From Flaviflexus salsibiostraticola (GTDB lineage: Bacteria > Actinomycetota > Actinomycetes > Actinomycetales > Actinomycetaceae), in assembly GCF_003952265.1 (NCBI RefSeq), contig NZ_CP034438.1, positions 1,054,001 through 1,118,000 on the forward strand: a DNA stretch of 64,000 bases, in the 5' to 3' direction. Positions 1-64,000 of the stretch are shown here, in pieces (position 1 is the first letter of the stretch; each line of letters begins with the position of its first letter). The notes under the pieces are model-generated. The model was not told the DNA's origin. It worked only from the letters and a program-made list of their open reading frames with translations, and made no database searches. The position numbers were made by a program, and so were the translations under genes.

Positions 1-768
1 GTGGTAGCCCGACTTGCGATAAACGAGCACTGGAGTCTTGACGAAACCGTCGCTGATCGCCCGGTGGAGCGGGTAGCGGTAGATGACGTTGTCTCCACGG
101 GAAGCTGATGCAGTCAGCCCAATGGTCGCCGCGGGCGTAAGGTCCCTCAGCGCCTGATTGAACGCCTTCGCACTCGCTCCATAGAGGTGGGACTCGTCGG
201 CGATGACGACGAGATCATCCAGCTCCCGCAGAAACTCGTACAGCGAACCGGCATCCTCCTGGAACTTTCTGATTTTCGTGCGCTGGGCATCCATCGTCGC
301 ACCGGTCGAGCTCGTCGTTGACCTTGGGGCGACGAGCTGGTGCACGTTGAAGATGTAGACCATGGACGGGTCTGAGGCGCTCTCAAAGAAGTTCCCCGCC
401 TGCCGCACCCGCCACGCATCGTATGACTGCGGGCTGACGACCTCGGGGTGGACCGCAAACCCACGAACATAGCGATCGAAACCGAATGAGAAGTTCTGAA
501 CCGTCTTGTTCTGCACAACGAGCGAAGGCGTGACGATCATGACGTTATGGATGCCATGGCGCCGGAAGTACTCAATTGCCGCCGCCATGAGGTAGGTCTT
601 GCCTGCCCCGGTTGCCATGTTCATGACAAGCGGGTCCAGCGGATCGAAATCGCCGGTCAGCTGGAAGATCAGCTGCCGCAGTCCCTCCTTGTTCGGTGCG
701 CGCAGGTCAAACTCTTTGGCGATCTGGTCGATCATTCCCTGGTCAAGCGAAATCGGAAGCGTGGCCAT
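1..768 (-). CDS. res: Type III restriction enzyme Res subunit, N-terminal part (cut by window edge)
   Basis: The first 256 codons of a DEAD/DEAH-type helicase-nuclease are visible, and the frame stays open to base 1, so the C-terminal part lies outside the window. A Walker A motif (GAGKT, about residues 52-56) and a DESH motif II are readable, as expected of the ATP-dependent translocase of type III Res proteins. In that family Res cleaves DNA only in complex with Mod. The ATG at 768 lies 2 nt after the mod stop and is preceded by GGAGG, so the two genes are co-transcribed and probably translationally coupled. The endonuclease domain cannot be checked here. Other SF2 helicases are possible on sequence alone, but the partner makes type III Res the best reading. 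Confidence 0.88.
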   Translation of the reverse strand, partial: MATLPISLDQGMIDQIAKEFDLRAPNKEGLRQLIFQLTGDFDPLDPLVMNMATGAGKTYLMAAAIEYFRRHGIHNVMIVTPSLVVQNKTVQNFSFGFDRYVRGFAVHPEVVSPQSYDAWRVRQAGNFFESASDPSMVYIFNVHQLVAPRSTTSSTGATMDAQRTKIRKFQEDAGSLYEFLRELDDLVVIADESHLYGASAKAFNQALRDLTPAATIGLTASASRGDNVIYRYPLHRAISDGFVKTPVLVYRKSGYH

Positions 769-770
769 CG

Positions 771-2768
771 TCAGTCCTCCTCCGAATAGCTGAAGATGTC
801 ATCGGGAATATGCACCGCACGACAACCCTGCCCCAGTGAGCGGATGTACTGACGCACGCCATCCTCAATCTCTGTGGCTGCAATCGTGAGTCCTTCGTCG
901 GCGTCCAGGTGCGCGACGAGATCATCAACCTTCCGCCGGTCGAGCCGCCCCTCGACGACAGCGAGTCGCATCGACCCGCGCACACCCTGGAAGTGAGGAT
1001 GCTCCGGAGTCAGGCGGAAGTTCAGATTCGCAGCAATCGAGTTGATCAGAACCTCACCGGTCGCGGCCGCCGTCAGCACGACAAGTCCAACCTCAGGGTC
1101 GTAGTCAAAGCAACTTGGTGAAAGACGCGCCGTTCTGAACGCTCCTCCTCCACGCCAGTTGATCGCATCCGGATACTTCCTGGTCTTCACACGCGCCTTC
1201 AGAGCACGAATATCCTCTGAACTCTTGAGCTCATCGGAATCTCGGATCGCCTTATTCAAGAGAGATGTCAGCTTCTGTGCCTCTTCAGCCGTGAGGCCCT
1301 CAGGCAAACCTTCCTCTGTCGCATCGACTCTCTCCCCGGCCGTGACAGTGATTCCGCCGGGGTCCTCACCTCTCACAACCTTCTCCAGCCTCAGTTGCGT
1401 GAAACGCCTCAAGGTATCTTGCACCAACTCACACGTGATCCACCGGCGGCCCGTCTTCTGTGCGACAGCAGCCGTAGTTCCTGATCCGGCGAAGACATCG
1501 AGAATGATATCGCCCGGCTCTGTGGCGATATGGATAATTCTCTCAAGAAGCCGCTCAGGCTTTGGCGTGGAGAAGGGAATCTCGTCCGGGAATAACGCCT
1601 TGATTTCCGATTTCGCCGTGCGATTATGCCCGACCTCCGTGTTTGGCCACCATGTCCGAGGAGGTTGACCCTGCGCGGGCGGATACGCCTTGCGTCCGAT
1701 GCCACCGGTCCCCCCTTGGCCTCGCAGAACTAGAGTTGGCCAATCGCCGTCGGCAAGACGCTTTCGAGCTGCGAGCCTGGCTTCGTCCAACGGAATACCC
1801 AAGACAATTGCCGGCACGTCCTTTCGCACTTCCTCAAGAGCAACTCCACATCGACGCGCGCGTTCTTCGGCGTCGTCGATCTGTCTAAGCTCGTACGGCG
1901 CCCAGCCGCGCATGATGTCGAGAACATCGGTTTGCCCAAACGTCCAGTGTCGGCCGGGTGCAGGGTAAACTAAGTGCCCAGTTATTGGATGCTGTATCGC
2001 GTAGACCATTCCCTGGTGCGTTGATGCACCTGGGGCAGTTGGGTCCCCATCCCACCATGCCCCGAGCTGGTCATTGTCTGGATTGGAGAATCTGGCGTTT
2101 TCTACCGCAGTCCGCTCCATCCTCTTAAGCCTTGTCGAAACAGAACGGCCATAGACCATTATCACGTCGTGATCTGAGGAGAAGCCTCTCGCGTCCGAAC
2201 GAGGAGAATCGGCCTTTTGCCATACGACTTCCGCTTTGAAATTCTCTGCCCCAAACACTTCGTCCATCAAGACTCGCATCCGATGGTTTTCAACGTCGTC
2301 CAGATGCACCCAGATCGACCCCTCATCCGAGAGCAGCCTTCGCAGGTGGATGAGACGGTCCCGCATCATCGTCAGCCAGATGGAGTGCTCGAGATTGTCT
2401 TCGTAGTTGGCGAAAGTCTGGGCAGTGTTAAAGGGCGGATCGATGTAGATGCACTTAACCTTGCCAACGTACTTCTCTGCGAGTTCAGGAACTCTGGTCA
2501 GGGCTTCCAGGACATCGCCCGACTCTCCGAGAATTAGAAGGTTGTCATCCGTCGGTTCGAGGTCGGCTCGGTCGGAATACGTCCTGCCCTCCTCTTTAGG
2601 GGCCTGAGTGCCCACAACCGCCTCACCATAGATAAGAGTATGAGTTTCGCAGTACCGGGGATCCCGCGGGTCGACCCAGGTGTAGCCGTACTTTCCGGTT
2701 TCTGTTGGGATGAGCGCCTTGTCCTTGTTGAACCAAGTCAGCTCGAGCTTCTGCGGTCTTCTACCCAA
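771..2768 (-). CDS. mod: Type III DNA methyltransferase (Mod subunit)
   Basis: This 665-residue adenine-type DNA methyltransferase should provide both recognition and modification for the system. The catalytic motif IV is DPPF (residues 110-113), preceded by CIYI. The AdoMet-binding motif is FAGSG (426-430), preceded by ILDV. Motif IV before motif I is the order of beta-class methyltransferases such as Mod and M.EcoP1. The central segment, about 180-400, is the probable target recognition domain. The start is a TTG at 2768 with AAGGAG 6 nt upstream, which is stronger than any internal ATG. Base composition is visibly more AT-rich than the neighbouring housekeeping genes, suggesting acquisition by transfer. 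The methylated sequence cannot be predicted. Confidence 0.93.
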   Translation of the reverse strand: MGRRPQKLELTWFNKDKALIPTETGKYGYTWVDPRDPRYCETHTLIYGEAVVGTQAPKEEGRTYSDRADLEPTDDNLLILGESGDVLEALTRVPELAEKYVGKVKCIYIDPPFNTAQTFANYEDNLEHSIWLTMMRDRLIHLRRLLSDEGSIWVHLDDVENHRMRVLMDEVFGAENFKAEVVWQKADSPRSDARGFSSDHDVIMVYGRSVSTRLKRMERTAVENARFSNPDNDQLGAWWDGDPTAPGASTHQGMVYAIQHPITGHLVYPAPGRHWTFGQTDVLDIMRGWAPYELRQIDDAEERARRCGVALEEVRKDVPAIVLGIPLDEARLAARKRLADGDWPTLVLRGQGGTGGIGRKAYPPAQGQPPRTWWPNTEVGHNRTAKSEIKALFPDEIPFSTPKPERLLERIIHIATEPGDIILDVFAGSGTTAAVAQKTGRRWITCELVQDTLRRFTQLRLEKVVRGEDPGGITVTAGERVDATEEGLPEGLTAEEAQKLTSLLNKAIRDSDELKSSEDIRALKARVKTRKYPDAINWRGGGAFRTARLSPSCFDYDPEVGLVVLTAAATGEVLINSIAANLNFRLTPEHPHFQGVRGSMRLAVVEGRLDRRKVDDLVAHLDADEGLTIAATEIEDGVRQYIRSLGQGCRAVHIPDDIFSYSEED

Positions 2769-2979
2769 CTGGATCTCCTTTGATGTTCACTGCCATCTGG
2801 ACTTTATCAACTGCATCGGCCAGATTCCGGCGGACCCTTTCCCCTGATCCCCCCGAGGTCAATCTCAAGTCGCACGCAAGAACGTCGCGGCCTCTACGCA
2901 GCGCTAGGCGTGTTCGCTCCCCCGCGAAGATCCCGCCCCTTTCCCGCTAGTGTGGTCCCATCGCTACAAGGAGGTAGGT

Positions 2980-4053
2980 ATGCGTGCTCTCATCAAGCCG
3001 GCCAGCGGGCCCGGCTTGGAGCTGACAGATGTTCCCGAACCCTCGCCCGGAACCGGCGAGGTCAAGATCAAGGTTCAATGGGCGGGGCTGTGCGGCACCG
3101 ACCTCCACATCCTGTCCTGGGACGATTTCGCCGCTGAGCACGTCTCCCCCGGACAGATCATCGGACATGAATTCTTCGGTGAGATCGTCGAGCTCGGCGA
3201 CGGAGTCGAGCAGGATGATCGCGCCGATGTCCTTCGGGTCGGCGACCTCGTCTCCGTCGAGGGTCATGTCGTATGCGGCCGGTGCCGCAATTGCCGCGGC
3301 GGGCGCCACCACATGTGCATCCGCACCTCCTCGATCGGTGTCGATCGGGACGGCGCCTTCGCCGAATACGTGACCGTGCCCGCACACAATGTCTGGGTGC
3401 AGCCCCCGGAGATCGATCCCGAGCTGGGTGCGATCTTCGACCCGTTCGGCAACGCCGTCCACACGGCTTTCCAATATCCGCTCACCGGCGAGGACGTTAT
3501 CATCACCGGGGCGGGCCCGATCGGCATCATGTCCGCCCTCATCGCCCGGCACTCCGGTGCGCGCCATGTCGTCCTCACCGACATCGCCGAACCCCGACTG
3601 GAGCTCGCCCGGAGGGCATTCGAGGACTACGGGGCCGTCGAGCTCGTCAATCCTGCCGAGGAGAGCCTCGCATCGGTACAGGAGCGGCTTGGCATGAGGG
3701 AGGGCTTCGATGTGGCGTTCGAGATGTCGGGCAGCCCGAGGGCGATGGCCTCCATCATCGACAGCCTCACCCACGGCGGGAAGATCGCCATGCTCGGCCT
3801 GCCCGCCTCGCCGTACGAGATCGACTGGAATCGGGTCATCACCCGCATGTTCACGATCAAGGGCGTGTATGGCCGGCAGATGTTCGACACGTGGTACACG
3901 GCGACGACGATCCTCCTCTCCTCGGAGCCGCTGCGCGAAGCGCTCCGCACCCTCATCACCCACAGATTCCCCGCGGCCGAATGGGAGCGGGCCTTCGAGG
4001 CAGCCGCATCCGGCTCCGCAGGCAAAGTCCTCATCGATTGGAGAAACGCATGA
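2980..4053 (+). CDS. tdh: L-threonine 3-dehydrogenase
   Basis: Zinc- and NAD-dependent medium-chain dehydrogenase (357 residues) oxidising L-threonine to 2-amino-3-ketobutyrate. Catalytic zinc ligands are recognisable in CGTDLH (Cys38) and GHE (His63, Glu64). The structural zinc cysteines lie at about 99, 102, 105 and 113. The segment [12 protein letters not shown] and the NAD loop GAGPIGIM resemble E. coli Tdh closely. The ATG at 2980 follows GGAGGT at 7 nt spacing. An in-frame upstream ATG at 2950 has no ribosome site. A possible -10 (TAGTGT, 2948-2953) lies upstream. The gene overlaps kbl by 4 nt, which makes threonine dehydrogenase more likely than another polyol or butanediol dehydrogenase. 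Confidence 0.95.
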
Positions 4054-5237
4054 TGAATTTCGGTGACCAGCTGAGAGACGAGCTGGACCAGATCGAGGCA
4101 GCCGGCCTGACGAAGCGCGAGCGGCTCCTCACCTCACCGCAGGGCGCCCACATCATGACCATCCAGGGACCTGCCCTCAACTTCTGTGCCAACAACTATC
4201 TCGGCCTCGCCAACCACCCCGACGTCGTCGCCGCCGCCCATCGCGGCCTCGACGCAATGGGATTCGGCACGGCCTCGGTTCGCTTCATCTGCGGCACCCA
4301 CGCCGAGCATCGCGAGCTGGAGAAGGAGATCGCCGACGTCGTCGGAATGGAGGATGCGATCCTCTTCCCGTCGGCCTTCGACGCGAACGGGGCCCTGTTC
4401 GAGGTGCTCCTCACCGACGAGGATGCCGTCATCTCCGACTCCCTCAACCACGCCTCGATCATCGACGGTGTCCGCCTGTCGAAGGCGAAGAGATTCCGGT
4501 ACGAGAACAGGAACATGGAGGAGCTGGAGCAGCGCCTCCAGGACGCCCAGGGCTCCCGCCGCATCCTCATCGTCACGGACGGCGTCTTCTCCATGGACGG
4601 CTACTTCGCACCGCTCGAGCAGATCACCGCGCTCGCTGAGCAGTACGGCGCCGTCGTCGCAGTCGACGACTCTCACGCGACCGGCCTCATCGGCCCCTGC
4701 GGCGCGGGCACGCCCGCGCGTGCCGGTCTGACCGATCGGGTCGACATCATCACCGGCACGCTCGGCAAGGCGCTCGGCGGAGCCTCCGGCGGTTTCGTCG
4801 CGAGTACGGCCGAGGTCGTCGCCCTGCTCAAGCAGCGCGGCCGTCCCTATCTCTTCTCGAACGCGGTGGCGCCATCCCTCGTTGCAGGCGCACGGACGGC
4901 TCTTCGCATCGCCCGCGAGGGCGATGATCTGCGCGAGCGTCTTGCGGAGAACGCCGAGCATTTCCGTGCCCGGATGACGGAGGCTGGCTTCGACCTGCTC
5001 CCGGGATCGCACCCGATCGTCGCCGTCATGTTCCCCGGCGAGGACGGTGCGCGGCAGGCGAGCGCGATTGCGGAGGACATGCTCAAGCTCGGCGTCTATG
5101 TCATCGCGTTCTCGTACCCGGTCGTGCCCACGGGTCGGGCCCGCATCCGCGTCCAGCTCTCCGCAGCCCACTCGACAGCCGATGTCGATGCGTGCGTCGA
5201 TGCCTTCATCGCCTCCCGCGACCGGGTGGCCGGCTGA
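4050..5237 (+). CDS. kbl: Glycine C-acetyltransferase (2-amino-3-ketobutyrate CoA ligase)
   Basis: PLP-dependent alpha-oxoamine synthase (395 residues) that cleaves 2-amino-3-ketobutyrate with CoA into glycine and acetyl-CoA, completing threonine degradation started by Tdh. The PLP lysine is Lys240 in [10 protein letters not shown]. The cofactor-contacting segments DDSHATG and [12 protein letters not shown] are present. Length is typical for Kbl. The start ATG at 4050 overlaps the tdh stop (ATGA); a second ATG follows immediately at 4053, so the exact first residue is uncertain by one. The unstable intermediate and the overlap argue for tightly coupled expression. BioF and SpoT-like oxoamine synthases are relatives, but the context settles the call. 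Confidence 0.95.
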
Positions 5238-5277
5238 TTAGAGTGCTGGCCGGACAGTCGTGCCCGGTTGCTCCCCC

Positions 5278-5913
5278 TCAGTCGAGGGTGATGATCCTGT
5301 CGGCGCGGTCCCGATGCTGGGCGACCAGCTCGGCATTGGCCTGATCGGGACCCAAGGTCCACGCGCGCGCCCGCTCGGGATCTTTGCCCGACTCGATGTG
5401 CCGCGCGATGAGACGCTCGACCCGTATCTCCTCGGGCACCTCGACGTACCAGACCTCGTCGAGCAGTCCCCGGACGCTGGACCACAGCCCTTCGTCGAGG
5501 AGCAGGTAGTTACCTTCGGTGATGACGAGAGGAGTGTCGGCGGGGACGCGGATCGCGCCCGCGATCGAGTGGCCGATTCCTCGCTGATACTCGGGCGCGT
5601 AGATGTCACCCGGTTCGTTTCTGATCCGCCAGAGCATGGCCATGTAACCGTGCACGTCGAACGTGTCGGGCGCACCCTTGCGGTCGCGCCGACCCAGCCT
5701 GAGGAGCTCATCATTGGTCAGATGGAACCCGTCCATACCCGCGACAACCGCCCGGCCGTCGAGCGCAGCGACGAGCCTGCCTGAGAGGGTCGACTTGCCG
5801 GCTCCGGGGGCACCAGTGATGCCGAGAATCGATCGGTTCGAAGCCATTTCCTCGGCAAGCTGGACAAGCTCCGACAACCCCTCACCGGTACGGAAATCAA
5901 CGTGCTCCGGCAT
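5278..5913 (-). CDS. P-loop nucleoside/sugar kinase-like protein (uridine kinase/pantothenate kinase fold)
   Basis: A 211-residue kinase with Walker A GAPGAGKST near the N-terminus, then GMDGFHL (substrate-side Asp) and ITEGNYLLL, the usual signature of the PanK/Udk/phosphoribulokinase-like family. The product is a probable cytosolic small-molecule kinase. Actinobacterial relatives are usually annotated nucleoside/nucleotide kinase or fructose kinase-like, and the substrate cannot be read from sequence. The ATG at 5913 follows GGAGGGG at 3-4 nt; a longer in-frame start at 6003 has no ribosome site. The gene converges on kbl with only 40 nt between stops, so it is not part of that operon. Confidence 0.75.
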   Translation of the reverse strand: MPEHVDFRTGEGLSELVQLAEEMASNRSILGITGAPGAGKSTLSGRLVAALDGRAVVAGMDGFHLTNDELLRLGRRDRKGAPDTFDVHGYMAMLWRIRNEPGDIYAPEYQRGIGHSIAGAIRVPADTPLVITEGNYLLLDEGLWSSVRGLLDEVWYVEVPEEIRVERLIARHIESGKDPERARAWTLGPDQANAELVAQHRDRADRIITLD

Positions 5914-6104
5914 CTGCCCCTCCGTTTCTCTGGTATCGACCGGACCATTATCCCATTGAGAGATGGGAAGAGAGGGCGCGTCGGGAGCGTCAGCGATTCG
6001 CATTGTCAGATGCGAATCGCCACCGCCCGAAGGTCTGCCTCAGGACACCGCTGGCCTGGAATCGAGCACGTTGGGGCGGCTCGACCTTGCAGGGCGAAAC
6101 GAGA

Positions 6105-6135
6105 AAGTTCCCTGCTCCCGAGGGGGCAGGGAACT
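6105..6135 (-). terminator. Hairpin terminator of the ArsP-like permease/redox operon
   Basis: AGTTCCCTGC (6106-6115) and its exact reverse complement GCAGGGAACT form a 10-bp stem with a short GC-rich loop. On the minus strand the stem is followed by TTTCTCGTTTCG, a weak T-rich tail. It lies 10 nt beyond the stop of the small redox gene. Confidence 0.7.
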
Positions 6136-6145
6136 CTCGGAGAGG

Positions 6146-6385
6146 TCAGGCGAGTTCCGTCAGGAGCTCCTTGATCTCTGCCGCCTTCGGGACACGGCCG
6201 GAGACGAGAACTTTCTCGTCCACCACGAGGCCCGGTGTCGACATAATGCCGTACGAGGCAATCTCGGAGTAGTCGGTGACCTTCGTGATCTCCGCCTCGA
6301 GGTTCATCTCGTCGAGGGCCGCCCTCGCGTTCTTCTCGAGATTGACGCAGTTCTTGCAGCCTGGGCCGAGGACTTTGATGTGCAT
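6146..6385 (-). CDS. Small thioredoxin-fold redox protein (redox-active disulfide protein 2 type)
   Basis: A 79-residue thioredoxin-like protein with the CxxC site GCKNC (Cys10, Cys13) near the N-terminus and a cis-Pro segment STPGLVV. It belongs to the small family that commonly sits beside YraQ/ArsP-type permeases. The probable role is delivering reducing equivalents or handling thiol-bound metalloid for the permease upstream. The ATG at 6385 has AAAGGA about 7 nt upstream; the longer in-frame version starting at 6442 would overlap the permease end. It is the last gene of the arsR-permease-redox unit, ending at a hairpin. Confidence 0.85.
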   Translation of the reverse strand: MHIKVLGPGCKNCVNLEKNARAALDEMNLEAEITKVTDYSEIASYGIMSTPGLVVDEKVLVSGRVPKAAEIKELLTELA

Positions 6386-6419
6386 GATGATCCTTTCGAT
6401 CAGTTGGTTGGTTTGATAG

Positions 6420-7460
6420 TCAGACGAACATGTTGAAGGCAAAGCCGATCACCATGATGGCGAGGCTGACCGATCCGAAGAAGATGACGAGCAGCCTCGG
6501 CTTGAGGACCTGCTTGAGCAGGATGAACTCGGGCAGAGACAGCGCGACCGTCGCCATCATGAATGAGAAGACCGTGCCGAGCGCCATTCCCTTATCCCAC
6601 AGCGCCTCGGCAATGGGAATGACGCCTGCGGCATTGGCGTAGAGAGGTGCCCCGGCGAATGTGGCAAGAACGACCGCGAACGGATTGTCAGGTCCGGCGT
6701 GTTCCGCGAAGAAGTCGGTCGGCACCCAGCCGTGGATACCTGCACCGATTCCGACGCCGAGGATGACCCACTTCCATACTCGACCGAAGATGTCCGCGGT
6801 CTCTTCCTTGGCGGCGTCGACTCGCTCGCGCAGGGTCGGCTTCGCCCCGTCGACACCCAAGCGGCCAACGGGAGAGTTGAAGACGAATGGCTCCACCCAG
6901 CGGTCCAGATCGAATCTGCTGAGCACGGCGCCGATCACGACTGCGGCAGTGAGTCCTGCGGCAATGTAGGCGATCGTGTTCGCGAGCCCGAACGTGTCGG
7001 CCAAGAGCACCACGGCGACCTCGTTGACCAAGGGCGACGCAATGAGGAACGTGAGTGTCACTGCCAGGGGAATTCCTGCGCCGACGAATCCGATGAAGAG
7101 GGGGATGGAGCTGCAGGAGCAGAAGGGAGTCGCAGCCCCGAAGATCGCCGCGAGCAGAAGCGCCGCCCACAGGGGCTTGCTCTCGAGGAATGCTCGGATG
7201 CGCTCCGGTCGAAGCGTTGTCCGCAGCAGTCCGATCGCAAAGATCATTCCCGCGAGGAGGAGGAAGATCTTCGCGACGTCATAGAAGAAGAAATGGAACG
7301 CGCCTACAGTCCGGTCGTCCAAATCCAGGCCGAGCCACTGGGCGAAGATGACGTCCCAGAGAACCTCGTTCAGGGCGTAGAGGCCTACCCAAGCGGCGGT
7401 GCCGAGCGCGAGACGAGCTGCGAGGCGGCGGCCGGTGACAGCGCTCGTGGTCGTTGCCAT
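6420..7460 (-). CDS. ArsP/YraQ-family membrane permease (DUF318)
   Basis: Polytopic membrane protein of 346 residues with about eight to ten hydrophobic segments. The diagnostic motif PFCSCSSIP (Cys114, Cys116) is the paired-cysteine site of the DUF318 permease family. ArsP members of that family export trivalent organoarsenicals, and other members have unknown substrates. The ATG at 7460 overlaps the TGA of the ArsR gene by 1 nt, so translation is coupled. The redox protein follows after 34 nt. An ArsR repressor upstream and arsenate-reductase genes divergent next door make a metalloid efflux role the best inference. The exact substrate is not shown by sequence. Confidence 0.82.
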   Translation of the reverse strand: MATTTSAVTGRRLAARLALGTAAWVGLYALNEVLWDVIFAQWLGLDLDDRTVGAFHFFFYDVAKIFLLLAGMIFAIGLLRTTLRPERIRAFLESKPLWAALLLAAIFGAATPFCSCSSIPLFIGFVGAGIPLAVTLTFLIASPLVNEVAVVLLADTFGLANTIAYIAAGLTAAVVIGAVLSRFDLDRWVEPFVFNSPVGRLGVDGAKPTLRERVDAAKEETADIFGRVWKWVILGVGIGAGIHGWVPTDFFAEHAGPDNPFAVVLATFAGAPLYANAAGVIPIAEALWDKGMALGTVFSFMMATVALSLPEFILLKQVLKPRLLVIFFGSVSLAIMVIGFAFNMFV

Positions 7461-7837
7461 CAGCGACTCACCCCACCCTGGGGACTGTTGACGACCTGCT
7501 CCGAAGAGCAGGCGGAATCGCTTTCGTCAGCAGAATTCACAGGCAGCGCGGCGATCAGGGTGTCGTAGACGCCCGGCGCAAGAGCGTAGTCCATCCAGCG
7601 ACCTCGTCGCGTCGCCGTCACCAGGTTCGCGTCGCGCAGGACCTTGAGGTGGTAGCTGAGTAGATTCGGCGCTACGTCCAGGGCTTCCTGGAGGTCACAG
7701 ACACATTCGTCCTTCAGGCTGAGGCGTCGGAGGACCGACCATCGCACGGGATCAGAGATCGCGCTGAGGATCCGCAGGGAGTCCTCCATCGCATGAGGGG
7801 GATCCCGCCTCATTTCAACCACGATTGAATCAGTCAT
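7460..7837 (-). CDS. arsR: ArsR/SmtB-family metalloregulator
   Basis: A 125-residue winged-helix repressor. ECVCDL (Cys45, Cys47) is the trivalent arsenic/antimony-binding motif at the start of the recognition region, and NLLSYHLKVLRDANLV is the recognition helix. It should repress its own operon until metalloid binds. The ATG at 7837 has no Shine-Dalgarno but lies 6 nt after a -10-like TACTGT, consistent with a leaderless transcript. Later in-frame ATGs (7813 and at the MED segment) are alternatives. The permease start overlaps its stop. Confidence 0.9.
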   Translation of the reverse strand: MTDSIVVEMRRDPPHAMEDSLRILSAISDPVRWSVLRRLSLKDECVCDLQEALDVAPNLLSYHLKVLRDANLVTATRRGRWMDYALAPGVYDTLIAALPVNSADESDSACSSEQVVNSPQGGVSR

Positions 7838-7849
7838 GTTTGAACAGTA
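7814..7849 (-). promoter_or_regulatory. Candidate ArsR operator and leaderless promoter of arsR-permease operon
   Basis: TTCAA (7814-7818) and TTGAA (7825-7829) form an inverted repeat with a 6-nt spacer, and a third TTGAA lies at 7840-7844. On the minus strand a -10-like TACTGT spans 7849-7844, and the first ATG begins 7 nt later. AT-rich dyads over the promoter are typical of ArsR-family operators. Confidence 0.55.
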
Positions 7850-8025
7850 GACCTGGACCGGCCGCCCGTGAGGGGACGAAAGGCCTGGGCATTGTCGGGC
7901 TCGTACGGCCCGGTCCAGACCCCTCGTGAGCGGGCACGGACAGCGTTGGCCAGCGGATGCATCGCCTCCAAGAGAGCAGCGCGGCGGCGCCGCCGACGAT
8001 GGCTCACACCATGTCCGAATTACGC

Positions 8026-8056
8026 ATCGACAAATATCGATACGTTGTTCTATCAT
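8026..8056 (+). promoter_or_regulatory. Promoter and dyad operator of the arsR-arsC fusion gene
   Basis: ATCGA-CAAATA-TCGAT (8026-8041) is a perfect 5-6-5 inverted repeat. It covers a plausible -35 (TCGACA, 8027-8032). An 18-nt spacer leads to the -10 TATCAT (8051-8056). The ATG at 8063 lies 6 nt after the -10, so the transcript should be leaderless. The dyad differs from the one before the minus-strand arsR, suggesting that the two repressors have separate targets. Confidence 0.6.
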
Positions 8057-8062
8057 CGAGCC

Positions 8063-8815
8063 ATGACCTGTAAACCTGAGCTGTACACCGCTCCGGCGGT
8101 GGCGGACAGCGACGCTGCGCGGCCGCTCGCCGAGATCTTCAAAGCTCTCGGCGATGTCACTCGCCTTCAGCTTGCGCTCTTCGTTCACAGCTCTGCCCCG
8201 TCACCCGTCTGCGCCAGTTACATCCCCGAAGCCTTCGGAATCTCGCAGTCCACCGTCTCGCACCACCTCGCGAAACTGGTCGATGCGGGGATCCTCGGCA
8301 GGGAGAGGCACGGCAAGTGGAGCTATTACTCCATCTCCCCCTCGTTCGATACGAACCTTCTCGATCTCGCCCACACCCTCGTGGGTCACGAACACCAGGA
8401 GTCACCCATGACCGATAAGCCGACCACGATCCTCTTCGCCTGCCGCAAGAACGCCGGACGCTCGCAGATCGCGGCCGCAATCGCGCAGTCGCTCGCACCT
8501 GAGCATGTGACAATTCTGTCCGCCGGAACAGAGCCCGCCTCCGAAGCCCATCCCGAAGCCGTCGCCGTCCTCGAGGAGATCGGCCTCAAGCCGACCTCCA
8601 CCCCCTCCAAACTCGATCCCGCCGACGTCAAGGCTTCCGACTGGGTCATCACCATGGGGTGCGGCGAGAGCTGCCCGATCTTCCCGGGTACTCGCTACGA
8701 GGACTGGCCGATCGACGATCCTGCGGATCAGCCGATCGAGACGGTCCGCAGAATCCGCGATGACATCCGAGCCCGCGTCGAGGATCTCCTCGAGCGAGCT
8801 CTGGTCACGGCCTGA
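8063..8815 (+). CDS. ArsR regulator-ArsC arsenate reductase fusion protein
   Basis: One continuous 250-codon frame. Residues 1-112 are an ArsR/SmtB winged helix with recognition segment SQSTVSHHLAKLVDAGIL and cysteines at 3 and 50, as in actinobacterial ArsR proteins sensing As(III) outside the classical CVC motif. Residues 116-250 are a low-molecular-weight-phosphatase-type arsenate reductase with the P-loop CRKNAGRS (Cys127, Arg133). There is no stop between the domains. At the junction an AGGAG (8397-8401) precedes an in-frame ATG at 8408 by 6 nt, so free ArsC could be made as well. A sequencing error removing a stop cannot be excluded but would need to keep the frame exactly. Confidence 0.88.
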   Translation: MTCKPELYTAPAVADSDAARPLAEIFKALGDVTRLQLALFVHSSAPSPVCASYIPEAFGISQSTVSHHLAKLVDAGILGRERHGKWSYYSISPSFDTNLLDLAHTLVGHEHQESPMTDKPTTILFACRKNAGRSQIAAAIAQSLAPEHVTILSAGTEPASEAHPEAVAVLEEIGLKPTSTPSKLDPADVKASDWVITMGCGESCPIFPGTRYEDWPIDDPADQPIETVRRIRDDIRARVEDLLERALVTA

Positions 8816-8831
8816 CACGGTCGGACACGAC

Positions 8832-9446
8832 ATGACAGAGGAGCGCCCCGGCTTCGTCACCGGCATCATCGACGACCTCACCTATGTCTACAGCGATAGC
8901 TTCTCCCCACAGGAGGTGCAGGAGACCGTCATCGGCGTCTGGAACCGAGCGAAGGACGCGCCAATCGCCCTTCACCTGCCAGTTCTGATCCGCAGCCGCT
9001 CACGGGAGCTTCTGATTGCCCGCGCACAGGCAGAGGGTCGAATCCCGAAGAGGATTCCCGAGATTCTCTTCATCTGCGTCCGCAACGAGGGCAGATCCCA
9101 GCTGGCCGCGGCGCTCGCCGAGCACCTCTCGGGACACCGGGTCCACGTCCGGTCAGCTGGCACCCACCCGACGGGAGAGGTCAGCCCGATCACCGTCCAG
9201 GCGCTTGCCGAGCGGGGCATCTCGCTCGATGCTCCGTACCCCAAGCCCGTGCACACGAGCGTGGTCGATGCGGCTGATGTCGTTGTCACCATGGGGGTCA
9301 GGCAGGATGAGGCGGCCTTCCCTGGGAAACGCTACGAACACTGGGATGTCCCAGACCCCGCGGGTCAGCCGATTGAGGCCGTGCGGGACATTCGGGATGA
9401 CCTTCAGGCTCGGGTGACGAGGCTCCTCCGGGAGATCCTCGACTGA
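8832..9446 (+). CDS. arsC: Low-molecular-weight phosphatase-type arsenate reductase with N-terminal helical domain
   Basis: A 204-residue protein. Residues 1-70 form a predicted helical module found before some actinobacterial ArsC proteins. Residues about 76-204 are the phosphatase-fold reductase with CVRNEGRS (Cys82, Arg88) and the DP loop PDPAGQP. It should reduce As(V) to As(III) with a thiol partner such as mycothiol or thioredoxin. The ATG at 8832 lies 16 nt after the fusion gene stop and has no clear Shine-Dalgarno, so translation may depend on coupling. Two ArsC domains in tandem suggest specialisation; which is active on arsenate is unknown. A bidirectional terminator follows. Confidence 0.85.
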   Translation: MTEERPGFVTGIIDDLTYVYSDSFSPQEVQETVIGVWNRAKDAPIALHLPVLIRSRSRELLIARAQAEGRIPKRIPEILFICVRNEGRSQLAAALAEHLSGHRVHVRSAGTHPTGEVSPITVQALAERGISLDAPYPKPVHTSVVDAADVVVTMGVRQDEAAFPGKRYEHWDVPDPAGQPIEAVRDIRDDLQARVTRLLREILD

Positions 9447-9465
9447 CGACGCATCAAGATCGTCC

Positions 9466-9492
9466 ACTGTGCCTCCCACCGGGAGGCACAGT
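9466..9492. terminator. Bidirectional hairpin between arsC and the small membrane gene
   Basis: ACTGTGCCTCCC and GGGAGGCACAGT form a perfect 12-bp stem with a 3-nt loop between two convergent genes. There is no long T run on either side. Confidence 0.7.
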
Positions 9493-9725
9493 CAGCTCAG
9501 GCGCTTCCTGTCATCTGGAGTGAAGAAGTCGCCGAGCGAGACGTCGTCGATGCTGTCCTCGAGGCTGCCGAGCTCCTTGTTGCGGAAAGCCGTGTAGGAC
9601 TCCTGGACGAAGCTGCGCGACTCATCCCACACCTGCGCCGCGTCGGGGTCGCGGCGCACGAGCATGACGACCGCGACGATGAGAGCGGCGAGGCCGAAAG
9701 CGGCCATGATCATTCCAAGGGTCAC
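9492..9725 (-). CDS. Small membrane protein of unknown function
   Basis: A 77-residue protein with one N-terminal transmembrane segment (about residues 3-22, rich in Ala, Ile and Val), a short basic stretch (RRD), and a hydrophilic tail ending in PDDRKRLS. The GTG start at 9725 has no Shine-Dalgarno but lies 6 nt after a -10-like CATACT, suggesting leaderless expression. It lies downstream of smc on the same strand with a 66-nt gap. I do not recognise the family. Its retention of a clean frame and typical codon use support a real gene. Confidence 0.6.
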   Translation of the reverse strand: MTLGMIMAAFGLAALIVAVVMLVRRDPDAAQVWDESRSFVQESYTAFRNKELGSLEDSIDDVSLGDFFTPDDRKRLS

Positions 9726-9791
9726 GGTCCTAGTATGGCCGTGACCTCGGGTTTTATCGACCTGGGGACGCGCCGAGTGACCAAATTGTCA

Positions 9792-12700
9792 TCAAACTGC
9801 CTCATTGGGCCGCAGATCCTTCAAACGCTGTGAGATGACGGTCGAGACGCCGTGCTCCCGCATCGCCACCCCGTAGATGGTGTCGGCGATCTCCATCGTC
9901 CGCTTCTGATGGGTGATGACGATGAGCTGCGAGGAGTCCTGCAGCTCCTTGAACATCGTCAGCATCCGGCCGAGGTTGATGTCGTCGAGTGCGGCCTCGA
10001 CTTCATCGAGGACGTAGAACGGCGACGGTCGGGCTTTGAAGATGGCGACGAGGAACGCCAGCGCCGTGAGCGACCGCTCGCCACCCGAGAGGAGCGACAG
10101 TCTTTTCACCCGCTTGCCGGGAGGTCTCGCCTCAATCTCGAGTCCGGCCGTCAGCGGATCATCGCCCGTGAGAACGAGTCTGCCCTCCCCGCCGGGGAAG
10201 AGCGTGCTGAACACGTGGACGAATGCCTCCTGGACATCTCGGTAGGCGTCCGTCAGCACGGACTGCACCCGCTCATCGATGTCGGCGACGATCTGGATGA
10301 GGTCGGCCTTCGACCTGCGCAGGTCATCGAGCTGGTCCGACAGATAGGTATGCCGCTCCTCCAAGGCCGCGTGCTCCTCGAGGGCGAGAGGGTTGATCCT
10401 GCCGAGCCGGGCCAGCTTCTTCTGCGCCTGGTCGAGCCGCTTCTGCTGCTCCTCGCGCACGTACGGCACAGAGCCCTCGTCGGTCGGAACATCGACGAGG
10501 GGGCCGAACTCGGCCACGAGCTCATCGGCGCCCATGCTGAGGTCGGCGCGTGCCCGCTCCTCGAGCTGGTCGAGGCGGATCCGCTGTTCGGCGCGAGCCA
10601 CATCGCGCCTGTTCACCGCATCATCCACCTCGGCGATGCGGGCATCGACCTCATCGAGTCGCCTGCGCGCCTCGATGAGGGCCGCGTCCCGGTCCGCACG
10701 GCCGGACTCCGCCTCCCGGCGCAGCCGTGCCGCCGTATCTCGAGCGGATTCGACCCGCTCGAGCGTGCGTCCCGCGAGTTCGGCGACCTGGAGTGCGATG
10801 CGGGCGTGGTGGGCGCGTCGGGTCTGGCGGCGCTGCTCCTCGATGAGCCGCGCCTCCTCGGCGCGAGCATGGCGCTCAAGCGCATCGGCCTTGCCGGAGA
10901 TGACGGAGACGCGCTCCTGGGCGATCCTAAGCGCGAGGCGTCCTTCCGTCTCGCCGGATCGGGCCGCGACCGTCTCGGCGTGGCGCGCGGTCTTCCTCTC
11001 CTGGGCGTGGGCGAGCCGCTCCTCGAGCTCCTTCGGGTCCGTGTCCTGTGCCTTCTGGTCCGCCTCGAGGGAGGCGAGCTCCTCCCTCCGGGACGCAAGC
11101 TCGAGAGCGATCTTCTCGAGCCGCGCCGTATTCCTCTCAACCTCGGCGCGCGCCGCGGTGAGCGACTGGCGCAGCACGCCAAGCTCGGCTGTGGACGCCG
11201 CCAGCTGCGAATCCCTCGCGTGCATCTCAGCCCTCGCAGCCGCCGCCCGGCCCTCAATGTCATCGAGGTCGGCCTGGGACTTCGCGACCCGGACCCCTGC
11301 CGCGGCAAGATCCTTGACGGCCGTCTCCGCCTCGGCGCGGGCGGCGCGTGCCGCGGCCTGTCGGGCGAGGATCGACGCCTCGGCGACTGCGCCGCCGCTC
11401 GCGGCATCCGGCCCGATCGAGTCCCCATCACGGGTGACGACCCGCGGTGCGCCGGCGGCGACGAGCCTGCCCGCGAGGGTGAGATCAGCGGCGAGAATAG
11501 TGCCCGCGAGCGCGCGGTCGAGCCCCGGCCATCCCGTCACCGCGTCGGACGCGAGTACGGCGTCACCCTCGTCGATGCCGACGGACGCAAGGGCGGCCCG
11601 CGCAGCGTCATCGAGGGTGCGGTCGGAGGCCCCGACTGTCTGGTCGGCGCCCTGTCCTGCGGTGGTCCTGACAGCGATGACGACGCGGCCGCTCTCGCCG
11701 TCGCGGACGTGGCGGATGGCGGCGATGGCGGCATCGACGTCCTCGGCGGTCAGGGCCTTGGCGGTGTCGCCCAGCGCCGCCTCGGCGGCCGCCTCCCATC
11801 CTTCCGCCACGTCGAGGGATTCACGGAGCCAACCGGTGATGCCTGGAACACTGTCGAGCACGCCGGCCGACCCGTCCTCGGGTTCGAGGGAGAGCATGAG
11901 GGTCTCAGCACGGGTCTGGGAGATGTCGCGCCTACCCCTGGCCTCCGACTGCTCGTCGCGGGCCTCGGCGAGTGCCTGCTTGGCGGCGGCAAGCATCCCC
12001 GCGAGCTCCTCGTAATCCTTCGACAGCTCGTCGTTTCCGCCGTCGTGGGCGACGATCGCCTCCTCGGCGGCGGCGACCTTCGCCTGGGCGTCGGCCTCCC
12101 GCTCGAGTGCCGACTGGCGCGCTGATTCGACGCGATCCTTCTCCTCGGTGAGGGATTCGACCCGGGAGGCTGCGGTGACGATGCGGCCGGACAGCCGGGC
12201 CGCGTCCTCCCTCCGATCGGCGATCGCACGGGACAGCGCGGAGATCTCCCTATCGAGCTCACGCTCGACGTCCTCGGCCTTCGCACGCCTGTCGACCGCC
12301 TCCTGAAGTGCGTGTTCGGCGCGCTCCTTCGCGTGCTGGAGGTCTGTCTCGTCGGCTCGGATGGAGGCGGCGCGGGAGCGGAGCTCCTCCGGGCTCTCCC
12401 TGCGCTGGGATTCGGGTTGGACGGAGAGCGCGCGTGCGCGCTCCCCCGCAAGGCTGACGAGCGACGTGAAGCGCTCAGCCTGCGTCGACAGACGCTGCCA
12501 TGACTCGGTGAGGTCGGCGATGACGGGATTCGCTTTCGCCCTCTGCTCCTCGAGCTTGGCGACCTCGTCTCGCACGGCGCTGCGCTGGGCCGCGAGTGTC
12601 TCACGCTCTGCCCGCAGCCTCGACTCGTCCTCGACTGCCGCGCTGAGGCGAGCCTGGACCTGGGCGATATCGTCGGCGAGCAGGCGGGCCTGCGCGTCGC

Positions 12701-13367
12701 GCACCTCGGCCTGGATGACCTGGGCGCTGCGGGCGGCCTGTGCCTGGCGTGCGAGGGGGCCGAGTTGCCTGCGCAGCTCGGCTGTGAGATCGGAGAGCCT
12801 GTTGAGGTTGCCCGTCATCGACTCGAGCTTGCGGAGCGCCTTCTCCTTGCGCCGGCGATGCTTGAGAACGCCGGCGGCCTCTTCGATGAAGGAGCGGCGC
12901 TCCTCAGGGGTCGCCTGGAGGACGGCATCGAGCCTGCCCTGGCCGACGATGACGTGCATCTCCCGCCCCATGCCGGTGTCGGAGAGGAGCTCTTGGATGT
13001 CAAGCAGGCGGACCGGTGAGCCGTTGATCGCGTACTCGGACCCGCCCGAGCGGAACAGGGTGCGGGAGATCGTCACCTCGGTATAGGAGATCGGCAGCGC
13101 CCCATCCGAATTGTCGATGGTGAGCGAGACTTCGGCCCGGCCGAGGGCGGGGCGGTTCGCTGTGCCGGCGAAGATGACATCGGCCATGGAGCCGCCGCGG
13201 AGCGTCTTCGCCACCTGCTCACCCATGACCCACGCAAGGGCATCGACCACGTTCGACTTTCCCGACCCATTCGGGCCGACGACACAGTTGATGCCGGGCT
13301 CAAAGGTCAGTGTCGTCGCGGTCGCAAAGGACTTGAAACCGCGAAGAGTCAGCTGTTTGAGATGCAC
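9792..13367 (-). CDS. smc: Chromosome segregation protein SMC
   Basis: The 1191-residue product matches bacterial SMC in length and layout: ATPase head half with Walker A GPNGSGKS (31-38), a long coiled coil rich in Arg, Glu and Ala, a hinge around 510-680 (the segment with GVLDSVPGITGWL begins it), a returning coiled coil, and a C-terminal head with signature LSGGERS (about 1093) and Walker B FYVLDEVEAALDD. SMC with ScpA and ScpB compacts and segregates chromosomes. The GTG at 13367 gives the standard actinobacterial N-terminus (VHLKQLTLRGFKSFA), while the upstream in-frame extension is unrelated. A -10-like TATCCT 7 nt before suggests a leaderless start. ftsY, a common neighbour, is not adjacent. 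Confidence 0.97.
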   Translation of the reverse strand: MHLKQLTLRGFKSFATATTLTFEPGINCVVGPNGSGKSNVVDALAWVMGEQVAKTLRGGSMADVIFAGTANRPALGRAEVSLTIDNSDGALPISYTEVTISRTLFRSGGSEYAINGSPVRLLDIQELLSDTGMGREMHVIVGQGRLDAVLQATPEERRSFIEEAAGVLKHRRRKEKALRKLESMTGNLNRLSDLTAELRRQLGPLARQAQAARSAQVIQAEVRDAQARLLADDIAQVQARLSAAVEDESRLRAERETLAAQRSAVRDEVAKLEEQRAKANPVIADLTESWQRLSTQAERFTSLVSLAGERARALSVQPESQRRESPEELRSRAASIRADETDLQHAKERAEHALQEAVDRRAKAEDVERELDREISALSRAIADRREDAARLSGRIVTAASRVESLTEEKDRVESARQSALEREADAQAKVAAAEEAIVAHDGGNDELSKDYEELAGMLAAAKQALAEARDEQSEARGRRDISQTRAETLMLSLEPEDGSAGVLDSVPGITGWLRESLDVAEGWEAAAEAALGDTAKALTAEDVDAAIAAIRHVRDGESGRVVIAVRTTAGQGADQTVGASDRTLDDAARAALASVGIDEGDAVLASDAVTGWPGLDRALAGTILAADLTLAGRLVAAGAPRVVTRDGDSIGPDAASGGAVAEASILARQAAARAARAEAETAVKDLAAAGVRVAKSQADLDDIEGRAAAARAEMHARDSQLAASTAELGVLRQSLTAARAEVERNTARLEKIALELASRREELASLEADQKAQDTDPKELEERLAHAQERKTARHAETVAARSGETEGRLALRIAQERVSVISGKADALERHARAEEARLIEEQRRQTRRAHHARIALQVAELAGRTLERVESARDTAARLRREAESGRADRDAALIEARRRLDEVDARIAEVDDAVNRRDVARAEQRIRLDQLEERARADLSMGADELVAEFGPLVDVPTDEGSVPYVREEQQKRLDQAQKKLARLGRINPLALEEHAALEERHTYLSDQLDDLRRSKADLIQIVADIDERVQSVLTDAYRDVQEAFVHVFSTLFPGGEGRLVLTGDDPLTAGLEIEARPPGKRVKRLSLLSGGERSLTALAFLVAIFKARPSPFYVLDEVEAALDDINLGRMLTMFKELQDSSQLIVITHQKRTMEIADTIYGVAMREHGVSTVISQRLKDLRPNEAV

Positions 13368-13626
13368 GCGTCCAAGGATATGCCAGAACTGGGGCGCGGG
13401 CGGGTTGATGGCTCGGCCGGTCACGTCCCTGCTTGTGGCTGGCGCCCGCCGCTCCGCCTGCTCGCAGCAGTGGACGCTCATGCGCGTCTCAGGAGGCCCT
13501 GCTCCCATATCGGCCATGCCCGCGCTCAAGATACGGCCAACCCTCTCCGCAAATACTGAGCGCCAGCTCTTTTCGTCTACCCTTACTTCGTGTCAGACTG
13601 TTCTGGGACAAACTGGGAGGTTCCCC

Positions 13627-16600
13627 ATGGATCGGTCATCACTTCCCCAAGCGGAAGCCCTCTTTGATCCTTGTTTCGACAAGGATGCGTGCGGGATCGC
13701 GATGGTTGCGACGCTGCGCCGCTCGGCTGGACACGATGTCGTCGAACGCGCTCTCAGCGCCCTTCGCAATCTCGAGCATCGTGGCGCCGTCGGCTCCGAC
13801 GCGGGCACCGGTGACGGCGCGGGCATTCTCACCCAGGTGCCGGATGACCTCTTCCGAGCACTATGCGATATGGACCTGCCTCCGGCAGGCGGCTACGCCA
13901 CCGGCCTCATCTTCCTTCCCACCTCCACCGAGGAGCGAGCCGCCTCAATCTCGGCGATCGAGGCCCTGGCGGACGAGGAGGGGCTGACCGTCATCGGGTG
14001 GCGGGACGTGCCGATCGATCCGTCGCATCTCGGCACCCAGGCGCGTGAGGCGATGCCGCATATCTCCCAGCTCTTCGTCTCCCATCCCGACGGACTGTTC
14101 GGCGTCGACCTGGACCGACGGGCGTTCCGCCTGCGGAAGCGCATGGAGAACACCGTCGACGCCTACCCGGTCTCGCTGTCGAGCAGGACCATCACGTACA
14201 AGGGAATGGTGACGACGCTGCAGCTGGAGCCGTTCTACCCAGACCTCTCCGACCCGCGCTTCGCCACGAGGTTCGCCATCGTCCACTCCCGCTTCTCGAC
14301 CAATACGTTCCCCTCGTGGCCCCTGGCCCAGCCGCTGCGGATGATCGCGCACAACGGCGAGATCAATACAGTGCGCGGGAACCGGCAGTGGATGAAGGCC
14401 AGGGATTCTGACCTTCAGTCGGATCTCCTCGGCGATATGGCGCCATTGCTCCCGACACTGTCGGCTGCGCTCTCGGACTCCGGGTCGTTCGATGAGGCCC
14501 TTGAGCTTCTCACGCTCGCCGGGAGGTCACTGCCCCACGCCGTCATGATGATGGTGCCCCAGGCATGGGAGTCGGCGACCGACCTTCCTCGTGAGCTGCG
14601 GGACTTCTACGAGTTCCACTCGCTCCTCATGGAGCCGTGGGACGGCCCCGCGGCGATCTGCTTCACGGACGGATCCCTCGTCGGCGCCACGCTCGACCGC
14701 AACGGTCTGCGGCCGAGCAGGTGGATGAGGACGACGGATGGGCTCGTCATCTGTGCATCCGAGACCGGCGTCCTCCCCGACATCCCGCCGCACATGATCG
14801 AGGCGCGCGGGCGCCTCAAGCCGGGCGAGATGCTCCTCATCGACACGGAGAAGGGGCTGGTCCTCGACTCCGACCAGGTCAAGCTCGAGATCGCGACGAT
14901 GGAGAACTGGGGCGAGTGGCTCGAGTCCTCGAGGATTGACCTCGCGGACCTGCCCGACCGTGAGCACGTGGCCCATACTCTCGCGTCTGTTGTGCGGCGC
15001 CAGCGCACGTTCGGATACACGGAGGAGGACCTCAAGGTCCTCATCGGGCCGATGGCGACAACGGGCGCGGAGCCTGTAGCCGCCATGGGCTCCGACGTTC
15101 CGATCGCCGTCCTCTCCGCGCGCCCTCGCCTGCTCTTCGATTACTTCTCCCAGGCCTTTGCCCAGGTGACCAATCCGCCGCTCGACTCGATTCGGGAGGC
15201 CCTCGTGACCTCGCTCCGTTCGGGGATCGGCCCGGTCCGCAACCTGCTCTCAGCGACGCCCATGCACGCGAGTCAGATCATCACGAACTTCCCGGTGCTG
15301 ACGAACGACGAGCTCGCGAAGATCAAGCGGATCGACCGCTCCCCCGGCTCCCGGCGCACCGTCACCCTGTCTCTCCTCTTCACAGGCTCACTGGAGGAGC
15401 GCCTCACCGAGCTCTTCGACGAGGTTGACGAGGCGATTGAGGATGGCGCGCACTACATCGTGCTCTCCGACCGGGATTCGGACAGCCTTCGCGTTCCGGT
15501 GCCGTCGCTTCTCGCCGTCTCTGCCGTCCACCAGCACCTCATCCGCACCGGTCGTCGGATGAGGGTCGGCCTCGTCGTCGAGGCCGGCGATGCCCGGGAG
15601 GTCCATCACATCGCGCTCCTTCTCGGCTACGGGGCGAGCGCGGTCAACCCCTATCTCGCCATGGAGTCGGCCGAGCAGCTCTCGCACACGGGAGAGATCC
15701 AGGTCGATCCCGACACCGCGGTCGCCAACCTCATCCAGGCCCTCGGCAAGGGCGTCCTCAAGATCATGTCGAAGATGGGGATCTCCGCGATCGGCTCCTA
15801 CATCGCCGCCCAGACCTTCGAGGCGGTCGGACTCTCCCCCGAGGTCATCGACCCTTACTTCACCGGCACGCCCTCTCGGCTGGGCGGCATCGGGCTCGAT
15901 CAGATCGAGAAGGATGCCCGGGCTCGCCACGCGTTCGGCTACCAGGCGGAGACTGCGGCGCACGCCCACCGCCGGCTCACCCCGGGTGGAGAGCACCAGT
16001 GGCGCCCGGACGGCGAAGTCCATCTCTTCACCCCCGAGACGGTCTTCAAGCTCCAGCACGCGACACGGACCGGGCAGTTCGACATCTTCCGCGAGTACAC
16101 CCAGCTCATCAACAATCAGGCGCGAGAGCTCAAGACGCTCCGCGGACTCTTCGCGTTCAAGGCGCGCACCCCGATCAGCATCGACGAGGTCGAGCCCATC
16201 GAGTCGATCATGGCCCGTTTCCAGACGGGGGCGATGAGCTATGGCTCCATCTCAGCCGAGGCACACGAGACCCTCGCCGTCGCCATGAACCGGATCGGCG
16301 GCAAGTCGAACACCGGCGAGGGCGGAGAAGATCTCGAGCGGCTTCTCGATCCCGAGCGGCGCTCGGCGATCAAGCAGGTCGCGTCCGGCCGGTTCGGCGT
16401 CACCTCGATGTACCTCACCCACGCCGATGACATCCAGATCAAGATGGCGCAGGGCGCCAAGCCGGGCGAGGGCGGCCAACTGCCCGGGAAGAAGATGTAC
16501 CCGTGGATCGCCGCGACGCGCGGCTCGACGCCCGGCATCGGGCTCGTCTCCCCGCCCCCGCACCACGACATCTATTCGATTGAGGATCTCAAGCAACTGA

Positions 16601-18123
16601 TCTTCGATCTCAAGAGGGCGAACAGCCGCGCCCGCATCAACGTCAAGCTCGTCGCCCAGTCGGGCATCGGAGCCGTCGCCGCAGGCGTCGCGAAGGCGAA
16701 GGCCGATGTCATCCTCATCTCCGGCTTCGACGGCGGGACGGGCGCGGCGCCGATCAATTCGCTCGGGCATGCCGGCATCCCCTGGGAGATCGGACTGGCC
16801 GAGGCGCAGCAGACTCTGCGCATGAACAGGCTGCGGGGCCGGGTCACCCTCACGGTCGACGGTTCCCTCAAGACCGGGCGGGATGTCATCATCGGTGCTC
16901 TGCTCGGCGCCGAGGAATTCGGGTTCGCCACGGCACCGCTCGTCGTCTCGGGCTGCATCATGATGCGCAAGTGCCATCTCGACACGTGCCCGGTCGGGGT
17001 CGCCACGCAGAATCCTGAGCTGCGGGCCCGGTTCTCGGGCCAGCCGGAGTTCGTCGAAACATTCTTCCGCTTCATCGCATCCGAGGTGCGGGAGATTCTC
17101 GCCGAACTCGGCTTCCGCACCCTCGATGAGGCGATCGGCCGCGCCGATGTCCTCGAGGTCGACGAGGCGATCAGGCACGTGAAGACAGACGGTCTCGACC
17201 TCTCTCCCATCTTCGCCGTCCTCGGCGACGGGCCACTCCGCCGCACGGAGCCGCAGGATCACGAGCTGGACGACCAGCTCGACAGCCGGATCGAGGCCGA
17301 CGTCTGGTCGGCGATCGCCAACGAGGGCAGGTACGAGGGGTCCTTCTCGATCAAGAACACGGACCGGGCGATCGGAACGATGCTGGGCGGGGATCTCACG
17401 CGGCGCCACGGCGACAACGGTCTCGGGCCCGGCACGATCACCCTTCATCTCGACGGCTCAGCGGGACAGTCCCTCGGCGCCTTCCTGCCCCGCGGGATCA
17501 CGCTGCGCCTGCTCGGCGACGCGAACGACTATGTGGGCAAGGGCCTGTCCGGCGGGACGATCACGATCGCCCCGCACCCCCAGTCGCCCCTCACCGCCCA
17601 CGAGAACGTCATTGCCGGGAACGTCATCGGATACGGCGCGACGAGCGGCAGGATGTTCCTCCGCGGGATCGTCGGCGAACGCTTCCTCGTCCGCAACTCG
17701 GGAGCGACCGCGGTCTGCGAGGGCGCGGGCGATCACGCACTCGAGTACATGACCGGCGGCACCGCCGTCATCCTCGGACCGACGGGCCGCAACCTCGGTG
17801 CGGGCATGTCGGGCGGATGCGCCTACGTTCTCGACCTCGACGAGAGGCTCATCAACCGCGAGGCGCGCAGCGAGCTCGCCTGCCAGCAGCTGACCGCCGC
17901 GGATATCGATGAACTCTCCGACCTGCTTACGGAGCACGTCAACGCGACGGGGTCGGGACTGGCCTCAGAGCTCCTCATCTCACCCGATTGGCACCGCTTC
18001 ACGAAGATCGTTCCGAAGGATTGGGCCCTCGTCACGCAGGTGCGCTCCGAAGCCCGCGAGCGCGGCGAGGACCCGAACGGGGCGCAGACGTGGGCACAGA
18101 TCCTGGAGGTGACCCATGGCTGA
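13627..18123 (+). CDS. gltB: Glutamate synthase (NADPH/NADH) large subunit
   Basis: A 1498-residue GOGAT large subunit that converts glutamine plus 2-oxoglutarate to two glutamates. The N-terminal class II glutaminase domain has its nucleophile at Cys22 in KDACGIAM, implying removal of a 21-residue propeptide. The FMN-binding synthase domain follows; CIMMRKCHLDTCPVG carries the three cysteines of the 3Fe-4S cluster. The C-terminal beta-helix GXGXG domain (SGGTITI, GMSGGCAYV) closes the protein. The ATG at 13627 has GGGAGG upstream, whereas in-frame sequence further upstream is not conserved in type. It overlaps gltD by 8 nt. Confidence 0.97.
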   Translation: MDRSSLPQAEALFDPCFDKDACGIAMVATLRRSAGHDVVERALSALRNLEHRGAVGSDAGTGDGAGILTQVPDDLFRALCDMDLPPAGGYATGLIFLPTSTEERAASISAIEALADEEGLTVIGWRDVPIDPSHLGTQAREAMPHISQLFVSHPDGLFGVDLDRRAFRLRKRMENTVDAYPVSLSSRTITYKGMVTTLQLEPFYPDLSDPRFATRFAIVHSRFSTNTFPSWPLAQPLRMIAHNGEINTVRGNRQWMKARDSDLQSDLLGDMAPLLPTLSAALSDSGSFDEALELLTLAGRSLPHAVMMMVPQAWESATDLPRELRDFYEFHSLLMEPWDGPAAICFTDGSLVGATLDRNGLRPSRWMRTTDGLVICASETGVLPDIPPHMIEARGRLKPGEMLLIDTEKGLVLDSDQVKLEIATMENWGEWLESSRIDLADLPDREHVAHTLASVVRRQRTFGYTEEDLKVLIGPMATTGAEPVAAMGSDVPIAVLSARPRLLFDYFSQAFAQVTNPPLDSIREALVTSLRSGIGPVRNLLSATPMHASQIITNFPVLTNDELAKIKRIDRSPGSRRTVTLSLLFTGSLEERLTELFDEVDEAIEDGAHYIVLSDRDSDSLRVPVPSLLAVSAVHQHLIRTGRRMRVGLVVEAGDAREVHHIALLLGYGASAVNPYLAMESAEQLSHTGEIQVDPDTAVANLIQALGKGVLKIMSKMGISAIGSYIAAQTFEAVGLSPEVIDPYFTGTPSRLGGIGLDQIEKDARARHAFGYQAETAAHAHRRLTPGGEHQWRPDGEVHLFTPETVFKLQHATRTGQFDIFREYTQLINNQARELKTLRGLFAFKARTPISIDEVEPIESIMARFQTGAMSYGSISAEAHETLAVAMNRIGGKSNTGEGGEDLERLLDPERRSAIKQVASGRFGVTSMYLTHADDIQIKMAQGAKPGEGGQLPGKKMYPWIAATRGSTPGIGLVSPPPHHDIYSIEDLKQLIFDLKRANSRARINVKLVAQSGIGAVAAGVAKAKADVILISGFDGGTGAAPINSLGHAGIPWEIGLAEAQQTLRMNRLRGRVTLTVDGSLKTGRDVIIGALLGAEEFGFATAPLVVSGCIMMRKCHLDTCPVGVATQNPELRARFSGQPEFVETFFRFIASEVREILAELGFRTLDEAIGRADVLEVDEAIRHVKTDGLDLSPIFAVLGDGPLRRTEPQDHELDDQLDSRIEADVWSAIANEGRYEGSFSIKNTDRAIGTMLGGDLTRRHGDNGLGPGTITLHLDGSAGQSLGAFLPRGITLRLLGDANDYVGKGLSGGTITIAPHPQSPLTAHENVIAGNVIGYGATSGRMFLRGIVGERFLVRNSGATAVCEGAGDHALEYMTGGTAVILGPTGRNLGAGMSGGCAYVLDLDERLINREARSELACQQLTAADIDELSDLLTEHVNATGSGLASELLISPDWHRFTKIVPKDWALVTQVRSEARERGEDPNGAQTWAQILEVTHG

Positions 18124-19570
18124 CTCGCATGGTTTTCTCACATATCGCGAGCGCGAGCTCCCGCCGAACCGGCCCGTGCCCGTCCGCATCGCCGACTACC
18201 GCGAGATTCGGGAGCGCCGCACCGACGGCGCCCTCCTCAAGCGCCAGGCGAGCAGGTGCATGGACTGCGGCGTGCCGTTCTGCATGGCCGGGTGTCCTCT
18301 GGGGAACATCATTCCGGAGTTCAACGATTATGCACGGCAGGGCCTGAGCGGGCTGGGTGCGGAGAGGCTCCTCGCGACGAACAACTTCCCCGAGTTCACG
18401 GGACGGATCTGCCCGGCACCCTGCGAGTCATCCTGCGTGCTCGGCATCAACCAACCGCCGGTCACCATCAAGGCGATCGAGCGCGCGCTCGCGGATGACA
18501 TCGTCGAGAGGGGGATGACGCCGCAGATCCCCGGACGCCTCTCGGACAGAAGCGTCTGCGTCGTCGGCTCCGGACCGGCCGGCCTGGCGGCCGCCCAGCA
18601 GCTGACCCGGGCGGGCCACACGGTCGTCGTCTATGAGCGGGATGACCGCCTCGGCGGACTGCTGCGCTACGGGATCCCCGACTTCAAGCTCGAGAAGCAC
18701 ATCATTGATGCTCGGCTTGATCAGATGAGGGCGGAGGGCACCCGGTTCCGCACCGGCGTCGAGATCGGCGTCGACCTCTCCTGGACGGAGGTGCGGGAGC
18801 GCTTTGACGCCGTCATCGTCGCCACGGGCGCCCTGGCCCCCCGGGATCTCGACATCCCCGGCCGGCATCTCGACGGGGTCCACCAGGCCATGGAGTTCCT
18901 GACCGGCTCCAACCGGGAGGTCGCAGGCGCCCCGCCGCAGGGGCAGGTGCGCGCCGACGGGAAGCATGTCGTCGTCCTCGGCGGCGGCGACACGGGATCC
19001 GACTGCATCGGCGTCTCACATCGCCAAGGAGCGGCCTCCGTCACGAACGTCGCCATCGGCATCCGCCCGCCGGATGAGCGGGCGCCCCACGAGCCGTGGC
19101 CCATCGATCCACGGCTCTTCGAGACGCAGCCCTCCCACGAGGAGGGCGGCGAACGCGTCTTCCTCACCTCGACGGTCGAATTCGTTGACCGGGGCGACGG
19201 CTCGGTCGGCGCGATCCGCGTTGCCGACACCCAGATCCTGCCGAACGGCCAGCGCATACCCACACCCGGAACCGAGCGAGATCTGCCGGCCGACCTTGTC
19301 CTTCTCTCACTCGGCTTCACGGGCACCGATGCGAACATGTCGGGACTGGATCTCCCCGTCGGCCGGGGCAGCCTGATCGCGCGATCCTCCGACTACTCGA
19401 CGGATCTTCCAGGCGTGTTCGTCGCAGGCGACGCGGGGCGGGGCGCCTCCCTCGTGGTCTGGGCGATCGCCGAGGGCCGAGCCGTCGCGCACGAGGTGGA
19501 CGCCTACATCTCCGGCTCATCGTCCCTCCCATCCCCCACCTTGGCCACTTCTCGCGGCCTCCACCTGTAG
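18116..19570 (+). CDS. gltD: Glutamate synthase small subunit
   Basis: A 484-residue FAD/NADPH-binding beta subunit passing electrons to GltB. The N-terminal region has the two cysteine clusters expected for 4Fe-4S binding (CMDCGVPFCMAGCPLGN and CPAPCESSC). Then come the FAD dinucleotide fold GSGPAGLAAA and the NADPH fold GGGDTGSDC. The C-terminal GDAGRGASLVVWAI closes the FAD site. The start overlaps the gltB end by 8 nt, so stoichiometric coupled translation is likely. Length and motifs are standard. Confidence 0.97.
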   Translation: MADSHGFLTYRERELPPNRPVPVRIADYREIRERRTDGALLKRQASRCMDCGVPFCMAGCPLGNIIPEFNDYARQGLSGLGAERLLATNNFPEFTGRICPAPCESSCVLGINQPPVTIKAIERALADDIVERGMTPQIPGRLSDRSVCVVGSGPAGLAAAQQLTRAGHTVVVYERDDRLGGLLRYGIPDFKLEKHIIDARLDQMRAEGTRFRTGVEIGVDLSWTEVRERFDAVIVATGALAPRDLDIPGRHLDGVHQAMEFLTGSNREVAGAPPQGQVRADGKHVVVLGGGDTGSDCIGVSHRQGAASVTNVAIGIRPPDERAPHEPWPIDPRLFETQPSHEEGGERVFLTSTVEFVDRGDGSVGAIRVADTQILPNGQRIPTPGTERDLPADLVLLSLGFTGTDANMSGLDLPVGRGSLIARSSDYSTDLPGVFVAGDAGRGASLVVWAIAEGRAVAHEVDAYISGSSSLPSPTLATSRGLHL

Positions 19571-19893
19571 ACCAGGTGCAGGCGGGTCAGTCAGACCGGC
19601 AGTCGCGACGTCGGTCGGCCAGGAAGTCGGGCAGACAGTCGGACAGTGGGGCAGGCGCGAGCCTGCGCGCTCGCCGTGACCGGGTACTGTCCAAGCCCCC
19701 ACCACACCTGACTCGATCAGTCCCATATTGTGGACATCTCTTTACTTCGACCTGGTGATAATTTTACGCTTCCACGCATCACACATACGGCATCAGCCGC
19801 AGTGATGAACGACCGGCCACACCGCGTCCGGTCGAGATGCGGAGATCGCGGAGTTAACAGCTTCACGCCCTCCCCCATCGAATAGGAGTTCCC
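19571..19893 (+). other. Intergenic region between gltD and amtB
   Basis: No gene is supported here. Bases 19581-19660 are a GTC/CAG-rich low-complexity stretch with repeated AGTCGG-like units. Bases 19715-19800 are clearly more AT-rich and should hold the amtB promoter, with a plausible -10 GATAAT at 19757-19762; the -35 is not clear. I saw no convincing GlnR or AmtR box. Confidence 0.5.
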
Positions 19894-21138
19894 ATGGACC
19901 CTGGAAGCATCGCGTTCGGCGTCATCGCCACAGCGCTTGTCCTCGTCATGACACCCGGCGTCGCCTTCTTCTACGGCGGCCTCGTCCGCGCCCGCAGCGT
20001 CATCTCCATGATGATGCTGTCCTTCGCCACCCTCGGCATCGTCAGCGTGCTGTGGATCCTCTACGGCTACGCCATGTCATCCGTCGGCTCGGAGCTCGGC
20101 TTCGCCGGCAACCCGTTCTCGGACTTCGCCCTGTCCTCGACAGTCGCCTCTGATACCGCGAATGTCGACCTCGTCGGGGTCGCCTACGGCGCCACGTTCG
20201 CCATCATCACCGTCGCCCTCATCTCCGGCGCCATCGCCGACCGTGCACGATTCGGGCCCTGGATCGTCTTCGTCATCGCCTTTGCCACCCTCGGCTACTT
20301 CCCCATCGCCGCGTGGGTGTGGGGCGGCGGATGGGTCGAGGCGCTCGGCGGCTGGCTCGGTGCCCCCGGTGTCATCGACTACGCGGGCGGGCTCGCAGTC
20401 CACACGAACGCCGGCGCGGCCGCCCTTGCCCTCGCCATCGTCCTCGGGCCGCGCCTCGGCTTCGCCAAGGGAAGCCACCGTCCCCACAACGTTCCCTTCG
20501 TCGTCCTCGGCGCAGCGATCCTCTGGTTCGGCTGGTTCGGCTTCAACGTTGGGGCGGAATGGACGAATGAGATGGAAGGGGCTGGCCTCATCGTCATCAA
20601 CACGCTGGGATGTACAGCGGCGGCCATCTGCGGCTGGCTCGTCATCGAGAAGGTCAAGGGCGGGAAGCCCTCCGCCGTCGGTGCGGCCTCCGGCGCCATC
20701 GCCGGACTCGTCGCCATCACCCCAGCCTGTGCGAACCTCACCCCCGGGTGGGCTCTGCTGCTCGGTGTCGTCACCGGCGCCATCTGCTGCTGGGCGATCG
20801 AGCTGAAGTATCTCTTCCGCCTCGACGACTCCCTCGACGTCGTCGGCATCCACCTCGTCGGTGGCCTCATCGGCACCATCTACGTCGGCTTCTTCGCGAT
20901 CGACACCGGCCTCTTCACCGGCGGCGGCTTCGGCCAGGTCGCCGTCCAGGTCATCGCCAGCGCGGGAGTCTTCGCCTACTCGTTCTGTCTCGCCTACGTT
21001 CTCGGGAAGACCATCGACAAGACGATTGGCTTCCGGGTGGACGACGCCTCGGAACTCGCCGGAGTCGACGTCACGCTCCACGGCGAGATCGCCTACGAGC
21101 TCTCAGACGCCCGCTCAGACGGCGCAGGCTCCCCGTGA
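19894..21138 (+). CDS. amtB: Ammonium transporter (Amt/MEP family)
   Basis: A 414-residue channel with eleven predicted membrane helices. Recognisable features are the N-terminal TPGVAFFYGGLVR, the signature DYAGGLAVHTNAGAAALALA carrying one of the two pore histidines (VHTNAG), and DVVGIHLVGGLIGT with the second conserved His. It takes up ammonium for assimilation, fitting the upstream gltBD. The ATG at 19894 follows AGGAG at good spacing. The usual co-transcribed glnK and glnD are absent: after the stop comes a terminator and then genes on the other strand. Confidence 0.96.
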   Translation: MDPGSIAFGVIATALVLVMTPGVAFFYGGLVRARSVISMMMLSFATLGIVSVLWILYGYAMSSVGSELGFAGNPFSDFALSSTVASDTANVDLVGVAYGATFAIITVALISGAIADRARFGPWIVFVIAFATLGYFPIAAWVWGGGWVEALGGWLGAPGVIDYAGGLAVHTNAGAAALALAIVLGPRLGFAKGSHRPHNVPFVVLGAAILWFGWFGFNVGAEWTNEMEGAGLIVINTLGCTAAAICGWLVIEKVKGGKPSAVGAASGAIAGLVAITPACANLTPGWALLLGVVTGAICCWAIELKYLFRLDDSLDVVGIHLVGGLIGTIYVGFFAIDTGLFTGGGFGQVAVQVIASAGVFAYSFCLAYVLGKTIDKTIGFRVDDASELAGVDVTLHGEIAYELSDARSDGAGSP

Positions 21139-21194
21139 GCCGCGCTGGGGCAGTCGGCTCCCCGTAGGGAGAGCCGTCCAGCGAAGAAGCCGGT

Positions 21195-21225
21195 GGGGGG
21201 CTGATGCTGACTGCATCAGCCCCCC
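21195..21225. terminator. Bidirectional terminator between amtB and dhaM
   Basis: GGGGGGCTGATGC and GCATCAGCCCCCC make a perfect 13-bp stem with a 5-nt loop, located between convergent genes. No long T tract is present. Confidence 0.75.
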
Positions 21226-21274
21226 AACAGGCCTGTACTACTGGGACCAGGTGACGGTCGAGGCGCCGCTCCGG

Positions 21275-21964
21275 TCAGTCGAGCCCGGCCGAGATCGCGT
21301 CGGCGATCCGGTCGACTCCGCTCCAGCACTTCGCATCGTCAGTCGTCACCGCGACGGCATCGCCCTTCTTGATGCCGAGCGACATGATCGACATGATCGA
21401 GTCCGCGGGAACACCATTGAGGAGGATCTCGCCCTCGAACTGGCCGGCGAGGGCGGCGATCTGCGCGGCGGGACGGGCATGGAGGCCCGCCTCGTCCGCG
21501 ACGATGACCTCCCGCTTGAAGACCCCATTGGGATCCTCCCCATCGCGCTCCGGCTTGGGATCCGTGTCGATCTTCTCGACGAAGATCGCGGCGGAGGCGA
21601 TTGCCGCAGCCGCCGCCTCCCACAGGTCGGCGCCCTGCTGGGCAGAGACGGAGGCGGCCACGGTGCCCTCGACGAAGGGGGCATCCTCAAAGACGACCTC
21701 ATGATCGTCGTCCGCCTCGAGGACCGCCTCGACGGTCATCGTGGCGGAGCCGATGTCGGTGAGCACAAGTACGGAGAGGCCCTTCGAGCGCAGATCCTTG
21801 ATCGCACCCTCGATCTTCTCGTAGGACGTGCCGATGGAGCCGTCGTCCAGACCACCCGCGGGGATGATCGAGACATCGGGTGCCATCTGGCCCGCCAGCT
21901 CTGCGAGGCCCTTGGCCAGCAGATCCGAGTGGGAGACGAGGACAAGACCGACGCTGATGCTCAC
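21275..21964 (-). CDS. dhaM: Dihydroxyacetone kinase phosphotransfer protein DhaM (EIIA-HPr fusion)
   Basis: A 229-residue PTS phosphocarrier for PEP-dependent dihydroxyacetone phosphorylation. Residues 1-130 are a mannose-type EIIA domain with the active His12 (VSHSDLLAKGL). Residues about 150-229 are an HPr domain with His162 (AGLHARPA) and the regulatory-site region SIMSIMSLG. DhaM re-phosphorylates the ADP held by DhaL. No enzyme I domain is attached, so EI must come from elsewhere. The start ATG overlaps the dhaL stop by 4 nt. It is the last gene of dhaK-dhaL-dhaM. Confidence 0.94.
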   Translation of the reverse strand: MSISVGLVLVSHSDLLAKGLAELAGQMAPDVSIIPAGGLDDGSIGTSYEKIEGAIKDLRSKGLSVLVLTDIGSATMTVEAVLEADDDHEVVFEDAPFVEGTVAASVSAQQGADLWEAAAAAIASAAIFVEKIDTDPKPERDGEDPNGVFKREVIVADEAGLHARPAAQIAALAGQFEGEILLNGVPADSIMSIMSLGIKKGDAVAVTTDDAKCWSGVDRIADAISAGLD

Positions 21965-22590
21965 TGCTCTCCTGCCTTCGCAGCCGCCTCAAGGATGTAG
22001 GCGCTGGATGTCGCTCCGGGATCGCGGTGCCCGATCGAGCGCTCTCCCAGGTAGGAGGCGCGCCCCTTCGTCGCCTTCATCGGACCGGTCGCGACCGCGC
22101 CGGCCTGTGCCGCGTCGGCCGCTGCACGAAGGACGGCCTCGGGTGCGAGACCATCATCGGCGGCCTTTTCGGCTGCCCTGACGGCCGGCGCCCATGCGTC
22201 GACCATGGTCTTCTCGTTCTCGTCGGCCTTGCCGCGGGCCTGAATGCCCGCGAGCCCTGCCTCGAGCATGGCGACGATGTCGCGCGGGCCGAGGCTCTCA
22301 GCCGTCACCTCTTTCGAGGCGCGGAGGAAGGCGGTTCCGTAGAGGGGCCCTGCGGCACCGCCGACGGTCGACATGAGGGTGGTGGCGACGAGCTTGAGCA
22401 CGTCGCCCGCGTGCGCCGGATCGGCATCGGACAGCTTGGCCTTGACTGCCGTGAAACCGCGGTCGAGGTTCTCGCCGTGGTCGCCGTCGCCGATGGCGCG
22501 GTCGAGCTCGATGAGCTCCACCCGATGCTCGGAGGCCATCTCAATGCAGCCTTCGATCCAGGCGATCGCCCAGTCTTTGCCAAGTGTCAT
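21961..22590 (-). CDS. dhaL: Dihydroxyacetone kinase ADP-binding subunit DhaL
   Basis: A 209-residue all-helical subunit that holds ADP and two Mg ions and passes phosphate from DhaM to dihydroxyacetone on DhaK. The conserved DRAIGDGDHGENL carries the metal-binding aspartates, and the segment TLMSTVGGAAGPLYGTAFL lines the nucleotide site. I chose the ATG at 22590, because AAAGGGA lies about 8 nt upstream; a GTG two codons earlier is too close to that site. It lies 2 nt after the dhaK stop and overlaps dhaM by 4 nt. Confidence 0.95.
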   Translation of the reverse strand: MTLGKDWAIAWIEGCIEMASEHRVELIELDRAIGDGDHGENLDRGFTAVKAKLSDADPAHAGDVLKLVATTLMSTVGGAAGPLYGTAFLRASKEVTAESLGPRDIVAMLEAGLAGIQARGKADENEKTMVDAWAPAVRAAEKAADDGLAPEAVLRAAADAAQAGAVATGPMKATKGRASYLGERSIGHRDPGATSSAYILEAAAKAGEQ

Positions 22591-22592
22591 GT

Positions 22593-23594
22593 TCACATTC
22601 CCTTTCGGTACGCCACCGTGTTCACTGGTGCATCATACAGATCGATCATCTCATCGTCCGCTCGAAGGATCGTGACCGAGCAGCCCTGCATCTCGAGGCT
22701 CGTGATGTAGGAGCCGACGAGGGAGCGGGTGACATCGACGCCGAGATCCTTGAGGCGCTTGGCGACGCGGCCGTAGACGATGTAGAGCTCGGACAGGGGC
22801 GTGCCGCCCATGCCATTGACGAAGACGACCGTCTTCTCGCCGCTCGTGAGGTTGAGATCCTTGAGGATCGGATCGACCAGCTGATCGGTGATCTCGTCCG
22901 CGGTTGCCATGGGGATGCGATGGCGACCGGGCTCGCCGTGAATGCCGATGCCGATCTCGACCTCATCCTCAGCAAGGTCGAAGGACGGCGTCCCCGCGTG
23001 GGGCACGGTGCAGGCCGACAGCGCGACGCCCATCGAGCGGACGTTATCGATGACGCGCTGGGCGATCGCGGTGACCGCCTCGAGGTCATCGCCGCGCTCG
23101 GCTGCGGCGCCGGCGATCTTCTCGACGAGCATGGTGCCGGCGACGCCGCGGCGTCCGGCCGTGTAGAGGGAGTCCTCGACCGCGACGTCATCGTTGACGA
23201 TGACGGAGGTGACCTTGATGTCCTCAGCCTCGGCGAGTTCGGCTGCGGTCTCGAAGTTGAGCACGTCGCCCGTGTAGTTCTTGACGATGTGGAGGACGCC
23301 CGCACCGCGGTCGACATCCTGCGTCGCCGCGAGGATCGGATCCGGGGTCGGCGAGGTGAAGACGGCGCCGGGGACGGCGGCGTCGAGCATGCCGTAGCCG
23401 ACGAAGCCCGCGTGGAGGGGCTCGTGGCCCGATCCGCCGCCGGAGATAAGGGCGACCTTGCCGTCCTCCTTCTTCTCGGCTCGTGCGACGAACATGGGAT
23501 CTTCGTGGACAGCGACATGCTCGGGGTGGGCGAGGGCGAAGCCGCGGACCGACTCGAGGACGACGTTCTGCGGATCGTTGATGAGCTTCTTCAC
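22593..23594 (-). CDS. dhaK: Dihydroxyacetone kinase substrate-binding subunit DhaK
   Basis: A 333-residue subunit that binds dihydroxyacetone covalently through a hemiaminal on His219 in GIHGEPG. The other substrate motif GGGSGHEPLHAGFVG is intact. The GTG at 23594 is preceded by AAAGGAG at 5-6 nt, and longer in-frame starts have no ribosome site. It opens the dhaKLM operon, behind a TATAGT -10 and a dyad. No DhaR-type activator gene is adjacent. The system would feed dihydroxyacetone into glycolysis at the cost of PEP. Confidence 0.96.
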   Translation of the reverse strand: MKKLINDPQNVVLESVRGFALAHPEHVAVHEDPMFVARAEKKEDGKVALISGGGSGHEPLHAGFVGYGMLDAAVPGAVFTSPTPDPILAATQDVDRGAGVLHIVKNYTGDVLNFETAAELAEAEDIKVTSVIVNDDVAVEDSLYTAGRRGVAGTMLVEKIAGAAAERGDDLEAVTAIAQRVIDNVRSMGVALSACTVPHAGTPSFDLAEDEVEIGIGIHGEPGRHRIPMATADEITDQLVDPILKDLNLTSGEKTVVFVNGMGGTPLSELYIVYGRVAKRLKDLGVDVTRSLVGSYITSLEMQGCSVTILRADDEMIDLYDAPVNTVAYRKGM

Positions 23595-23619
23595 TGGGAC
23601 TCCTTTGAACCAGATGGAC

Positions 23620-23640
23620 AGTGTGCCACTCCACACTATA
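23620..23640 (-). promoter_or_regulatory. dhaK promoter -10 with overlapping dyad
   Basis: On the minus strand, TATAGT (23640-23635) is a good -10. It runs into AGTGTG-GAGTGG-CACACT (23637-23620), a perfect 6-6-6 inverted repeat well placed for a repressor. No matching -35 consensus is visible at 17 nt. The regulator is unknown. Confidence 0.5.
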
Positions 23641-23792
23641 CGCCCACTCGGCACCGCGGGGCAGGGTAGAGGGGCGCTCAGTCCACGGCTGAAACCCCTT
23701 GTCACGGCCATGTCTGGGGATGCAGCGACACGTTCGAGCGCCCCCGTTCGCCGCGCGGCAGGCACGCATTGAGCGTCGCCGGACCAACGACG

Positions 23793-23820
23793 CGGTCCCC
23801 TCCCGTGCGGGAGGGGACCG
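23793..23820 (-). terminator. Hairpin terminator downstream of ndk
   Basis: CGGTCCCCTCCCG and CGGGAGGGGACCG form a very stable stem of 12-13 bp with a minimal loop, 12 nt beyond the ndk stop. It ends the ileS-folC-DUF4233-ndk group. Confidence 0.7.
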
Positions 23821-23831
23821 GTGTTGCTGCG

Positions 23832-24239
23832 CTAGAACCAGAGAGCGATCTCGCGCTCCGCGGATTCGGGAGAATCAGAGGAGTGGACGATGTTCTCGAT
23901 CTGACCCGTTCCCCAGTCGCGGCCGAGATCCCCGCGAATCGTTCCGGGGGCGGCCACGGTCGGCTCCGTCGATCCGGAGAGCGAGCGGACGGCTTCGACG
24001 ACGCGGGCGCCCTCGAGAATGGCGGCGACGATCGGGCCGGCGGTCATGTACTCGACGAGCTCGGGGAAGAAGGCCTTCTCCCGATGTTCGATGTAGTGCT
24101 CGCCGAGGAGCTCCTCGGTCGCGGTCACCATCTTGAGGTCGACGATTGAGTAGCCCTTCCGTTCGATGCGGGTGAGGACGTCACCGACGAGGCCGCGCTT
24201 GACCCCGTCCGGTTTGATGAGCAGCAGTGTTCTTTCCAT
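23832..24239 (-). CDS. ndk: Nucleoside diphosphate kinase
   Basis: A 135-residue enzyme that transfers the gamma phosphate between nucleoside tri- and diphosphates. The phosphorylated His119 lies in NIVHSSDSPESAEREI, and IKPDGVKRGLVG is the nucleotide-binding N-terminal motif. Length is exactly typical. The ATG at 24239 has no strong Shine-Dalgarno but sits 7 nt after TAAGCT, so a separate leaderless transcript is possible in addition to read-through from upstream. An in-frame upstream start at 24263 lacks support. folC-DUF4233-ndk is a recurrent actinobacterial arrangement. Confidence 0.95.
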   Translation of the reverse strand: MERTLLLIKPDGVKRGLVGDVLTRIERKGYSIVDLKMVTATEELLGEHYIEHREKAFFPELVEYMTAGPIVAAILEGARVVEAVRSLSGSTEPTVAAPGTIRGDLGRDWGTGQIENIVHSSDSPESAEREIALWF

Positions 24240-24290
24240 GCCCACCAGCTTAACGACAGCCATGTGATCGAACCGGCACTTTGGGCCCGG

Positions 24291-24728
24291 CTAGTCGCCC
24301 GATACGTCCTGTTCGTCCTGGTCTTCCTGCTCGGCCTCCCAGGCGGCCTGCTCGGCACGCCTCTGCTCCCGCTCCCGGTCGAGCCTCATGCCCCAGTAGA
24401 TCGAGGCGGACCACAGCACGAGGAACGACAGGCCCACCGCGAAGCCCGCTGGCATCCACACCCCGGTGACGAGGACAACGGTCTGCGCAAAGGAGCCGAG
24501 GATGATGCCGGCCCGCTGGGAGCGGCCGAGGACAATGGCGGCGATGAGGAGAACGAGCATCCCGATCCCCGTCAGCGCCCACACCGTCCCCGGAGCCGCG
24601 AGGCGCAGCCCGAAGGCCGCGACGCCGGCGAACAGGACGACGAAGATCTCAAGGATCAGCATCGTCATCGTGAACTGGGAGAGCGCCGAGCCCTTGGGGA
24701 TCGGTGCGGTCCTCGGGTCTCGCGCCAC
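24291..24728 (-). CDS. DUF4233 membrane protein
   Basis: A 145-residue protein with four hydrophobic segments and an acidic, Glu/Asp/Gln-rich C-terminal tail. Its place between folC and ndk matches the DUF4233 family of actinobacteria, whose function is unknown. The GTG start at 24728 shares one base with the folC TAG stop, and AGGAG lies 6 nt upstream inside folC, so translation is coupled to FolC. Nothing in it suggests an enzyme. Confidence 0.82.
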   Translation of the reverse strand: MARDPRTAPIPKGSALSQFTMTMLILEIFVVLFAGVAAFGLRLAAPGTVWALTGIGMLVLLIAAIVLGRSQRAGIILGSFAQTVVLVTGVWMPAGFAVGLSFLVLWSASIYWGMRLDREREQRRAEQAAWEAEQEDQDEQDVSGD

Positions 24729-26311
24729 TACAGACTCCTCGTCGCCTTGCCGAACAGCTCCCGCACCCGGCTCGCGAGCTCGATCGAGCCGATGGCGAGG
24801 ACGGCGGGCGCCGTCATCTCCTCCCGGTTCATCGACTCCGCGAGCGAGGCCGCCATGTCGACCGCCTCGAGCAGGTCGTACTCCTCCCGGACCCTCTCCT
24901 CACCGAAGACCTCCTCGGCGATCTGCCGGGCATCCTCAATCGGAAGGGCCCGCGGGTTGCTCAGGCTGGTGACGACGACGGCGTCGAGCAGGGGCTCGAG
25001 GATGCCGAGCATCGCCTCAACGTCCTTATCCGCCATCGCCGCAAACACACCGACGATCGGGCCGTGGAACGTCTCCTTCATCGCCGCGGCCGCGGCCGCG
25101 AGGCCGGCGGGGTTGTGCCCGCCGTCCGCGACGACGGCGGGCGAGGAGCGGACCAGCTCGAGACGCCCGGGCGACTGGACCGACATGAGGGCGTGCTCGA
25201 TGACGGTGCCGTCGAGCGCTCCGCCGCCGAAGAACGCCTCGACCGCCGCAATCGCGAGAACAGCGTTGCGGGCCTGGTGGTGACCCAGGAGGTTGAGCGG
25301 GATCTCCCGGTAGGAGGCAGCGGGCGTGCCGACGCTGATCATCTGCCCGCCCACGCCGGGCGTGCGATCCTCGAGGCGGATGTCCCGACCCTCGAAGAGA
25401 AGCCTGGCTCGGTGGCGGGAGACGGCCTCGGCGAGGATCGGCAGGACGTCCTCGTGCTGGGCGGCGGAGACGACGGTCGAGCCGTCCTTGATGATGCCGA
25501 CCTTCTCGGAGGCGACCTCGGCGCGCGTCGTCCCGAGGTAGCGGGCGTGGTCGACATCGATGGTGGTGAGGACGGCGACGTCAGCGTCGATGACGTTCGT
25601 CGCGTCCCACAGTCCGCCCATGCCGACCTCGATGACGGCCACATCGACCGGTGCATCGGCGAATGCCGCGTAGGCCATGACGGTGAACAGCTCGAAGGTC
25701 GACAGCGGCGGCCCCCCGTGCTTCGCCGAGGCGGCGTCGACCATGGCGACGGCCGGCTGAACCTGCTCCCACACGTCGATCCACTCCTGACGGGAAAGGA
25801 TCCGGTCGTCGATGGAGATCCGCTCCCTCATCGTGTGCATGTGCGGTGACGTGTACCGGCCGACCCGCAGGCCCTTCTCCGCGAGCAGCGCCGCGATCAT
25901 CCGCGACGTCGACGTCTTGCCATTGGTGCCCGTGATGTGGATGGTCCGGTAGGAGTTCTGCGGGGTGCCGAGGATATCGAGGCAGTCGACGACCCGCTGG
26001 GTCGACGGCTGAACATCGTGCTCGGGAGCGCGGGACATGAGGTCGGCGGCAATGTCCGCCATCTTCTCCTCCAGTCCCACCTCCTCGGCAAGCTCCGCTG
26101 TCGCGTCCGGCTCGGCGATGACATCGGCGATGACCTCGGAGTCGCCGAGCAGGCCGGATGCCGCGATGGCGGCAACGGCCTCCCCATACTCCTGGTCGGC
26201 ATCCTCCTCGGCGCGCACGTCGGTGACCTCGAGCTCCTCACGGTCGCCGATGTGAGGGGCAGTGCCCTCTGCATCGCCCAACGGCGAATCCTCGTGCCTG
26301 CCGCCGTTCAC
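24728..26311 (-). CDS. folC: Bifunctional folylpolyglutamate synthase/dihydrofolate synthase with acidic N-terminal extension
   Basis: ATP-dependent Mur-ligase-family enzyme adding glutamate to dihydropteroate and folates. The P-loop GTNGKTS is at 128-134, followed by [12 protein letters not shown] and the metal-binding region [13 protein letters not shown]. The product is 527 residues. The first 80 or so are an acidic Glu/Asp/Ala-rich extension not needed in the usual enzyme, where the P-loop sits near residue 45-50. The GTG at 26311 overlaps the ileS stop (GTGA), supporting the long form, but an internal start cannot be excluded. Confidence 0.93.
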
Positions 26312-29300
26312 GCTGACTTCTCCGTGATGACGGCGAGCTCGCCCTCGAGGATCTCGGTCTCAACCGCCAGCGTTTCGGCCTTGATGAGGTCGAGGTTGGC
26401 CTCGACTGCGCCGCGCTTCTCGGCGGGGACCGTCATGGTGAGGCGGATCCGGTCGGCGACGTGCAGTCCGGTCGACTTGCGGGTGTCCTGGATGGCGCGG
26501 ATGAGGTCGCGGGCGTAGCCCTCCGCGAGCAGATCCTCGTCGAGCTCCGTGTCGAGGACGACGAACGAGCCCGAGTCGAGAACGGCTGCCGCATCACCCT
26601 CGGCGGCGTTGACGACCGTCGTGAGGACGAACTGGTCCGGGGTGAGCGTGACCGGCTCGTCGAGCTCCATGACGACGTTCTCACCATCCCGGTGCCAGGC
26701 ACCCGACTTCGCGGCCTTGAACAGGCTCGACGTCAGCTTCCGCAGATCGCCGGGGAGCTCGCGGGGCTGGACGGCGAGCTCCTCGGAGACCGCGAGGCCA
26801 GATTCGGCGGGGCGCGTGACCGTCACGGTCTTGACGTTGACCTCGGCGGCGATGAGGTCCGCAAACGGTGCCAGATCGAGGGTCGTCACGCATTCGAGCG
26901 CCCGCAGCGGCTGGCGCACGCGGAGCTTCTCGGCCTTGCGGAGCGAGTGGGCCGCCGAGACGACGGACCGGACCTCGTCCATGACCTCGACGAGGACGTC
27001 GTCCTCCCAGGAGGCGGGAAGCTCGGGCCAGTCGGTCAGGTGGACGGAGCGTCCGCCCGTGAGGCCTCGCCAGATCTCCTCCGAGACGAGCGGCGCGAGC
27101 GGGGCGATGACCTTCGTGAGGGTCTCGAGCGCCGTGTAGAGCGCATCGAAGGAGCCAGTGTTCTCCTCCCAGAACCGGTCGCGCGAGGTTCGCACGTACC
27201 AGTTGGTGAGCAGGTCGAGGAACTGGCGGATCCGCTCGGCCGCGTTCGGGATCTCGTACTTCTCGAGGTCGGCGCGGACCGCGTCTGCCAGCCTCTTCGT
27301 GGACGCAAGGAGGTAGCGGTCCATGACGTCGAGCCCGGACGGGTCGGTCACGAGCTTCGCCTCATAGCCCGCACCCTTATTGCACGTGCCCGCGTAGAGG
27401 GAGAAGAAGTAGTAGGTGTTCCACAGCGGCAGGAGAACCTGGCGGACCGTGTCGCGCAGGCCCTGCTCGGTGACGATGAGGTTGCCGCCGCGGACGATCG
27501 GCGACGCCATGAGGAACCACCGCATCGCGTCCGCGCCGACCTCGTCGAACATCTCGTAGACATCGGGGTAGTTGCGCAGCGACTTGCTCATCTTCTGGCC
27601 GTCGTTGCCGAGCACGATGCCATGGGAGACGGACGTGCGGAAGGCCGGCTTGTCGAACAGCGCCGTCGCGAGCACGTGGAGGGTGTAGAACCAGCCGCGG
27701 GTCTGCCCGACGTATTCGACGATGAAGTCACCCGGGTAGTGGTTCTCGAACCAGTCCTCGTTCTCGAACGGGTAGTGCACCTGCGCGAACGGCATCGACC
27801 CCGAATCGAACCAGACGTCGAGGATGTCCTCGATCCGGCGCATCGTCGACTGGCCCGTCGGATCGTCCGGGTTCGGGCGGGTGAGCTCATCGATGTAGGG
27901 CCGGTGCAGGTCCACCTCGCCCTTCTCGTTCATCGGCAGTCGGCCGAAGGCCTCCTCCAGCTCCGCCAGCGAGCCGTAGACGTCGATGCGGGGGTAGTTC
28001 GGGTCATCCGACACCCAGACGGGGATCGGGCTGCCCCAGTAGCGGTTGCGGGAAATCGACCAGTCGCGGGCCCCTTCGAGCCACTTGCCGAACTGGCCGT
28101 GCTTGATGTGGTCGGGAACCCACGTGATGTCCTCGTTGAGCTCGACCATGCGGTCGCGGAACTTTGTGACCGACACGAACCACGACGTTACGGCCTTGTA
28201 GATGAGGGGCTCGCGGCAGCGCCAGCAGTGCGGGTACGAGTGGACGTAGGAGGCCTGGCGGACGAGGACCGGGCGATCCTCACCCCGGCGCTCCATGGGG
28301 CCGGTGCCGTCCCGCAGGTCGCGGATGATCGGCATGTTCGCCTCGAACACCTGCATGCCCTCGTAGTCGGGCACAGCGGAGGTGAAGACGCCGCGGCTGT
28401 CGACCGGGACGACGGGGGCGATGCCGGCCTCCCGGCACACGAGCATGTCGTCCTCACCGAAGGCGGGGGCGAGGTGGACGAGGCCGGTGCCGTCCTCGGT
28501 CGTGACGAAATCGCCGGCGATGATCTGAAAGGCGTTCGGTCCGGGCGCCTCGGACTCGCCGACGAAGTAGTCGAAGATCGGGGCGTAGCGGCGGCCCGCG
28601 AGGTCGCTGCCCTTGAGGGTGTCGACGACCTCGGGGTCCTCCCCGAGCTCCTTGGCGTACGCGGAGACAAGGTCGGCGGCGAGGATGACGCGCTCGCCGG
28701 CGAGGTCGCCCTCGGCGGGGGCGACGACAGCGTAGTCGACGTCGGGGTGGACGGCGACGGCGAGGTTCGACGGCAGCGTCCAGGGTGTCGTGGTCCAGAT
28801 GAGGGCGAGCTCGCCCGTCTCGAGCCGCATGCCGACCGTCACCGTCTGGTCCTGGCGGTCCTTGTAGACATCGTCGTCCATCTTCAGCTCGTGGTTGGAC
28901 AGCGGCGTCTCGTCGTTCCAGCAGTAGGGCAGGACCCGGTAGCCCTCGTAGGCGAGGCCCTTGTCGTAGAGGGTCTTGAACGCCCAGAGCACCGACTCCG
29001 TGTAGGACGTGTCGAGGGTCTTGTAGTCGTTGTCGAAGTCGACCCAGCGGGCCTGGCGGGTGACGTAGTCCTCCCACTCCTTCGTGTACCGCAGGACGGA
29101 CGAGCGGCATTCGGCGTTGAACACGTCGATGCCCATCTCCTCGATCTCGTCCTTCGTCTCGATCCCGAGGAGGCGCTGCGCCTCGAGCTCGGCGGGCAGG
29201 CCGTGCGTGTCCCAGCCGAAGCGGCGCTCGACGCGGCGGCCGATCTGCGTCTGGAAGCGGCCGACGAGGTCCTTGACGTAGCCGGTGAGCAGGTGGCCGT

Positions 29301-29511
29301 AGTGGGGCAGACCGTTGGCGAAGGGCGGTCCGTCGTAGAAGACGAACTCGTTCGAGCCGTTCTCACCCGCGTCTCTGTTGTCGATCGACGCCTGGAAGGT
29401 GCCGTCCTTCTTCCAGTAGGCGAGGATCTCATCCTCGAGTGCGGGGAAGCTGGGGGACGCCGCGACATCGCCGTCGCGGTGAAGGGGGTAACGCACGGAC
29501 TTCTCAGTCAT
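26308..29511 (-). CDS. ileS: Isoleucyl-tRNA synthetase
   Basis: A 1067-residue class I synthetase of the long eukaryotic-like (IleS2) type usual in actinobacteria. The HIGH motif reads PHYGH (69-73), and the KMSKS loop is intact in [13 protein letters not shown]1 editing domain occupies roughly 210-430, and the anticodon domain fills the C-terminal third. The ATG at 29511 gives [15 protein letters not shown] lies 10 nt upstream and is the target of the T-box sequestrator. It is the first gene of ileS-folC-DUF4233. Long IleS forms are known for reduced mupirocin sensitivity; that is not testable here. Confidence 0.97.
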
Positions 29512-29706
29512 GGACAGCCATCTCCTACTCGGTCTGCGCCGGGACGAGCGGATCGGTTTCGATCCTCCCGCGGTACCACCCCGCTTGCCGCATTGCGGCC
29601 GCTTCATTAGGAGACGATGACGGGTCCAACCGTCCGGTTCTACTGGGCGCGGAGCCGTTCTTCCGGATGCTCGCCGGTGATATCCCTCGCGGGCCGGGTC
29701 ATAGCG
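29512..29706 (-). promoter_or_regulatory. tRNA-Ile-responsive T-box riboswitch leader of ileS (translational type)
   Basis: On the minus strand the leader holds the near-invariant T-box core TGGTACCGCGG (29578-29568), which pairs with the uncharged tRNA acceptor end. About 100 nt upstream, a short Stem I region has an ATC isoleucine codon (29681-29679) in GATATCACCGG, the likely specifier. Downstream, GGATCG and CGATCC pair around AAAC, and the region ends at the AGGAG of ileS with no poly-T terminator. That matches the actinobacterial class that controls ribosome access. Confidence 0.85.
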
Positions 29707-29712
29707 TTCGCC

Positions 29713-29742
29713 AGTCTACAGCGTCCCGGCCATCCACTTCCA
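29713..29742 (-). promoter_or_regulatory. Putative promoter of the ileS T-box transcript
   Basis: TGGAAG (29742-29737) and TAGACT (29718-29713), 18 nt apart on the minus strand, would start transcription near 29706, just before the T-box Stem I. The -35 is weak. Confidence 0.4.
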
Positions 29743-29834
29743 GGAGGATCCCTCCCGATCTGTGTCACACGGACGCAGCCCGCGGGGGTCGAGATGCCGC
29801 ACAGCAGGACCCGGCGCATGCCAGAATTGTGCCC

Positions 29835-31007
29835 ATGATCATCGCACAGATCGCACTGCCCGCCTCCGCCGCCCCGTCGCGGGCGATGACGGAGCTCCGC
29901 CGCATCGTCGAGCAGAACGTGGCCGAGATCGACGGGGACGCCGAGACCGTCTACTCGCCGGAGATGTTCACTCGGCACTACCGCAGCCAGCACACGTGGA
30001 GGGTCATCCACCTGCTCGCCATCGACGGCGAGATCGGCCCGCGGATGGAGTCCTCCTATGGCCTGCCGCTGCTCGCCGGCTCGGCCGAGGGGATTGCCCT
30101 GTGGGGCGATGACCCGGCCACCCCTATCTCTCTCACCCCCGAGGCGCCCTGGACCGGGGAGGTCATCGGCATGGCGAGCGTCGAGGCGCCGCTGCGAGAA
30201 ACCGTCGACGCCGCCTACGTCGACATCAATGCGGTCCTCGGCCGCGAGGATGCGTACAGGCCGCTCTGGGAGGCCGCGAAGGCGATCTGCCTCGCCGAGG
30301 GCCGCACGAAGATCACCGCCTATGCGGATCACCCGTTCGGCGATGAGCTGTCGGCACCCAGCTCCGAGCTGACGCTGGCGCGGACCCGATACTCCAACTT
30401 CCTCGAGAGCGCGGGTTTTGAGCTGACCCAGACGGAGACGTGCAGCAGGCTCCCCCTGCCCGCCGATGAGACCATCGCCGCCACCCTGACGGCCGAGGCG
30501 CTGGAGAAGTCGGGCGGGTACCGGACCGTGTCCTGGGCAGGGCCGACCCCGGAGGAGCACCGCCGGGATCTTGTCACCCTCATCAGCGCCTTCCACCTCG
30601 ACATGCCGGCGGCCGGCATCGTCGAGGCCGAGGTCAACTTCGACATCGATCGGCTCATCGAGGGTGATCGGCGTCTTGAGGCGCTCGGCATCGTCTCGCT
30701 GACGACGGCGGCTCAGCACATCGAGTCCGGCCGCCTCGTCGGCCACACGCGGCTCGACCTGCTGCCGGGCTCCCGTGCCGTCGTCCAGGAGGACACCCTC
30801 GTCCTCAAGGAGCACCGCGGGCACCGACTGGGGCTCCTCATCAAGATGGCGAATCTGCGCCAGCTCAACGCGATCGCACCCGAGCGGACCTTCATCCAGA
30901 CGTGGAACGCCGGGGAGAACGCGTGGATGTGGGCGATCAATGAGCGGATGGGATTCCGCCCTCACAACGGGGCGGGCCAGTGGCAGAAGGACATCGCCGC
31001 CGGCTGA
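29835..31007 (+). CDS. GNAT-family N-acetyltransferase (two-domain)
   Basis: A 390-residue protein consistent with tandem GNAT folds. The C-terminal half has the acetyl-CoA loop region LVGHTRLDLLPGSRAVVQEDTLVLKEHRGHRLGLLIK, where HRGHRLG stands for the usual Q/RxxGxG/A motif. The N-terminal half is a degenerate partner domain. The substrate is unknown. The ATG at 29835 has no Shine-Dalgarno but sits 7 nt after CAGAAT, consistent with leaderless expression; the much longer upstream in-frame extension crosses the divergent ileS leader and is rejected. It is followed by a cation transporter after 29 nt, with no obvious functional link. Confidence 0.78.
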   Translation: MIIAQIALPASAAPSRAMTELRRIVEQNVAEIDGDAETVYSPEMFTRHYRSQHTWRVIHLLAIDGEIGPRMESSYGLPLLAGSAEGIALWGDDPATPISLTPEAPWTGEVIGMASVEAPLRETVDAAYVDINAVLGREDAYRPLWEAAKAICLAEGRTKITAYADHPFGDELSAPSSELTLARTRYSNFLESAGFELTQTETCSRLPLPADETIAATLTAEALEKSGGYRTVSWAGPTPEEHRRDLVTLISAFHLDMPAAGIVEAEVNFDIDRLIEGDRRLEALGIVSLTTAAQHIESGRLVGHTRLDLLPGSRAVVQEDTLVLKEHRGHRLGLLIKMANLRQLNAIAPERTFIQTWNAGENAWMWAINERMGFRPHNGAGQWQKDIAAG

Positions 31008-31036
31008 GTTGCTAGGATGCGGGTGGGAGGGAAGCC

Positions 31037-31933
31037 ATGCATCACGCACACGCGGTCGAGAACCGCAGGCGGCTCATCATCGCCTTCACCGCCACATTCA
31101 CCGTCCTCATCGCCGAGGTGATCGGCGCGCTGTGGACCGGCAGCCTCGCCCTGCTCGTCGATGCTGGCCACATGCTGACCGACACGGTCGGCCTGTTCAT
31201 GGCGCTGGTCGCCACTCATCTGACAATGCGGCCCGCAACGAAGACGCGGACGTGGGGGCTGCGCCGGGCCGAGGTTCTCGCCGCCTTCTTCCAGGCCTCG
31301 ATCCTCTTCGCGGTCGGTGCCTTCGCCCTCTTCGAGGGCGTGCGGAGACTGTTTGATCCAACCGACATCGAGGCCGGCGGCCTCCTCATCTTCGGCATCG
31401 TCGGCCTCGTCGCCAACCTTGTCTCCCTCGCCGTACTCAGCGGGGGCCGCTCCTCGAATCTCAACATGCGGGCGGCGTTCCTTGAGGTGCTGAACGATGC
31501 GCTCGGCTCCGTCGCCGTCATTGCCGCCGCCCTCATCATCACCTCGACCGGGTGGACGCAGGCCGACGCGATCGCCGGCATCCTCATCGCCCTCTTCATT
31601 CTTCCGAGGAGCCTCATCATCATCAAGGAGTCGATGTCGATCCTCCTCGAGTCGACGCCGCGGGGCCTCGACCTGGAAGAGGTCCGCGCCCACATCCTCG
31701 CCCTCCCCCACGTGCTCGCAGTCCACGATCTCCACGCCTCGCTCATCGCCTCGAACCTGCCGACCCTGTCGGCCCACGTCGTGCTCGATGAGTCGTGCTT
31801 CTTCGACAATCACGCCTCCCAGATCCTCGACGCCCTGCAGGAGTGCGTGCGGGACGACTTCGGGATCGAGCACACGACATTCCAGCTGGAGACTGCGGCA
31901 CACACCCACCACGAGTTCGAGACCCACGACTGA
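31037..31933 (+). CDS. Cation diffusion facilitator (CzcD-type metal efflux)
   Basis: A 298-residue CDF transporter with six membrane helices, probably exporting Zn or similar divalent metals by proton antiport. TM2 carries DAGHMLTD, whose His and Asp form half of the metal site. The matching TM5 motif reads EVLND, where the classical site is HxxxD, so a Glu replaces the His; this occurs in other actinobacterial members as far as I recall. The N-terminus (HHAHAVE) and the C-terminus (HTHHEFETHD) are His-rich. GGGAGGGA precedes the ATG at 31037. Exact metal preference is open. Confidence 0.9.
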   Translation: MHHAHAVENRRRLIIAFTATFTVLIAEVIGALWTGSLALLVDAGHMLTDTVGLFMALVATHLTMRPATKTRTWGLRRAEVLAAFFQASILFAVGAFALFEGVRRLFDPTDIEAGGLLIFGIVGLVANLVSLAVLSGGRSSNLNMRAAFLEVLNDALGSVAVIAAALIITSTGWTQADAIAGILIALFILPRSLIIIKESMSILLESTPRGLDLEEVRAHILALPHVLAVHDLHASLIASNLPTLSAHVVLDESCFFDNHASQILDALQECVRDDFGIEHTTFQLETAAHTHHEFETHD

Positions 31934-32021
31934 GTCCTGGACACCATCCCTTAACCGACCGGCCACGCAATGACCCTCGAGGCGTCGCCAGGGTGACACA
32001 TCGGCTCCCTAGCGTGGACCT

Positions 32022-33194
32022 GTGCGCATAGCAATATTCACTGAGGTATTCGCCCCGAAGATCGATGGCATCGTCACACGGCTCACCCACACGGTGACCG
32101 AGCTCGCCGACCTGGGCCACGACGTCTGCGTCGTCGCACCCGGCCCCGGCCCGGACAGCCACGGCGGCATTCCCGTCCTCCGGCTGCCATCCGCCCCCTT
32201 CAAGCCCTGGTACCCCGAGGTCCGGGTCGGCCTGCCGACCTTCGGCGTGCACGCCCAGCTGCGCCGCTTCAAGCCTGACATCATCCATGCGGTCAATCCC
32301 GTGGCCGCGGCGGCCTGGGGGATCCTCCTCTCCCGCACGCAGCGGCTGCCCCTGCTCGCCTCCTACCACACGGCCCTCCCCCAGTACACGGAGGATTTCG
32401 GGCTGCCGGCGCTGCGCAGACCGTCCGAGGCGTGGATCCGCCAGCTCCACAACCGGGCCGACGTCAACCTGTGCCCCTCGGAGCCCATGGTCGAGGAGGC
32501 TCGCCTGCTCGGTATCGAACGCGTCGGCCTGTGGCCGAAGGCGGTCGACACGGAGCGCTACCATCCGTCGAAGTTCTCGTCGGCCATGAGGGCGAGGCTG
32601 ACGGATGGGAATCCCCGCGATCCCCTCATCCTCTATGTCGGGCGCCTCTCGGCCGAGAAGAACCTCCTCTCCCTGCGCCCGGTGCTCGATCGCCTGCCCG
32701 GCACCCGGCTCGCCTTCGTCGGGTCAGGACCGTACGAGGGTGAGCTCAAACGGGCCTTCGCGGGGACCCCGACCGTCTTCACCGGGTACCTGCACGGCGA
32801 GGAGCTCGCCTCGGCCTTCGCCTCCGCGGATGTCTTCGCCTTTCCGTCGCTCACCGACACGCTCGGCAATGTGGCCTTCGAGGCGATGGCGTCCGGGACT
32901 CCCGTCGTTGGGGCGAACGCCGGGGGAATCCCCGACATCGTCCAGGACGGCCTCAACGGCTACCTCATCGACCCGTCCGACGCCGGCGCGTTCGCCGACC
33001 GCATCAACCGCATCCTCAGCGAGCCCGATCTGCGCGGCGCGCTGACAGCCGGGGCGCTCGCCTCAGCCCGGGGCAGGTCGTGGCGGAAGGCGACGATGAC
33101 CGTGGTCGACGCCTACGAGGAGGCCGCACGACGGTCGCACGTCGAGCGCGGCAGCGCGCTTCCCGCCGGGGTCGAGCTGCTGATCGACGCGTAG
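32022..33194 (+). CDS. GT4-family glycosyltransferase (GDP-mannose alpha-mannosyltransferase-like)
   Basis: A 390-residue GT-B fold enzyme. The N-terminal domain opens with FTEVFAPKIDGIVTRL, and the C-terminal domain has YVGRLSAEKNLLSL, the EX7E-type segment around FPSLTDTLGNVAFEAMASGTPVV, and GGIPDIV. The pattern resembles actinobacterial MgtA/PimB-like mannosyltransferases that act on lipids of the cell envelope, but donor and acceptor are inferred. The GTG at 32022 has a -10-like TAGCGT 6 nt upstream and no Shine-Dalgarno, suggesting a leaderless transcript. It stands alone, convergent with the monooxygenase genes. Confidence 0.86.
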   Translation: MRIAIFTEVFAPKIDGIVTRLTHTVTELADLGHDVCVVAPGPGPDSHGGIPVLRLPSAPFKPWYPEVRVGLPTFGVHAQLRRFKPDIIHAVNPVAAAAWGILLSRTQRLPLLASYHTALPQYTEDFGLPALRRPSEAWIRQLHNRADVNLCPSEPMVEEARLLGIERVGLWPKAVDTERYHPSKFSSAMRARLTDGNPRDPLILYVGRLSAEKNLLSLRPVLDRLPGTRLAFVGSGPYEGELKRAFAGTPTVFTGYLHGEELASAFASADVFAFPSLTDTLGNVAFEAMASGTPVVGANAGGIPDIVQDGLNGYLIDPSDAGAFADRINRILSEPDLRGALTAGALASARGRSWRKATMTVVDAYEEAARRSHVERGSALPAGVELLIDA

Positions 33195-33263
33195 CCGATC
33201 AGTGCCGTTCACCGCTCAGGCGGCCAGCGCAGCCATCCATCATCAGCCCTGCCGGGCCGCGGG

Positions 33264-34703
33264 TCAGTCCTCTCGCGACCTGTCGAGGAGCCGCTGGACG
33301 AGGTCCCGATGGGACGCGGTGTCGGCGCCGGACAGGTAGGCGCTCGCCATGCGGAGCGGATCGCCGTGGTAGTAATACTCGAAGAGCGCCTGCCGCCCCG
33401 CGAACGAGGACACGGCCGCATCGAAACCGAGGTTGAAGAGCCTGACCCGGTCGCTTCCCGGCAGGGTCCTCCCGTGGAGGTAGCGATCGACATCGGCCTC
33501 GAGCTCACCGTGCAGATCTCCTTCGAACGGGAGGGCGGTGAGGCCCGATGCGCCGAACTTGCGGATCGTCTGGGACAGGGACTGGAAGTACCGCGGGTAC
33601 CACGTGCGGACCGCCGCGAGCGGCTCCATCGCCGGCTGGAAGAAGCCGAAATCATTGACGAAGCCGTCGGCCTCCGCGGCCCGCAGGGCGGACCTTCCCA
33701 TCTGGACCGCGACGAGGGCCTGGGCGATGTCGTCCTGGACGTGGCCGTAGGCGTCGATCCCGATCGCCTCCGCCATCTCCTCCATGAGGCCCGCATAGAA
33801 CTCGGTCTTCACCGTCGTGCGGGTGACGGACTGATGGGCCATGAGCGCCGTGGCACCCGTGTGGGTGAACATCGTGTTGGACTTGGCGGGATGCCCGAGG
33901 AGGAACACACGATCCCATGGGACCATCACCTCGGTGAAGATGCAGACGGCGTCGATCTCCTCGAACCGCGCGGCGAGCGGCTCATCGACGATCGAGGTTC
34001 CGCGGCGCATCGGCCTGCGGCACAGCAGGGTGAGCCCCTCGATGTCGGCTGGGACGGCGAAGGCGAACGAGTACGGCATGTCGTCCATGCCGCTGCGGAG
34101 CACCGTCTGCGGCATGACGAGGATCTCGTCAGCGATCGGCGCGTTCGTCGCGATCATGCGCGCCCCTGATACGACGATGCCCCGGTCGTTCTGTGAGACG
34201 ACGCGCAGCGTCGTCTCTCCGCCGCCCTGCTCCGAGGTCGACACCGAGCGGTTGGTCTGGGGTGAGCCGACCGTGGACGTGAGGAGGAGGTCGTTCGCCT
34301 TCACCCAGCGGGCGTAGGCGAGGATGTTCGCCTCGAACTGCGGGTCCGCATCCGCGAACCACGCACCGGCCTGGCTGAAGGCGGTCAGCGCTGCGTTGAG
34401 ATGATCGCCGGTCCTGCCGAGCATGCCACCCGAGTACTCGGCCCGGATGCGGGCGGCCTCCCGGCGGGCCACGAGGTCCGCCTCCGACCGGGGTACTCGG
34501 AAGGAGGCCGCATACCGCTCGCCGTCCTCGACGACGGTCAGACGCTCATCCTCTCCCTGCATGTCGTACAGCTCGGCGTAGGAGGCGATGACACCGGCGA
34601 ACGCCGGGTGGTCGGCGACAGATTCGACCCTCCCGTCCATGTGAACATCGGGCGTCATCGCCCGCAGGGCGGCGACGTAGTCGGCACCGGTGCGCACTGC
34701 CAT
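33264..34703 (-). CDS. hpaB: HpaB-family FADH2-dependent monooxygenase, large component
   Basis: A 479-residue member of the 4-hydroxyphenylacetate 3-monooxygenase oxygenase family (acyl-CoA dehydrogenase-like fold). Recognisable segments include SPQTNRS, NDRGIVVSGARMIATNAPIADEI and the C-terminal LFEYYYHGDPLRMA. It would hydroxylate a phenolic or heteroaromatic compound using FADH2 from the reductase encoded just upstream (8-nt gap; AAGGAG before the ATG at 34703). No other hydroxyphenylacetate degradation genes are present, so the true substrate is uncertain; relatives also hydroxylate chlorophenols. Confidence 0.88.
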   Translation of the reverse strand: MAVRTGADYVAALRAMTPDVHMDGRVESVADHPAFAGVIASYAELYDMQGEDERLTVVEDGERYAASFRVPRSEADLVARREAARIRAEYSGGMLGRTGDHLNAALTAFSQAGAWFADADPQFEANILAYARWVKANDLLLTSTVGSPQTNRSVSTSEQGGGETTLRVVSQNDRGIVVSGARMIATNAPIADEILVMPQTVLRSGMDDMPYSFAFAVPADIEGLTLLCRRPMRRGTSIVDEPLAARFEEIDAVCIFTEVMVPWDRVFLLGHPAKSNTMFTHTGATALMAHQSVTRTTVKTEFYAGLMEEMAEAIGIDAYGHVQDDIAQALVAVQMGRSALRAAEADGFVNDFGFFQPAMEPLAAVRTWYPRYFQSLSQTIRKFGASGLTALPFEGDLHGELEADVDRYLHGRTLPGSDRVRLFNLGFDAAVSSFAGRQALFEYYYHGDPLRMASAYLSGADTASHRDLVQRLLDRSRED

Positions 34704-34711
34704 GGAACTCC

Positions 34712-35260
34712 TTAGATGAGGTGCTCGCGGCCGAGCACGGTCTCCGAGATCTCGGTGAAACGCGAGCCGTTGAAGCCGAGCGGGTCGCCGCGCCGCGAGC
34801 TGAAGGACTGGATCTCGCCGAGGACGAGCGTGTGGTCGCCGCCGTCATAGTGCGCCCACGGAGTGCACTCGAACCAGGCGAGAACGCCGGCCAGCCGGGG
34901 GGTCTCGGCGCCCTCGATCCACACAGGTGAGGCATTCGGCCGTCCCGCGAAGTGCCAGGCCACATCCTCCTGGGATGAGCCGAGCACGTTGACCGAGAAC
35001 GGTCTGTCGAGCAGGAGGTCGTGGGAGGAGGCGGAGCGCTGGATCGAGACGAGCAGGAGCGGAGGGTCGAAGGATACCGACGTGAAGGAGTTGACGGTGA
35101 TGCCGCGGGGGCCGCCCTCGGCCTCGAACGCGACGACGCAGACGCCGGTCGGAAACCGCGAGAACGCGGTCCGCAGACGCTCGCGCTCGGTCGGCTCGCG
35201 AAGCGGCCGCGGCTCGCTGCGCACCCGCAGCTGATCGACGAACCTATCCATTCCCATCAT
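34712..35260 (-). CDS. Flavin reductase, HpaC-like partner of the monooxygenase
   Basis: A 182-residue flavin reductase-domain protein that should supply reduced FAD to the HpaB-type oxygenase. The FMN-binding core is readable as FPTGVCVV, GITVNSFTSVSFDPPLLLVSI, and the C-terminal FNGSRFTEI. Three ATGs lie together at 35260, 35257 and 35251 behind a strong GGAGGAG; I take the first, uncertain by up to three codons. The longer in-frame extension upstream has no ribosome site. It is the first gene of the two-gene unit. Confidence 0.87.
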   Translation of the reverse strand: MMGMDRFVDQLRVRSEPRPLREPTERERLRTAFSRFPTGVCVVAFEAEGGPRGITVNSFTSVSFDPPLLLVSIQRSASSHDLLLDRPFSVNVLGSSQEDVAWHFAGRPNASPVWIEGAETPRLAGVLAWFECTPWAHYDGGDHTLVLGEIQSFSSRRGDPLGFNGSRFTEISETVLGREHLI

Positions 35261-35388
35261 CCTCTCCTCCCCCGACACTGCCAGCACCCGCCGGTGGGAC
35301 ACAACAGCTCCCAGCCACGGGCGGAATCGGGTCGCGTGAGCTCGCGCGGTGCCGGTGTGGCGCGCACGCGAGGCAGTGCCGCTGCCGG

Positions 35389-36126
35389 TCAGTCGCGCGC
35401 GACGAGCGTGTTGCTCGCCTGGGCGACGGGGCGCATGACGAGGGAGTCGATGTTGACATGGGCGGGCAGTTCGAGCGCCCACATGATCGCCTCCGCGACA
35501 TCGTCGCCCACAAGCGGCTCGGCGACACCCTCGTAGACCTTCTCGGCCGCCTCGGCTGAGCCGAGCCTGTTGAGGGAGAACTCCTCGGTCCGCACCATGC
35601 CGGGCGCGATCTCGATGATACGGATAGGCTCGCCGACGAGTTCGAGTCGCAGGGTGTTCGGCAGCATCCGCTCGGCATGCTTCGCAGCCGTGTACCCCGC
35701 ACCGCCCGGGTAGGTGTCGTGGGCGGCGGTCGAGGTGAGGAAGACGAGCGAGCCGCCGCCCCTCTCCCGCAGGTGCGGCAGGAGTGCCTGGGTGATGCGG
35801 AGGGTGGCGAGGACATTCATGTCGTACATCGCCTGCCAGTCCTCAACCCTGCCGCTCTCGACTCGGTCGGCGCCGCGGGCGCCGCCGGCGTTGTTGACGA
35901 GAGAGTCGACTTCGAACTCGCGGGCCCTCTCCGCGAGCGCGGCGACATCCGCCGCATCGGTGAGGTCGGCGGCGAACCAGTTGCAGCCGGTCTCATCCGC
36001 GAGCGCCCGCAGGCGGTCCTCCCGCCGGGCGGTGGCGAGCACCTCCCAGCCGGCGCGTCGCGCCCTGCGGACCGTCGCCGCTCCGATGCCGGTGGATGCT
36101 CCTGTGATGAGTACGCGTTTCGCCAT
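35389..36126 (-). CDS. Short-chain dehydrogenase/reductase
   Basis: A 245-residue classical SDR: cofactor motif TGASTGIG (9-16), NNAG (78-81), and catalytic Ser132, Tyr145 and Lys149 (YTAAK). Arg residues after the second strand (ATARRED) suggest NADP preference. It resembles the YdfG/serine-dehydrogenase-like group, but the substrate is not predictable. The ATG at 36126 sits 6 nt after CAGACT on the minus strand with no Shine-Dalgarno, so it is probably leaderless. It shares a 40-bp divergent promoter region with proC. Confidence 0.9.
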   Translation of the reverse strand: MAKRVLITGASTGIGAATVRRARRAGWEVLATARREDRLRALADETGCNWFAADLTDAADVAALAERAREFEVDSLVNNAGGARGADRVESGRVEDWQAMYDMNVLATLRITQALLPHLRERGGGSLVFLTSTAAHDTYPGGAGYTAAKHAERMLPNTLRLELVGEPIRIIEIAPGMVRTEEFSLNRLGSAEAAEKVYEGVAEPLVGDDVAEAIMWALELPAHVNIDSLVMRPVAQASNTLVARD

Positions 36127-36166
36127 GTCGCCAGTCTGCCCATATTCCCTCGGTTAGGCTAGCGAC

Positions 36167-36988
36167 ATGATTGGATTCTTGGGTTCCGGAAACATGGCTC
36201 GCGCGATCGTCATGGGTCTCGTCGCAGGCGACTATGACCCCAGCGAGATCGTCGTCTCGGCGCGCGATCCGCGCAACGCCGAGCGTCTTGCGCATGCCGC
36301 GGGTGTCGATTTCGCGGGCTCGAATATGGAGCTCGTCGACATGATCGGCACGGACGGCACCCTCATCCTCGCAGTCAAGCCCCACCTCATCCCCGGCGTT
36401 CTCGAGGAGGTGCGCGACGCCCTCGAGGGAACCTCGATCCTCGTCGTCTCTCTTGCGGCCGGCACGTCGCTCGCCATGCTCGAGAAGAGCCTGCCGGAGG
36501 GTCAGGCCGTCGTCCGCACCATGCCGAACGTCAACTCGCAGATCGGTGCGGGCATGACCGGCATCTGCGGCAATGACCACACGACCGAGGCTCACCTCGA
36601 CACCGTCTTTGCGATCTTCGATGCGATCGGCGAGGTCGCCCACATTGCTGAGCGTGAGTTCCCTGCCTTCACGGCGCTGGCGGGATGCTCGCCGGGCTAC
36701 ACGTTCGAGTACATCGAGGCACTTGCCCGGGGCGGGGTCGCCAATGGCATCCCGAAGGCCCAGGCCGTCCGGATCGCCGCCCAGGCTGTGCTCGGCTCTG
36801 CGCAGATGGTGCTCGAGCGGGCCTCTGACGGCCTCTCCCCCGCGAACCTCCGCGACACGGTGAGCTCGCCCGGCGGCACGACCATCGCCGGCATGATCGC
36901 GATGGAGGATGCGGGGTTCTCGGCCGCGGTCGTCCGCGGCGTGCAGGCTTCGGTCGATCGCGATCTGGAGATGCAGAAGGAGTCCTGA
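36167..36988 (+). CDS. proC: Pyrroline-5-carboxylate reductase
   Basis: A 273-residue NADPH-dependent enzyme for the last step of proline synthesis. It shows the N-terminal dinucleotide fold IGFLGSGNMARAIV, the segment AVKPHLIPGVL, RTMPNVNSQIGAGMTGIC, and the C-terminal signature RDTVSSPGGTTIAGM. Length is standard. The start ATG is 6 nt after a TAGGCT -10-like element with no Shine-Dalgarno, fitting a leaderless mRNA. It is monocistronic between the divergent SDR gene and the convergent siderophore operon. Confidence 0.96.
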   Translation: MIGFLGSGNMARAIVMGLVAGDYDPSEIVVSARDPRNAERLAHAAGVDFAGSNMELVDMIGTDGTLILAVKPHLIPGVLEEVRDALEGTSILVVSLAAGTSLAMLEKSLPEGQAVVRTMPNVNSQIGAGMTGICGNDHTTEAHLDTVFAIFDAIGEVAHIAEREFPAFTALAGCSPGYTFEYIEALARGGVANGIPKAQAVRIAAQAVLGSAQMVLERASDGLSPANLRDTVSSPGGTTIAGMIAMEDAGFSAAVVRGVQASVDRDLEMQKES

Positions 36989-37054
36989 CTCCCCCGGTGG
37001 AGGATCCGTCGGCTCGTGGCCGGCGGACCTGGATCCTGCGCTGAACCCGGAGCC

Positions 37055-37960
37055 TCAGCCCCTCATCGCCACACCCTCGCGCCAGTAGCCCATGAAGGCC
37101 ACCTGACTGCGGTCGATGCCGACCTCGCGGACGAGATGGCGGCGCAGGCCGGTGACGATGCTGCTCTCGCCCGCGATCCAGTAGTACGTGCCCGAGGTGG
37201 TCGCTCTCGGCGTGATGGCCTCACCGGAGGCCGAGTAGGCTGGCGTCTCCCAGATGAGGTCGGAGGACTCCTCCGACTCAGCGGAGTGCTCCTCCTGCTC
37301 GGCAATGTGCCAGCCGAGGGCCGCGGCGAGCAGGTCACCGCGGGCCGCCCCATCCCGCGGCAGCCACCGGACCTCGACCGAGGCGGGTCCGTCGATGGTG
37401 AGCCGGTCCGCACTGGTCGGGACTTCGATGAAGGCTCGTCCCCCGGTGACGGGAGTGTCGTGGGCAGCGAGGTCTTCGAGGATGCGGGCGATCGCGGGTG
37501 CGGCCGTCTCGTCGCCGAGGAGGACGATCTCACGGGCCCCACCCGGATCGAACTCGAATCCTCCTGACGCGGGTCCGTCGCAGGGGGCGACGATGAGTAG
37601 CTCCTCGCCCTCCGACGCGGCGGCTGCCCAGTCCCCCGCGGGGCCGCAGGCACCCTCGTGAAGGGCGAAATCGACGACGAGGCGGGTGCCCTCGCTGCCG
37701 CGGATGACACCCCTGATCGAATACGTCCGCATGCTCCCCCGCTCCTCCTCCGGCAGGGCGAGCCACGACCGGTACCACTCGGGAGAGTCGAGGACGGGCA
37801 GGCGCCCGGACGCGGGCGGGAGGATGAGCTTGATCCTCTGGTCATAGACGGGGCTCTCCGCCTCGAGGGCATCGAGATCCGGCCCGGTGAAGACGATGCG
37901 CCGGAAGGAGGGGGACAGATCGGTGGCCGTGCGGACGGCGGCGCGCAGCGGGGCGTACAT
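37055..37960 (-). CDS. Siderophore-interacting protein (ferric-siderophore reductase, SIP family)
   Basis: A 301-residue FAD-containing reductase, cytosolic, releasing iron from imported siderophores. The FAD-binding motif RTYSIR (78-83) and the C-terminal NAD(P)H-binding region with YYWIAGESSIVTGLRRHL and FMGYWREG are typical. I chose the ATG at 37960, which has GGGGAGGAG at suitable distance; the GTG two codons earlier is too close to it. It lies 2 nt after the ATPase gene and is the last gene of the uptake operon, so DtxR control should reach it. Confidence 0.92.
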   Translation of the reverse strand: MYAPLRAAVRTATDLSPSFRRIVFTGPDLDALEAESPVYDQRIKLILPPASGRLPVLDSPEWYRSWLALPEEERGSMRTYSIRGVIRGSEGTRLVVDFALHEGACGPAGDWAAAASEGEELLIVAPCDGPASGGFEFDPGGAREIVLLGDETAAPAIARILEDLAAHDTPVTGGRAFIEVPTSADRLTIDGPASVEVRWLPRDGAARGDLLAAALGWHIAEQEEHSAESEESSDLIWETPAYSASGEAITPRATTSGTYYWIAGESSIVTGLRRHLVREVGIDRSQVAFMGYWREGVAMRG

Positions 37961-37962
37961 TG

Positions 37963-38763
37963 TCACTCCTCCCCTGTGTGGTGGCGGCCGATCGGCATGA
38001 CGAGAGGCGTTCCCGAGACCGGGTCGGGATGGACCTGGCAGCGGATCCCGAAGACTTCCTCAATGTGAGTGGGGGTGACGACGTCCTCCGGTGTGCCCTG
38101 GACGAGGATGGCGCCGTCCTTCATCGCGACGAGATAGTCGGAGTAGCGGGCGGCGAGGTTGATGTCGTGGAGGACCATGACGATCGTTGTTCCCTGCTCC
38201 CTGTTGAGGTCGGTGAGCAGGTCGAGGATCTCGAGCTGGTTGGCGACATCGAGGAACGTCGTCGGCTCGTCGAGGAGGAGGACCTCCGTCTCCTGCGCGA
38301 GGGACATGGCGATCCAGACGCGCTGGCGCTGGCCTCCCGACAGCTCATCGACCGCACGCTCCGCGAGCGCGGTCGTGTTCGTCGCCTCGAGGGATCGGGC
38401 GACCGCCTCGTAGTCGCGGGCCGACCATCGGCCCATGAGGCCCTGGTGGGGGTGCCGGCCTCGACCGACGAGATCGGTGACGACGATGCCCTCGGGGGCC
38501 ACCGGTGACTGCGGCAGCAGGCCGAGGATCCGGGCCAGCTGCTTCGCCGAGCGGGACGAGAGGGGATCACCGTCGAGGAGCACCTCCCCCGCACCCGGGG
38601 TGAGCAGCCGAGAGAAGGCGCGGAGCAGTGTCGACTTCCCGCACCCATTGGGGCCGACGATCGAGGTGATCGCGCCGGGTGGGATCGTGAGGTTCATGCC
38701 GTCGATGACGTGGCGCTCCCCATATCCGAGCGAGATGTCTCTGGCGGCGAGAATGCGGGTCAT
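37963..38763 (-). CDS. Iron-siderophore ABC transporter ATP-binding protein
   Basis: A 266-residue ABC ATPase of the FepC/FecE type. Walker A is GPNGCGKST (37-45), the signature LSGGQRQRVWIA, Walker B VLLLDEPTTFLD, and the switch His is in VLHDINLA. It energises the two permeases encoded upstream. The ATG at 38763 overlaps the preceding permease stop by 4 nt (ATGA). The specific siderophore is unknown; FepC-like enzymes serve catecholate and hydroxamate systems alike. Confidence 0.95.
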   Translation of the reverse strand: MTRILAARDISLGYGERHVIDGMNLTIPPGAITSIVGPNGCGKSTLLRAFSRLLTPGAGEVLLDGDPLSSRSAKQLARILGLLPQSPVAPEGIVVTDLVGRGRHPHQGLMGRWSARDYEAVARSLEATNTTALAERAVDELSGGQRQRVWIAMSLAQETEVLLLDEPTTFLDVANQLEILDLLTDLNREQGTTIVMVLHDINLAARYSDYLVAMKDGAILVQGTPEDVVTPTHIEEVFGIRCQVHPDPVSGTPLVMPIGRHHTGEE

Positions 38764-39851
38764 AGCGTGCTCCGATTCGAGCGGATGAGGAGGTGGATGA
38801 GGAAGGGCGCGCCGAGCGCGCCGGTGATGACGCCGACCGGGTACCGGGTGCCGAGGGCGTACTGGCCGACGAGGTCCGAGGTGAGGATGATGAGGGCTCC
38901 GATGAGGGCGGAGGGGATGAGGAGGCTCCCGCCGGGGATGAGGCGGGCGGCGATCGGGCCGGAGAGGAAGGCGACGAAGGCGACCGGCCCGCATGCCGCC
39001 GTGGCGACGGCGATGAGGATGACCGAGCAGACGATGAGGCTGACCCGGGCGAGGGTGACTCGCACGCCGAGGGCGGCCGCGCTCTCGTCGCCGAGCCGGA
39101 GCAGGTCGAGGCTGCGGCCGAAGGAGAGCATGACCGGCAGGAGCAGGCAGGCCGTGACGACGAGCGGCAGTGTCCGCTCCCATGTCGCCCCGTTGAGAGA
39201 CCCGGTCAGCCACCGCGTCGCACTCGGCAGGTCCCACGTGTTCGCCTGTGACAGGGCGTAGGTGACGACGGAGTGGAGCATGGCGGCGACGCCGATGCCG
39301 ATGAGGATGAGCCGCGTCCCGACGAACCCGTCCCGGTAGGACAGGAGGTAGATCGCGAGGGCGACGAGGAGGGAGGCGATGAGGGCGAGTACGGAGACCT
39401 GCGATTGGCTCATGCCGAAGATGACGATGCCGATGACGCCGGCGGCCGAGGCTCCGGCGGAGATGCCGATGATGTCGGGAGAGGCCAACTGGTTGCGGAG
39501 CATCGTCTGGAAGGTCGCGCCCGCGGCGCCGAAGGCGAGGCCCGCGAGGAGGCCCATGGTCGCCCTCGGCAGGCGAAGCTCCCCGACACTGTAGCTCGCC
39601 CCCGGGACCTGCTCGCCGCCGATGACCCGCAGGATCTCGGACGGGCTGTAGACGATCTCGCCCCACATGAGGCTGACGACGTAGACGGCGGCGACAAGAA
39701 GGACGAGCACGGCGGTCATGAGGGTGCTGCGGCGCTGGCGGGAGCGACGGGCGGACCGGATCTCCGACGCGGACTCGGACAGCGCCGGCGCGGTACTCTC
39801 GGGCCTTCCCGCCTGCTCGACCGCCCCGGCTTGATGGGTGCGCAGGGTCAT
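38760..39851 (-). CDS. Iron-siderophore ABC transporter permease (FecD/FepG type)
   Basis: A 363-residue FecCD-family permease with about ten membrane helices preceded by a basic N-terminal tail (residues 20-45, Arg-rich). Family landmarks are LRLPRATMGLLAGLAFGAAGATFQTMLRNQLASPDIIG near the N-terminus and GTRYPVGVITGALGAPFLIHLL near the end. The ATG at 39851 overlaps the previous permease stop by 4 nt. It forms a heterodimer with the neighbouring permease. Confidence 0.94.
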   Translation of the reverse strand: MTLRTHQAGAVEQAGRPESTAPALSESASEIRSARRSRQRRSTLMTAVLVLLVAAVYVVSLMWGEIVYSPSEILRVIGGEQVPGASYSVGELRLPRATMGLLAGLAFGAAGATFQTMLRNQLASPDIIGISAGASAAGVIGIVIFGMSQSQVSVLALIASLLVALAIYLLSYRDGFVGTRLILIGIGVAAMLHSVVTYALSQANTWDLPSATRWLTGSLNGATWERTLPLVVTACLLLPVMLSFGRSLDLLRLGDESAAALGVRVTLARVSLIVCSVILIAVATAACGPVAFVAFLSGPIAARLIPGGSLLIPSALIGALIILTSDLVGQYALGTRYPVGVITGALGAPFLIHLLIRSNRSTL

Positions 39852-40879
39852 AGCTCTCTCACCCGCTGGCGTCGGACGATCCAGATGAAGACGGGAGCCC
39901 CGATGATCGGCATGATGATGCCGACGGCGATCTCGCTCGGCCGTGTGAGGACGCGGCCGAGGGTGTCGGCGCTGATGAGGAGGGCCGCGCCGGCCAGCGC
40001 GGAGAACGGCAGGAGCCAGCGGTGGTCCGTGCCGACGAGGAGCCGGCACAGGTGCGGGACGATGAGCCCGACGAAGGCGATGGGGCCCGCGAGGGCGGTG
40101 GCGACGCCGCAGAGGATGACGGCACCGAGCGAGCTGATGATCCGGGTGCGGAGCACCCGCTCCCCGAGACCGGTCGCCATCTCGTCCCCGAGTGCCAGGG
40201 CGTTCATCCCCCGCGCCGAGAGGAGACAGATGATGGCCCCGGCCGCGAGGAGCGGACCCGCCATGGCGAGCCTGTCCCACGAGGCGCCCGCGACGCCGCC
40301 GATCTGCCAGTGCCGGTAGCTGTCCATGACGTCGATTCGGGGAAGGAGGATCGCGGAAATGAGGGCCGCGAGCGCGGCCGAGGTGGCCGCCCCGGCGAGC
40401 GCGAGCTTGAGCGGTGTCGCGCCCTCCCGACCGAGGGACCCGACGACGTAGACGAAGACGGCCGCGGCGGCCGAGCCGAGGATCGCCAGGACCATGATGG
40501 TGACGGGGTTGACGACGCCGAAGAAGGTCATGCCGATGACGACGGCGAGGGAGGCACCGGCCAGGACTCCGAAGATCCCGGGATCGGCCAGGGGGTTGCG
40601 GGTCACGGCCTGCATCGTCGCCCCCGCGATCGCGAGTGCGGCGCCGACCGCGACGCCGAGGACGGTGCGGGGCAGCCGAGCCGCTGCCGCGGCCTGGTCA
40701 GCCGTGTCGGTGTAGCCGAGCAGTCCCCCGACCGCATCCGACACGGTGATCGAGCGGACGCCGAACATGATCGAGCAGGCGAAGGCGACGAGGAGGAGAG
40801 CGGCGAGCAGCAGGAGGAGAAGGTGGCGGCGCGCCCCGCGCCGAGCGGTGGGGGCGGCCGCCGTCAGCTGGCCGGGCAT
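39848..40879 (-). CDS. Iron-siderophore ABC transporter permease (FecC/FepD type)
   Basis: A 343-residue FecCD-family permease. It shows RLPRTVLGVAVGAALAIAGATMQAVTRNPLADPGIFG and the gate/coupling segment FVGLIVPHLCRLLVG. The ATG at 40879 lies 4 nt after the binding-protein stop; another ATG at 40897 would overlap that gene. GAGG lies just upstream of the chosen start. It pairs with the FecD-type permease downstream. Confidence 0.94.
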   Translation of the reverse strand: MPGQLTAAAPTARRGARRHLLLLLLAALLLVAFACSIMFGVRSITVSDAVGGLLGYTDTADQAAAAARLPRTVLGVAVGAALAIAGATMQAVTRNPLADPGIFGVLAGASLAVVIGMTFFGVVNPVTIMVLAILGSAAAAVFVYVVGSLGREGATPLKLALAGAATSAALAALISAILLPRIDVMDSYRHWQIGGVAGASWDRLAMAGPLLAAGAIICLLSARGMNALALGDEMATGLGERVLRTRIISSLGAVILCGVATALAGPIAFVGLIVPHLCRLLVGTDHRWLLPFSALAGAALLISADTLGRVLTRPSEIAVGIIMPIIGAPVFIWIVRRQRVREL

Positions 40880-40883
40880 CGCC

Positions 40884-41933
40884 TCAGCTGCCCGCATCCT
40901 CGAGCAGCGCGAAGTAGTCGCCGATCCCCCAGCCCACCGAGAGCGGCGACGGGTTCGCGGCGGCCGCGAGCGGGCCGCTGCCGAGGAAGGCGACGCGGCC
41001 GTCGGCGATGGCGGGGATGCGGGAGAGGAGCGGATCGTCCTGCCATGCCTCGAGGCTGGCCGCGTTCTCGGCCTCGTCGTCCGCGCCGTAGGTGATGAAC
41101 AGGTCGACGTCCTCGAATGCCTCGGGATTCTCGGCGGAGATCTCGATGTAGAAGGACTCGGACTCAGCATTCTCCGCGAGAATGTCGGCCTGGTCGAAGC
41201 CATTGTCGAGGAGGAATCCGACACGCGGATCGAGCGGGGCGTAGATGCCGATCTTCGACGTGTCGGAAGGGTCGATGAAGACGAAGAGAGGCTTCGTCCC
41301 CTCAAGGGACGTGCGCTGGGCGAGGGCCGCCTCGATGTCGGCATTGATCGAGTCGATGAGATCGTGACCCTCCTCGGCAAGGCCGAGGGCGGTGGAGTTC
41401 ATCGTGATCATCTCGTCGAGGGAGGTTCCCCACGCGACATCCGGGTACGCGACGACGGGTGCGATCCTGCTGAGCTGGTCGTAGTCGTCCTGCGTGAGGC
41501 CCGAGTAGGAGGCGAGAATGACGTCCGGGGCCGTGTTGTTGACGGAGTCGAAGGGGATCGAATCAGTGGCGTCGAAGAGGACGGGAGTCTCGGCGTCGAG
41601 CTCGGCCAGCCGGTCTTCGACCCACGGGAGGACCCCGTTCCCATCGTCGTCACCCCATGTCGCCTTCTCCATGCCGACGGGAACAATGCCGAGGGCGAGG
41701 GGCACCTCGTGGTTGCTCCACGCCACGGTGGCGACGCGCTCGGGCTTCTCCTCGATGGTGGTCTCGCCAAAGGCATGGCTGATCGTCACGGGGAAGCCCT
41801 CGTCAGCCGCAGGATTGGTGCTGTCCGCGTCGCCCGCGCCCGGGCTGTCCGCATCAGAGCCGCCAGAGCATGCGGCGAGCGTGAGAGAGAGTGCCGCAGC
41901 GGCGAGAGCTGCAGCAGGTCGGCGTGTTGTCAT
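40884..41933 (-). CDS. Iron-siderophore ABC transporter substrate-binding lipoprotein
   Basis: A 349-residue binding protein with a lipoprotein signal: basic N-terminus, hydrophobic stretch, and lipobox LAAC with Cys22. The mature region is Asp/Glu/Ser-rich at first and then FepB/FhuD-like (ERVATVAWSNHEVPLALG, DVILASYSGL). It is anchored to the membrane outside and presents ferric siderophore to the permeases. The ATG at 41933 follows GGAG; a longer in-frame start at 41960 would disturb the signal peptide. It is the first gene of the operon, 54 nt after a DtxR-type box. Confidence 0.94.
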   Translation of the reverse strand: MTTRRPAAALAAAALSLTLAACSGGSDADSPGAGDADSTNPAADEGFPVTISHAFGETTIEEKPERVATVAWSNHEVPLALGIVPVGMEKATWGDDDGNGVLPWVEDRLAELDAETPVLFDATDSIPFDSVNNTAPDVILASYSGLTQDDYDQLSRIAPVVAYPDVAWGTSLDEMITMNSTALGLAEEGHDLIDSINADIEAALAQRTSLEGTKPLFVFIDPSDTSKIGIYAPLDPRVGFLLDNGFDQADILAENAESESFYIEISAENPEAFEDVDLFITYGADDEAENAASLEAWQDDPLLSRIPAIADGRVAFLGSGPLAAAANPSPLSVGWGIGDYFALLEDAGS

Positions 41934-41986
41934 GGGTGCTCCAGTGGTGGAATCCAGCACGCTGGCGATCCAGCGAGGCCAACCCC

Positions 41987-42005
41987 TCAGGTTAGGCTTG
42001 CCTAA
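41987..42005 (-). promoter_or_regulatory. DtxR/IdeR-type iron box
   Basis: The 19-nt site TCAGGTTAGGCTTGCCTAA agrees with the actinobacterial DtxR/IdeR consensus (TTAGGTTAGSCTAACCTAA) at 16 positions by my reading, and holds the perfect dyad TTAGGC-TT-GCCTAA (41992-42005). It lies upstream of the siderophore-uptake operon, so repression by iron-loaded DtxR is expected. Confidence 0.85.
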
Positions 42006-42143
42006 CTTTACACAGAATTACGCAACGCTCATAGGACGTAATTCCCAAGTAGGTCGACTGATGGTGGGGCCCTCGGCGTGCTCGCGGATGCTCGGCGGCT
42101 GAGACGCCGCCCCAGAGGAAATCCGGGAGCTGACGCCGTCGCG

Positions 42144-42650
42144 CTAGTCCTGGTCCTCGTAGGTGAGCAGGTGCCCGAGGCCGCGGATGGCGACGACCGG
42201 GTGGTCGGGGTAGGCGTTCATGAGCACGTCCGCCATGCGCGCCAGATCCTCGCGGAGATTCGAGGATCCGACATGGGCATCGACGCCCGCCGCAACGACA
42301 TCGCCGGTGATGATGACACCCGGCCGTCCGCCGAAGCGGGCATCCAGCCCCCGCCTGATCTCCCGGGCGCTCGCGACCGGATCCTCGGGTGGGAGGACGG
42401 CGATGCCACGGGGCGTATTGCCCTCGCTCAGCGCCCCGGCCGCGCCGGCCTTGACCATGCGGCCCTCGCACTTGGCGACCAGCTTGCGGGCGATGACGAT
42501 GATGTCGCCGCGCATGATCCCCACCCGACCGTCCGGCCAGACGAGCCCATTGAGGGCGGGAGCGATGAGGGCAGGGACGTCGTCCGTCATCGTGGCCTGC
42601 GGGATGCCGGGGACGGCGACTGCGAGAAGCGAGGACTGTGGTGCATGCAT
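42144..42650 (-). CDS. Short CofE-like protein (coenzyme F420:L-glutamate ligase-related)
   Basis: A 168-residue protein with recognisable pieces of the CofE/FbiB ligase family: GDIIVIARKLVAKCEGRMV (the DGDVLVVTSKIVSKAEGR motif of true ligases) and AVLPPEDPVASAREIRRGL (LLPEDPDASARRIR). The family is normally about 240 or more residues, and the part between these motifs with ANAGVDxSN, and the following DTFGRPWR-type motif, are missing. The frame is open and codon use looks normal, so it may be a repurposed protein rather than a pseudogene. F420-ligase activity is doubtful. It lies upstream of the iron operon on the same strand. Confidence 0.6.
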   Translation of the reverse strand: MHAPQSSLLAVAVPGIPQATMTDDVPALIAPALNGLVWPDGRVGIMRGDIIVIARKLVAKCEGRMVKAGAAGALSEGNTPRGIAVLPPEDPVASAREIRRGLDARFGGRPGVIITGDVVAAGVDAHVGSSNLREDLARMADVLMNAYPDHPVVAIRGLGHLLTYEDQD

Positions 42651-42710
42651 GTGTTCATGGTGACATAGCGTGCGCGAAGGCCCCGTCCCGTTTATGGAAC
42701 AATTGGCACC

Positions 42711-45347
42711 ATGACTGAGAACGCTTCTATCGTCGCCGCGGTGAATGCTCCCGACAGGGTGAGCCTGGATGGACTGGAGACCAAGTGGGGTGCCGTATGG
42801 GAGGAGAACGGCACGTACACCTACGAGCCGACCTCACGTGAGAACACGTACTCGATCGACACTCCCCCGCCCACGGTGTCGGGTTCGCTCCACGTCGGTC
42901 ACGTCTTCTCCTACACCCACACGGACGTCATCGCCCGATACAAGCGGATGACCGGCAAGCATGTCTTCTACCCGATGGGCTGGGACGACAACGGCCTGCC
43001 GACCGAGCGTCGCGTTCAGAACTACTACGGCGTCCGCTGCGACCCGTCGCTGCCCTACGAGCCGGACTTCGTGCCGCCGCACGATGGCGGCGATGGCAAG
43101 TCGATCAAGTACGCCGACCAGAAGCCGATCTCGCGCCGCAACTTCATCGAGCTGTGCTGGAAGCTCACCGCCGAGGACGAGGCTCAGTTCGAGCACCTGT
43201 GGCGCACACTCGGCCTGTCAATCGACTGGAAGCAGAACTACCAGACCATCGGCGCGAAGGCCCAGAAAGTCGCCCAGGCCGCGTTCCTGCGCAACCTCGA
43301 TCGCGGCGAGGCCTACCAGGCGCAGGCCCCCGGCCTGTGGGACGTCACCTTCCAGACCGCCGTCGCCCAGGCCGAGCTCGAGGCCCGCGAATACCCGGGC
43401 GCCTACCACAAGATCGCCTTCCACGGTGCGGGCGAGGATGTCGTCATCGAGACGACCCGCCCGGAGCTCCTCCCCGCCTGTGTCGCCCTCATCGCCCACC
43501 CGGATGACGAGCGCTACCAGCACCTGTTCGGCACGACCGTCACCTCGCCCGTGTTCGGGGTCGAGCTGCCCGTCCTCGCCCACCCGGCCGCCGAGAAGGA
43601 CAAGGGCGCCGGCATCGCCATGTGCTGCACGTTCGGTGACCTCACCGACGTCCAGTGGTGGCGCGAGCTGTCGCTGCCCATGCGATCGATCCTCAACCGC
43701 GACGGCCGCATCCTCCCCGAGACCCCGGACTGGATCGCCGCTCCCGAGGGTGTTGCTCTCTACGAGGAGATGGCGGGGAAGACCATCTTCTCCTCCCGCA
43801 AGGCCGTCGTCGAAAAGCTCGCGGAGACCGGCGAGATGATCGGCGAGCCCGTCACTACCCAGCGCATGACGAACTTCTTCGAGAAGGGCGACAAGCCGCT
43901 CGAGATCGTCACCTCGCGCCAGTGGTACATCCGCAACGGCGGGCGCCCCTACACCGAGGCGAACGGCCGGGACCTTCAGGCGAACCTCCTCGAGGCCGGC
44001 ACGGAGCTCGAGTTCTACCCCGACTTCATGAGGGTGCGCTACGAGAACTGGACCCGCGGCCTCAACACCGACTGGCTCATCTCCCGCCAGCGCTTCTTCG
44101 GCGTCCCGATCCCCGTCTGGTACGCGGTCGATGAGTCCGGCGACCCGGACTACAGCCGCGTCATCGTTCCCACCGAGGACCAGCTCCCCGTCGACCCCTC
44201 GAGCGACGTCCCCGCCGGCTTCACGGAGGACCAGCGGGGCGTCCCCGGCGGCTTCGTCGGGGAGGTCGACATCATGGACACGTGGGCGACATCGTCGATG
44301 AGCCCCCAGATCGCGACCGGCTGGCTGACGGACGAGAAGCTGTTTGAGGCGACGTACCCGATGGACCTGCGCCCCCAGGGCCAGGACATCATCCGCACCT
44401 GGCTCTTCTCGTCGATGGTCCGCGCCCACCTCGAGTTCGGCGGGCTGCCCTGGAAGAGCGCCGCGATCTCCGGATGGATCCTCGACCCGGACCGCAAGAA
44501 GATGTCGAAGTCGAAGGGCAACGTCGTCACCCCCATGGGACTGCTCGAGAAGCACTCCTCGGATGGGGTGCGCTACTGGGCGGCCTCCGCCCGCCTCGGC
44601 ACCGATGCGGCGTTCGAAGAGAACCAGATGAAGATCGGCCGCCGCCTCGCCATCAAGCTCCTCAACGCCTCAAAGTTCGCGCTGACGATGGGTGGGGACA
44701 CAGTCGAGTTCAACCCGGCCAAGATCGTCCTCGACATCGACCGCGCCATGATCGCGAAGGTCGCCCGCGTCGTCGGCGAGGCGACCGAGGCGTTCGAGGC
44801 CTACGACCACACGAGGGCCCTCGAGGTCACGGAGTCGGCCTTCTGGTCGTTCTGCGATGACTACCTTGAGCTCGTCAAGGACCGCGCCTACAACAGAGAC
44901 GGTCTCTTCACCGCCGAGCAGAGCGAGTCGGCGCGCGCCGCCCTCGCCCTCAGCGTCGACGCGTTCGTCCGCCTCCTCGCCCCCGTCCTCCCCTACGCCG
45001 CCGAAGAGGTCTGGTCCTGGTACGCCGAGGGCTCCGTCCACCGCGCGTCCTGGCCCGTGCCAGCTCCCCTGGAGAAGGCTGCCGGCGGCGCCGACGAGAG
45101 TCTCCTCGGCATCGCCGGTGAGGCGCTCGCCGCGCTGCGCCGGGTGAAGAGCGAGAATAAGGTGTCGCAGCGCACAACCTACGCCTCAGTAGTTATGATG
45201 GCTCCTGAGGCCCAGCACGAGCAGATCAACGCAGTCCTGCATGATCTGCGGCAGGCCGCACACGTACGGGGACCACTCGACATCGTCGCGGGCGACTCCA
45301 TCGCCGTCGCACAGTATGAGCTGGATCCCGCACCCGCGAAGAATTGA
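42711..45347 (+). CDS. valS: Valyl-tRNA synthetase, archaeal-like type
   Basis: An 878-residue class I synthetase. The HIGH motif is HVGH (61-64) in PPPTVSGSLHVGHVFSYTHTD, and KMSKS is intact in RKKMSKSKGN. The PPTVSG.LH.GH block, the short length, and the absence of the C-terminal coiled-coil arm mark the archaeal/alphaproteobacterial-like form also found in some Micrococcales and relatives. An editing domain lies around 220-380. The ATG at 42711 is 7 nt after AACAAT and lacks a Shine-Dalgarno. It is followed after 31 nt by an acyl-CoA ligase gene. Confidence 0.96.
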   Translation: MTENASIVAAVNAPDRVSLDGLETKWGAVWEENGTYTYEPTSRENTYSIDTPPPTVSGSLHVGHVFSYTHTDVIARYKRMTGKHVFYPMGWDDNGLPTERRVQNYYGVRCDPSLPYEPDFVPPHDGGDGKSIKYADQKPISRRNFIELCWKLTAEDEAQFEHLWRTLGLSIDWKQNYQTIGAKAQKVAQAAFLRNLDRGEAYQAQAPGLWDVTFQTAVAQAELEAREYPGAYHKIAFHGAGEDVVIETTRPELLPACVALIAHPDDERYQHLFGTTVTSPVFGVELPVLAHPAAEKDKGAGIAMCCTFGDLTDVQWWRELSLPMRSILNRDGRILPETPDWIAAPEGVALYEEMAGKTIFSSRKAVVEKLAETGEMIGEPVTTQRMTNFFEKGDKPLEIVTSRQWYIRNGGRPYTEANGRDLQANLLEAGTELEFYPDFMRVRYENWTRGLNTDWLISRQRFFGVPIPVWYAVDESGDPDYSRVIVPTEDQLPVDPSSDVPAGFTEDQRGVPGGFVGEVDIMDTWATSSMSPQIATGWLTDEKLFEATYPMDLRPQGQDIIRTWLFSSMVRAHLEFGGLPWKSAAISGWILDPDRKKMSKSKGNVVTPMGLLEKHSSDGVRYWAASARLGTDAAFEENQMKIGRRLAIKLLNASKFALTMGGDTVEFNPAKIVLDIDRAMIAKVARVVGEATEAFEAYDHTRALEVTESAFWSFCDDYLELVKDRAYNRDGLFTAEQSESARAALALSVDAFVRLLAPVLPYAAEEVWSWYAEGSVHRASWPVPAPLEKAAGGADESLLGIAGEALAALRRVKSENKVSQRTTYASVVMMAPEAQHEQINAVLHDLRQAAHVRGPLDIVAGDSIAVAQYELDPAPAKN

Positions 45348-45378
45348 GACCAGCCCCTGACCGGGCGGGAAGGCAGAA

Positions 45379-47217
45379 ATGACGGATCACGACCGCCCAG
45401 TCAGCTACGCGGAGGCCCGCGTCAGAATCGAAGATGATGACAACCTGGCCAAGCTTCTCCAGCGACGCACGGAGGAGAGGGCCGACCAGGTGCTCATCCA
45501 ATTCAAGTCGGCGCTCGGCGAGCGCTGGAGTCCGATCACCTACCGACAGTTCGAGGATTCGGTCCGGGCACTGGCCCGAGGGTTCATCGCCCTCGGGATC
45601 CAGCCCGGCGACCGGGTCGGCATCATGTCCGCAACCCGCTACGAGTGGAGCCTCACCGACTTCGCGCTGTGGTACGCGGGCGCCTCCGGCATCCCCATCT
45701 ACGAGAGCTCCTCGCGGAGCCAGGCGGAATGGATCCTGTCCGACTCGGGCTGCCGCTTCGTCATCGTCGAGAACACCGCGCTGCGCGACACCGTCAAGCC
45801 GCTCCTCGACACGATTGAGAGCCTCGAGAAGGTGTTCGTCATCGACGATGACTGCCTCGGCGACATCGTCGCCCTCGGCGAGGGCCTCGACCGCGACGAA
45901 GCCGACCGCGAGATCGACTCCCGCATCGCCCACATCAAGGCCGATGACATGGCGACGATCATCTACACCTCGGGGACGACGGGCCGCCCCAAGGGCGTTG
46001 TCCTCACGCACAAGAACCTGCTCCACGTCGTCATCAACGGCCCGGCCGATCCCGAGCTCAACAAGATCATCGCCCACCCGAACGCCAAGACGCTCCTGTT
46101 CCTGCCGATGGCCCACATCTTCGCCCGCTTCGTCTCCATCCTCGCGATCGAGGCCGGCGCGATCCTCGGCCACTCCCCCGACACGAAGAACCTTGTGGCC
46201 GACATGCAGTCGTTCAAGCCCACGTTCGTCCTCGCAGTCCCCCGGGTCTTCGAGAAGGTCTACAACGCGGCCGACGCCAAGGCCAACGCCTCGAAGATCA
46301 AGGGCCCGATCTTCCGCCGCTTCGCCAAGGTCGCGATCGGCTACTCCCGGGCCCTCCAGACCCCCCAGGGCCCGAGCCCGTGGCTCAAGGCCCAGCATCA
46401 CCTCGGCGAGAAGCTCGTCTACTCGACCCTCAAGGAGCTGCTCGGCGGGGAGCTCAAGCACTCGATCTCGGGTGGCGGTCCTCTCGGTGAGAGACTCGGT
46501 CACTTTTTCCGCGGCGCCGGCATCACCATTTACGAGGGTTACGGCCTGACGGAGACCTCGGCACCGACGACGGTCAACCGCCCCGGCAACCTCAAGATCG
46601 GCACGATCGGCCCCGCTTACCCGGGCGCCCTCGTCACGGTCGACACGGACGGCGAGATCCTCGTCAAGGGCGACCACGTGTTCCCCCGCTATCACAACAA
46701 CGAGGAGGCCACCCGCGAGGCCTTCACGGAGGACGGCTGGTTCAAGACCGGTGACCTCGGCTCACTCGATGAGGACCTGTTCGTCACGATCACCGGCCGC
46801 AAGAAGGAGATCATCGTGACGGCGGGCGGCAAGAACGTTGCGCCCGCGGTCCTCGAGGATCGGCTCCGCGGCCACCCGATCGTCTCCCAGGTGGTCGTTG
46901 TCGGCGACAACCGCCCCTTCATCGGCGCCCTCATCACCCTCGATGCGGACATGCTGCCCGGCTGGCTCTCGAACAAGGGCCTGCCTCCCATGACCATCGA
47001 TGAGGCTGCCGAGAACCCCCAGGTCATCGCCGCCCTCGACCGCGCCGTGAGCCGAGCCAATGAAGCGGTCTCTCGTGCGGAGTCGATCAGGAAGTTCAGG
47101 GTCCTCACGACCGACTTCAGCATCGACAACGACTACCTCACGCCCTCGCTCAAGGTAAAGCGCCACAAGGTGCTCACCGACTTCGAGAACGAGATCGAGA
47201 AGATCTACGCGAAGTAG
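45379..47217 (+). CDS. Long-chain fatty-acid-CoA ligase (AMP-forming)
   Basis: A 612-residue ANL-superfamily acyl-CoA synthetase that activates long-chain fatty acids. The AMP-binding motif YTSGTTGRPKG is at 196-206, GYGLTETSAPT is the second adenylate motif, and the hinge region DGWFKTGDLGSLDEDLFVTITGRKKEIIV leads to the C-terminal lid. Length and the pattern QAEWILSDSGCRFVIVE fit the FadD15-like group. GGCGGGAAGG precedes the ATG at 45379. It follows valS by 31 nt and may be co-transcribed. A hairpin ends the unit. Confidence 0.93.
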   Translation: MTDHDRPVSYAEARVRIEDDDNLAKLLQRRTEERADQVLIQFKSALGERWSPITYRQFEDSVRALARGFIALGIQPGDRVGIMSATRYEWSLTDFALWYAGASGIPIYESSSRSQAEWILSDSGCRFVIVENTALRDTVKPLLDTIESLEKVFVIDDDCLGDIVALGEGLDRDEADREIDSRIAHIKADDMATIIYTSGTTGRPKGVVLTHKNLLHVVINGPADPELNKIIAHPNAKTLLFLPMAHIFARFVSILAIEAGAILGHSPDTKNLVADMQSFKPTFVLAVPRVFEKVYNAADAKANASKIKGPIFRRFAKVAIGYSRALQTPQGPSPWLKAQHHLGEKLVYSTLKELLGGELKHSISGGGPLGERLGHFFRGAGITIYEGYGLTETSAPTTVNRPGNLKIGTIGPAYPGALVTVDTDGEILVKGDHVFPRYHNNEEATREAFTEDGWFKTGDLGSLDEDLFVTITGRKKEIIVTAGGKNVAPAVLEDRLRGHPIVSQVVVVGDNRPFIGALITLDADMLPGWLSNKGLPPMTIDEAAENPQVIAALDRAVSRANEAVSRAESIRKFRVLTTDFSIDNDYLTPSLKVKRHKVLTDFENEIEKIYAK

Positions 47218-47230
47218 AATTTCTCAGCGG

Positions 47231-47263
47231 GAAGGGTGGTGGCGCACAGCGCTGCCACCCTTC
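47231..47263 (+). terminator. Terminator hairpin after the acyl-CoA ligase gene
   Basis: GAAGGGTGG and CCACCCTTC form the outer 9-bp stem; GCGC and GCGC pair inside. It lies 13 nt after the stop codon. The rest of the gap to 47438 shows no gene. Confidence 0.65.
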
Positions 47264-47438
47264 TCCGTCTCTGACAACGTGCTGGGACATGGGCGGGGAT
47301 GATGAGATGCGTGGTGGCTTCGGCGTGGACAGTCCCCTGCCACCCAAGTCGCCAGCGGTGCCGCATGCCGTCCGTGACCATCCTGCGCTCGAGGACACGT
47401 TTGACGACGGAACTCGATAGGGAGAGTGTGCGGGCGGC

Positions 47439-47738
47439 TCAGGAGCCTTTCGCGAAGTCCTCGTGGTGACGGATGACCTCGGTGACGATGAACTTGAGGA
47501 ACTTCTCCGCGAAAACCGGGTCGAGGCCGGATTCCTCCGCGAGGGTCCGCAGGCGGGCGATCTGACGCTCTTCACGCTCGGGATCGGAGGCCGGAAGGCC
47601 GAGCTCGGCCTTGAGCCTGCCGACCTGCTGCGTGCATCGGAATCGCTCCGCGAGGATGTGGATGAGTGCCGCATCGATATTGTCGATGCTCTCTCGGGCT
47701 GTGCGCAGACCCTCAGGGATGTCCTGCGGCTCGTCCAT
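47439..47738 (-). CDS. Chorismate mutase (AroQ type)
   Basis: A 99-residue all-helical chorismate mutase that makes prephenate for phenylalanine and tyrosine. Helix 1 has the catalytic-type pattern REsIDNIDAALIHILAERF, followed by QQVGRLKAELGLPASDPEREERQI. Length is typical of the monofunctional AroQ class. TAGGAGAGTA precedes the ATG at 47738. It follows clpX with a 7-nt gap, so it should be co-transcribed with it. That pairing has no obvious functional logic. Confidence 0.9.
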   Translation of the reverse strand: MDEPQDIPEGLRTARESIDNIDAALIHILAERFRCTQQVGRLKAELGLPASDPEREERQIARLRTLAEESGLDPVFAEKFLKFIVTEVIRHHEDFAKGS

Positions 47739-47745
47739 TACTCTC

Positions 47746-49002
47746 CTAGGCAGACTTCTTCGAACGCTTGAGCACGAAGGTGGGCTCCCCACCGTCGAGC
47801 ACCTTCTCGTCAATGATGACGCGTTCGATGTCGGTCCGCGACGGGATCTCAAACATGAGCTCACGCAGCAGATGCTCGAGGATCGAGCGGAGTCCGCGCG
47901 CACCCGTGCCGCGCTCGAGGGCCTTCGCGGCAATGCCGGCGAGAGCGCCCTCCGTGAACTCGAGCTGGACGCCGTCCAGATCGAACATCTTCTGGTACTG
48001 CTTCGCCAGAGCGTTGCGCGGCTCGGTGAGGATCCTGACGAGGTCGTCCACCTCGAGGGCGTCGACGGTGGCGATGACGGGGAGGCGGCCCACCAGCTCG
48101 GGGATGAGGCCGAACTTGTGGAGATCGTCAGGCTCGACATCGCTGATAAGGGCGCCGGGGATGTCCGAGGAGGGCAGATCCGAGCCGAAGCCGATCGACC
48201 GGCGGCCGCTGCGGGCCGAGACGATCTCCTCCATCCCCGCAAACGCTCCTGCGACGATGAAGAGAACGTTCGTCGTGTCGATCTGGACGAACTCCTGGTG
48301 GGGGTGCTTTCGCCCGCCCTGCGGCGGCACAGAGGCGACCGTTCCCTCAATGATCTTGAGAAGGGCCTGCTGGACGCCCTCGCCTGAGACGTCGCGCGTG
48401 ATCGACGGGTTCTCGGACTTGCGGGAGATCTTGTCGATCTCGTCGATGTAGATGATGCCCTGGGCGGCCTTGTCCGTGTCACCGTCAGCGGCCTGGATGA
48501 GCTTGAGGAGGATGTTCTCCACATCCTCACCGACATATCCGGCCTCAGTCAGCGACGTCGCGTCAGCAATCGCGAAGGGAACATCGAGCATGCGGGCGAG
48601 GGACTGTGCGAGGTAGGTCTTGCCGGTGCCGGTCGGGCCGATCATGAGGATGTTGGCCTTGCCGATCTCGACGGCGTCCTCGCCCTTCTTCGGCACCTCG
48701 AGTCCGGAGCGGATCCTCTTGTAGTGGTTGTAGACCGCGACCGACAGCGTGCGCTTGGCGCCCTCCTGGCCGACGACGTACTCGTTGAGGAAGTCGAAGA
48801 TCTCCTTCGGCTTGGGGAGCGCTTCAAGGGAGAACTCCGGCTCTTCATGGCCGAGCTCTTCTGCGATGATCTCGTTGCACAGCTCGATGCACTCGTTGCA
48901 GATGTACGCGCCCGAGCCCGTGATGAGCTTCTTGACCTGGCGCTGCGACTTCTGACAGAACGAGCACTTGAGCATGTCCGCTGCGTCTGCGGTTCGAGCC
49001 AT
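47746..49002 (-). CDS. clpX: ATP-dependent Clp protease ATP-binding subunit ClpX
   Basis: A 418-residue AAA+ unfoldase. The N-terminal zinc-binding domain has CSFC...CNECIELC for substrate and adaptor contacts. Walker A is GPTGTGKT, Walker [11 protein letters not shown], and the ClpP-docking loop carries IGFGSDL. It feeds unfolded substrates to ClpP encoded upstream. The ATG at 49002 follows GGGGGAGG. A terminator-like hairpin lies between clpP2 and clpX, so clpX may have its own promoter in the 118-nt gap. Confidence 0.97.
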
Positions 49003-49073
49003 GAGCGTACCTCCCCCTGAACTGTGACTAACTCTAGCGAGAACAGCGCGGATGCGCGAATGCACCACGCGGA

Positions 49074-49099
49074 AACGGGAGCCCGCAGGGGCTCCCGTT
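49074..49099 (-). terminator. Terminator hairpin downstream of clpP2
   Basis: AACGGGAGCCC (49074-49084) pairs with GGGCTCCCGTT (49089-49099), an 11-bp perfect stem with a 4-nt loop, 22 nt after the clpP2 stop on the minus strand. A short T/C tail follows. Confidence 0.7.
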
Positions 49100-49120
49100 C
49101 ACGTGAGGCTGTCAGCGATG

Positions 49121-49771
49121 TCAGGCTTCGATTCTGGGCGTCTTGCGCGAGGTGAGAACCTCATCGACCAGACCATATTCCTTCGCCTGCTGAGCGGTGA
49201 GGATCTTGTCACGATCGATATCGCGAGAGACCTCTTCCTTCGTCTTGCCGGAGTGGTCGGCAAGTGTCTGCTCGAGCCAGTCCCTCATACGGTCGATCTC
49301 GTTCGCGACGATCTCGATGTCCGAGGCCTGGCCCTGGACGCCCTGCATGGCGGGCTGGTGGATGAGGACACGGGCATTCGGCAGCGCGAGACGCTTGCCG
49401 GGGGCACCCGCGGCGAGCAGCACGGCGGCCGCGGAGGCGGCCTGGCCGAGGCACACGGTCTGCACCTCGGGCTTGATGTACTGCATCGTGTCGTAGATCG
49501 CCGTCAGAGCCGTGAAGGAGCCGCCGGGCGAGTTGATGTACATCGTGATCATCGCGTCGGGGTCCTGCGACTCGAGGACGAGCAGCTGGGCCATGACATC
49601 ATCGGCCGATGCGTCATCGACCTGGACGCCGAGGAAGATGATGCGGTCCTCGAACAGCTTCGCGTAGGGATCCTGGCGCTTGTAGCCGTAGGGCGTACGC
49701 TCCTCGAAGGTCGGCAGGACGTACCGCGCCTCCGGCATCGCCGGCGCCTTCATGGACGGAAAGTTCAACAT
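49121..49771 (-). CDS. clpP2: ATP-dependent Clp protease proteolytic subunit 2
   Basis: A 216-residue serine peptidase. The catalytic residues are Ser113 ([14 protein letters not shown]) and His138 (ARVLIHQP); the Asp lies in the DRDK segment. Compared with ClpP1 it has a longer N-terminus and Ala-Ala after the serine where Met-Gly is usual, as in actinobacterial second ClpPs. The ATG at 49771 has AGGAG 4 nt upstream. It lies 11 nt after clpP1, and the two should form a mixed tetradecamer. Confidence 0.95.
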
Positions 49772-49782
49772 GTGCTCCTGAT

Positions 49783-50394
49783 TCACTTGGTGCCACCGCC
49801 GCCCGACACGAGGTCGGAGGTTTCGACGACGTGGTCGACGAAGCCGTACTCGAGCGCCTCCTGGGCGGTGAACCACTTGTCGCGGTCCGAATCCTCGAGG
49901 ATCTGCTCGACAGTTTTGCCGGTCTGCTGTGCCGTGATCTCGGCCAGCTCGCGCTTCATCTTGACGATGAGGTCCGCGTTGATCCGGATGTCCGCAGCCG
50001 TGCCACCGGCACCGCCTGAGGGCTGGTGCATGAGGACGCGCGCATGCGGGGTGATGTAGCGCTTGCCGGGCGTGCCGGACGTGAGGAGGAACTGGCCCAT
50101 GGAGGCCGCCATACCCATCGCCACGGTCGCGACGTTGGGCTGGACGTACTTCATCGTGTCGTAGATCGCCATGCCCGCCGTGACGGATCCGCCCGGCGAG
50201 TTGATGTAGAGGTAGATGTCCTCCTCGGGATCCTCTGCCGCAAGCAGCAGCATCTGCGCGCAGATCGAGTTGGCGATGTCATCGCGCACCTCGGAGCCGA
50301 GCCAGATGATCCGCTCCTTGAGAAGGCGGTTGAAGATGTGGTCGCTGAGGCCAAGATTATTGGCCTGGCCCTGCGCCGTGGGAAGTGTGCTCAA
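49783..50394 (-). CDS. clpP1: ATP-dependent Clp protease proteolytic subunit 1
   Basis: A 203-residue ClpP with Ser98 in [12 protein letters not shown] and His123 in [11 protein letters not shown]. The start is TTG at 50394 with CAGGAGG 7 nt upstream; the start codon is unusual but the ribosome site decides it, and the next ATG is far inside. It is the first gene of clpP1-clpP2, downstream of tig but separated by a strong hairpin. A GCGTT/AACGC dyad with an 11-nt spacer lies in the upstream gap and could be regulatory. Confidence 0.95.
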
Positions 50395-50496
50395 TGGACA
50401 GCCTCCTGAATAGTCCTTGCGTTCACTCGAGGTTAACGCACCTTCAGAGAGAGACCTTCCCTCCCCTTCGTTTGTTTCGCTGATGGCGCATATGGT

Positions 50497-50528
50497 AGGC
50501 GCCCGCAGGGATTTCCCCGCGGGCGCCT
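50497..50528 (-). terminator. Terminator hairpin downstream of tig
   Basis: AGGCGCCCGC and GCGGGCGCCT form a perfect 10-bp stem, with a further GGG/CCC pairing inside around ATTT. It lies 16 nt after the tig stop on the minus strand. Confidence 0.72.
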
Positions 50529-50543
50529 CACCGATCGATCGGA

Positions 50544-52157
50544 CTACTTCTCGTCCTCGTCGACCTTCTCAGTCTTCTTGGCCGGAGCCTTCTTGGCAGG
50601 CGCCTTCTTGGCCGGAGCCTTCTTCGCCGGAGCCTTCTCGGCCTCCTCGTCGGCCTTCTCAGCCTTCTTGGCCGGTGCCTTCTTCGCGGGCGCCTTCTTG
50701 GCCGGAGCCTTCTTGGCGGGGGCCTTCTTCGGCTTCTCCTCGGCCTCAGCCGGCTCGTCTGCAGACTCCTCAGCCGGGGTCTCGTCGGCTGCCGGGGTCT
50801 CGTCGGCATCGACAGTCACGTCCGCCGGTTCCTCGGCGACCGCGGCAGCGGCCTTCGCGTTCTCCTCGACCGCGTCCTCGTTCTCGTCGATGACCGACGT
50901 GACATCGACAGGCTCGCCGTCGGTGTCGACGACCTTGACCTCGCGCAGGGCGAGGATGAGGGCCTTGTTGCGGGTGAGCTCACCGGCGAACGCGCTGACC
51001 TGGTTGGTCTGGACAGCGGCCTGGAGGAACTGGTTCGGGTCCATGCCGTACATCTGTGCCTGCTGGACCATGAACTCAAGCAGCTCGTCCTGGCCGATGG
51101 TGACGTCGAGCTTCTCGCTGACGGCCTCGAGGATCATCTGATCGCGGAAGCCCTTCTCGGTGTCCTCGCGGATCTCATCGCCGTGGGGGTCACCCTCTTC
51201 CTTGCCCTCGGCCTCGAGGTGACGCTTGATCTCGGCGTCGATGACGCGGGCGGGAACCGGAACCTCGACGAGCTTGTTGAGCTCCTCGAGAAGCAGATCG
51301 CGGGCGCTGTAGACGACCTCGGTGGTCTTGTCCTTTTCCGCGGTCTCGCGGAGGTCGGCCTTGAACTCGTCGAGGGTGTCGAACTCGGAGGCGAGCTGAG
51401 CGAAGTCGTCGTCAGCCTCGGGAAGCTCCGATTCCTTGACCGACTGGACCGTGACGGTCACCTCGGCCTCTTCACCCTCGTGCTCGCCGCCCGCAAGGGT
51501 GGACGAGAACGTGGCGGTCTCGCCGGCCTGGAGGCCCTCGAGGGCCTCGTCGATGCCCTCGAGCAGCTGGCCGGAGCCGAGCTGGTAGGAGATGCCGGAG
51601 ACAGAGTCGACGACCTCGTCGCCGATCTTCGCCTCCATGTCGATCGAGACGTAATCCTTCGGTTCGACCGCGCGCTCAACGGACTTGAGGGTGGCGAAGC
51701 GCTCGCGCATCTCCGTCAGACGCGTCTCGACGTCCTCGTCGGTGACGACGGGCTTCTCAACGGTCACGGTGATGTCGGAGAACTCGGGCAGAGTGATCTC
51801 GGGGCGGGTGTCGACGGAGATCTCGACGACCAGCGTGCCGCCGGGCGTGCCCTCCATGTTCGGCCACTGGGTGATGTCGACCTCGGGCGGGCCCATCGGC
51901 GCGAGCTCGTGCTCGGCGATCGCGGACTGGTAGTAGCCATCGAGGGAATCGTTGACTGCCTGCTCGACGATGGCGGGGCGGCCGATCCGGCTCTCCAGGA
52001 CGCGCGTCGGGACCTTGCCACGACGGAATCCGGGGATGTTGATCTGCTGGCTCAGCTTCTTCGCCGCCGCCTCGACGGCCGGCTTCAGCTCCTCATACTC
52101 AACCTCCGCGGTGATCTTCACCCGGGTCGGCTCGAGCTTTTCAACATTGCTCTTCAC
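50544..52157 (-). CDS. tig: Trigger factor with lysine-rich repetitive C-terminal tail
   Basis: A 537-residue ribosome-associated chaperone and peptidyl-prolyl isomerase. The N-terminal ribosome-binding domain has GFRRGKVP, the FKBP-type domain is around 150-240, and the C-terminal arm domain ends near 425. After it comes an acidic Ala/Glu/Asp linker and then a 63-residue tail (475-537) with two blocks of four APAKK repeats. The GTG at 52157 gives the standard N-terminus ([15 protein letters not shown]) with GGAG 8 nt upstream; an ATG at 52175 is less likely. A TAGAAT -10-like element (52241-52236) lies upstream. Confidence 0.95.
50574..50723 (-). repeat. Tandem APAKK-coding repeats in tig
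   Basis: Two blocks of four 15-nt units (50664-50723 and 50574-50633) are separated by a ten-codon acidic spacer. Each unit encodes APAKK with slightly different third bases, so the array is selected at protein level or is drifting after expansion. Such arrays can change copy number by slippage. Confidence 0.9.
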
Positions 52158-52406
52158 GAAAGTTACTCCAGTCATTGGCGGTGTGGCAGGCAGCCACTCA
52201 CGATCTCCCTGCAGCGTGTGCAGACATACCGCGTTATTCTACGACACAGGGGCAGTCAATTCACACTGCATCTGCCGGTTGCCTACGCCACTGCAGAGCG
52301 GCGTACAGCACAATCTCGCACCGTTGCGAGTCTCCGACCATCCCCCGGCTCATCCTACGCACCGCGCTGAGTGGCAATACGCTCCATGGACGCAGCGATC
52401 ACATCT

Positions 52407-52482
52407 GGTCGGGGTGGCGGGACTCGAACCCACGACCTTCCGCTCCCAAAGCGGACGCGCTACCAACTGCGCCACACCCCGA
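52407..52482 (-). tRNA. tRNA-Pro (anticodon TGG)
   Basis: The minus strand folds as a full cloverleaf: acceptor CGGGGTG/CACCCCG, anticodon stem TCCGC/GCGGA around TTTGGGA (anticodon TGG), and T arm GTGGG-TTCGAGT-CCCGC. The discriminator A and CCA are encoded. It reads proline CCA and, by wobble, other CCN codons. Confidence 0.96.
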
Positions 52483-52568
52483 TGCCGCCTGCGCAGCAGG
52501 ACTCATCTTATGGTGAGGCCGCGGCCGATTGGAAATCAGTCCCACGATATTGCTATTCTCAGAGCCGT

Positions 52569-52639
52569 GCGGGTGTAGCTCAATGGTAGAGCCTCTGCCT
52601 TCCAAGCAGATGGTGCGGGTTCGATTCCCGTCACCCGCT
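52569..52639 (+). tRNA. tRNA-Gly (anticodon TCC)
   Basis: A 71-nt cloverleaf with acceptor GCGGGTG/CACCCGC, anticodon stem TCTGC/GCAGA around CTTCCAA (anticodon TCC), T arm with GGTTCGATTCC, and discriminator T. The CCA end is not encoded, unlike the neighbouring tRNA-Pro, so it must be added by CCA transferase. A strong terminator follows at once. Confidence 0.96.
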
Positions 52640-52645
52640 CCGCAG

Positions 52646-52670
52646 CCCCGATGTATCATCGGGGTTTTTT
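52646..52670 (+). terminator. Rho-independent terminator of tRNA-Gly
   Basis: CCCCGATG and CATCGGGG form an 8-bp stem with a 3-nt loop, directly followed by six T residues (52665-52670). It is one of only two hairpins here with a clear T run. Confidence 0.92.
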
Positions 52671-52765
52671 CGTGCCATCGAGACCGACTGCTGAACAGCC
52701 GTCATCGGCACGGCGCTCCCGGCGCTCATCGTGCCCCTGACCTGCAGATTCGGACCACATGACCC

Positions 52766-52804
52766 TTGTACGGGGATGCTGAAGGGCATACTGTGGCGCC
52801 ACAG
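52766..52804 (+). promoter_or_regulatory. Promoter of the flavodoxin-like gene with palindrome at the start site
   Basis: TTGTAC (52766-52771) and TACTGT (52789-52794) are 17 nt apart, a good sigma-A-type pair. CTGTGGCGCCACAG (52791-52804) is a perfect 14-bp palindrome over the -10 and predicted start, a likely repressor site. Confidence 0.55.
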
Positions 52805-52826
52805 CGGCAGCACATGGAGGTGCGAG

Positions 52827-53306
52827 ATGAAGGCCATGGTCATCTATGAATCGGCCTGGGGCAATACAAGGACAATCGCCGACGCCATCGCGGAGGGCCT
52901 CGACACGGATCCTCCGATCAGCGTCGAACACGCTGACCCACTCTCAGGGCTCAAAGTCGACCTCCTCGTCCTCGGAGGTCCGACGCACGCCTTCGGCCTC
53001 TCCCGGGCGAGCACCCGGGAGGACGCACACCGGCGCGGGGGCGAGCTGCTGAGAACCGGCCTGAGGGAGTGGATTGAGGAGGCCTCCTCCTCATCTCTCA
53101 GGGTGGCGATCTTCGACACGAAGGTTCATCGGCCCAACCTCCCCGGGTCTGCCGGCAAGAGCGCCTCGAGGAAACTGCACCGCATCGGATGCCGAGTGGT
53201 CGCGGGCCCCGAGCACTTCCTCGTCGAGGACTACGGCGGCCCGCTGCTGCCCGGCGAGGTGGACCGTGCTCGCGAGTGGGGCCGCGATCTCCGCGGGGTC
53301 ACCTGA
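52827..53306 (+). CDS. Flavodoxin-domain protein
   Basis: A 159-residue flavodoxin-like fold. The FMN phosphate loop region reads YESAWGNTRTIADAI, and GGPTHAFGLSRASTR follows the fourth strand as in actinobacterial flavodoxin-like proteins. It would be a small cytosolic FMN electron carrier or oxidoreductase. Its redox partner is unknown, and FMN binding is inferred from the loop. GGAGG lies 7 nt before the ATG at 52827. It is probably monocistronic; the next gene begins 121 nt later. Confidence 0.78.
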   Translation: MKAMVIYESAWGNTRTIADAIAEGLDTDPPISVEHADPLSGLKVDLLVLGGPTHAFGLSRASTREDAHRRGGELLRTGLREWIEEASSSSLRVAIFDTKVHRPNLPGSAGKSASRKLHRIGCRVVAGPEHFLVEDYGGPLLPGEVDRAREWGRDLRGVT

Positions 53307-53427
53307 GCGGTGCACCTAACCACGCTCGCTCCACCGGGAGCCCTGGGAGCGTGCGCCGCCGGACCATGCGCAGGTTCGCCGGCTCCGGGTATGGTCAGTC
53401 GTGTTCAACCGCTGACATTGGAAGACC

Positions 53428-53865
53428 ATGGACGACCTGCATATCCCACCCGGACCCGGCTCGCCGGGCGGTATGGTCGTGCCTGCGGCCGACCTCATCG
53501 AGCAGTTCTCCCGGTCATCCGGCCCGGGCGGCCAGGGCGTCAACACGGCGGACTCGCGCGTCCAGCTGTCACTCGACCTGGCAACGACGACGGCGCTCAC
53601 GGACATCCAGCGTCAGCGGGCGCTCGCACGGCTGTCGAGCCGCCTGACCGGTTCCGTCCTCACAATCACCGCCTCGGAGCATCGGTCGCAGCTGCGCAAT
53701 AGGGCGGCCGCGCGCGAACGGCTGTCTGCCCTTCTGCGGGAGGCACTCATGCCAGAGGTGCCGCGCAGGCGTACGAAGCCGACCGCGGGTTCGCGGCGGC
53801 GCAGGCTCGAGGGCAAGAGGATGAGAGCCGAGATCAAGCGGAATCGGCGCAGACCGCTTCCCTGA
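53428..53865 (+). CDS. arfB: Alternative ribosome-rescue factor, ArfB/YaeJ-like peptidyl-tRNA hydrolase
   Basis: A 145-residue release-factor-like protein. The catalytic GGQ motif is at 34-36 (SSGPGGQGVNT), followed by the RF-family core. The C-terminal 40 residues are strongly basic (RRRTKPTAGSRRRRLEGKRMRAEIKRNRRR), the tail that enters the empty mRNA channel of stalled ribosomes. No codon-recognition domain is present, as expected for ArfB. The start lacks a Shine-Dalgarno; GACATT 8 nt before may be a -10. It converges on the carotenoid operon with 5 nt between stops. Confidence 0.92.
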   Translation: MDDLHIPPGPGSPGGMVVPAADLIEQFSRSSGPGGQGVNTADSRVQLSLDLATTTALTDIQRQRALARLSSRLTGSVLTITASEHRSQLRNRAAARERLSALLREALMPEVPRRRTKPTAGSRRRRLEGKRMRAEIKRNRRRPLP

Positions 53866-53870
53866 CGGAG

Positions 53871-54605
53871 TCACTGTCCCCGCCCGGGCAGTCGGTGCAG
53901 CCACCGCTCCCAGGGCGGCATCTCCCGCCAGTTGACGCTGATCGTGTTGAAGCCCCTGTCCATGCGGCGCCGCCACTGGCTGCCGATGTGAACGGACCGG
54001 CCGGATACGTCGACGAGGAGATTCGGGACGAGGGCGATCTTCGCGTCCGGTCCAAGGACGAAGGCGAGATCCATGTCATCGTGCAGCTCAGGGTCATCCC
54101 TGTGGATCCGGTGTGAGACCTCCTCCCAGGCTGATCTTCGGATTGCCATCGAGGATCCCCAGAGGAGATGGTGGCCGGCGGCAAGCCCGCCGAAGGCATA
54201 GTAGGCGCCGAGGTACAGGACCGTCAGCATTCTGCTCGCGGGCCCAGGAACGTCGTAGAAGCGGCCCCATCCGGTGACCGCTGGGGAGTGGGGGCGGGCC
54301 GCGAGCGCCTCGATAATCGACTCAACCCAATCGGGTCCGACGATTGAGTCCGCGTCACAGCGGGCGATGATGTCACCGCGTGCCGCGTCGTAGCCGGTTG
54401 CCGCGGCAAAGGGAATTCCGATGCGGCTCTCCTCGATCACGCGGGCGCCGTAGCGCCTGGCGACCTCGGCCGACCCGTCCGTCGAGGCGTTGTCGACAAT
54501 GATGATCTCGGTCGGCGGCGTGCTCTGCTCCGTCAGCCGGCGCAGGCAGCGGTCGAGGAGGATCTCGTCGTTGCGGACGGGGATGATGACGCTGACGGTG
54601 GTCAC
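53871..54605 (-). CDS. GT2-family glycosyltransferase, probable carotenoid glycosyltransferase (CrtX-like)
   Basis: A 244-residue GT-A fold glycosyltransferase: nucleotide-binding VSVIIPVRNDE, VDNASTDGSAEVA, and the metal-binding DxD-type ARCDADSIVGPDW. Two hydrophobic patches around 135-165 suggest membrane association. The GTG start at 54605 overlaps the upstream stop (GTGA) and has GGGAGG 7 nt before it. As the last gene of an eight-gene crt operon it fits CrtX of Corynebacterium and Micrococcus, which glucosylates C50 carotenoid hydroxyls. The sugar and acceptor are inferred from context. Confidence 0.8.
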   Translation of the reverse strand: MTTVSVIIPVRNDEILLDRCLRRLTEQSTPPTEIIIVDNASTDGSAEVARRYGARVIEESRIGIPFAAATGYDAARGDIIARCDADSIVGPDWVESIIEALAARPHSPAVTGWGRFYDVPGPASRMLTVLYLGAYYAFGGLAAGHHLLWGSSMAIRRSAWEEVSHRIHRDDPELHDDMDLAFVLGPDAKIALVPNLLVDVSGRSVHIGSQWRRRMDRGFNTISVNWREMPPWERWLHRLPGRGQ

Positions 54606-55159
54606 TGCGGGCCTCCCCGTCGGCGGGCGAGGAGGATCCCGGCGATGAGGGAGCCGGCGACGCCGGCCGTCATGTCGCTGATCGTGTCGTCGTAGCCGAC
54701 TCCGATGGACTGCTCGAGGTAGGTGTGGCCGAGCCACTCCCCCATCTCCCAGATGACGGCGAGCAGAGCGCCGAGCGCTGTGGTCACGATGACGATGGTG
54801 TCGCCCGGAATCCCGCGTGGCAGGCGGCCCGTGCGCCACAGGACCACCATGACAAGGACGGCGAGCAGCCCGTTGGCGGCGACGTGTACGACGAGATCGA
54901 GCCACGCGTACGTGTCATACCAGTCGAGGAGGGAGGCCCAGGCGGCCCCGATGAGGGTGAGACCGGTGAGGATCTGGAGGACGGCCGGCAGGGCCGCGAC
55001 CCGGGCGACTGCCAGCCCGAGGAGGACGAGCGCCATGAGGGCGACGGCGACGCCGTCGAACCAGAACGCGGCGATGAAGGAGGCGAGGCCGGCGAGAGTG
55101 ACGATCTCAGTCCCCGCCCGCGCCCACGCGGGGCCGTGCACGCGAAGCTCAGAACGCAA
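54602..55159 (-). CDS. Multi-pass membrane protein within the carotenoid operon, unknown function
   Basis: A 185-residue protein with about six hydrophobic segments and the conserved-looking polar motif IWEMGEWLGHTYLEQ...YDDTISDMTAG, which resembles the DUF2238/YjdF-like group. The role is unknown. The frame begins at a TTG (55159) inside the end of crtEb, with a GTG at 55141 as an alternative, so the start is uncertain. It overlaps crtEb by 11 nt and crtX by 4 nt, so it is firmly in the operon and may take part in carotenoid modification or placement. Confidence 0.75.
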   Translation of the reverse strand: MRSELRVHGPAWARAGTEIVTLAGLASFIAAFWFDGVAVALMALVLLGLAVARVAALPAVLQILTGLTLIGAAWASLLDWYDTYAWLDLVVHVAANGLLAVLVMVVLWRTGRLPRGIPGDTIVIVTTALGALLAVIWEMGEWLGHTYLEQSIGVGYDDTISDMTAGVAGSLIAGILLARRRGGPQ

Positions 55160-56036
55160 GGGCGATCCAGATGAAGAGCTGGGTGACGAGGAAGCCGGTG
55201 AGCAGGTTGAGCCAGATGAAGCAGCGCCAGGCGGCGTTGGCCCTCTCGCACTCCTCGTCGCTCAGATTGAGATAGGGGGCGACGTTGGCGATGTAAGGGA
55301 TGACGAGAAGCGACGACAGCGCCCCCGGCCATCCCGTCCCCAGCAGGAGCAGTCCTGCAAGGAGGTAGGCCGCGGCGGCGGCGCGGACGGTCCACCGGGC
55401 ACCGAGCCAGGTGGCGATGGAGGCGATGCCGCCCTCCCGGTCTGCCTGGATGTCCTGTACGGCCCCGAACGCCTGGGATGCCATGCCCCAGAGGAAGAAC
55501 GCGATGAGGGCGATGGTGATGGGAGCCGTGAATTCGGCCCCGGCGAGCGCGATGCCGAACACGGCGGGGCTGACGAAGTGGGTGGCGGACGTCGCGGAGT
55601 CGAGGACCGGCTTCTCCTTGAACCGCAGGCCCTTGGCCGAATAGGCGACGACCGCGAAGACGCTGATGAGGAGGATGACGGTGGACAGCGCGTTGCCCAT
55701 GATGATGAGGGCGACGATGAAGGGCAGGTTGGTGAGGACGGAGGCCTGGAGGGTGAGCCGGTGCCAGCGGGTCGAGAGGACGACGCCCTCGATGCCACCC
55801 TTCCTCGGGTTGCGCAGGTCCGATTCGTAGTCGAAGACATCGTTGACGCCATACATGAGCAGGTTGTAGGGGATGAGGAACCAGAGTGTGCCGATGATGA
55901 GCTCGGCCGTGATCCCCCCGCCGACCATGAGGTAGGCCGCGGCGAAGGGATAGGCCGTGTTGATCCAGCTGACCGGGCGGGAGGACCCGATGAGGTTGGC
56001 GAGCCCCTCTCGGAATGGTGAGCGGTCCGGAGTCAT
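55149..56036 (-). CDS. crtEb: UbiA-family lycopene elongase (C50 carotenoid prenyltransferase)
   Basis: A 295-residue membrane prenyltransferase. The two Asp-rich Mg-binding motifs are NDVFDYESD and DIQADREGG. In C50 pathways this enzyme adds two dimethylallyl units to lycopene, giving flavuxanthin or similar. Its position after two small cyclase subunits is the order of C. glutamicum crtYe-crtYf-crtEb. The ATG at 56036 overlaps the crtYf stop by 4 nt. Other UbiA roles such as menaquinone synthesis are unlikely in this operon. Confidence 0.93.
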   Translation of the reverse strand: MTPDRSPFREGLANLIGSSRPVSWINTAYPFAAAYLMVGGGITAELIIGTLWFLIPYNLLMYGVNDVFDYESDLRNPRKGGIEGVVLSTRWHRLTLQASVLTNLPFIVALIIMGNALSTVILLISVFAVVAYSAKGLRFKEKPVLDSATSATHFVSPAVFGIALAGAEFTAPITIALIAFFLWGMASQAFGAVQDIQADREGGIASIATWLGARWTVRAAAAAYLLAGLLLLGTGWPGALSSLLVIPYIANVAPYLNLSDEECERANAAWRCFIWLNLLTGFLVTQLFIWIALAF

Positions 56037-56341
56037 CGGTCCCCTTTCTCGGCGGTGAGGGCCGCCAGCGATGGAAGTAGGAAGCCCGCAGCAATGGGCC
56101 AGGCGAGATCCTCGACCGGGGCGTGCCAGAGCCGGATACCCAGCAGATGGCCATCATCGAATCGGAACAGGTCCGACAGGATCATGAGGGAGTCGAAGAT
56201 GATCGTCAGCACGACGAGGATAGCAATGGTGAGAGCGGTCGCCATCCACCAGCGCGGGCCGAGACCGAGTCGGATAGAGACCAAGACAGCAACCGCGGCG
56301 GATGCTGCGACGAAGGCCGCGGCGACGACAGCGTATGTCAC
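56033..56341 (-). CDS. crtYf: C50 carotenoid cyclase subunit (lycopene cyclase domain), second subunit
   Basis: A 102-residue membrane protein with three hydrophobic helices and the polar segment FDDGHLLGIRLWHAPVEDLAWPIA, characteristic of the heterodimeric lycopene-cyclase domain family. With the preceding gene product it should cyclise the ends of the C50 chain. The GTG at 56341 overlaps the preceding stop (GTGA). Whether the ring is epsilon, beta or gamma cannot be decided from sequence. Confidence 0.86.
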   Translation of the reverse strand: MTYAVVAAAFVAASAAVAVLVSIRLGLGPRWWMATALTIAILVVLTIIFDSLMILSDLFRFDDGHLLGIRLWHAPVEDLAWPIAAGFLLPSLAALTAEKGDR

Positions 56342-56664
56342 GTGTCCCCCCGGCGGTCCATGGCGAGGCCAATGAGGGCGTGGAGCACGAGGGTGATGTA
56401 GCAGAGGAACGTGATGAAGAGGAGCTCCTCGATCGGAAGCTCGGGGGCGAGGAGGATCCCGGTCATCGCCTCGCTCTCTCCGCGGTAGTAGAAGCCCATC
56501 TCGATCGCCACGACATCCCAGACGAGGAAGAAGGCGATGCCGAGGAGGAGGGCGATGGCGCCGCGGCGGGGGGCCCGCCACAGGACGAGCCGGAACCGCG
56601 CGTCGATCATCGCCATGCAGCCGATCAGCAGGAGTAGGACGCCGCCGTAGACCAGCGCCATCAT
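56338..56664 (-). CDS. crtYe: C50 carotenoid cyclase subunit (lycopene cyclase domain), first subunit
   Basis: A 108-residue, three-helix membrane protein. FLVWDVVAIEMGFYYRGES and the motif PELPIEELLFITFLCY are the hallmarks of the lycopene-cyclase domain (compare PIEEL...F in fungal and bacterial cyclases). It works as a heterodimer with CrtYf. The ATG at 56664 overlaps the crtI stop (ATGA), with a second ATG directly after. Confidence 0.88.
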   Translation of the reverse strand: MMALVYGGVLLLLIGCMAMIDARFRLVLWRAPRRGAIALLLGIAFFLVWDVVAIEMGFYYRGESEAMTGILLAPELPIEELLFITFLCYITLVLHALIGLAMDRRGDT

Positions 56665-58214
56665 CCGAGCGATGCCAGCGGAGCGGACGAGGTGTCTCCC
56701 CGCAGCCGCTTCGCGACGAGCTCGGCGCTGATAAGGCACATGGGCAATCCGATACCGGGGATCGTGCTCGACCCCGCGTAGTAGAGACCCTCAACCCTGC
56801 GCGACTGGTTCGTGCCGCGGAACATCGCGCTCTGGCGAAGCGTGTGCGCCGGTCCGAGCATGCCGCCCCGCCACGCGAACAGGTCCTCGGCGAAGTCGCC
56901 GGGCCCGATCGTGTGCCGCACGACGATGCGGTCGGCCAGGTCGGGGATGTCCGCCCACTCCGCCATCTGACCGATCACCTCATCGGCGATCCGCTCGACC
57001 GAGGAATCTCCCGTCCCGTCGGGTCCGCCCTTGCCGATGGCGGGGGCCGCCGGCACTGGAATGAGGATGAAGAGGTTCTCGTGCCCCTCCGGCGCCACCG
57101 ACGGGTCCGTCGCGGAGGGTTTGCACACGTAGGCGGACGCCGGTGACGGCATGCGACCCTCCCGGATCGCGGCGAAGTTCTCGTGCCAGTCCCGGGTGAA
57201 GAACAGCGAGTGGTGCGGCATCTGCGGCAACTCACCCTTGACTCCGAGGAGAACGAGGACGGCGCCGGGGCTCGGCGTGCGCCTGTCCCAGTACCTCTGC
57301 GGATAGGTCCGCAGCTCCTTCGGCAGGATTGTCGTCTCGAGGTGGTGCAGGTCGCCTGCGCCGACGACGATGTCGGCCTCGTGCCGGTGCTCCACGCCAT
57401 CGGCGTCCCGCCAGACGATCCCGGTCGCGCGTGCCCGCCTGCCCCGCTCGGTGAGGATCTCGGTGACCGTCGCCCCGGTCGTGATCGTCGCACCGGCCTC
57501 GAGCGCCCTGCGCTCGACGGCGCTGATGAGGGTGACGAAGCCGCCCTGCGGGTACATGACGCCGCCGGTCAGGTCGAGGGCGCTCATGAGGTGGTAGAGG
57601 CTCGGCGTCAGGTCGGGAGAGGACCCGAGGAAGACTGCCGGGTAGCCGAGGATCTGGCGCAGCCGGTTGTCTGTGAACCTGCGGCCCACGAAAGTCTCCA
57701 GCGACTGCGTCAAGAGAGGAAAGAGCTTGTTCAGCCGGGTGAGGACGTCCTTCGAGAGGAGGTTCGCCGGGTTCGTGAAGCTCGTGTAGAGGAAATGCTT
57801 GAGCGCGAGATCGTAGGACTCTTTCGACGACGCCAGGTACTCCCGAAGCTCGGCCCCAGCGCCCGGCTCGACCGCCTCGAATGTCGCAATGTTCGCCTCG
57901 GCGTCGCGCGCGATGTCGAGGACTGTCGCACCCGAGTCCTGTTCGGAGAACACCCGGTAGGCGGGGTCGAGGACCTCGAGGTCGAGCTCCTCCTCGGCGG
58001 AGGACCCGAAGAGGCTGAAGAAGTGGTCGAACGTCTCGGGCATGAGATACCACGAGGGTCCCGTGTCGAACCGAAATCCGTCGATGGTGAGCGAGCCGGC
58101 ACGGCCGCCCACCTCATTCTTCTTCTCGAACAGCGCCACGCTGTGCCCATCGGCTGCGAGGAGGGCGGCGGTGGCGAGACCTGCGATGCCGCCGCCGATG
58201 ATTGCGACCCTCAT
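56661..58214 (-). CDS. crtI: Phytoene desaturase
   Basis: A 517-residue FAD-dependent desaturase that converts phytoene to lycopene. The N-terminal dinucleotide-binding motif is IGGGIAGLATAALLAADG, DTGPSWYLMPE lies at the substrate channel, and the C-terminal signature is YYAGSSTIPGIGLPMCLISAELVAKRL. It is full length. It overlaps crtB upstream and crtYe downstream by 4 nt each, consistent with coupled translation of the whole pathway. Confidence 0.96.
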   Translation of the reverse strand: MRVAIIGGGIAGLATAALLAADGHSVALFEKKNEVGGRAGSLTIDGFRFDTGPSWYLMPETFDHFFSLFGSSAEEELDLEVLDPAYRVFSEQDSGATVLDIARDAEANIATFEAVEPGAGAELREYLASSKESYDLALKHFLYTSFTNPANLLSKDVLTRLNKLFPLLTQSLETFVGRRFTDNRLRQILGYPAVFLGSSPDLTPSLYHLMSALDLTGGVMYPQGGFVTLISAVERRALEAGATITTGATVTEILTERGRRARATGIVWRDADGVEHRHEADIVVGAGDLHHLETTILPKELRTYPQRYWDRRTPSPGAVLVLLGVKGELPQMPHHSLFFTRDWHENFAAIREGRMPSPASAYVCKPSATDPSVAPEGHENLFILIPVPAAPAIGKGGPDGTGDSSVERIADEVIGQMAEWADIPDLADRIVVRHTIGPGDFAEDLFAWRGGMLGPAHTLRQSAMFRGTNQSRRVEGLYYAGSSTIPGIGLPMCLISAELVAKRLRGDTSSAPLASLG

Positions 58215-59077
58215 TGTGCTCCCATCATGGTTCGGGCGATGATCTTCGCCTTGACCGGGTTCGGAACCCGGACTCGTGTCGTGAGAACCTGTTCGGCCGG
58301 GGTGGCCCGCAGCCTGCGGGACAGCTCCTCGAACAATCCATGCGCCGCGCCCACCGCGCGCCGGCTCCTGCGCGGCAGCTCGGCAATCGCCAGCGCCGCG
58401 GCCGCCAGATCGGCGTCGACGTCGTCGAGGATCCGGTCCTTCTCCGCCTCGGTCAGGTGCTCAGCATCAACGCCGGCGAAGTACGTGCGGCCGAGGTCCT
58501 TCCTGTCGCGCGCGAGATCGCGCATGAAGTTCACGTTCTGGAAGGCCGCACCGAGGCGCTGCGCCGCAGGGGCGAGCCTGTCGTAGAGGGAGTCGTCACC
58601 GGCGACGAACACGCGCAGGCACATGAGGCCGACAACCTCCGCCGAGCCATAGAGGTAGCGGGCATGACTCTCGCCCGTATGCTCCGTCACCGACAGGTCC
58701 GCCCTCATCGAATTGAAGAATGGGTCGATGAGGTCCCGTCCGATTCCGTACTGACGGGCCGTGAGGGCGAAGGCGTGGACGACGAGATTGGGACTGCCGC
58801 CGACCTCGACGGCACGGTGGACGTCGGCCTGCAGCTCGCTGAGCATGGCTCCCCGGGCCTGCGGGTCCCAAGGCTGGCGATCATCATCGACCAGTTCGTC
58901 CGCGACACGGACGAGGGCGTAGATGCAGCGGACATGCGTGCGGTCCGGCTCGCCGAGCAGCCGAGTGGCCCACCCGAAGGAGGTCGAATAGCGGTCGATG
59001 ATGACGGCGGAACTGCGTCGTGCAACGTCATCGTAGAGCGACGAGGAGGGTGCCCTCCTCGACCCGCCACGCGCCAT
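58211..59077 (-). CDS. crtB: Phytoene synthase
   Basis: A 288-residue squalene/phytoene synthase joining two geranylgeranyl diphosphates head to head. The Asp-rich motifs are ALVRVADELVDD and NFMRDLARDRKDLGRTYF. The ATG at 59077 shares one base with the crtE stop (TGATG), and the longer in-frame upstream extension lies wholly inside crtE and is rejected. It provides C40 phytoene for CrtI. Confidence 0.96.
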   Translation of the reverse strand: MARGGSRRAPSSSLYDDVARRSSAVIIDRYSTSFGWATRLLGEPDRTHVRCIYALVRVADELVDDDRQPWDPQARGAMLSELQADVHRAVEVGGSPNLVVHAFALTARQYGIGRDLIDPFFNSMRADLSVTEHTGESHARYLYGSAEVVGLMCLRVFVAGDDSLYDRLAPAAQRLGAAFQNVNFMRDLARDRKDLGRTYFAGVDAEHLTEAEKDRILDDVDADLAAAALAIAELPRRSRRAVGAAHGLFEELSRRLRATPAEQVLTTRVRVPNPVKAKIIARTMMGAQ

Positions 59078-60111
59078 CAGGCCACGCCCACGGATCGCAC
59101 GCCCGACTCGCCGGGCAGGATGAGTGCGATCGCCTTCCGCACAACATCGCCCGCCGCCTGCGGCAGCGACATCGCCTCGGCAAGGGCAGCCTCGCGGTAT
59201 TCCTGCGCGAGTGCGGTCACCGAATCCCGAGCGCCGCTCTCGATGAGAAGAGTGCGGGCCCGGTCGGCCTCCTCCGCGGTCAGCTCGCTGCGGCCCACAC
59301 ACCGGGACAGCTCCTCCCACTGCTCGGAGTCGCGGGCGAACGCCATGAGCCCCGTGAACTTGCCCTCGCGCAGGTCGGAGAGTGGATCCTTGCCGGTCTG
59401 ATCGGCGGGGGCGAAGACGCCGTCGATGTCGTCGAGCAGCTGGAAGGCGATGCCGAGGCTGCGGCCCGCGCGGCCCAGACCGACGACGATGTCCTCCTCG
59501 GCACCAGCGAGGATCGCTGCCGCCTGCAGCGGCAGCTCAAAGGAGTAGGCCGACGTCTTCCAGGCGGCGATGTCGATGATCTCCTCGAGCGTCGCCCCCG
59601 TGAAGGAGACGCGGACGTCGGCGAGCTCACCGGCGGCACTGCGCCGCAGCACGTCATCAAGGAGGTCGATGAGGCGGTTGAGCATGCTCCGGGAGGCGCC
59701 GCTCGTGGCGATGACCTTGAGAGCCCCGAGCAGGGCGAGATCGCCGGCGAGGATCCCGGCGGATTCTCCGTAGCGCTTCGCCCGCTCCGGCGAGGCTCCC
59801 GCGCCGTCGGCATAGGCCGAGAACTGGCCGAGGACGTTGGGCCTGCCGCGCCGGATCTCATCGCCGTCGATGACGTCGTCGTGGATGACGAAGGCCGTGT
59901 GGAGGAGCGCGACGGCATCCGCCGCCGCCGCGGCGAGGTGCTCATCCTCGCCGCCGAGCGCGGCATACATCGCCAGGAGGAGCCGCGGCCTGAATCTCTT
60001 TCCCCCGCTCGCCTGATCCCAGATCGCGCTCCACAGGTTCCTGTCATGCTCGTCGAGACTGCGCCTCAGAGCATCATCGAAGAAGCTGTTGAGCGAAGAT
60101 GGCTGGGACAT
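59077..60111 (-). CDS. crtE: Geranylgeranyl diphosphate synthase
   Basis: A 344-residue all-trans polyprenyl synthase. The first Asp-rich motif is DDVID (78-82), the second is DDID (227-230), and GGKRFRPRL is the diphosphate-binding segment. It makes C20 diphosphate as the entry to the carotenoid pathway. It is the first gene of the operon and has its own promoter with a dyad at 60145-60173. IdsA-like enzymes serve other lipids too, but the operon context points to carotenoids. Confidence 0.95.
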   Translation of the reverse strand: MSQPSSLNSFFDDALRRSLDEHDRNLWSAIWDQASGGKRFRPRLLLAMYAALGGEDEHLAAAAADAVALLHTAFVIHDDVIDGDEIRRGRPNVLGQFSAYADGAGASPERAKRYGESAGILAGDLALLGALKVIATSGASRSMLNRLIDLLDDVLRRSAAGELADVRVSFTGATLEEIIDIAAWKTSAYSFELPLQAAAILAGAEEDIVVGLGRAGRSLGIAFQLLDDIDGVFAPADQTGKDPLSDLREGKFTGLMAFARDSEQWEELSRCVGRSELTAEEADRARTLLIESGARDSVTALAQEYREAALAEAMSLPQAAGDVVRKAIALILPGESGVRSVGVA

Positions 60112-60144
60112 AGACGCCTCGTCTCGTGGGCCAGAAGGGGTTCA

Positions 60145-60173
60145 TTTCTAAGCGTGCCTCATCGCACACTCAA
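60145..60173 (-). promoter_or_regulatory. crt operon promoter with internal dyad
   Basis: On the minus strand TTGAGT (60173-60168) and TAGAAA (60150-60145) are separated by 17 nt. The spacer and the adjoining base hold AGTGTGC-GATGAG-GCACGCT (60170-60151), a 7-6-7 inverted repeat with one mismatch, a likely operator. Carotenoid operons of relatives are controlled by MarR-type CrtR or light-responsive regulators; none is encoded nearby. Confidence 0.55.
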
Positions 60174-60244
60174 TGACAAAGGCCACAGCGCCTCAAAATA
60201 ACGGCATACAATTCGCCCTGAGGCTCCCAGAGCGTCAGACGACA

Positions 60245-60278
60245 GCAAAAAGCGGTGCCGAGGATACTCGGCACCGCT
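60245..60278 (-). terminator. Rho-independent terminator downstream of rpmF
   Basis: AGCGGTGCCGAG and CTCGGCACCGCT form a perfect 12-bp stem with a 4-nt loop. On the minus strand it is followed by TTTTTGCTG, so it ends the rpsN-rpmF unit. Confidence 0.9.
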
Positions 60279-60291
60279 CTTCACATGCGAT

Positions 60292-60453
60292 TCAGTCGAT
60301 CGCGCCAGTCTGGTAGGCCTTCGCCAGGCGGCGGGGAATACGAACCTCGCGACCCTGGACCGTGACCGTGACGAGCTCGGTCATCTGCGCCTTCCACTGG
60401 GACCGGCGGTTGCGCGTGTTGCTGCGCGACATCTTATGCTTGGGAACTGCCAT
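60292..60453 (-). CDS. rpmF: 50S ribosomal protein L32 (zinc-free form)
   Basis: A 53-residue protein, too small for routine long-ORF calling. The N-terminus [21 protein letters not shown] is the L32 signature. It has no cysteine, so it is the C-minus (zinc-independent) form, as in Mycobacterium L32. The ATG at 60453 follows AAAGGAG. It lies 49 nt after rpsN and is probably co-transcribed with it. Confidence 0.96.
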
Positions 60454-60502
60454 GACGCCGCTCCTTTCCTAATTCAGGCGGCCGGGGCCGCGGACAAAAT
60501 GT

Positions 60503-60808
60503 TTACCAGGAGGACTTGGTGACACCCGGGAGCTCACCGCGAAGCGCCATGTGGCGCATACGAACGCGGGAGAGACCGAAGGCGCCGATGTAGCCGCGGG
60601 GACGGCCATCGATGGCGTCGCGGTTACGCAGGCGGACAGGCGACGCGTCGCGGGGAAGGGCGTGCAATGCGGCCATCGCCTCATCGCGCTCCTCCTGCGT
60701 CGAGTTCATATCCACCGAAGCCTTCTTCAACTGTGCGCGACGCTCTGCGTAGCGCTCGACGATCTCGCGGCGCTGCTTGTCACGCGCAATCTTCGACTTC
60801 TTCGCCAT
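60503..60808 (-). CDS. rpsN: 30S ribosomal protein S14 (zinc-free, 101-residue form)
   Basis: The N-terminus [17 protein letters not shown] and the C-terminal [34 protein letters not shown] are standard S14. At 101 residues and without the CxxC pairs, it is the long C-minus form. In many actinobacteria such forms are induced by Zur under zinc shortage together with L28, L33 and S18; I see only L32 beside it and no convincing Zur box. AGAGAGGT precedes the ATG at 60808. Confidence 0.95.
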
Positions 60809-61047
60809 GCTTACCTCTCTTTGCCGGAGCACTCTGCCTCGGCAATACTCTTCAACGTGCTGGACCTGCCGGGAGTTTCCTCGCGCGATGGGGATCACCC
60901 GGAGGGACAGCGGTCCGACAAATCATCGTAACGCAGGACAGTGGGAATGCCCTAGTTGTCTGCGCCACGAAATCCGCGCAGTCCGTCACACTCCACGAGC
61001 ATCGCGCTGGTGCTCGTACGACCCCACTGGCGTCCTAGAATAGCCGA

Positions 61048-61665
61048 ATGGCCCGCACGATTCGAGACAGTGTGAGAACCGAGCTGGTGATCTCCCGCTC
61101 CCGGTTCATCACCCACCTCTCCCCTGCCGCGGGACCGGATGAGGCGCGGCAGGTCGTGGCGGAACTGAGGGCGGAGTTCCCCGATGCGAGGCATCACTGC
61201 TCCGCCTGGATCGTCCAAGTGCCCGGCGAGCAGGACCGCGAGCACTCCTCCGACGACGGAGAACCCTCCGGCACCGCGGGCCGCCCCATGCTCGACGTCC
61301 TTCGAGGTCACGGCCTCACCAACATCGCGGCCGTCGTTGTCCGCTACTTCGGCGGGATCCTGCTCGGCACCGGCGGCCTCGTGCGCGCCTACTCTGACTC
61401 TGTGGCCGGGGCGGTCGAGGCGGCCACGCTCTGGACCGTGGCGGAGGTTCCGCGCTGGGAGCTGTCCGCGCCGGTCGCCCTCGCGGGCCGGCTCGAGGCC
61501 GTGCTCCGCGCCGAGGGCTGGGACGTTGAGGCGGAGTGGGCTGCGGAGGTCACGCTGCGCGTGACGACCGCCGACCGCGCCCGTTTAGCCGAGATCGCCG
61601 CCTCTGAGCTGGGGCGCGATGTCGACCCCCGCCCGGCTGGCACTGTCCAGCATTTCTCTCGGTGA
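61048..61665 (+). CDS. YigZ/IMPACT family protein
   Basis: A 205-residue UPF0029-type protein: SRSRFITHLSPA, HHCSAWIVQ, and the signature DDGEPSGTAGRPMLDVLRG with NIAAVVVRYFGGILLGTGGLVRAYSDSV. The C-terminal ferredoxin-like domain (DUF1949 type) follows. The IMPACT fold is linked to translation and stress signalling in eukaryotes; the bacterial role is unclear. The ATG at 61048 sits 6 nt after TAGAAT, a clear leaderless pattern with no Shine-Dalgarno. Confidence 0.88.
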   Translation: MARTIRDSVRTELVISRSRFITHLSPAAGPDEARQVVAELRAEFPDARHHCSAWIVQVPGEQDREHSSDDGEPSGTAGRPMLDVLRGHGLTNIAAVVVRYFGGILLGTGGLVRAYSDSVAGAVEAATLWTVAEVPRWELSAPVALAGRLEAVLRAEGWDVEAEWAAEVTLRVTTADRARLAEIAASELGRDVDPRPAGTVQHFSR

Positions 61666-61751
61666 GTGAACGGACTTGCCGAGTGTCGTGGCTCATGAAA
61701 CGATGACACCAGACAGTTAGCTGAATCGTGAACTATCTTCGGGAGGCGAAT

Positions 61752-61805
61752 ATGGGCGCATCGCTCATCGTTCTTGTCTCCTGCGCCTGTCTGAGCTGTC
61801 TGTAG
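61752..61805 (+). CDS. Cysteine-rich leader peptide upstream of cysK-cysE
   Basis: A 17-codon frame, ATG to TAG, encoding [17 protein letters not shown] with Cys at 11, 13 and 16. It has a good ribosome site (GGGAGG 5 nt before the ATG), unusual for a random short frame. The TAG is the first element of a perfect hairpin. Clustered Cys codons ahead of cysteine-synthesis genes are what a cysteine-sensing attenuator needs, and Cys-codon leader frames controlling sulfur genes are known in mycobacteria. Function is inferred; the frame itself is read directly. Confidence 0.7.
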
Positions 61806-61846
61806 AGTGCCGGGCCCTAGGGTGCGCTCATGCACGCCCGGCACTC
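61805..61846 (+). promoter_or_regulatory. Attenuator-type hairpin after the Cys leader peptide
   Basis: GAGTGCCGGGC (61805-61815) pairs perfectly with GCCCGGCACTC (61836-61846). An inner GTGC/GCAC stem is possible. The first base is the last base of the leader stop codon, so a ribosome paused at the Cys codons or at the stop would prevent or allow pairing. No T run follows, so Rho- or translation-based control is more likely than an intrinsic terminator. Confidence 0.65.
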
Positions 61847-61894
61847 CCCCTGCATCTGCAGCCTCAATCATTCATCGCCTCCGAAGGAACAGTT

Positions 61895-62830
61895 ATGTCT
61901 CGAATCGCATCTGACGCCACCGCACTCATCGGCAACACCCCCCTCGTCCGCATCAACAAGCTCTTCCCGGGCGCCAGGGCCAATGTCCTGGCCAAGCTCG
62001 AGTTCTACAACCCGGCCAACTCGGTCAAGGACCGCATCGGCGTCGCCATCGTCGACGCGGCCGAAAAGTCCGGCGCGCTCAAGCCCGGCGGCACCATCGT
62101 TGAGGCCACCTCCGGCAACACCGGTATCGCCCTTGCCTTCGTCGGGGCAGCCCGGGGTTACACGGTCGTTCTCACGATGCCGTCCTCGATGTCGAAGGAG
62201 CGGCGCGCGCTGCTCCGCGCCTACGGCGCCGAGCTCGTTCTCACCGAGCCGTCCGAGGGCATGAGGGGCGCCGTCGAGAAGGCCGAGGAGATCGCCAAGG
62301 AGCGCGAGGGCGCTGTGCTCGCCTCGCAGTTTGCCAACGAGGCCAACCCCGCCATCCACGAGGCCACAACCGGCCCCGAGATCTGGGCCGACACGGACGG
62401 CGAGGTCGCGGCACTCGTCTCGGGCATTGGCACCGGCGGCACCATCACCGGCGCCGGCCGCTTCCTCCGCTCGAAGAACCCGGACGTCAAGCTCTTCGCC
62501 GTCGAGCCGGCCGAGTCCCCCCTCCTCTCCAAGGGCAAGGCCGGCCCGCACAAGATCCAGGGCATCGGCGCGAACTTCATCCCCGAGGTCCTCGACACCG
62601 AGCTCTACGACGAGGTCATCACCGTCCCGACTGAGGATGCCTTCACGTGGGCGCGTGCGGCTGCGACGAAGGAGGGCCTCCTCGTCGGCATCTCGTCCGG
62701 CGCCGCGCTCAAGGCCGCGGGAGAAATCGCGGATCGCGACGAGTTCGCGGGTCAGAACATCGTCGTCATCATCCCGTCCTTCGGCGAGCGCTACCTGTCG
62801 ACGCCGCTGTTCGAGGGCCTGGTGGACTGA
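61895..62830 (+). CDS. cysK: Cysteine synthase (O-acetylserine sulfhydrylase)
   Basis: A 311-residue PLP enzyme making cysteine from O-acetylserine and sulfide. The PLP lysine is Lys45 in [11 protein letters not shown], the substrate loop is [12 protein letters not shown], and the phosphate-binding [12 protein letters not shown] loop is intact. AAGGAACAGTT precedes the ATG at 61895. It is followed at once by cysE (TGA directly before ATG), and the two proteins normally form the cysteine synthase complex. Length fits CysK rather than cystathionine beta-synthase. Confidence 0.97.
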
Positions 62831-63412
62831 ATGATCTTCTCGCTGGGCGCATCCCTCACCACCCTTCTCAAGGAGGATCTTGAGGCGGCGCGCAGGCGTG
62901 ACCCCGCTGCACGGACCTCCCTTGAGGTTGCTCTCGCCTACCCGGGCGTGCACGCCCTGTGGGCACACCGCATCGCCCATGCCATGTGGACGAAGTCGGA
63001 CCTGCTCAAGCTGCCCGCCCGCCTGCTCTCGCAGGTGGCCCGGTCGATCACCGGCATCGAGATCCACCCCGGTGCGAAGCTCGGCCGCCGCATGTTCATC
63101 GACCACGGCATGGGAGTCGTCATCGGCGAGACCGCTGAGGTCGGCGAGGATGTCATGCTCTACCACGGCACGACGCTCGGCGGTGTCTCCCTCAGCAAGG
63201 GCAAGCGTCACCCGACCGTCGGCAACCGGGTGACGATCGGCGCCGGCGCGAAGGTCCTCGGCCCGATCACCCTGGGTGATGACAGCCAGATCGGTGCGAA
63301 TGCCGTCGTCATCCGCGACGTGCCCGCAGGGGTCACCGCCGTCGGCGTCCCAGCGAAGAATCGGTCGGTTCCCGTGCTCGAGCCGGCCATGGATCCAGCG
63401 ATCTGGATCTGA
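62831..63412 (+). CDS. cysE: Serine O-acetyltransferase
   Basis: A 193-residue acetyl-CoA:serine acetyltransferase, first step of cysteine synthesis. The left-handed beta-helix hexapeptide repeats run from [31 protein letters not shown] to about 170, with the catalytic His in IDHG and the acetyl-CoA region [16 protein letters not shown]. The short N-terminus is the EpsC-like form. The C-terminal Ile (AIWI) fits the tail that binds CysK. It begins at the base after the cysK stop. Confidence 0.96.
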
Positions 63413-63423
63413 CCGGATACGAC

Positions 63424-63450
63424 ATCGCCCCGCCTGACAGGCGGGGCGAT
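63424..63450. terminator. Terminator hairpin between cysE and rpiB
   Basis: ATCGCCCCGCCT and AGGCGGGGCGAT form a perfect 12-bp stem with a 3-nt loop, between convergent genes. Confidence 0.78.
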
Positions 63451-63490
63451 CGTCATTGTCTGGCCGACGGCAGATCACCGTCGGTTGGGG

Positions 63491-63934
63491 TCAGCCCTCG
63501 TACTCGGTGAGGAGGTCGATGCGGTCCTGGTGGCGCTGCTCGCCGGAGAACGGCTCCTCGAGGAAGGCGTCGACGAGTGCGAATGCCTCCTCCTGGGAGT
63601 GCTGGCGGGCGCCGATGGCGATGACGTTGGCGTTGTTGTGCTCGCGGCCGAGGCGGGCGGTCGCGTCCGACCACGCGAGGATCGCGCGGACGCCCTTCAC
63701 CTTGTTGGCCGCGATCTGCTCGCCGTTGCCGGAGCCGCCGATGACGACGCCGAGGGAGCCCTCGTCGGCGACAACGGCCTCCCCCGCTGCGAAGCAGAAC
63801 GGCGGATAGTGATCGAGCGCGTCGTAGTCGTGCGCGCCATGGTCGACCACCTCGTGGCCGGCCTCCTGCAGGTGCTTGACGAGAGCCTCTTTGAGCTCGA
63901 AGCCCGCATGGTCTGTACCGATGTGTATACGCAT
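63491..63934 (-). CDS. rpiB: Ribose-5-phosphate isomerase B
   Basis: A 147-residue RpiB/LacAB-family isomerase interconverting ribose-5-phosphate and ribulose-5-phosphate in the pentose phosphate pathway. MRIHIGTDHAGFELK is the start of the family signature, and GVVIGGSGNGEQIAANKVKGVRAIL is the anion-binding loop. Here the usual active-site Cys region reads GGSGNG, with Ser-Gly where many enzymes have Cys-G, as in mycobacterial-type RpiB. The ATG at 63934 is 7 nt after a TATGCT element; an ATG four codons earlier (63946) is an alternative. Confidence 0.93.
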   Translation of the reverse strand: MRIHIGTDHAGFELKEALVKHLQEAGHEVVDHGAHDYDALDHYPPFCFAAGEAVVADEGSLGVVIGGSGNGEQIAANKVKGVRAILAWSDATARLGREHNNANVIAIGARQHSQEEAFALVDAFLEEPFSGEQRHQDRIDLLTEYEG

Positions 63935-64000
63935 AGCTCCCAGCATAACCCGACCCGAATCGGTTCAGGTGCGACCACTGGTCCCCCTAGACTGGTCGAA

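Follow-up and report, generated by a model that had tools for sequence, protein, structure and literature searches.

A conserved cysteine-codon leader frame and hairpin ahead of cysK–cysE in Actinomycetaceae: a candidate ribosome-mediated attenuator

Introduction

The cysteine-synthesis genes of Flaviflexus salsibiostraticola are preceded by a short frame with a cluster of Cys codons at its end and by a hairpin that begins at its stop codon. The locus raises the question of whether this leader senses cysteine and, if so, how it would act on the genes downstream. In the window (the whole stretch of DNA analysed, 64 kb, to which all positions refer), cysK (61895–62830, + strand) encodes a cysteine synthase A (NCBIfam TIGR01139; 441.5 bits against a cut-off of 350.95) and is abutted by cysE (62831–63412, + strand), which encodes a serine O-acetyltransferase (TIGR01172; 238.6 bits against 210.65). 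A gene of the YigZ/IMPACT family (61048–61665; TIGR00257, 157.6 bits, slightly below the cut-off of 167.95) lies directly upstream of the leader. At the other end, a perfect 12 bp hairpin without a U-tract (63424–63450) stands between the convergent genes cysE and rpiB and is probably the terminator of the operon.

Architecture of the leader

Direct reading of the sequence gives a leader frame of 17 codons on the + strand (61752–61805), with an ATG at 61752, a TAG stop codon at 61803–61805 and a Shine–Dalgarno site, GGGAGG, at 61741–61746. Three Cys codons fall within its last seven: TGC at 61782–61784, TGT at 61788–61790 and TGT at 61797–61799, the last of which lies 5 nt 5' of a perfect 11 bp stem. 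The 5' arm of this outer stem (GAGTGCCGGGC, 61805–61815) starts on the final base of the TAG and pairs with the 3' arm (GCCCGGCACTC, 61836–61846). Enclosed by the two arms are a 6 nt bulge, CCTAGG (61816–61821), with a second in-frame TAG at 61818–61820, and an inner hairpin (61822–61835) with a 4 bp GTGC/GCAC stem (61822–61825 with 61832–61835). The outer arms are defined by sequence, alignment and covariation, the bulge by sequence and alignment, and the inner hairpin by alignment and covariation, all on the + strand. The original prediction had described the frame, its GGGAGG site, the three Cys codons in its last seven and a stop touching a perfect 11 bp stem, and each of these is confirmed. 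The 48 bases between the end of the hairpin (61846) and the cysK start comprise a stretch without a U-tract in the window (61847–61882), C-rich across relatives, and a Shine–Dalgarno-like site for cysK, GAAGGA (61883–61888).

The combination is singular in the window. Among its 299 frames of 6–45 codons preceded by a Shine–Dalgarno site (both strands), three have at least two Cys codons in the last seven, and the leader frame alone has at least three or combines at least two with a stem of at least 10 bp at the stop. A weak, possible promoter (TTGCCG, 17 nt, AACGAT; 61676–61704, + strand) was picked out by eye here and in relatives from the genus; a consensus scan of 61400–64000 returned no promoter. 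A terminator scan of the same interval, with a loop limit of 8, returned two sites, about the number expected by chance (1.0), and the leader hairpin was not among them. One of its hits, a seven-pair hairpin with a T-rich tail over the first leader codons (61752–61768), is probably fortuitous, its stem being missing by eye from locus L002.

A second frame, starting at 61830 and running across the cysK start, had also been put forward as a possible part of the switch. The frame exists (61830–62264, 144 codons), but its ATG sits in the hairpin loop and is lost or displaced among the nearest relatives: L002 and L003 lack it, and in L004 and L005 an ATG stands four columns downstream in the alignment and in a different frame. 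A part in the switch was rejected on this ground, and the frame is taken as an open stretch that overlaps cysK out of frame.

Conservation among relatives

Matching of upstream records (L009 to zg-1166, L013 to Ancrocorticia populi) places the relatives in the Actinomycetaceae; all counts that follow refer to species genomes and should not be taken as numbers of independent events. cysK was present in all six genomes sampled from the genus and was found in 117 of 121 from the family (E 1e-90), 116 of the 117 upstream regions being used. Loss of the Cys codons or the stem in close relatives had been named in advance as the observation that would speak against an attenuator; the leader frame, its Cys codons and its stem are kept in all six genus genomes and in many genera.

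In a first survey, which looked for a frame preceded by a Shine–Dalgarno-like site (here part of the search criterion) with at least two Cys codons within the last nine, such frames occur in 59 of the 91 family regions and in 22 of 102 others; after base shuffling the mean was 2.65 of 91. A stricter test required a Cys frame plus a stem of at least nine pairs beginning 3–5 nt past the last Cys codon. It was passed by 66 of 116 family cysK upstream regions and by 17 of 134 others; ten shuffled replicates averaged 0.0 (family) and 0.1 (others), and the reverse strand gave 0 of 250. Judged by these sequence controls, the arrangement of Cys frame and stem is not a product of chance. When the strict test was run for other amino acids, Arg passed in 18 family and three other regions and Leu in 14 and six, and no further residue exceeded three in either group; we read the Arg and Leu passes as riding along, since both residues are common beside the last Cys of the same frames.

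The strict count underestimates the family, because L015, L029, L048 and L068 fail it although a Cys codon and a stem in register can be read in each. Two of the 17 passes classed as other also belong to the family (L129, Trueperella; L259, genome G019). Passes from outside the family include Cellulomonas, Actinotalea and Pengzhenrongella, and in Isoptericola and similar loci (L183, L192, L211, L215, L218) the layout is visible by eye but the strict stem score fails. Within the set of 91 family loci the layout occurs in 57, and 23 of 34 family genera have it in at least one locus. It is missing from some genera, such as g18 (none of six sampled: L032–L036, L041); no Rfam regulator was found in the two g18 loci scanned (L032 and L035), and an Rfam scan of 20 regions lacking the frame gave one tRNA only. 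The order cysK then cysE is found in 81 of 82 eligible loci with the layout and also in 156 of 172 without it.

Register and the UGU rule

In a looser survey of 81 loci, the best stem starts exactly 5 nt past the last Cys codon in 55, 2–4 nt past it in 16 and elsewhere in ten; a start at 5 nt occurs in 18 of 405 shuffles. In ten family loci of this set no stop codon stands at the stem base: nine of them read through the 5' arm to the bulge stop at +18 and one (L086) to +9, and in all ten the stem still begins 3–5 nt past the last Cys codon. As the register is kept when the stop is displaced, the distance that is held is the one from Cys codon to stem and not only that from stop to stem. A second in-frame stop at +18 is also present in 11 of 46 family loci that have the usual stop.

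The last Cys codon is also restricted in its identity. It is TGT in 82 of the 83 strict loci; the single TGC (L237, frame MARECC) is a doubtful call. Elsewhere in these frames Cys is encoded by 146 TGC and 60 TGT (60 of 206), and the 33 coding-like frames of the window use 104 TGC and 21 TGT (21 of 125). Among loci whose GC content exceeds 62%, all 44 end their Cys codons with TGT, compared with 21 TGT among the 123 other Cys codons. By position, TGT accounts for 22 of 45 Cys codons two before the last, 17 of 45 three before and one of 16 just before, and the rule is sharp at the last Cys codon only. All 46 tRNA genes found in the genome were read, and the sole tRNA-Cys has the anticodon GCA, so that UGC pairs with it in the standard way and UGU through wobble. 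Wobble decoding of UGU would be expected to be slower than decoding of UGC.

An RNA-folding reason for the rule was rejected: replacing the last UGU with UGC in silico changes the predicted folding little, with a mean shift of −0.32 kcal/mol, although the change is greater than 0.5 in 40 of 83 loci. The base after the last Cys codon is C in 87%, and the +1 frame after the last UGU (here from 61798) runs without a stop as far as the cysK start in 42 of 83 loci compared with 24.7 expected from shuffles (the +2 frame in 34 of 83 compared with 27.4), which is suggestive at most of a programmed +1 slip at UGU-C.

Covariation and distribution of the hairpin

A consensus structure of 16 pairs was derived from 45 family sequences, 14 of the 59 family loci having been dropped by eye beforehand for divergent hairpins, a choice that leans towards agreement. 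In this alignment 91.9% of cells are paired and 12 of the 16 pairs change on both sides. The covariation score is 0.377 compared with 0.226 in shuffles, with none of 500 shuffles as high and no more than 0.146 when the structure is slid; the weakest measure is the number of further pair types, a count reached by 49 of 500 shuffles. Pairing of 93.6% in the family and 97.1% in the others (shuffles, 74.1% and 88.9%) is partly high because the loci had been pre-selected for a stem. The 6–7 nt bulge and the inner stem are kept in much of the family. In loci from outside the family, a different apical part sits on the same base helix (GAGCGC...GCGCTC), and the register and the UGU codon are likewise kept. 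One A of the bulge (here 61816–61821) is well kept across family loci.

A covariance model built on this hairpin (R1) matches 57 of 121 family genomes, once in each. Of these matches, 55 lie on the same strand 31–395 nt upstream of cysK and one precedes a cysK that the first search had missed (the G019 locus, L259); the match in G039 is false, falling in a coding region and read as antisense to nusB. In an order-wide sample the model matches ten of 149 genomes, all within the family. When it was run on 46 loci that had not been used to build it, the model returned 16 matches with E values of up to 1. In seven of these, all before cysK (L015, L029, L040, L048, L062, L064, L068), a TGT abuts model position 1 and belongs to a short open frame (7/7), and the frames of L048 and L029 contain no other Cys codon. 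The remaining matches are opposite-strand repeats of two of the seven, five loci with a known Cys frame and two weak ones off the cysK start (L074, L007). The leader itself matches no Rfam model, whether of the T-box or of another cis-regulator: against Rfam 15 the window gave nothing at the gathering score, and the only two matches at E up to 10 are weak and both on the opposite strand.

Proposed mechanism

Comparison of the sequences establishes the frame, its Cys codons, the stem with its covariation, the near-fixed register, the UGU rule and the place before cysK. From these we infer translation of the leader frame, stalling, its direction (a stall turning the genes on), termination and the type of terminator. 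The conserved layout is very probably a switch that turns cysK–cysE on at cysteine shortage, in line with the cysteine-sensing attenuator of the original prediction, which gains support from the conserved frame, the Cys codons and the covarying stem. Our preferred reading, which we hold with moderate confidence, is that the leader controls cysK–cysE by ribosome-mediated attenuation in response to cysteine, using one hairpin. With ample Cys-tRNA, the leader ribosome would reach the stop codon and leave, the hairpin would close behind RNA polymerase and transcription would end within the leader, by intrinsic termination where a U-tract is present and elsewhere by a hairpin without a U-tract or with the help of NusG or Rho. 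With Cys-tRNA short, the ribosome would pause at the Cys codons, chiefly at the wobble-read last UGU, where it would cover roughly the first five bases of the stem; with the stem base blocked, polymerase would continue into cysK–cysE.

This proposal was examined with an occlusion model in which the ribosome is assumed to cover 12 nt past the first A-site base. Over 72 loci, the mean predicted folding energy of the hairpin region is −27.2 kcal/mol when free, −15.7 with a ribosome at the last Cys codon, −26.1 with one at the previous Cys codon and −11.4 with one at the stop. Since stalls at upstream Cys codons leave the hairpin intact, the presence of several Cys codons is not fully explained by a single-hairpin attenuator.

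A U-tract terminator as a general rule was rejected: tails contain 20.6% U compared with 19.4%, and an earlier count found U-tracts in six of 72 loci compared with 16 of 399 control windows. In a set of 90 loci, seven of them placed by hand, a U-run follows the stem in eight, two of these runs (L038, L005) lying at least 3 nt off the stem. By GC content they divide into five of 16 loci below 50% (controls 46 of 435, uncorrected p 0.025), three of 28 at 50–62% and none of 46 above 62%; tests in the other GC bins gave p values of 0.60, 0.095 and 1. In L025, L080, L062 and L263, from different genera, the stem passes directly into a U-run, like a canonical terminator. Nine perfect stems of at least 10 bp with short loops occur in the window, including the one between cysE and rpiB, and none is followed by five T in eight bases. 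According to the available text of one review, terminators without a U-tail are the predominant type in mycobacteria, although it also cites a contrary title (PMC12288462), and the accessible part of one survey places Actinobacteria among the groups with the fewest predicted U-tract terminators (PMC2965389). We tentatively propose, as a plausible but less than probable refinement, that a wobble-read UGU about five bases before the hairpin, with mostly UGC among the Cys codons further upstream, serves as a synonymous-codon sensor and would park the ribosome right at the hairpin base when cysteine is short; the single hairpin would terminate with the aid of a U-tract in a few lineages of lower GC content and without it in those of high GC content.

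Alternative explanations

The leader 3' of the hairpin contains 39% C and 20% G, with C exceeding G in 65 of 71 loci, and this bias is stronger in cysK leaders with the frame: C minus G is 0.181 with it (57 loci) and 0.058 without (32 loci; p 4e-5) in the family, and 0.257 (15) and 0.087 (80; p 6e-8) outside. Such a C-rich, G-poor leader equally fits a role for Rho and favours a reading of opposite logic, in which the hairpin is the ON state: stalls at upstream Cys codons would let it form, and a ribosome at the stop would melt the outer stem and expose C-rich RNA to Rho, ending transcription. The modelled ribosomes behave in this way, the one at the Cys codon before the last sparing the hairpin and the one at the stop melting it, and the ten family loci whose frame extends into the 5' arm, in nine cases as far as +18 and in one to +9, also agree. 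We nevertheless consider the opposite logic unlikely, because it predicts neither the near-fixed distance nor the UGU rule of the last Cys codon and because in L025, L080, L062 and L263 the hairpin and U-run would terminate in the ON state; in addition, mycobacterial Rho is reported, in the available text of a review, to recognise purine-rich sequences (PMC12288462).

A stalled ribosome could instead unmask the cysK ribosome site, as in translation attenuation of the mycobacterial polycysteine type, and the nearest tested cysteine system of Actinomycetota is described as translational in the accessible part of a later paper (PMC13236596). Against this, the predicted openness of the cysK site is 0.554 free and 0.544 stalled over 71 loci (p 0.053), rising by more than 0.1 in one locus and falling in three, and a median of 77 nt separates the hairpin end from cysK, which together make the idea improbable. 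The leader frame, its regulatory codons and the stop beside the stem would also suit a classical trp-type attenuator with two hairpins and an antiterminator. Complements of either arm, upstream or downstream, are however no more frequent than in shuffles (mean z 0.24, 0.25 and −0.05 over 71 loci), and we regard such a device as very improbable. One short alternative stem, UAGAGC:GCUCUA, between the stop region and the bulge, has a covariation score of 0.283 compared with 0.231 in shuffles (none of 500 as high), but it shares columns with the long stem, from which the score may be borrowed, and it was rejected since its pairing hardly exceeds that of shuffles (84.8% of cells compared with 82.7%). 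The bulge and inner stem kept in much of the family could, finally, point to a protein- or metabolite-binding element to which the frame is secondary; beyond the family it is the apical part that changes while the base helix, register and UGU persist, and no Rfam family matches, so that we give this explanation scarcely any weight.

Relation to known systems

The preferred single-hairpin attenuator shares with amino-acid attenuators in general a short frame with codons for the pathway product ahead of biosynthetic genes. It departs from the trp type in that no exclusive antiterminator is found for either arm in 71 loci, one short alternative stem being weakly supported, and in that a hairpin with a U-tract is absent from the window and from all 46 loci above 62% GC. 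In pyrBI-type attenuators the ribosome directly blocks the terminator hairpin and no antiterminator is needed, as proposed here; they differ in what is sensed, which is UTP, through coupling to polymerase pausing, instead of the stalling of a ribosome on a codon for an amino acid.

In 2020, Canestrari and co-workers reportedly linked mycobacterial polycysteine ORFs, short and leaderless, to cysteine-responsive attenuation. The available text of later work reports a cysteine response of these frames (PMC13236596, PMC9094748), which resemble ours in joining a Cys-codon frame to cysteine-responsive attenuation; as described there they are translational, whereas the cysK site has no predicted masking here, its predicted openness being unchanged by a stall. 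They are also called leaderless; our frame is preceded by a Shine–Dalgarno site. Cys-codon leaders before cys genes are already known. The accessible part of Seliverstov et al. (2005; PMC1262725) predicts leader peptides with Cys codons ahead of the cys operons of Mycobacterium and Propionibacterium acnes and ahead of cbs in Bifidobacterium longum. The present leader belongs with these, being a short frame from Actinomycetota with a run of Cys codons near its stop and cysteine genes downstream. According to that part of the paper, no conserved hairpin able to act as a terminator was found, and Rho was proposed as a weak prediction; here, by contrast, a covarying hairpin is held at a near-fixed distance from a UGU codon upstream of cysK–cysE. 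The uORFC-8-2 motif before cysS of Rhodobacterales (PMC8632094), as far as the available text describes it, is likewise a conserved structured leader with Cys codons and proposed ribosome-mediated attenuation, but has two tandem Cys codons inside its first stem, mostly UGC, a terminal U-run and another gene and phylum. The ilvB-II motif of Corynebacterium and the ilvB1 attenuator of M. tuberculosis likewise have a conserved leader frame with a hairpin near the stop and, in the accessible parts of the papers cited, differ in using branched-chain codons and an antiterminator with a U-tract terminator (PMC10272879, PMC13236596); ilvB-II occurs, as here, once per genome (PMC10272879). Among the titles and beginnings of abstracts listed from the open-licence literature on cysK leaders, cysteine attenuators and RNA motifs in these groups, we found no account of the present element, and the register hairpin and the UGU rule appear to be new.

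Regulatory selection acting on synonymous codons would find a clean natural example in the UGU rule. Whether a U-tract is needed is disputed, judging from the opposite titles of Czyz 2014 and Ahmad 2020 as cited in the available text of PMC12288462, and the relatives, in some of which this hairpin is followed by a U-tract and in others not, offer a comparative test of whether mycobacterial and actinobacterial RNA polymerases need one. For the Actinomycetaceae and some of their neighbours (Cellulomonas, Actinotalea, Pengzhenrongella), the leader would represent a conserved and testable cysteine switch.
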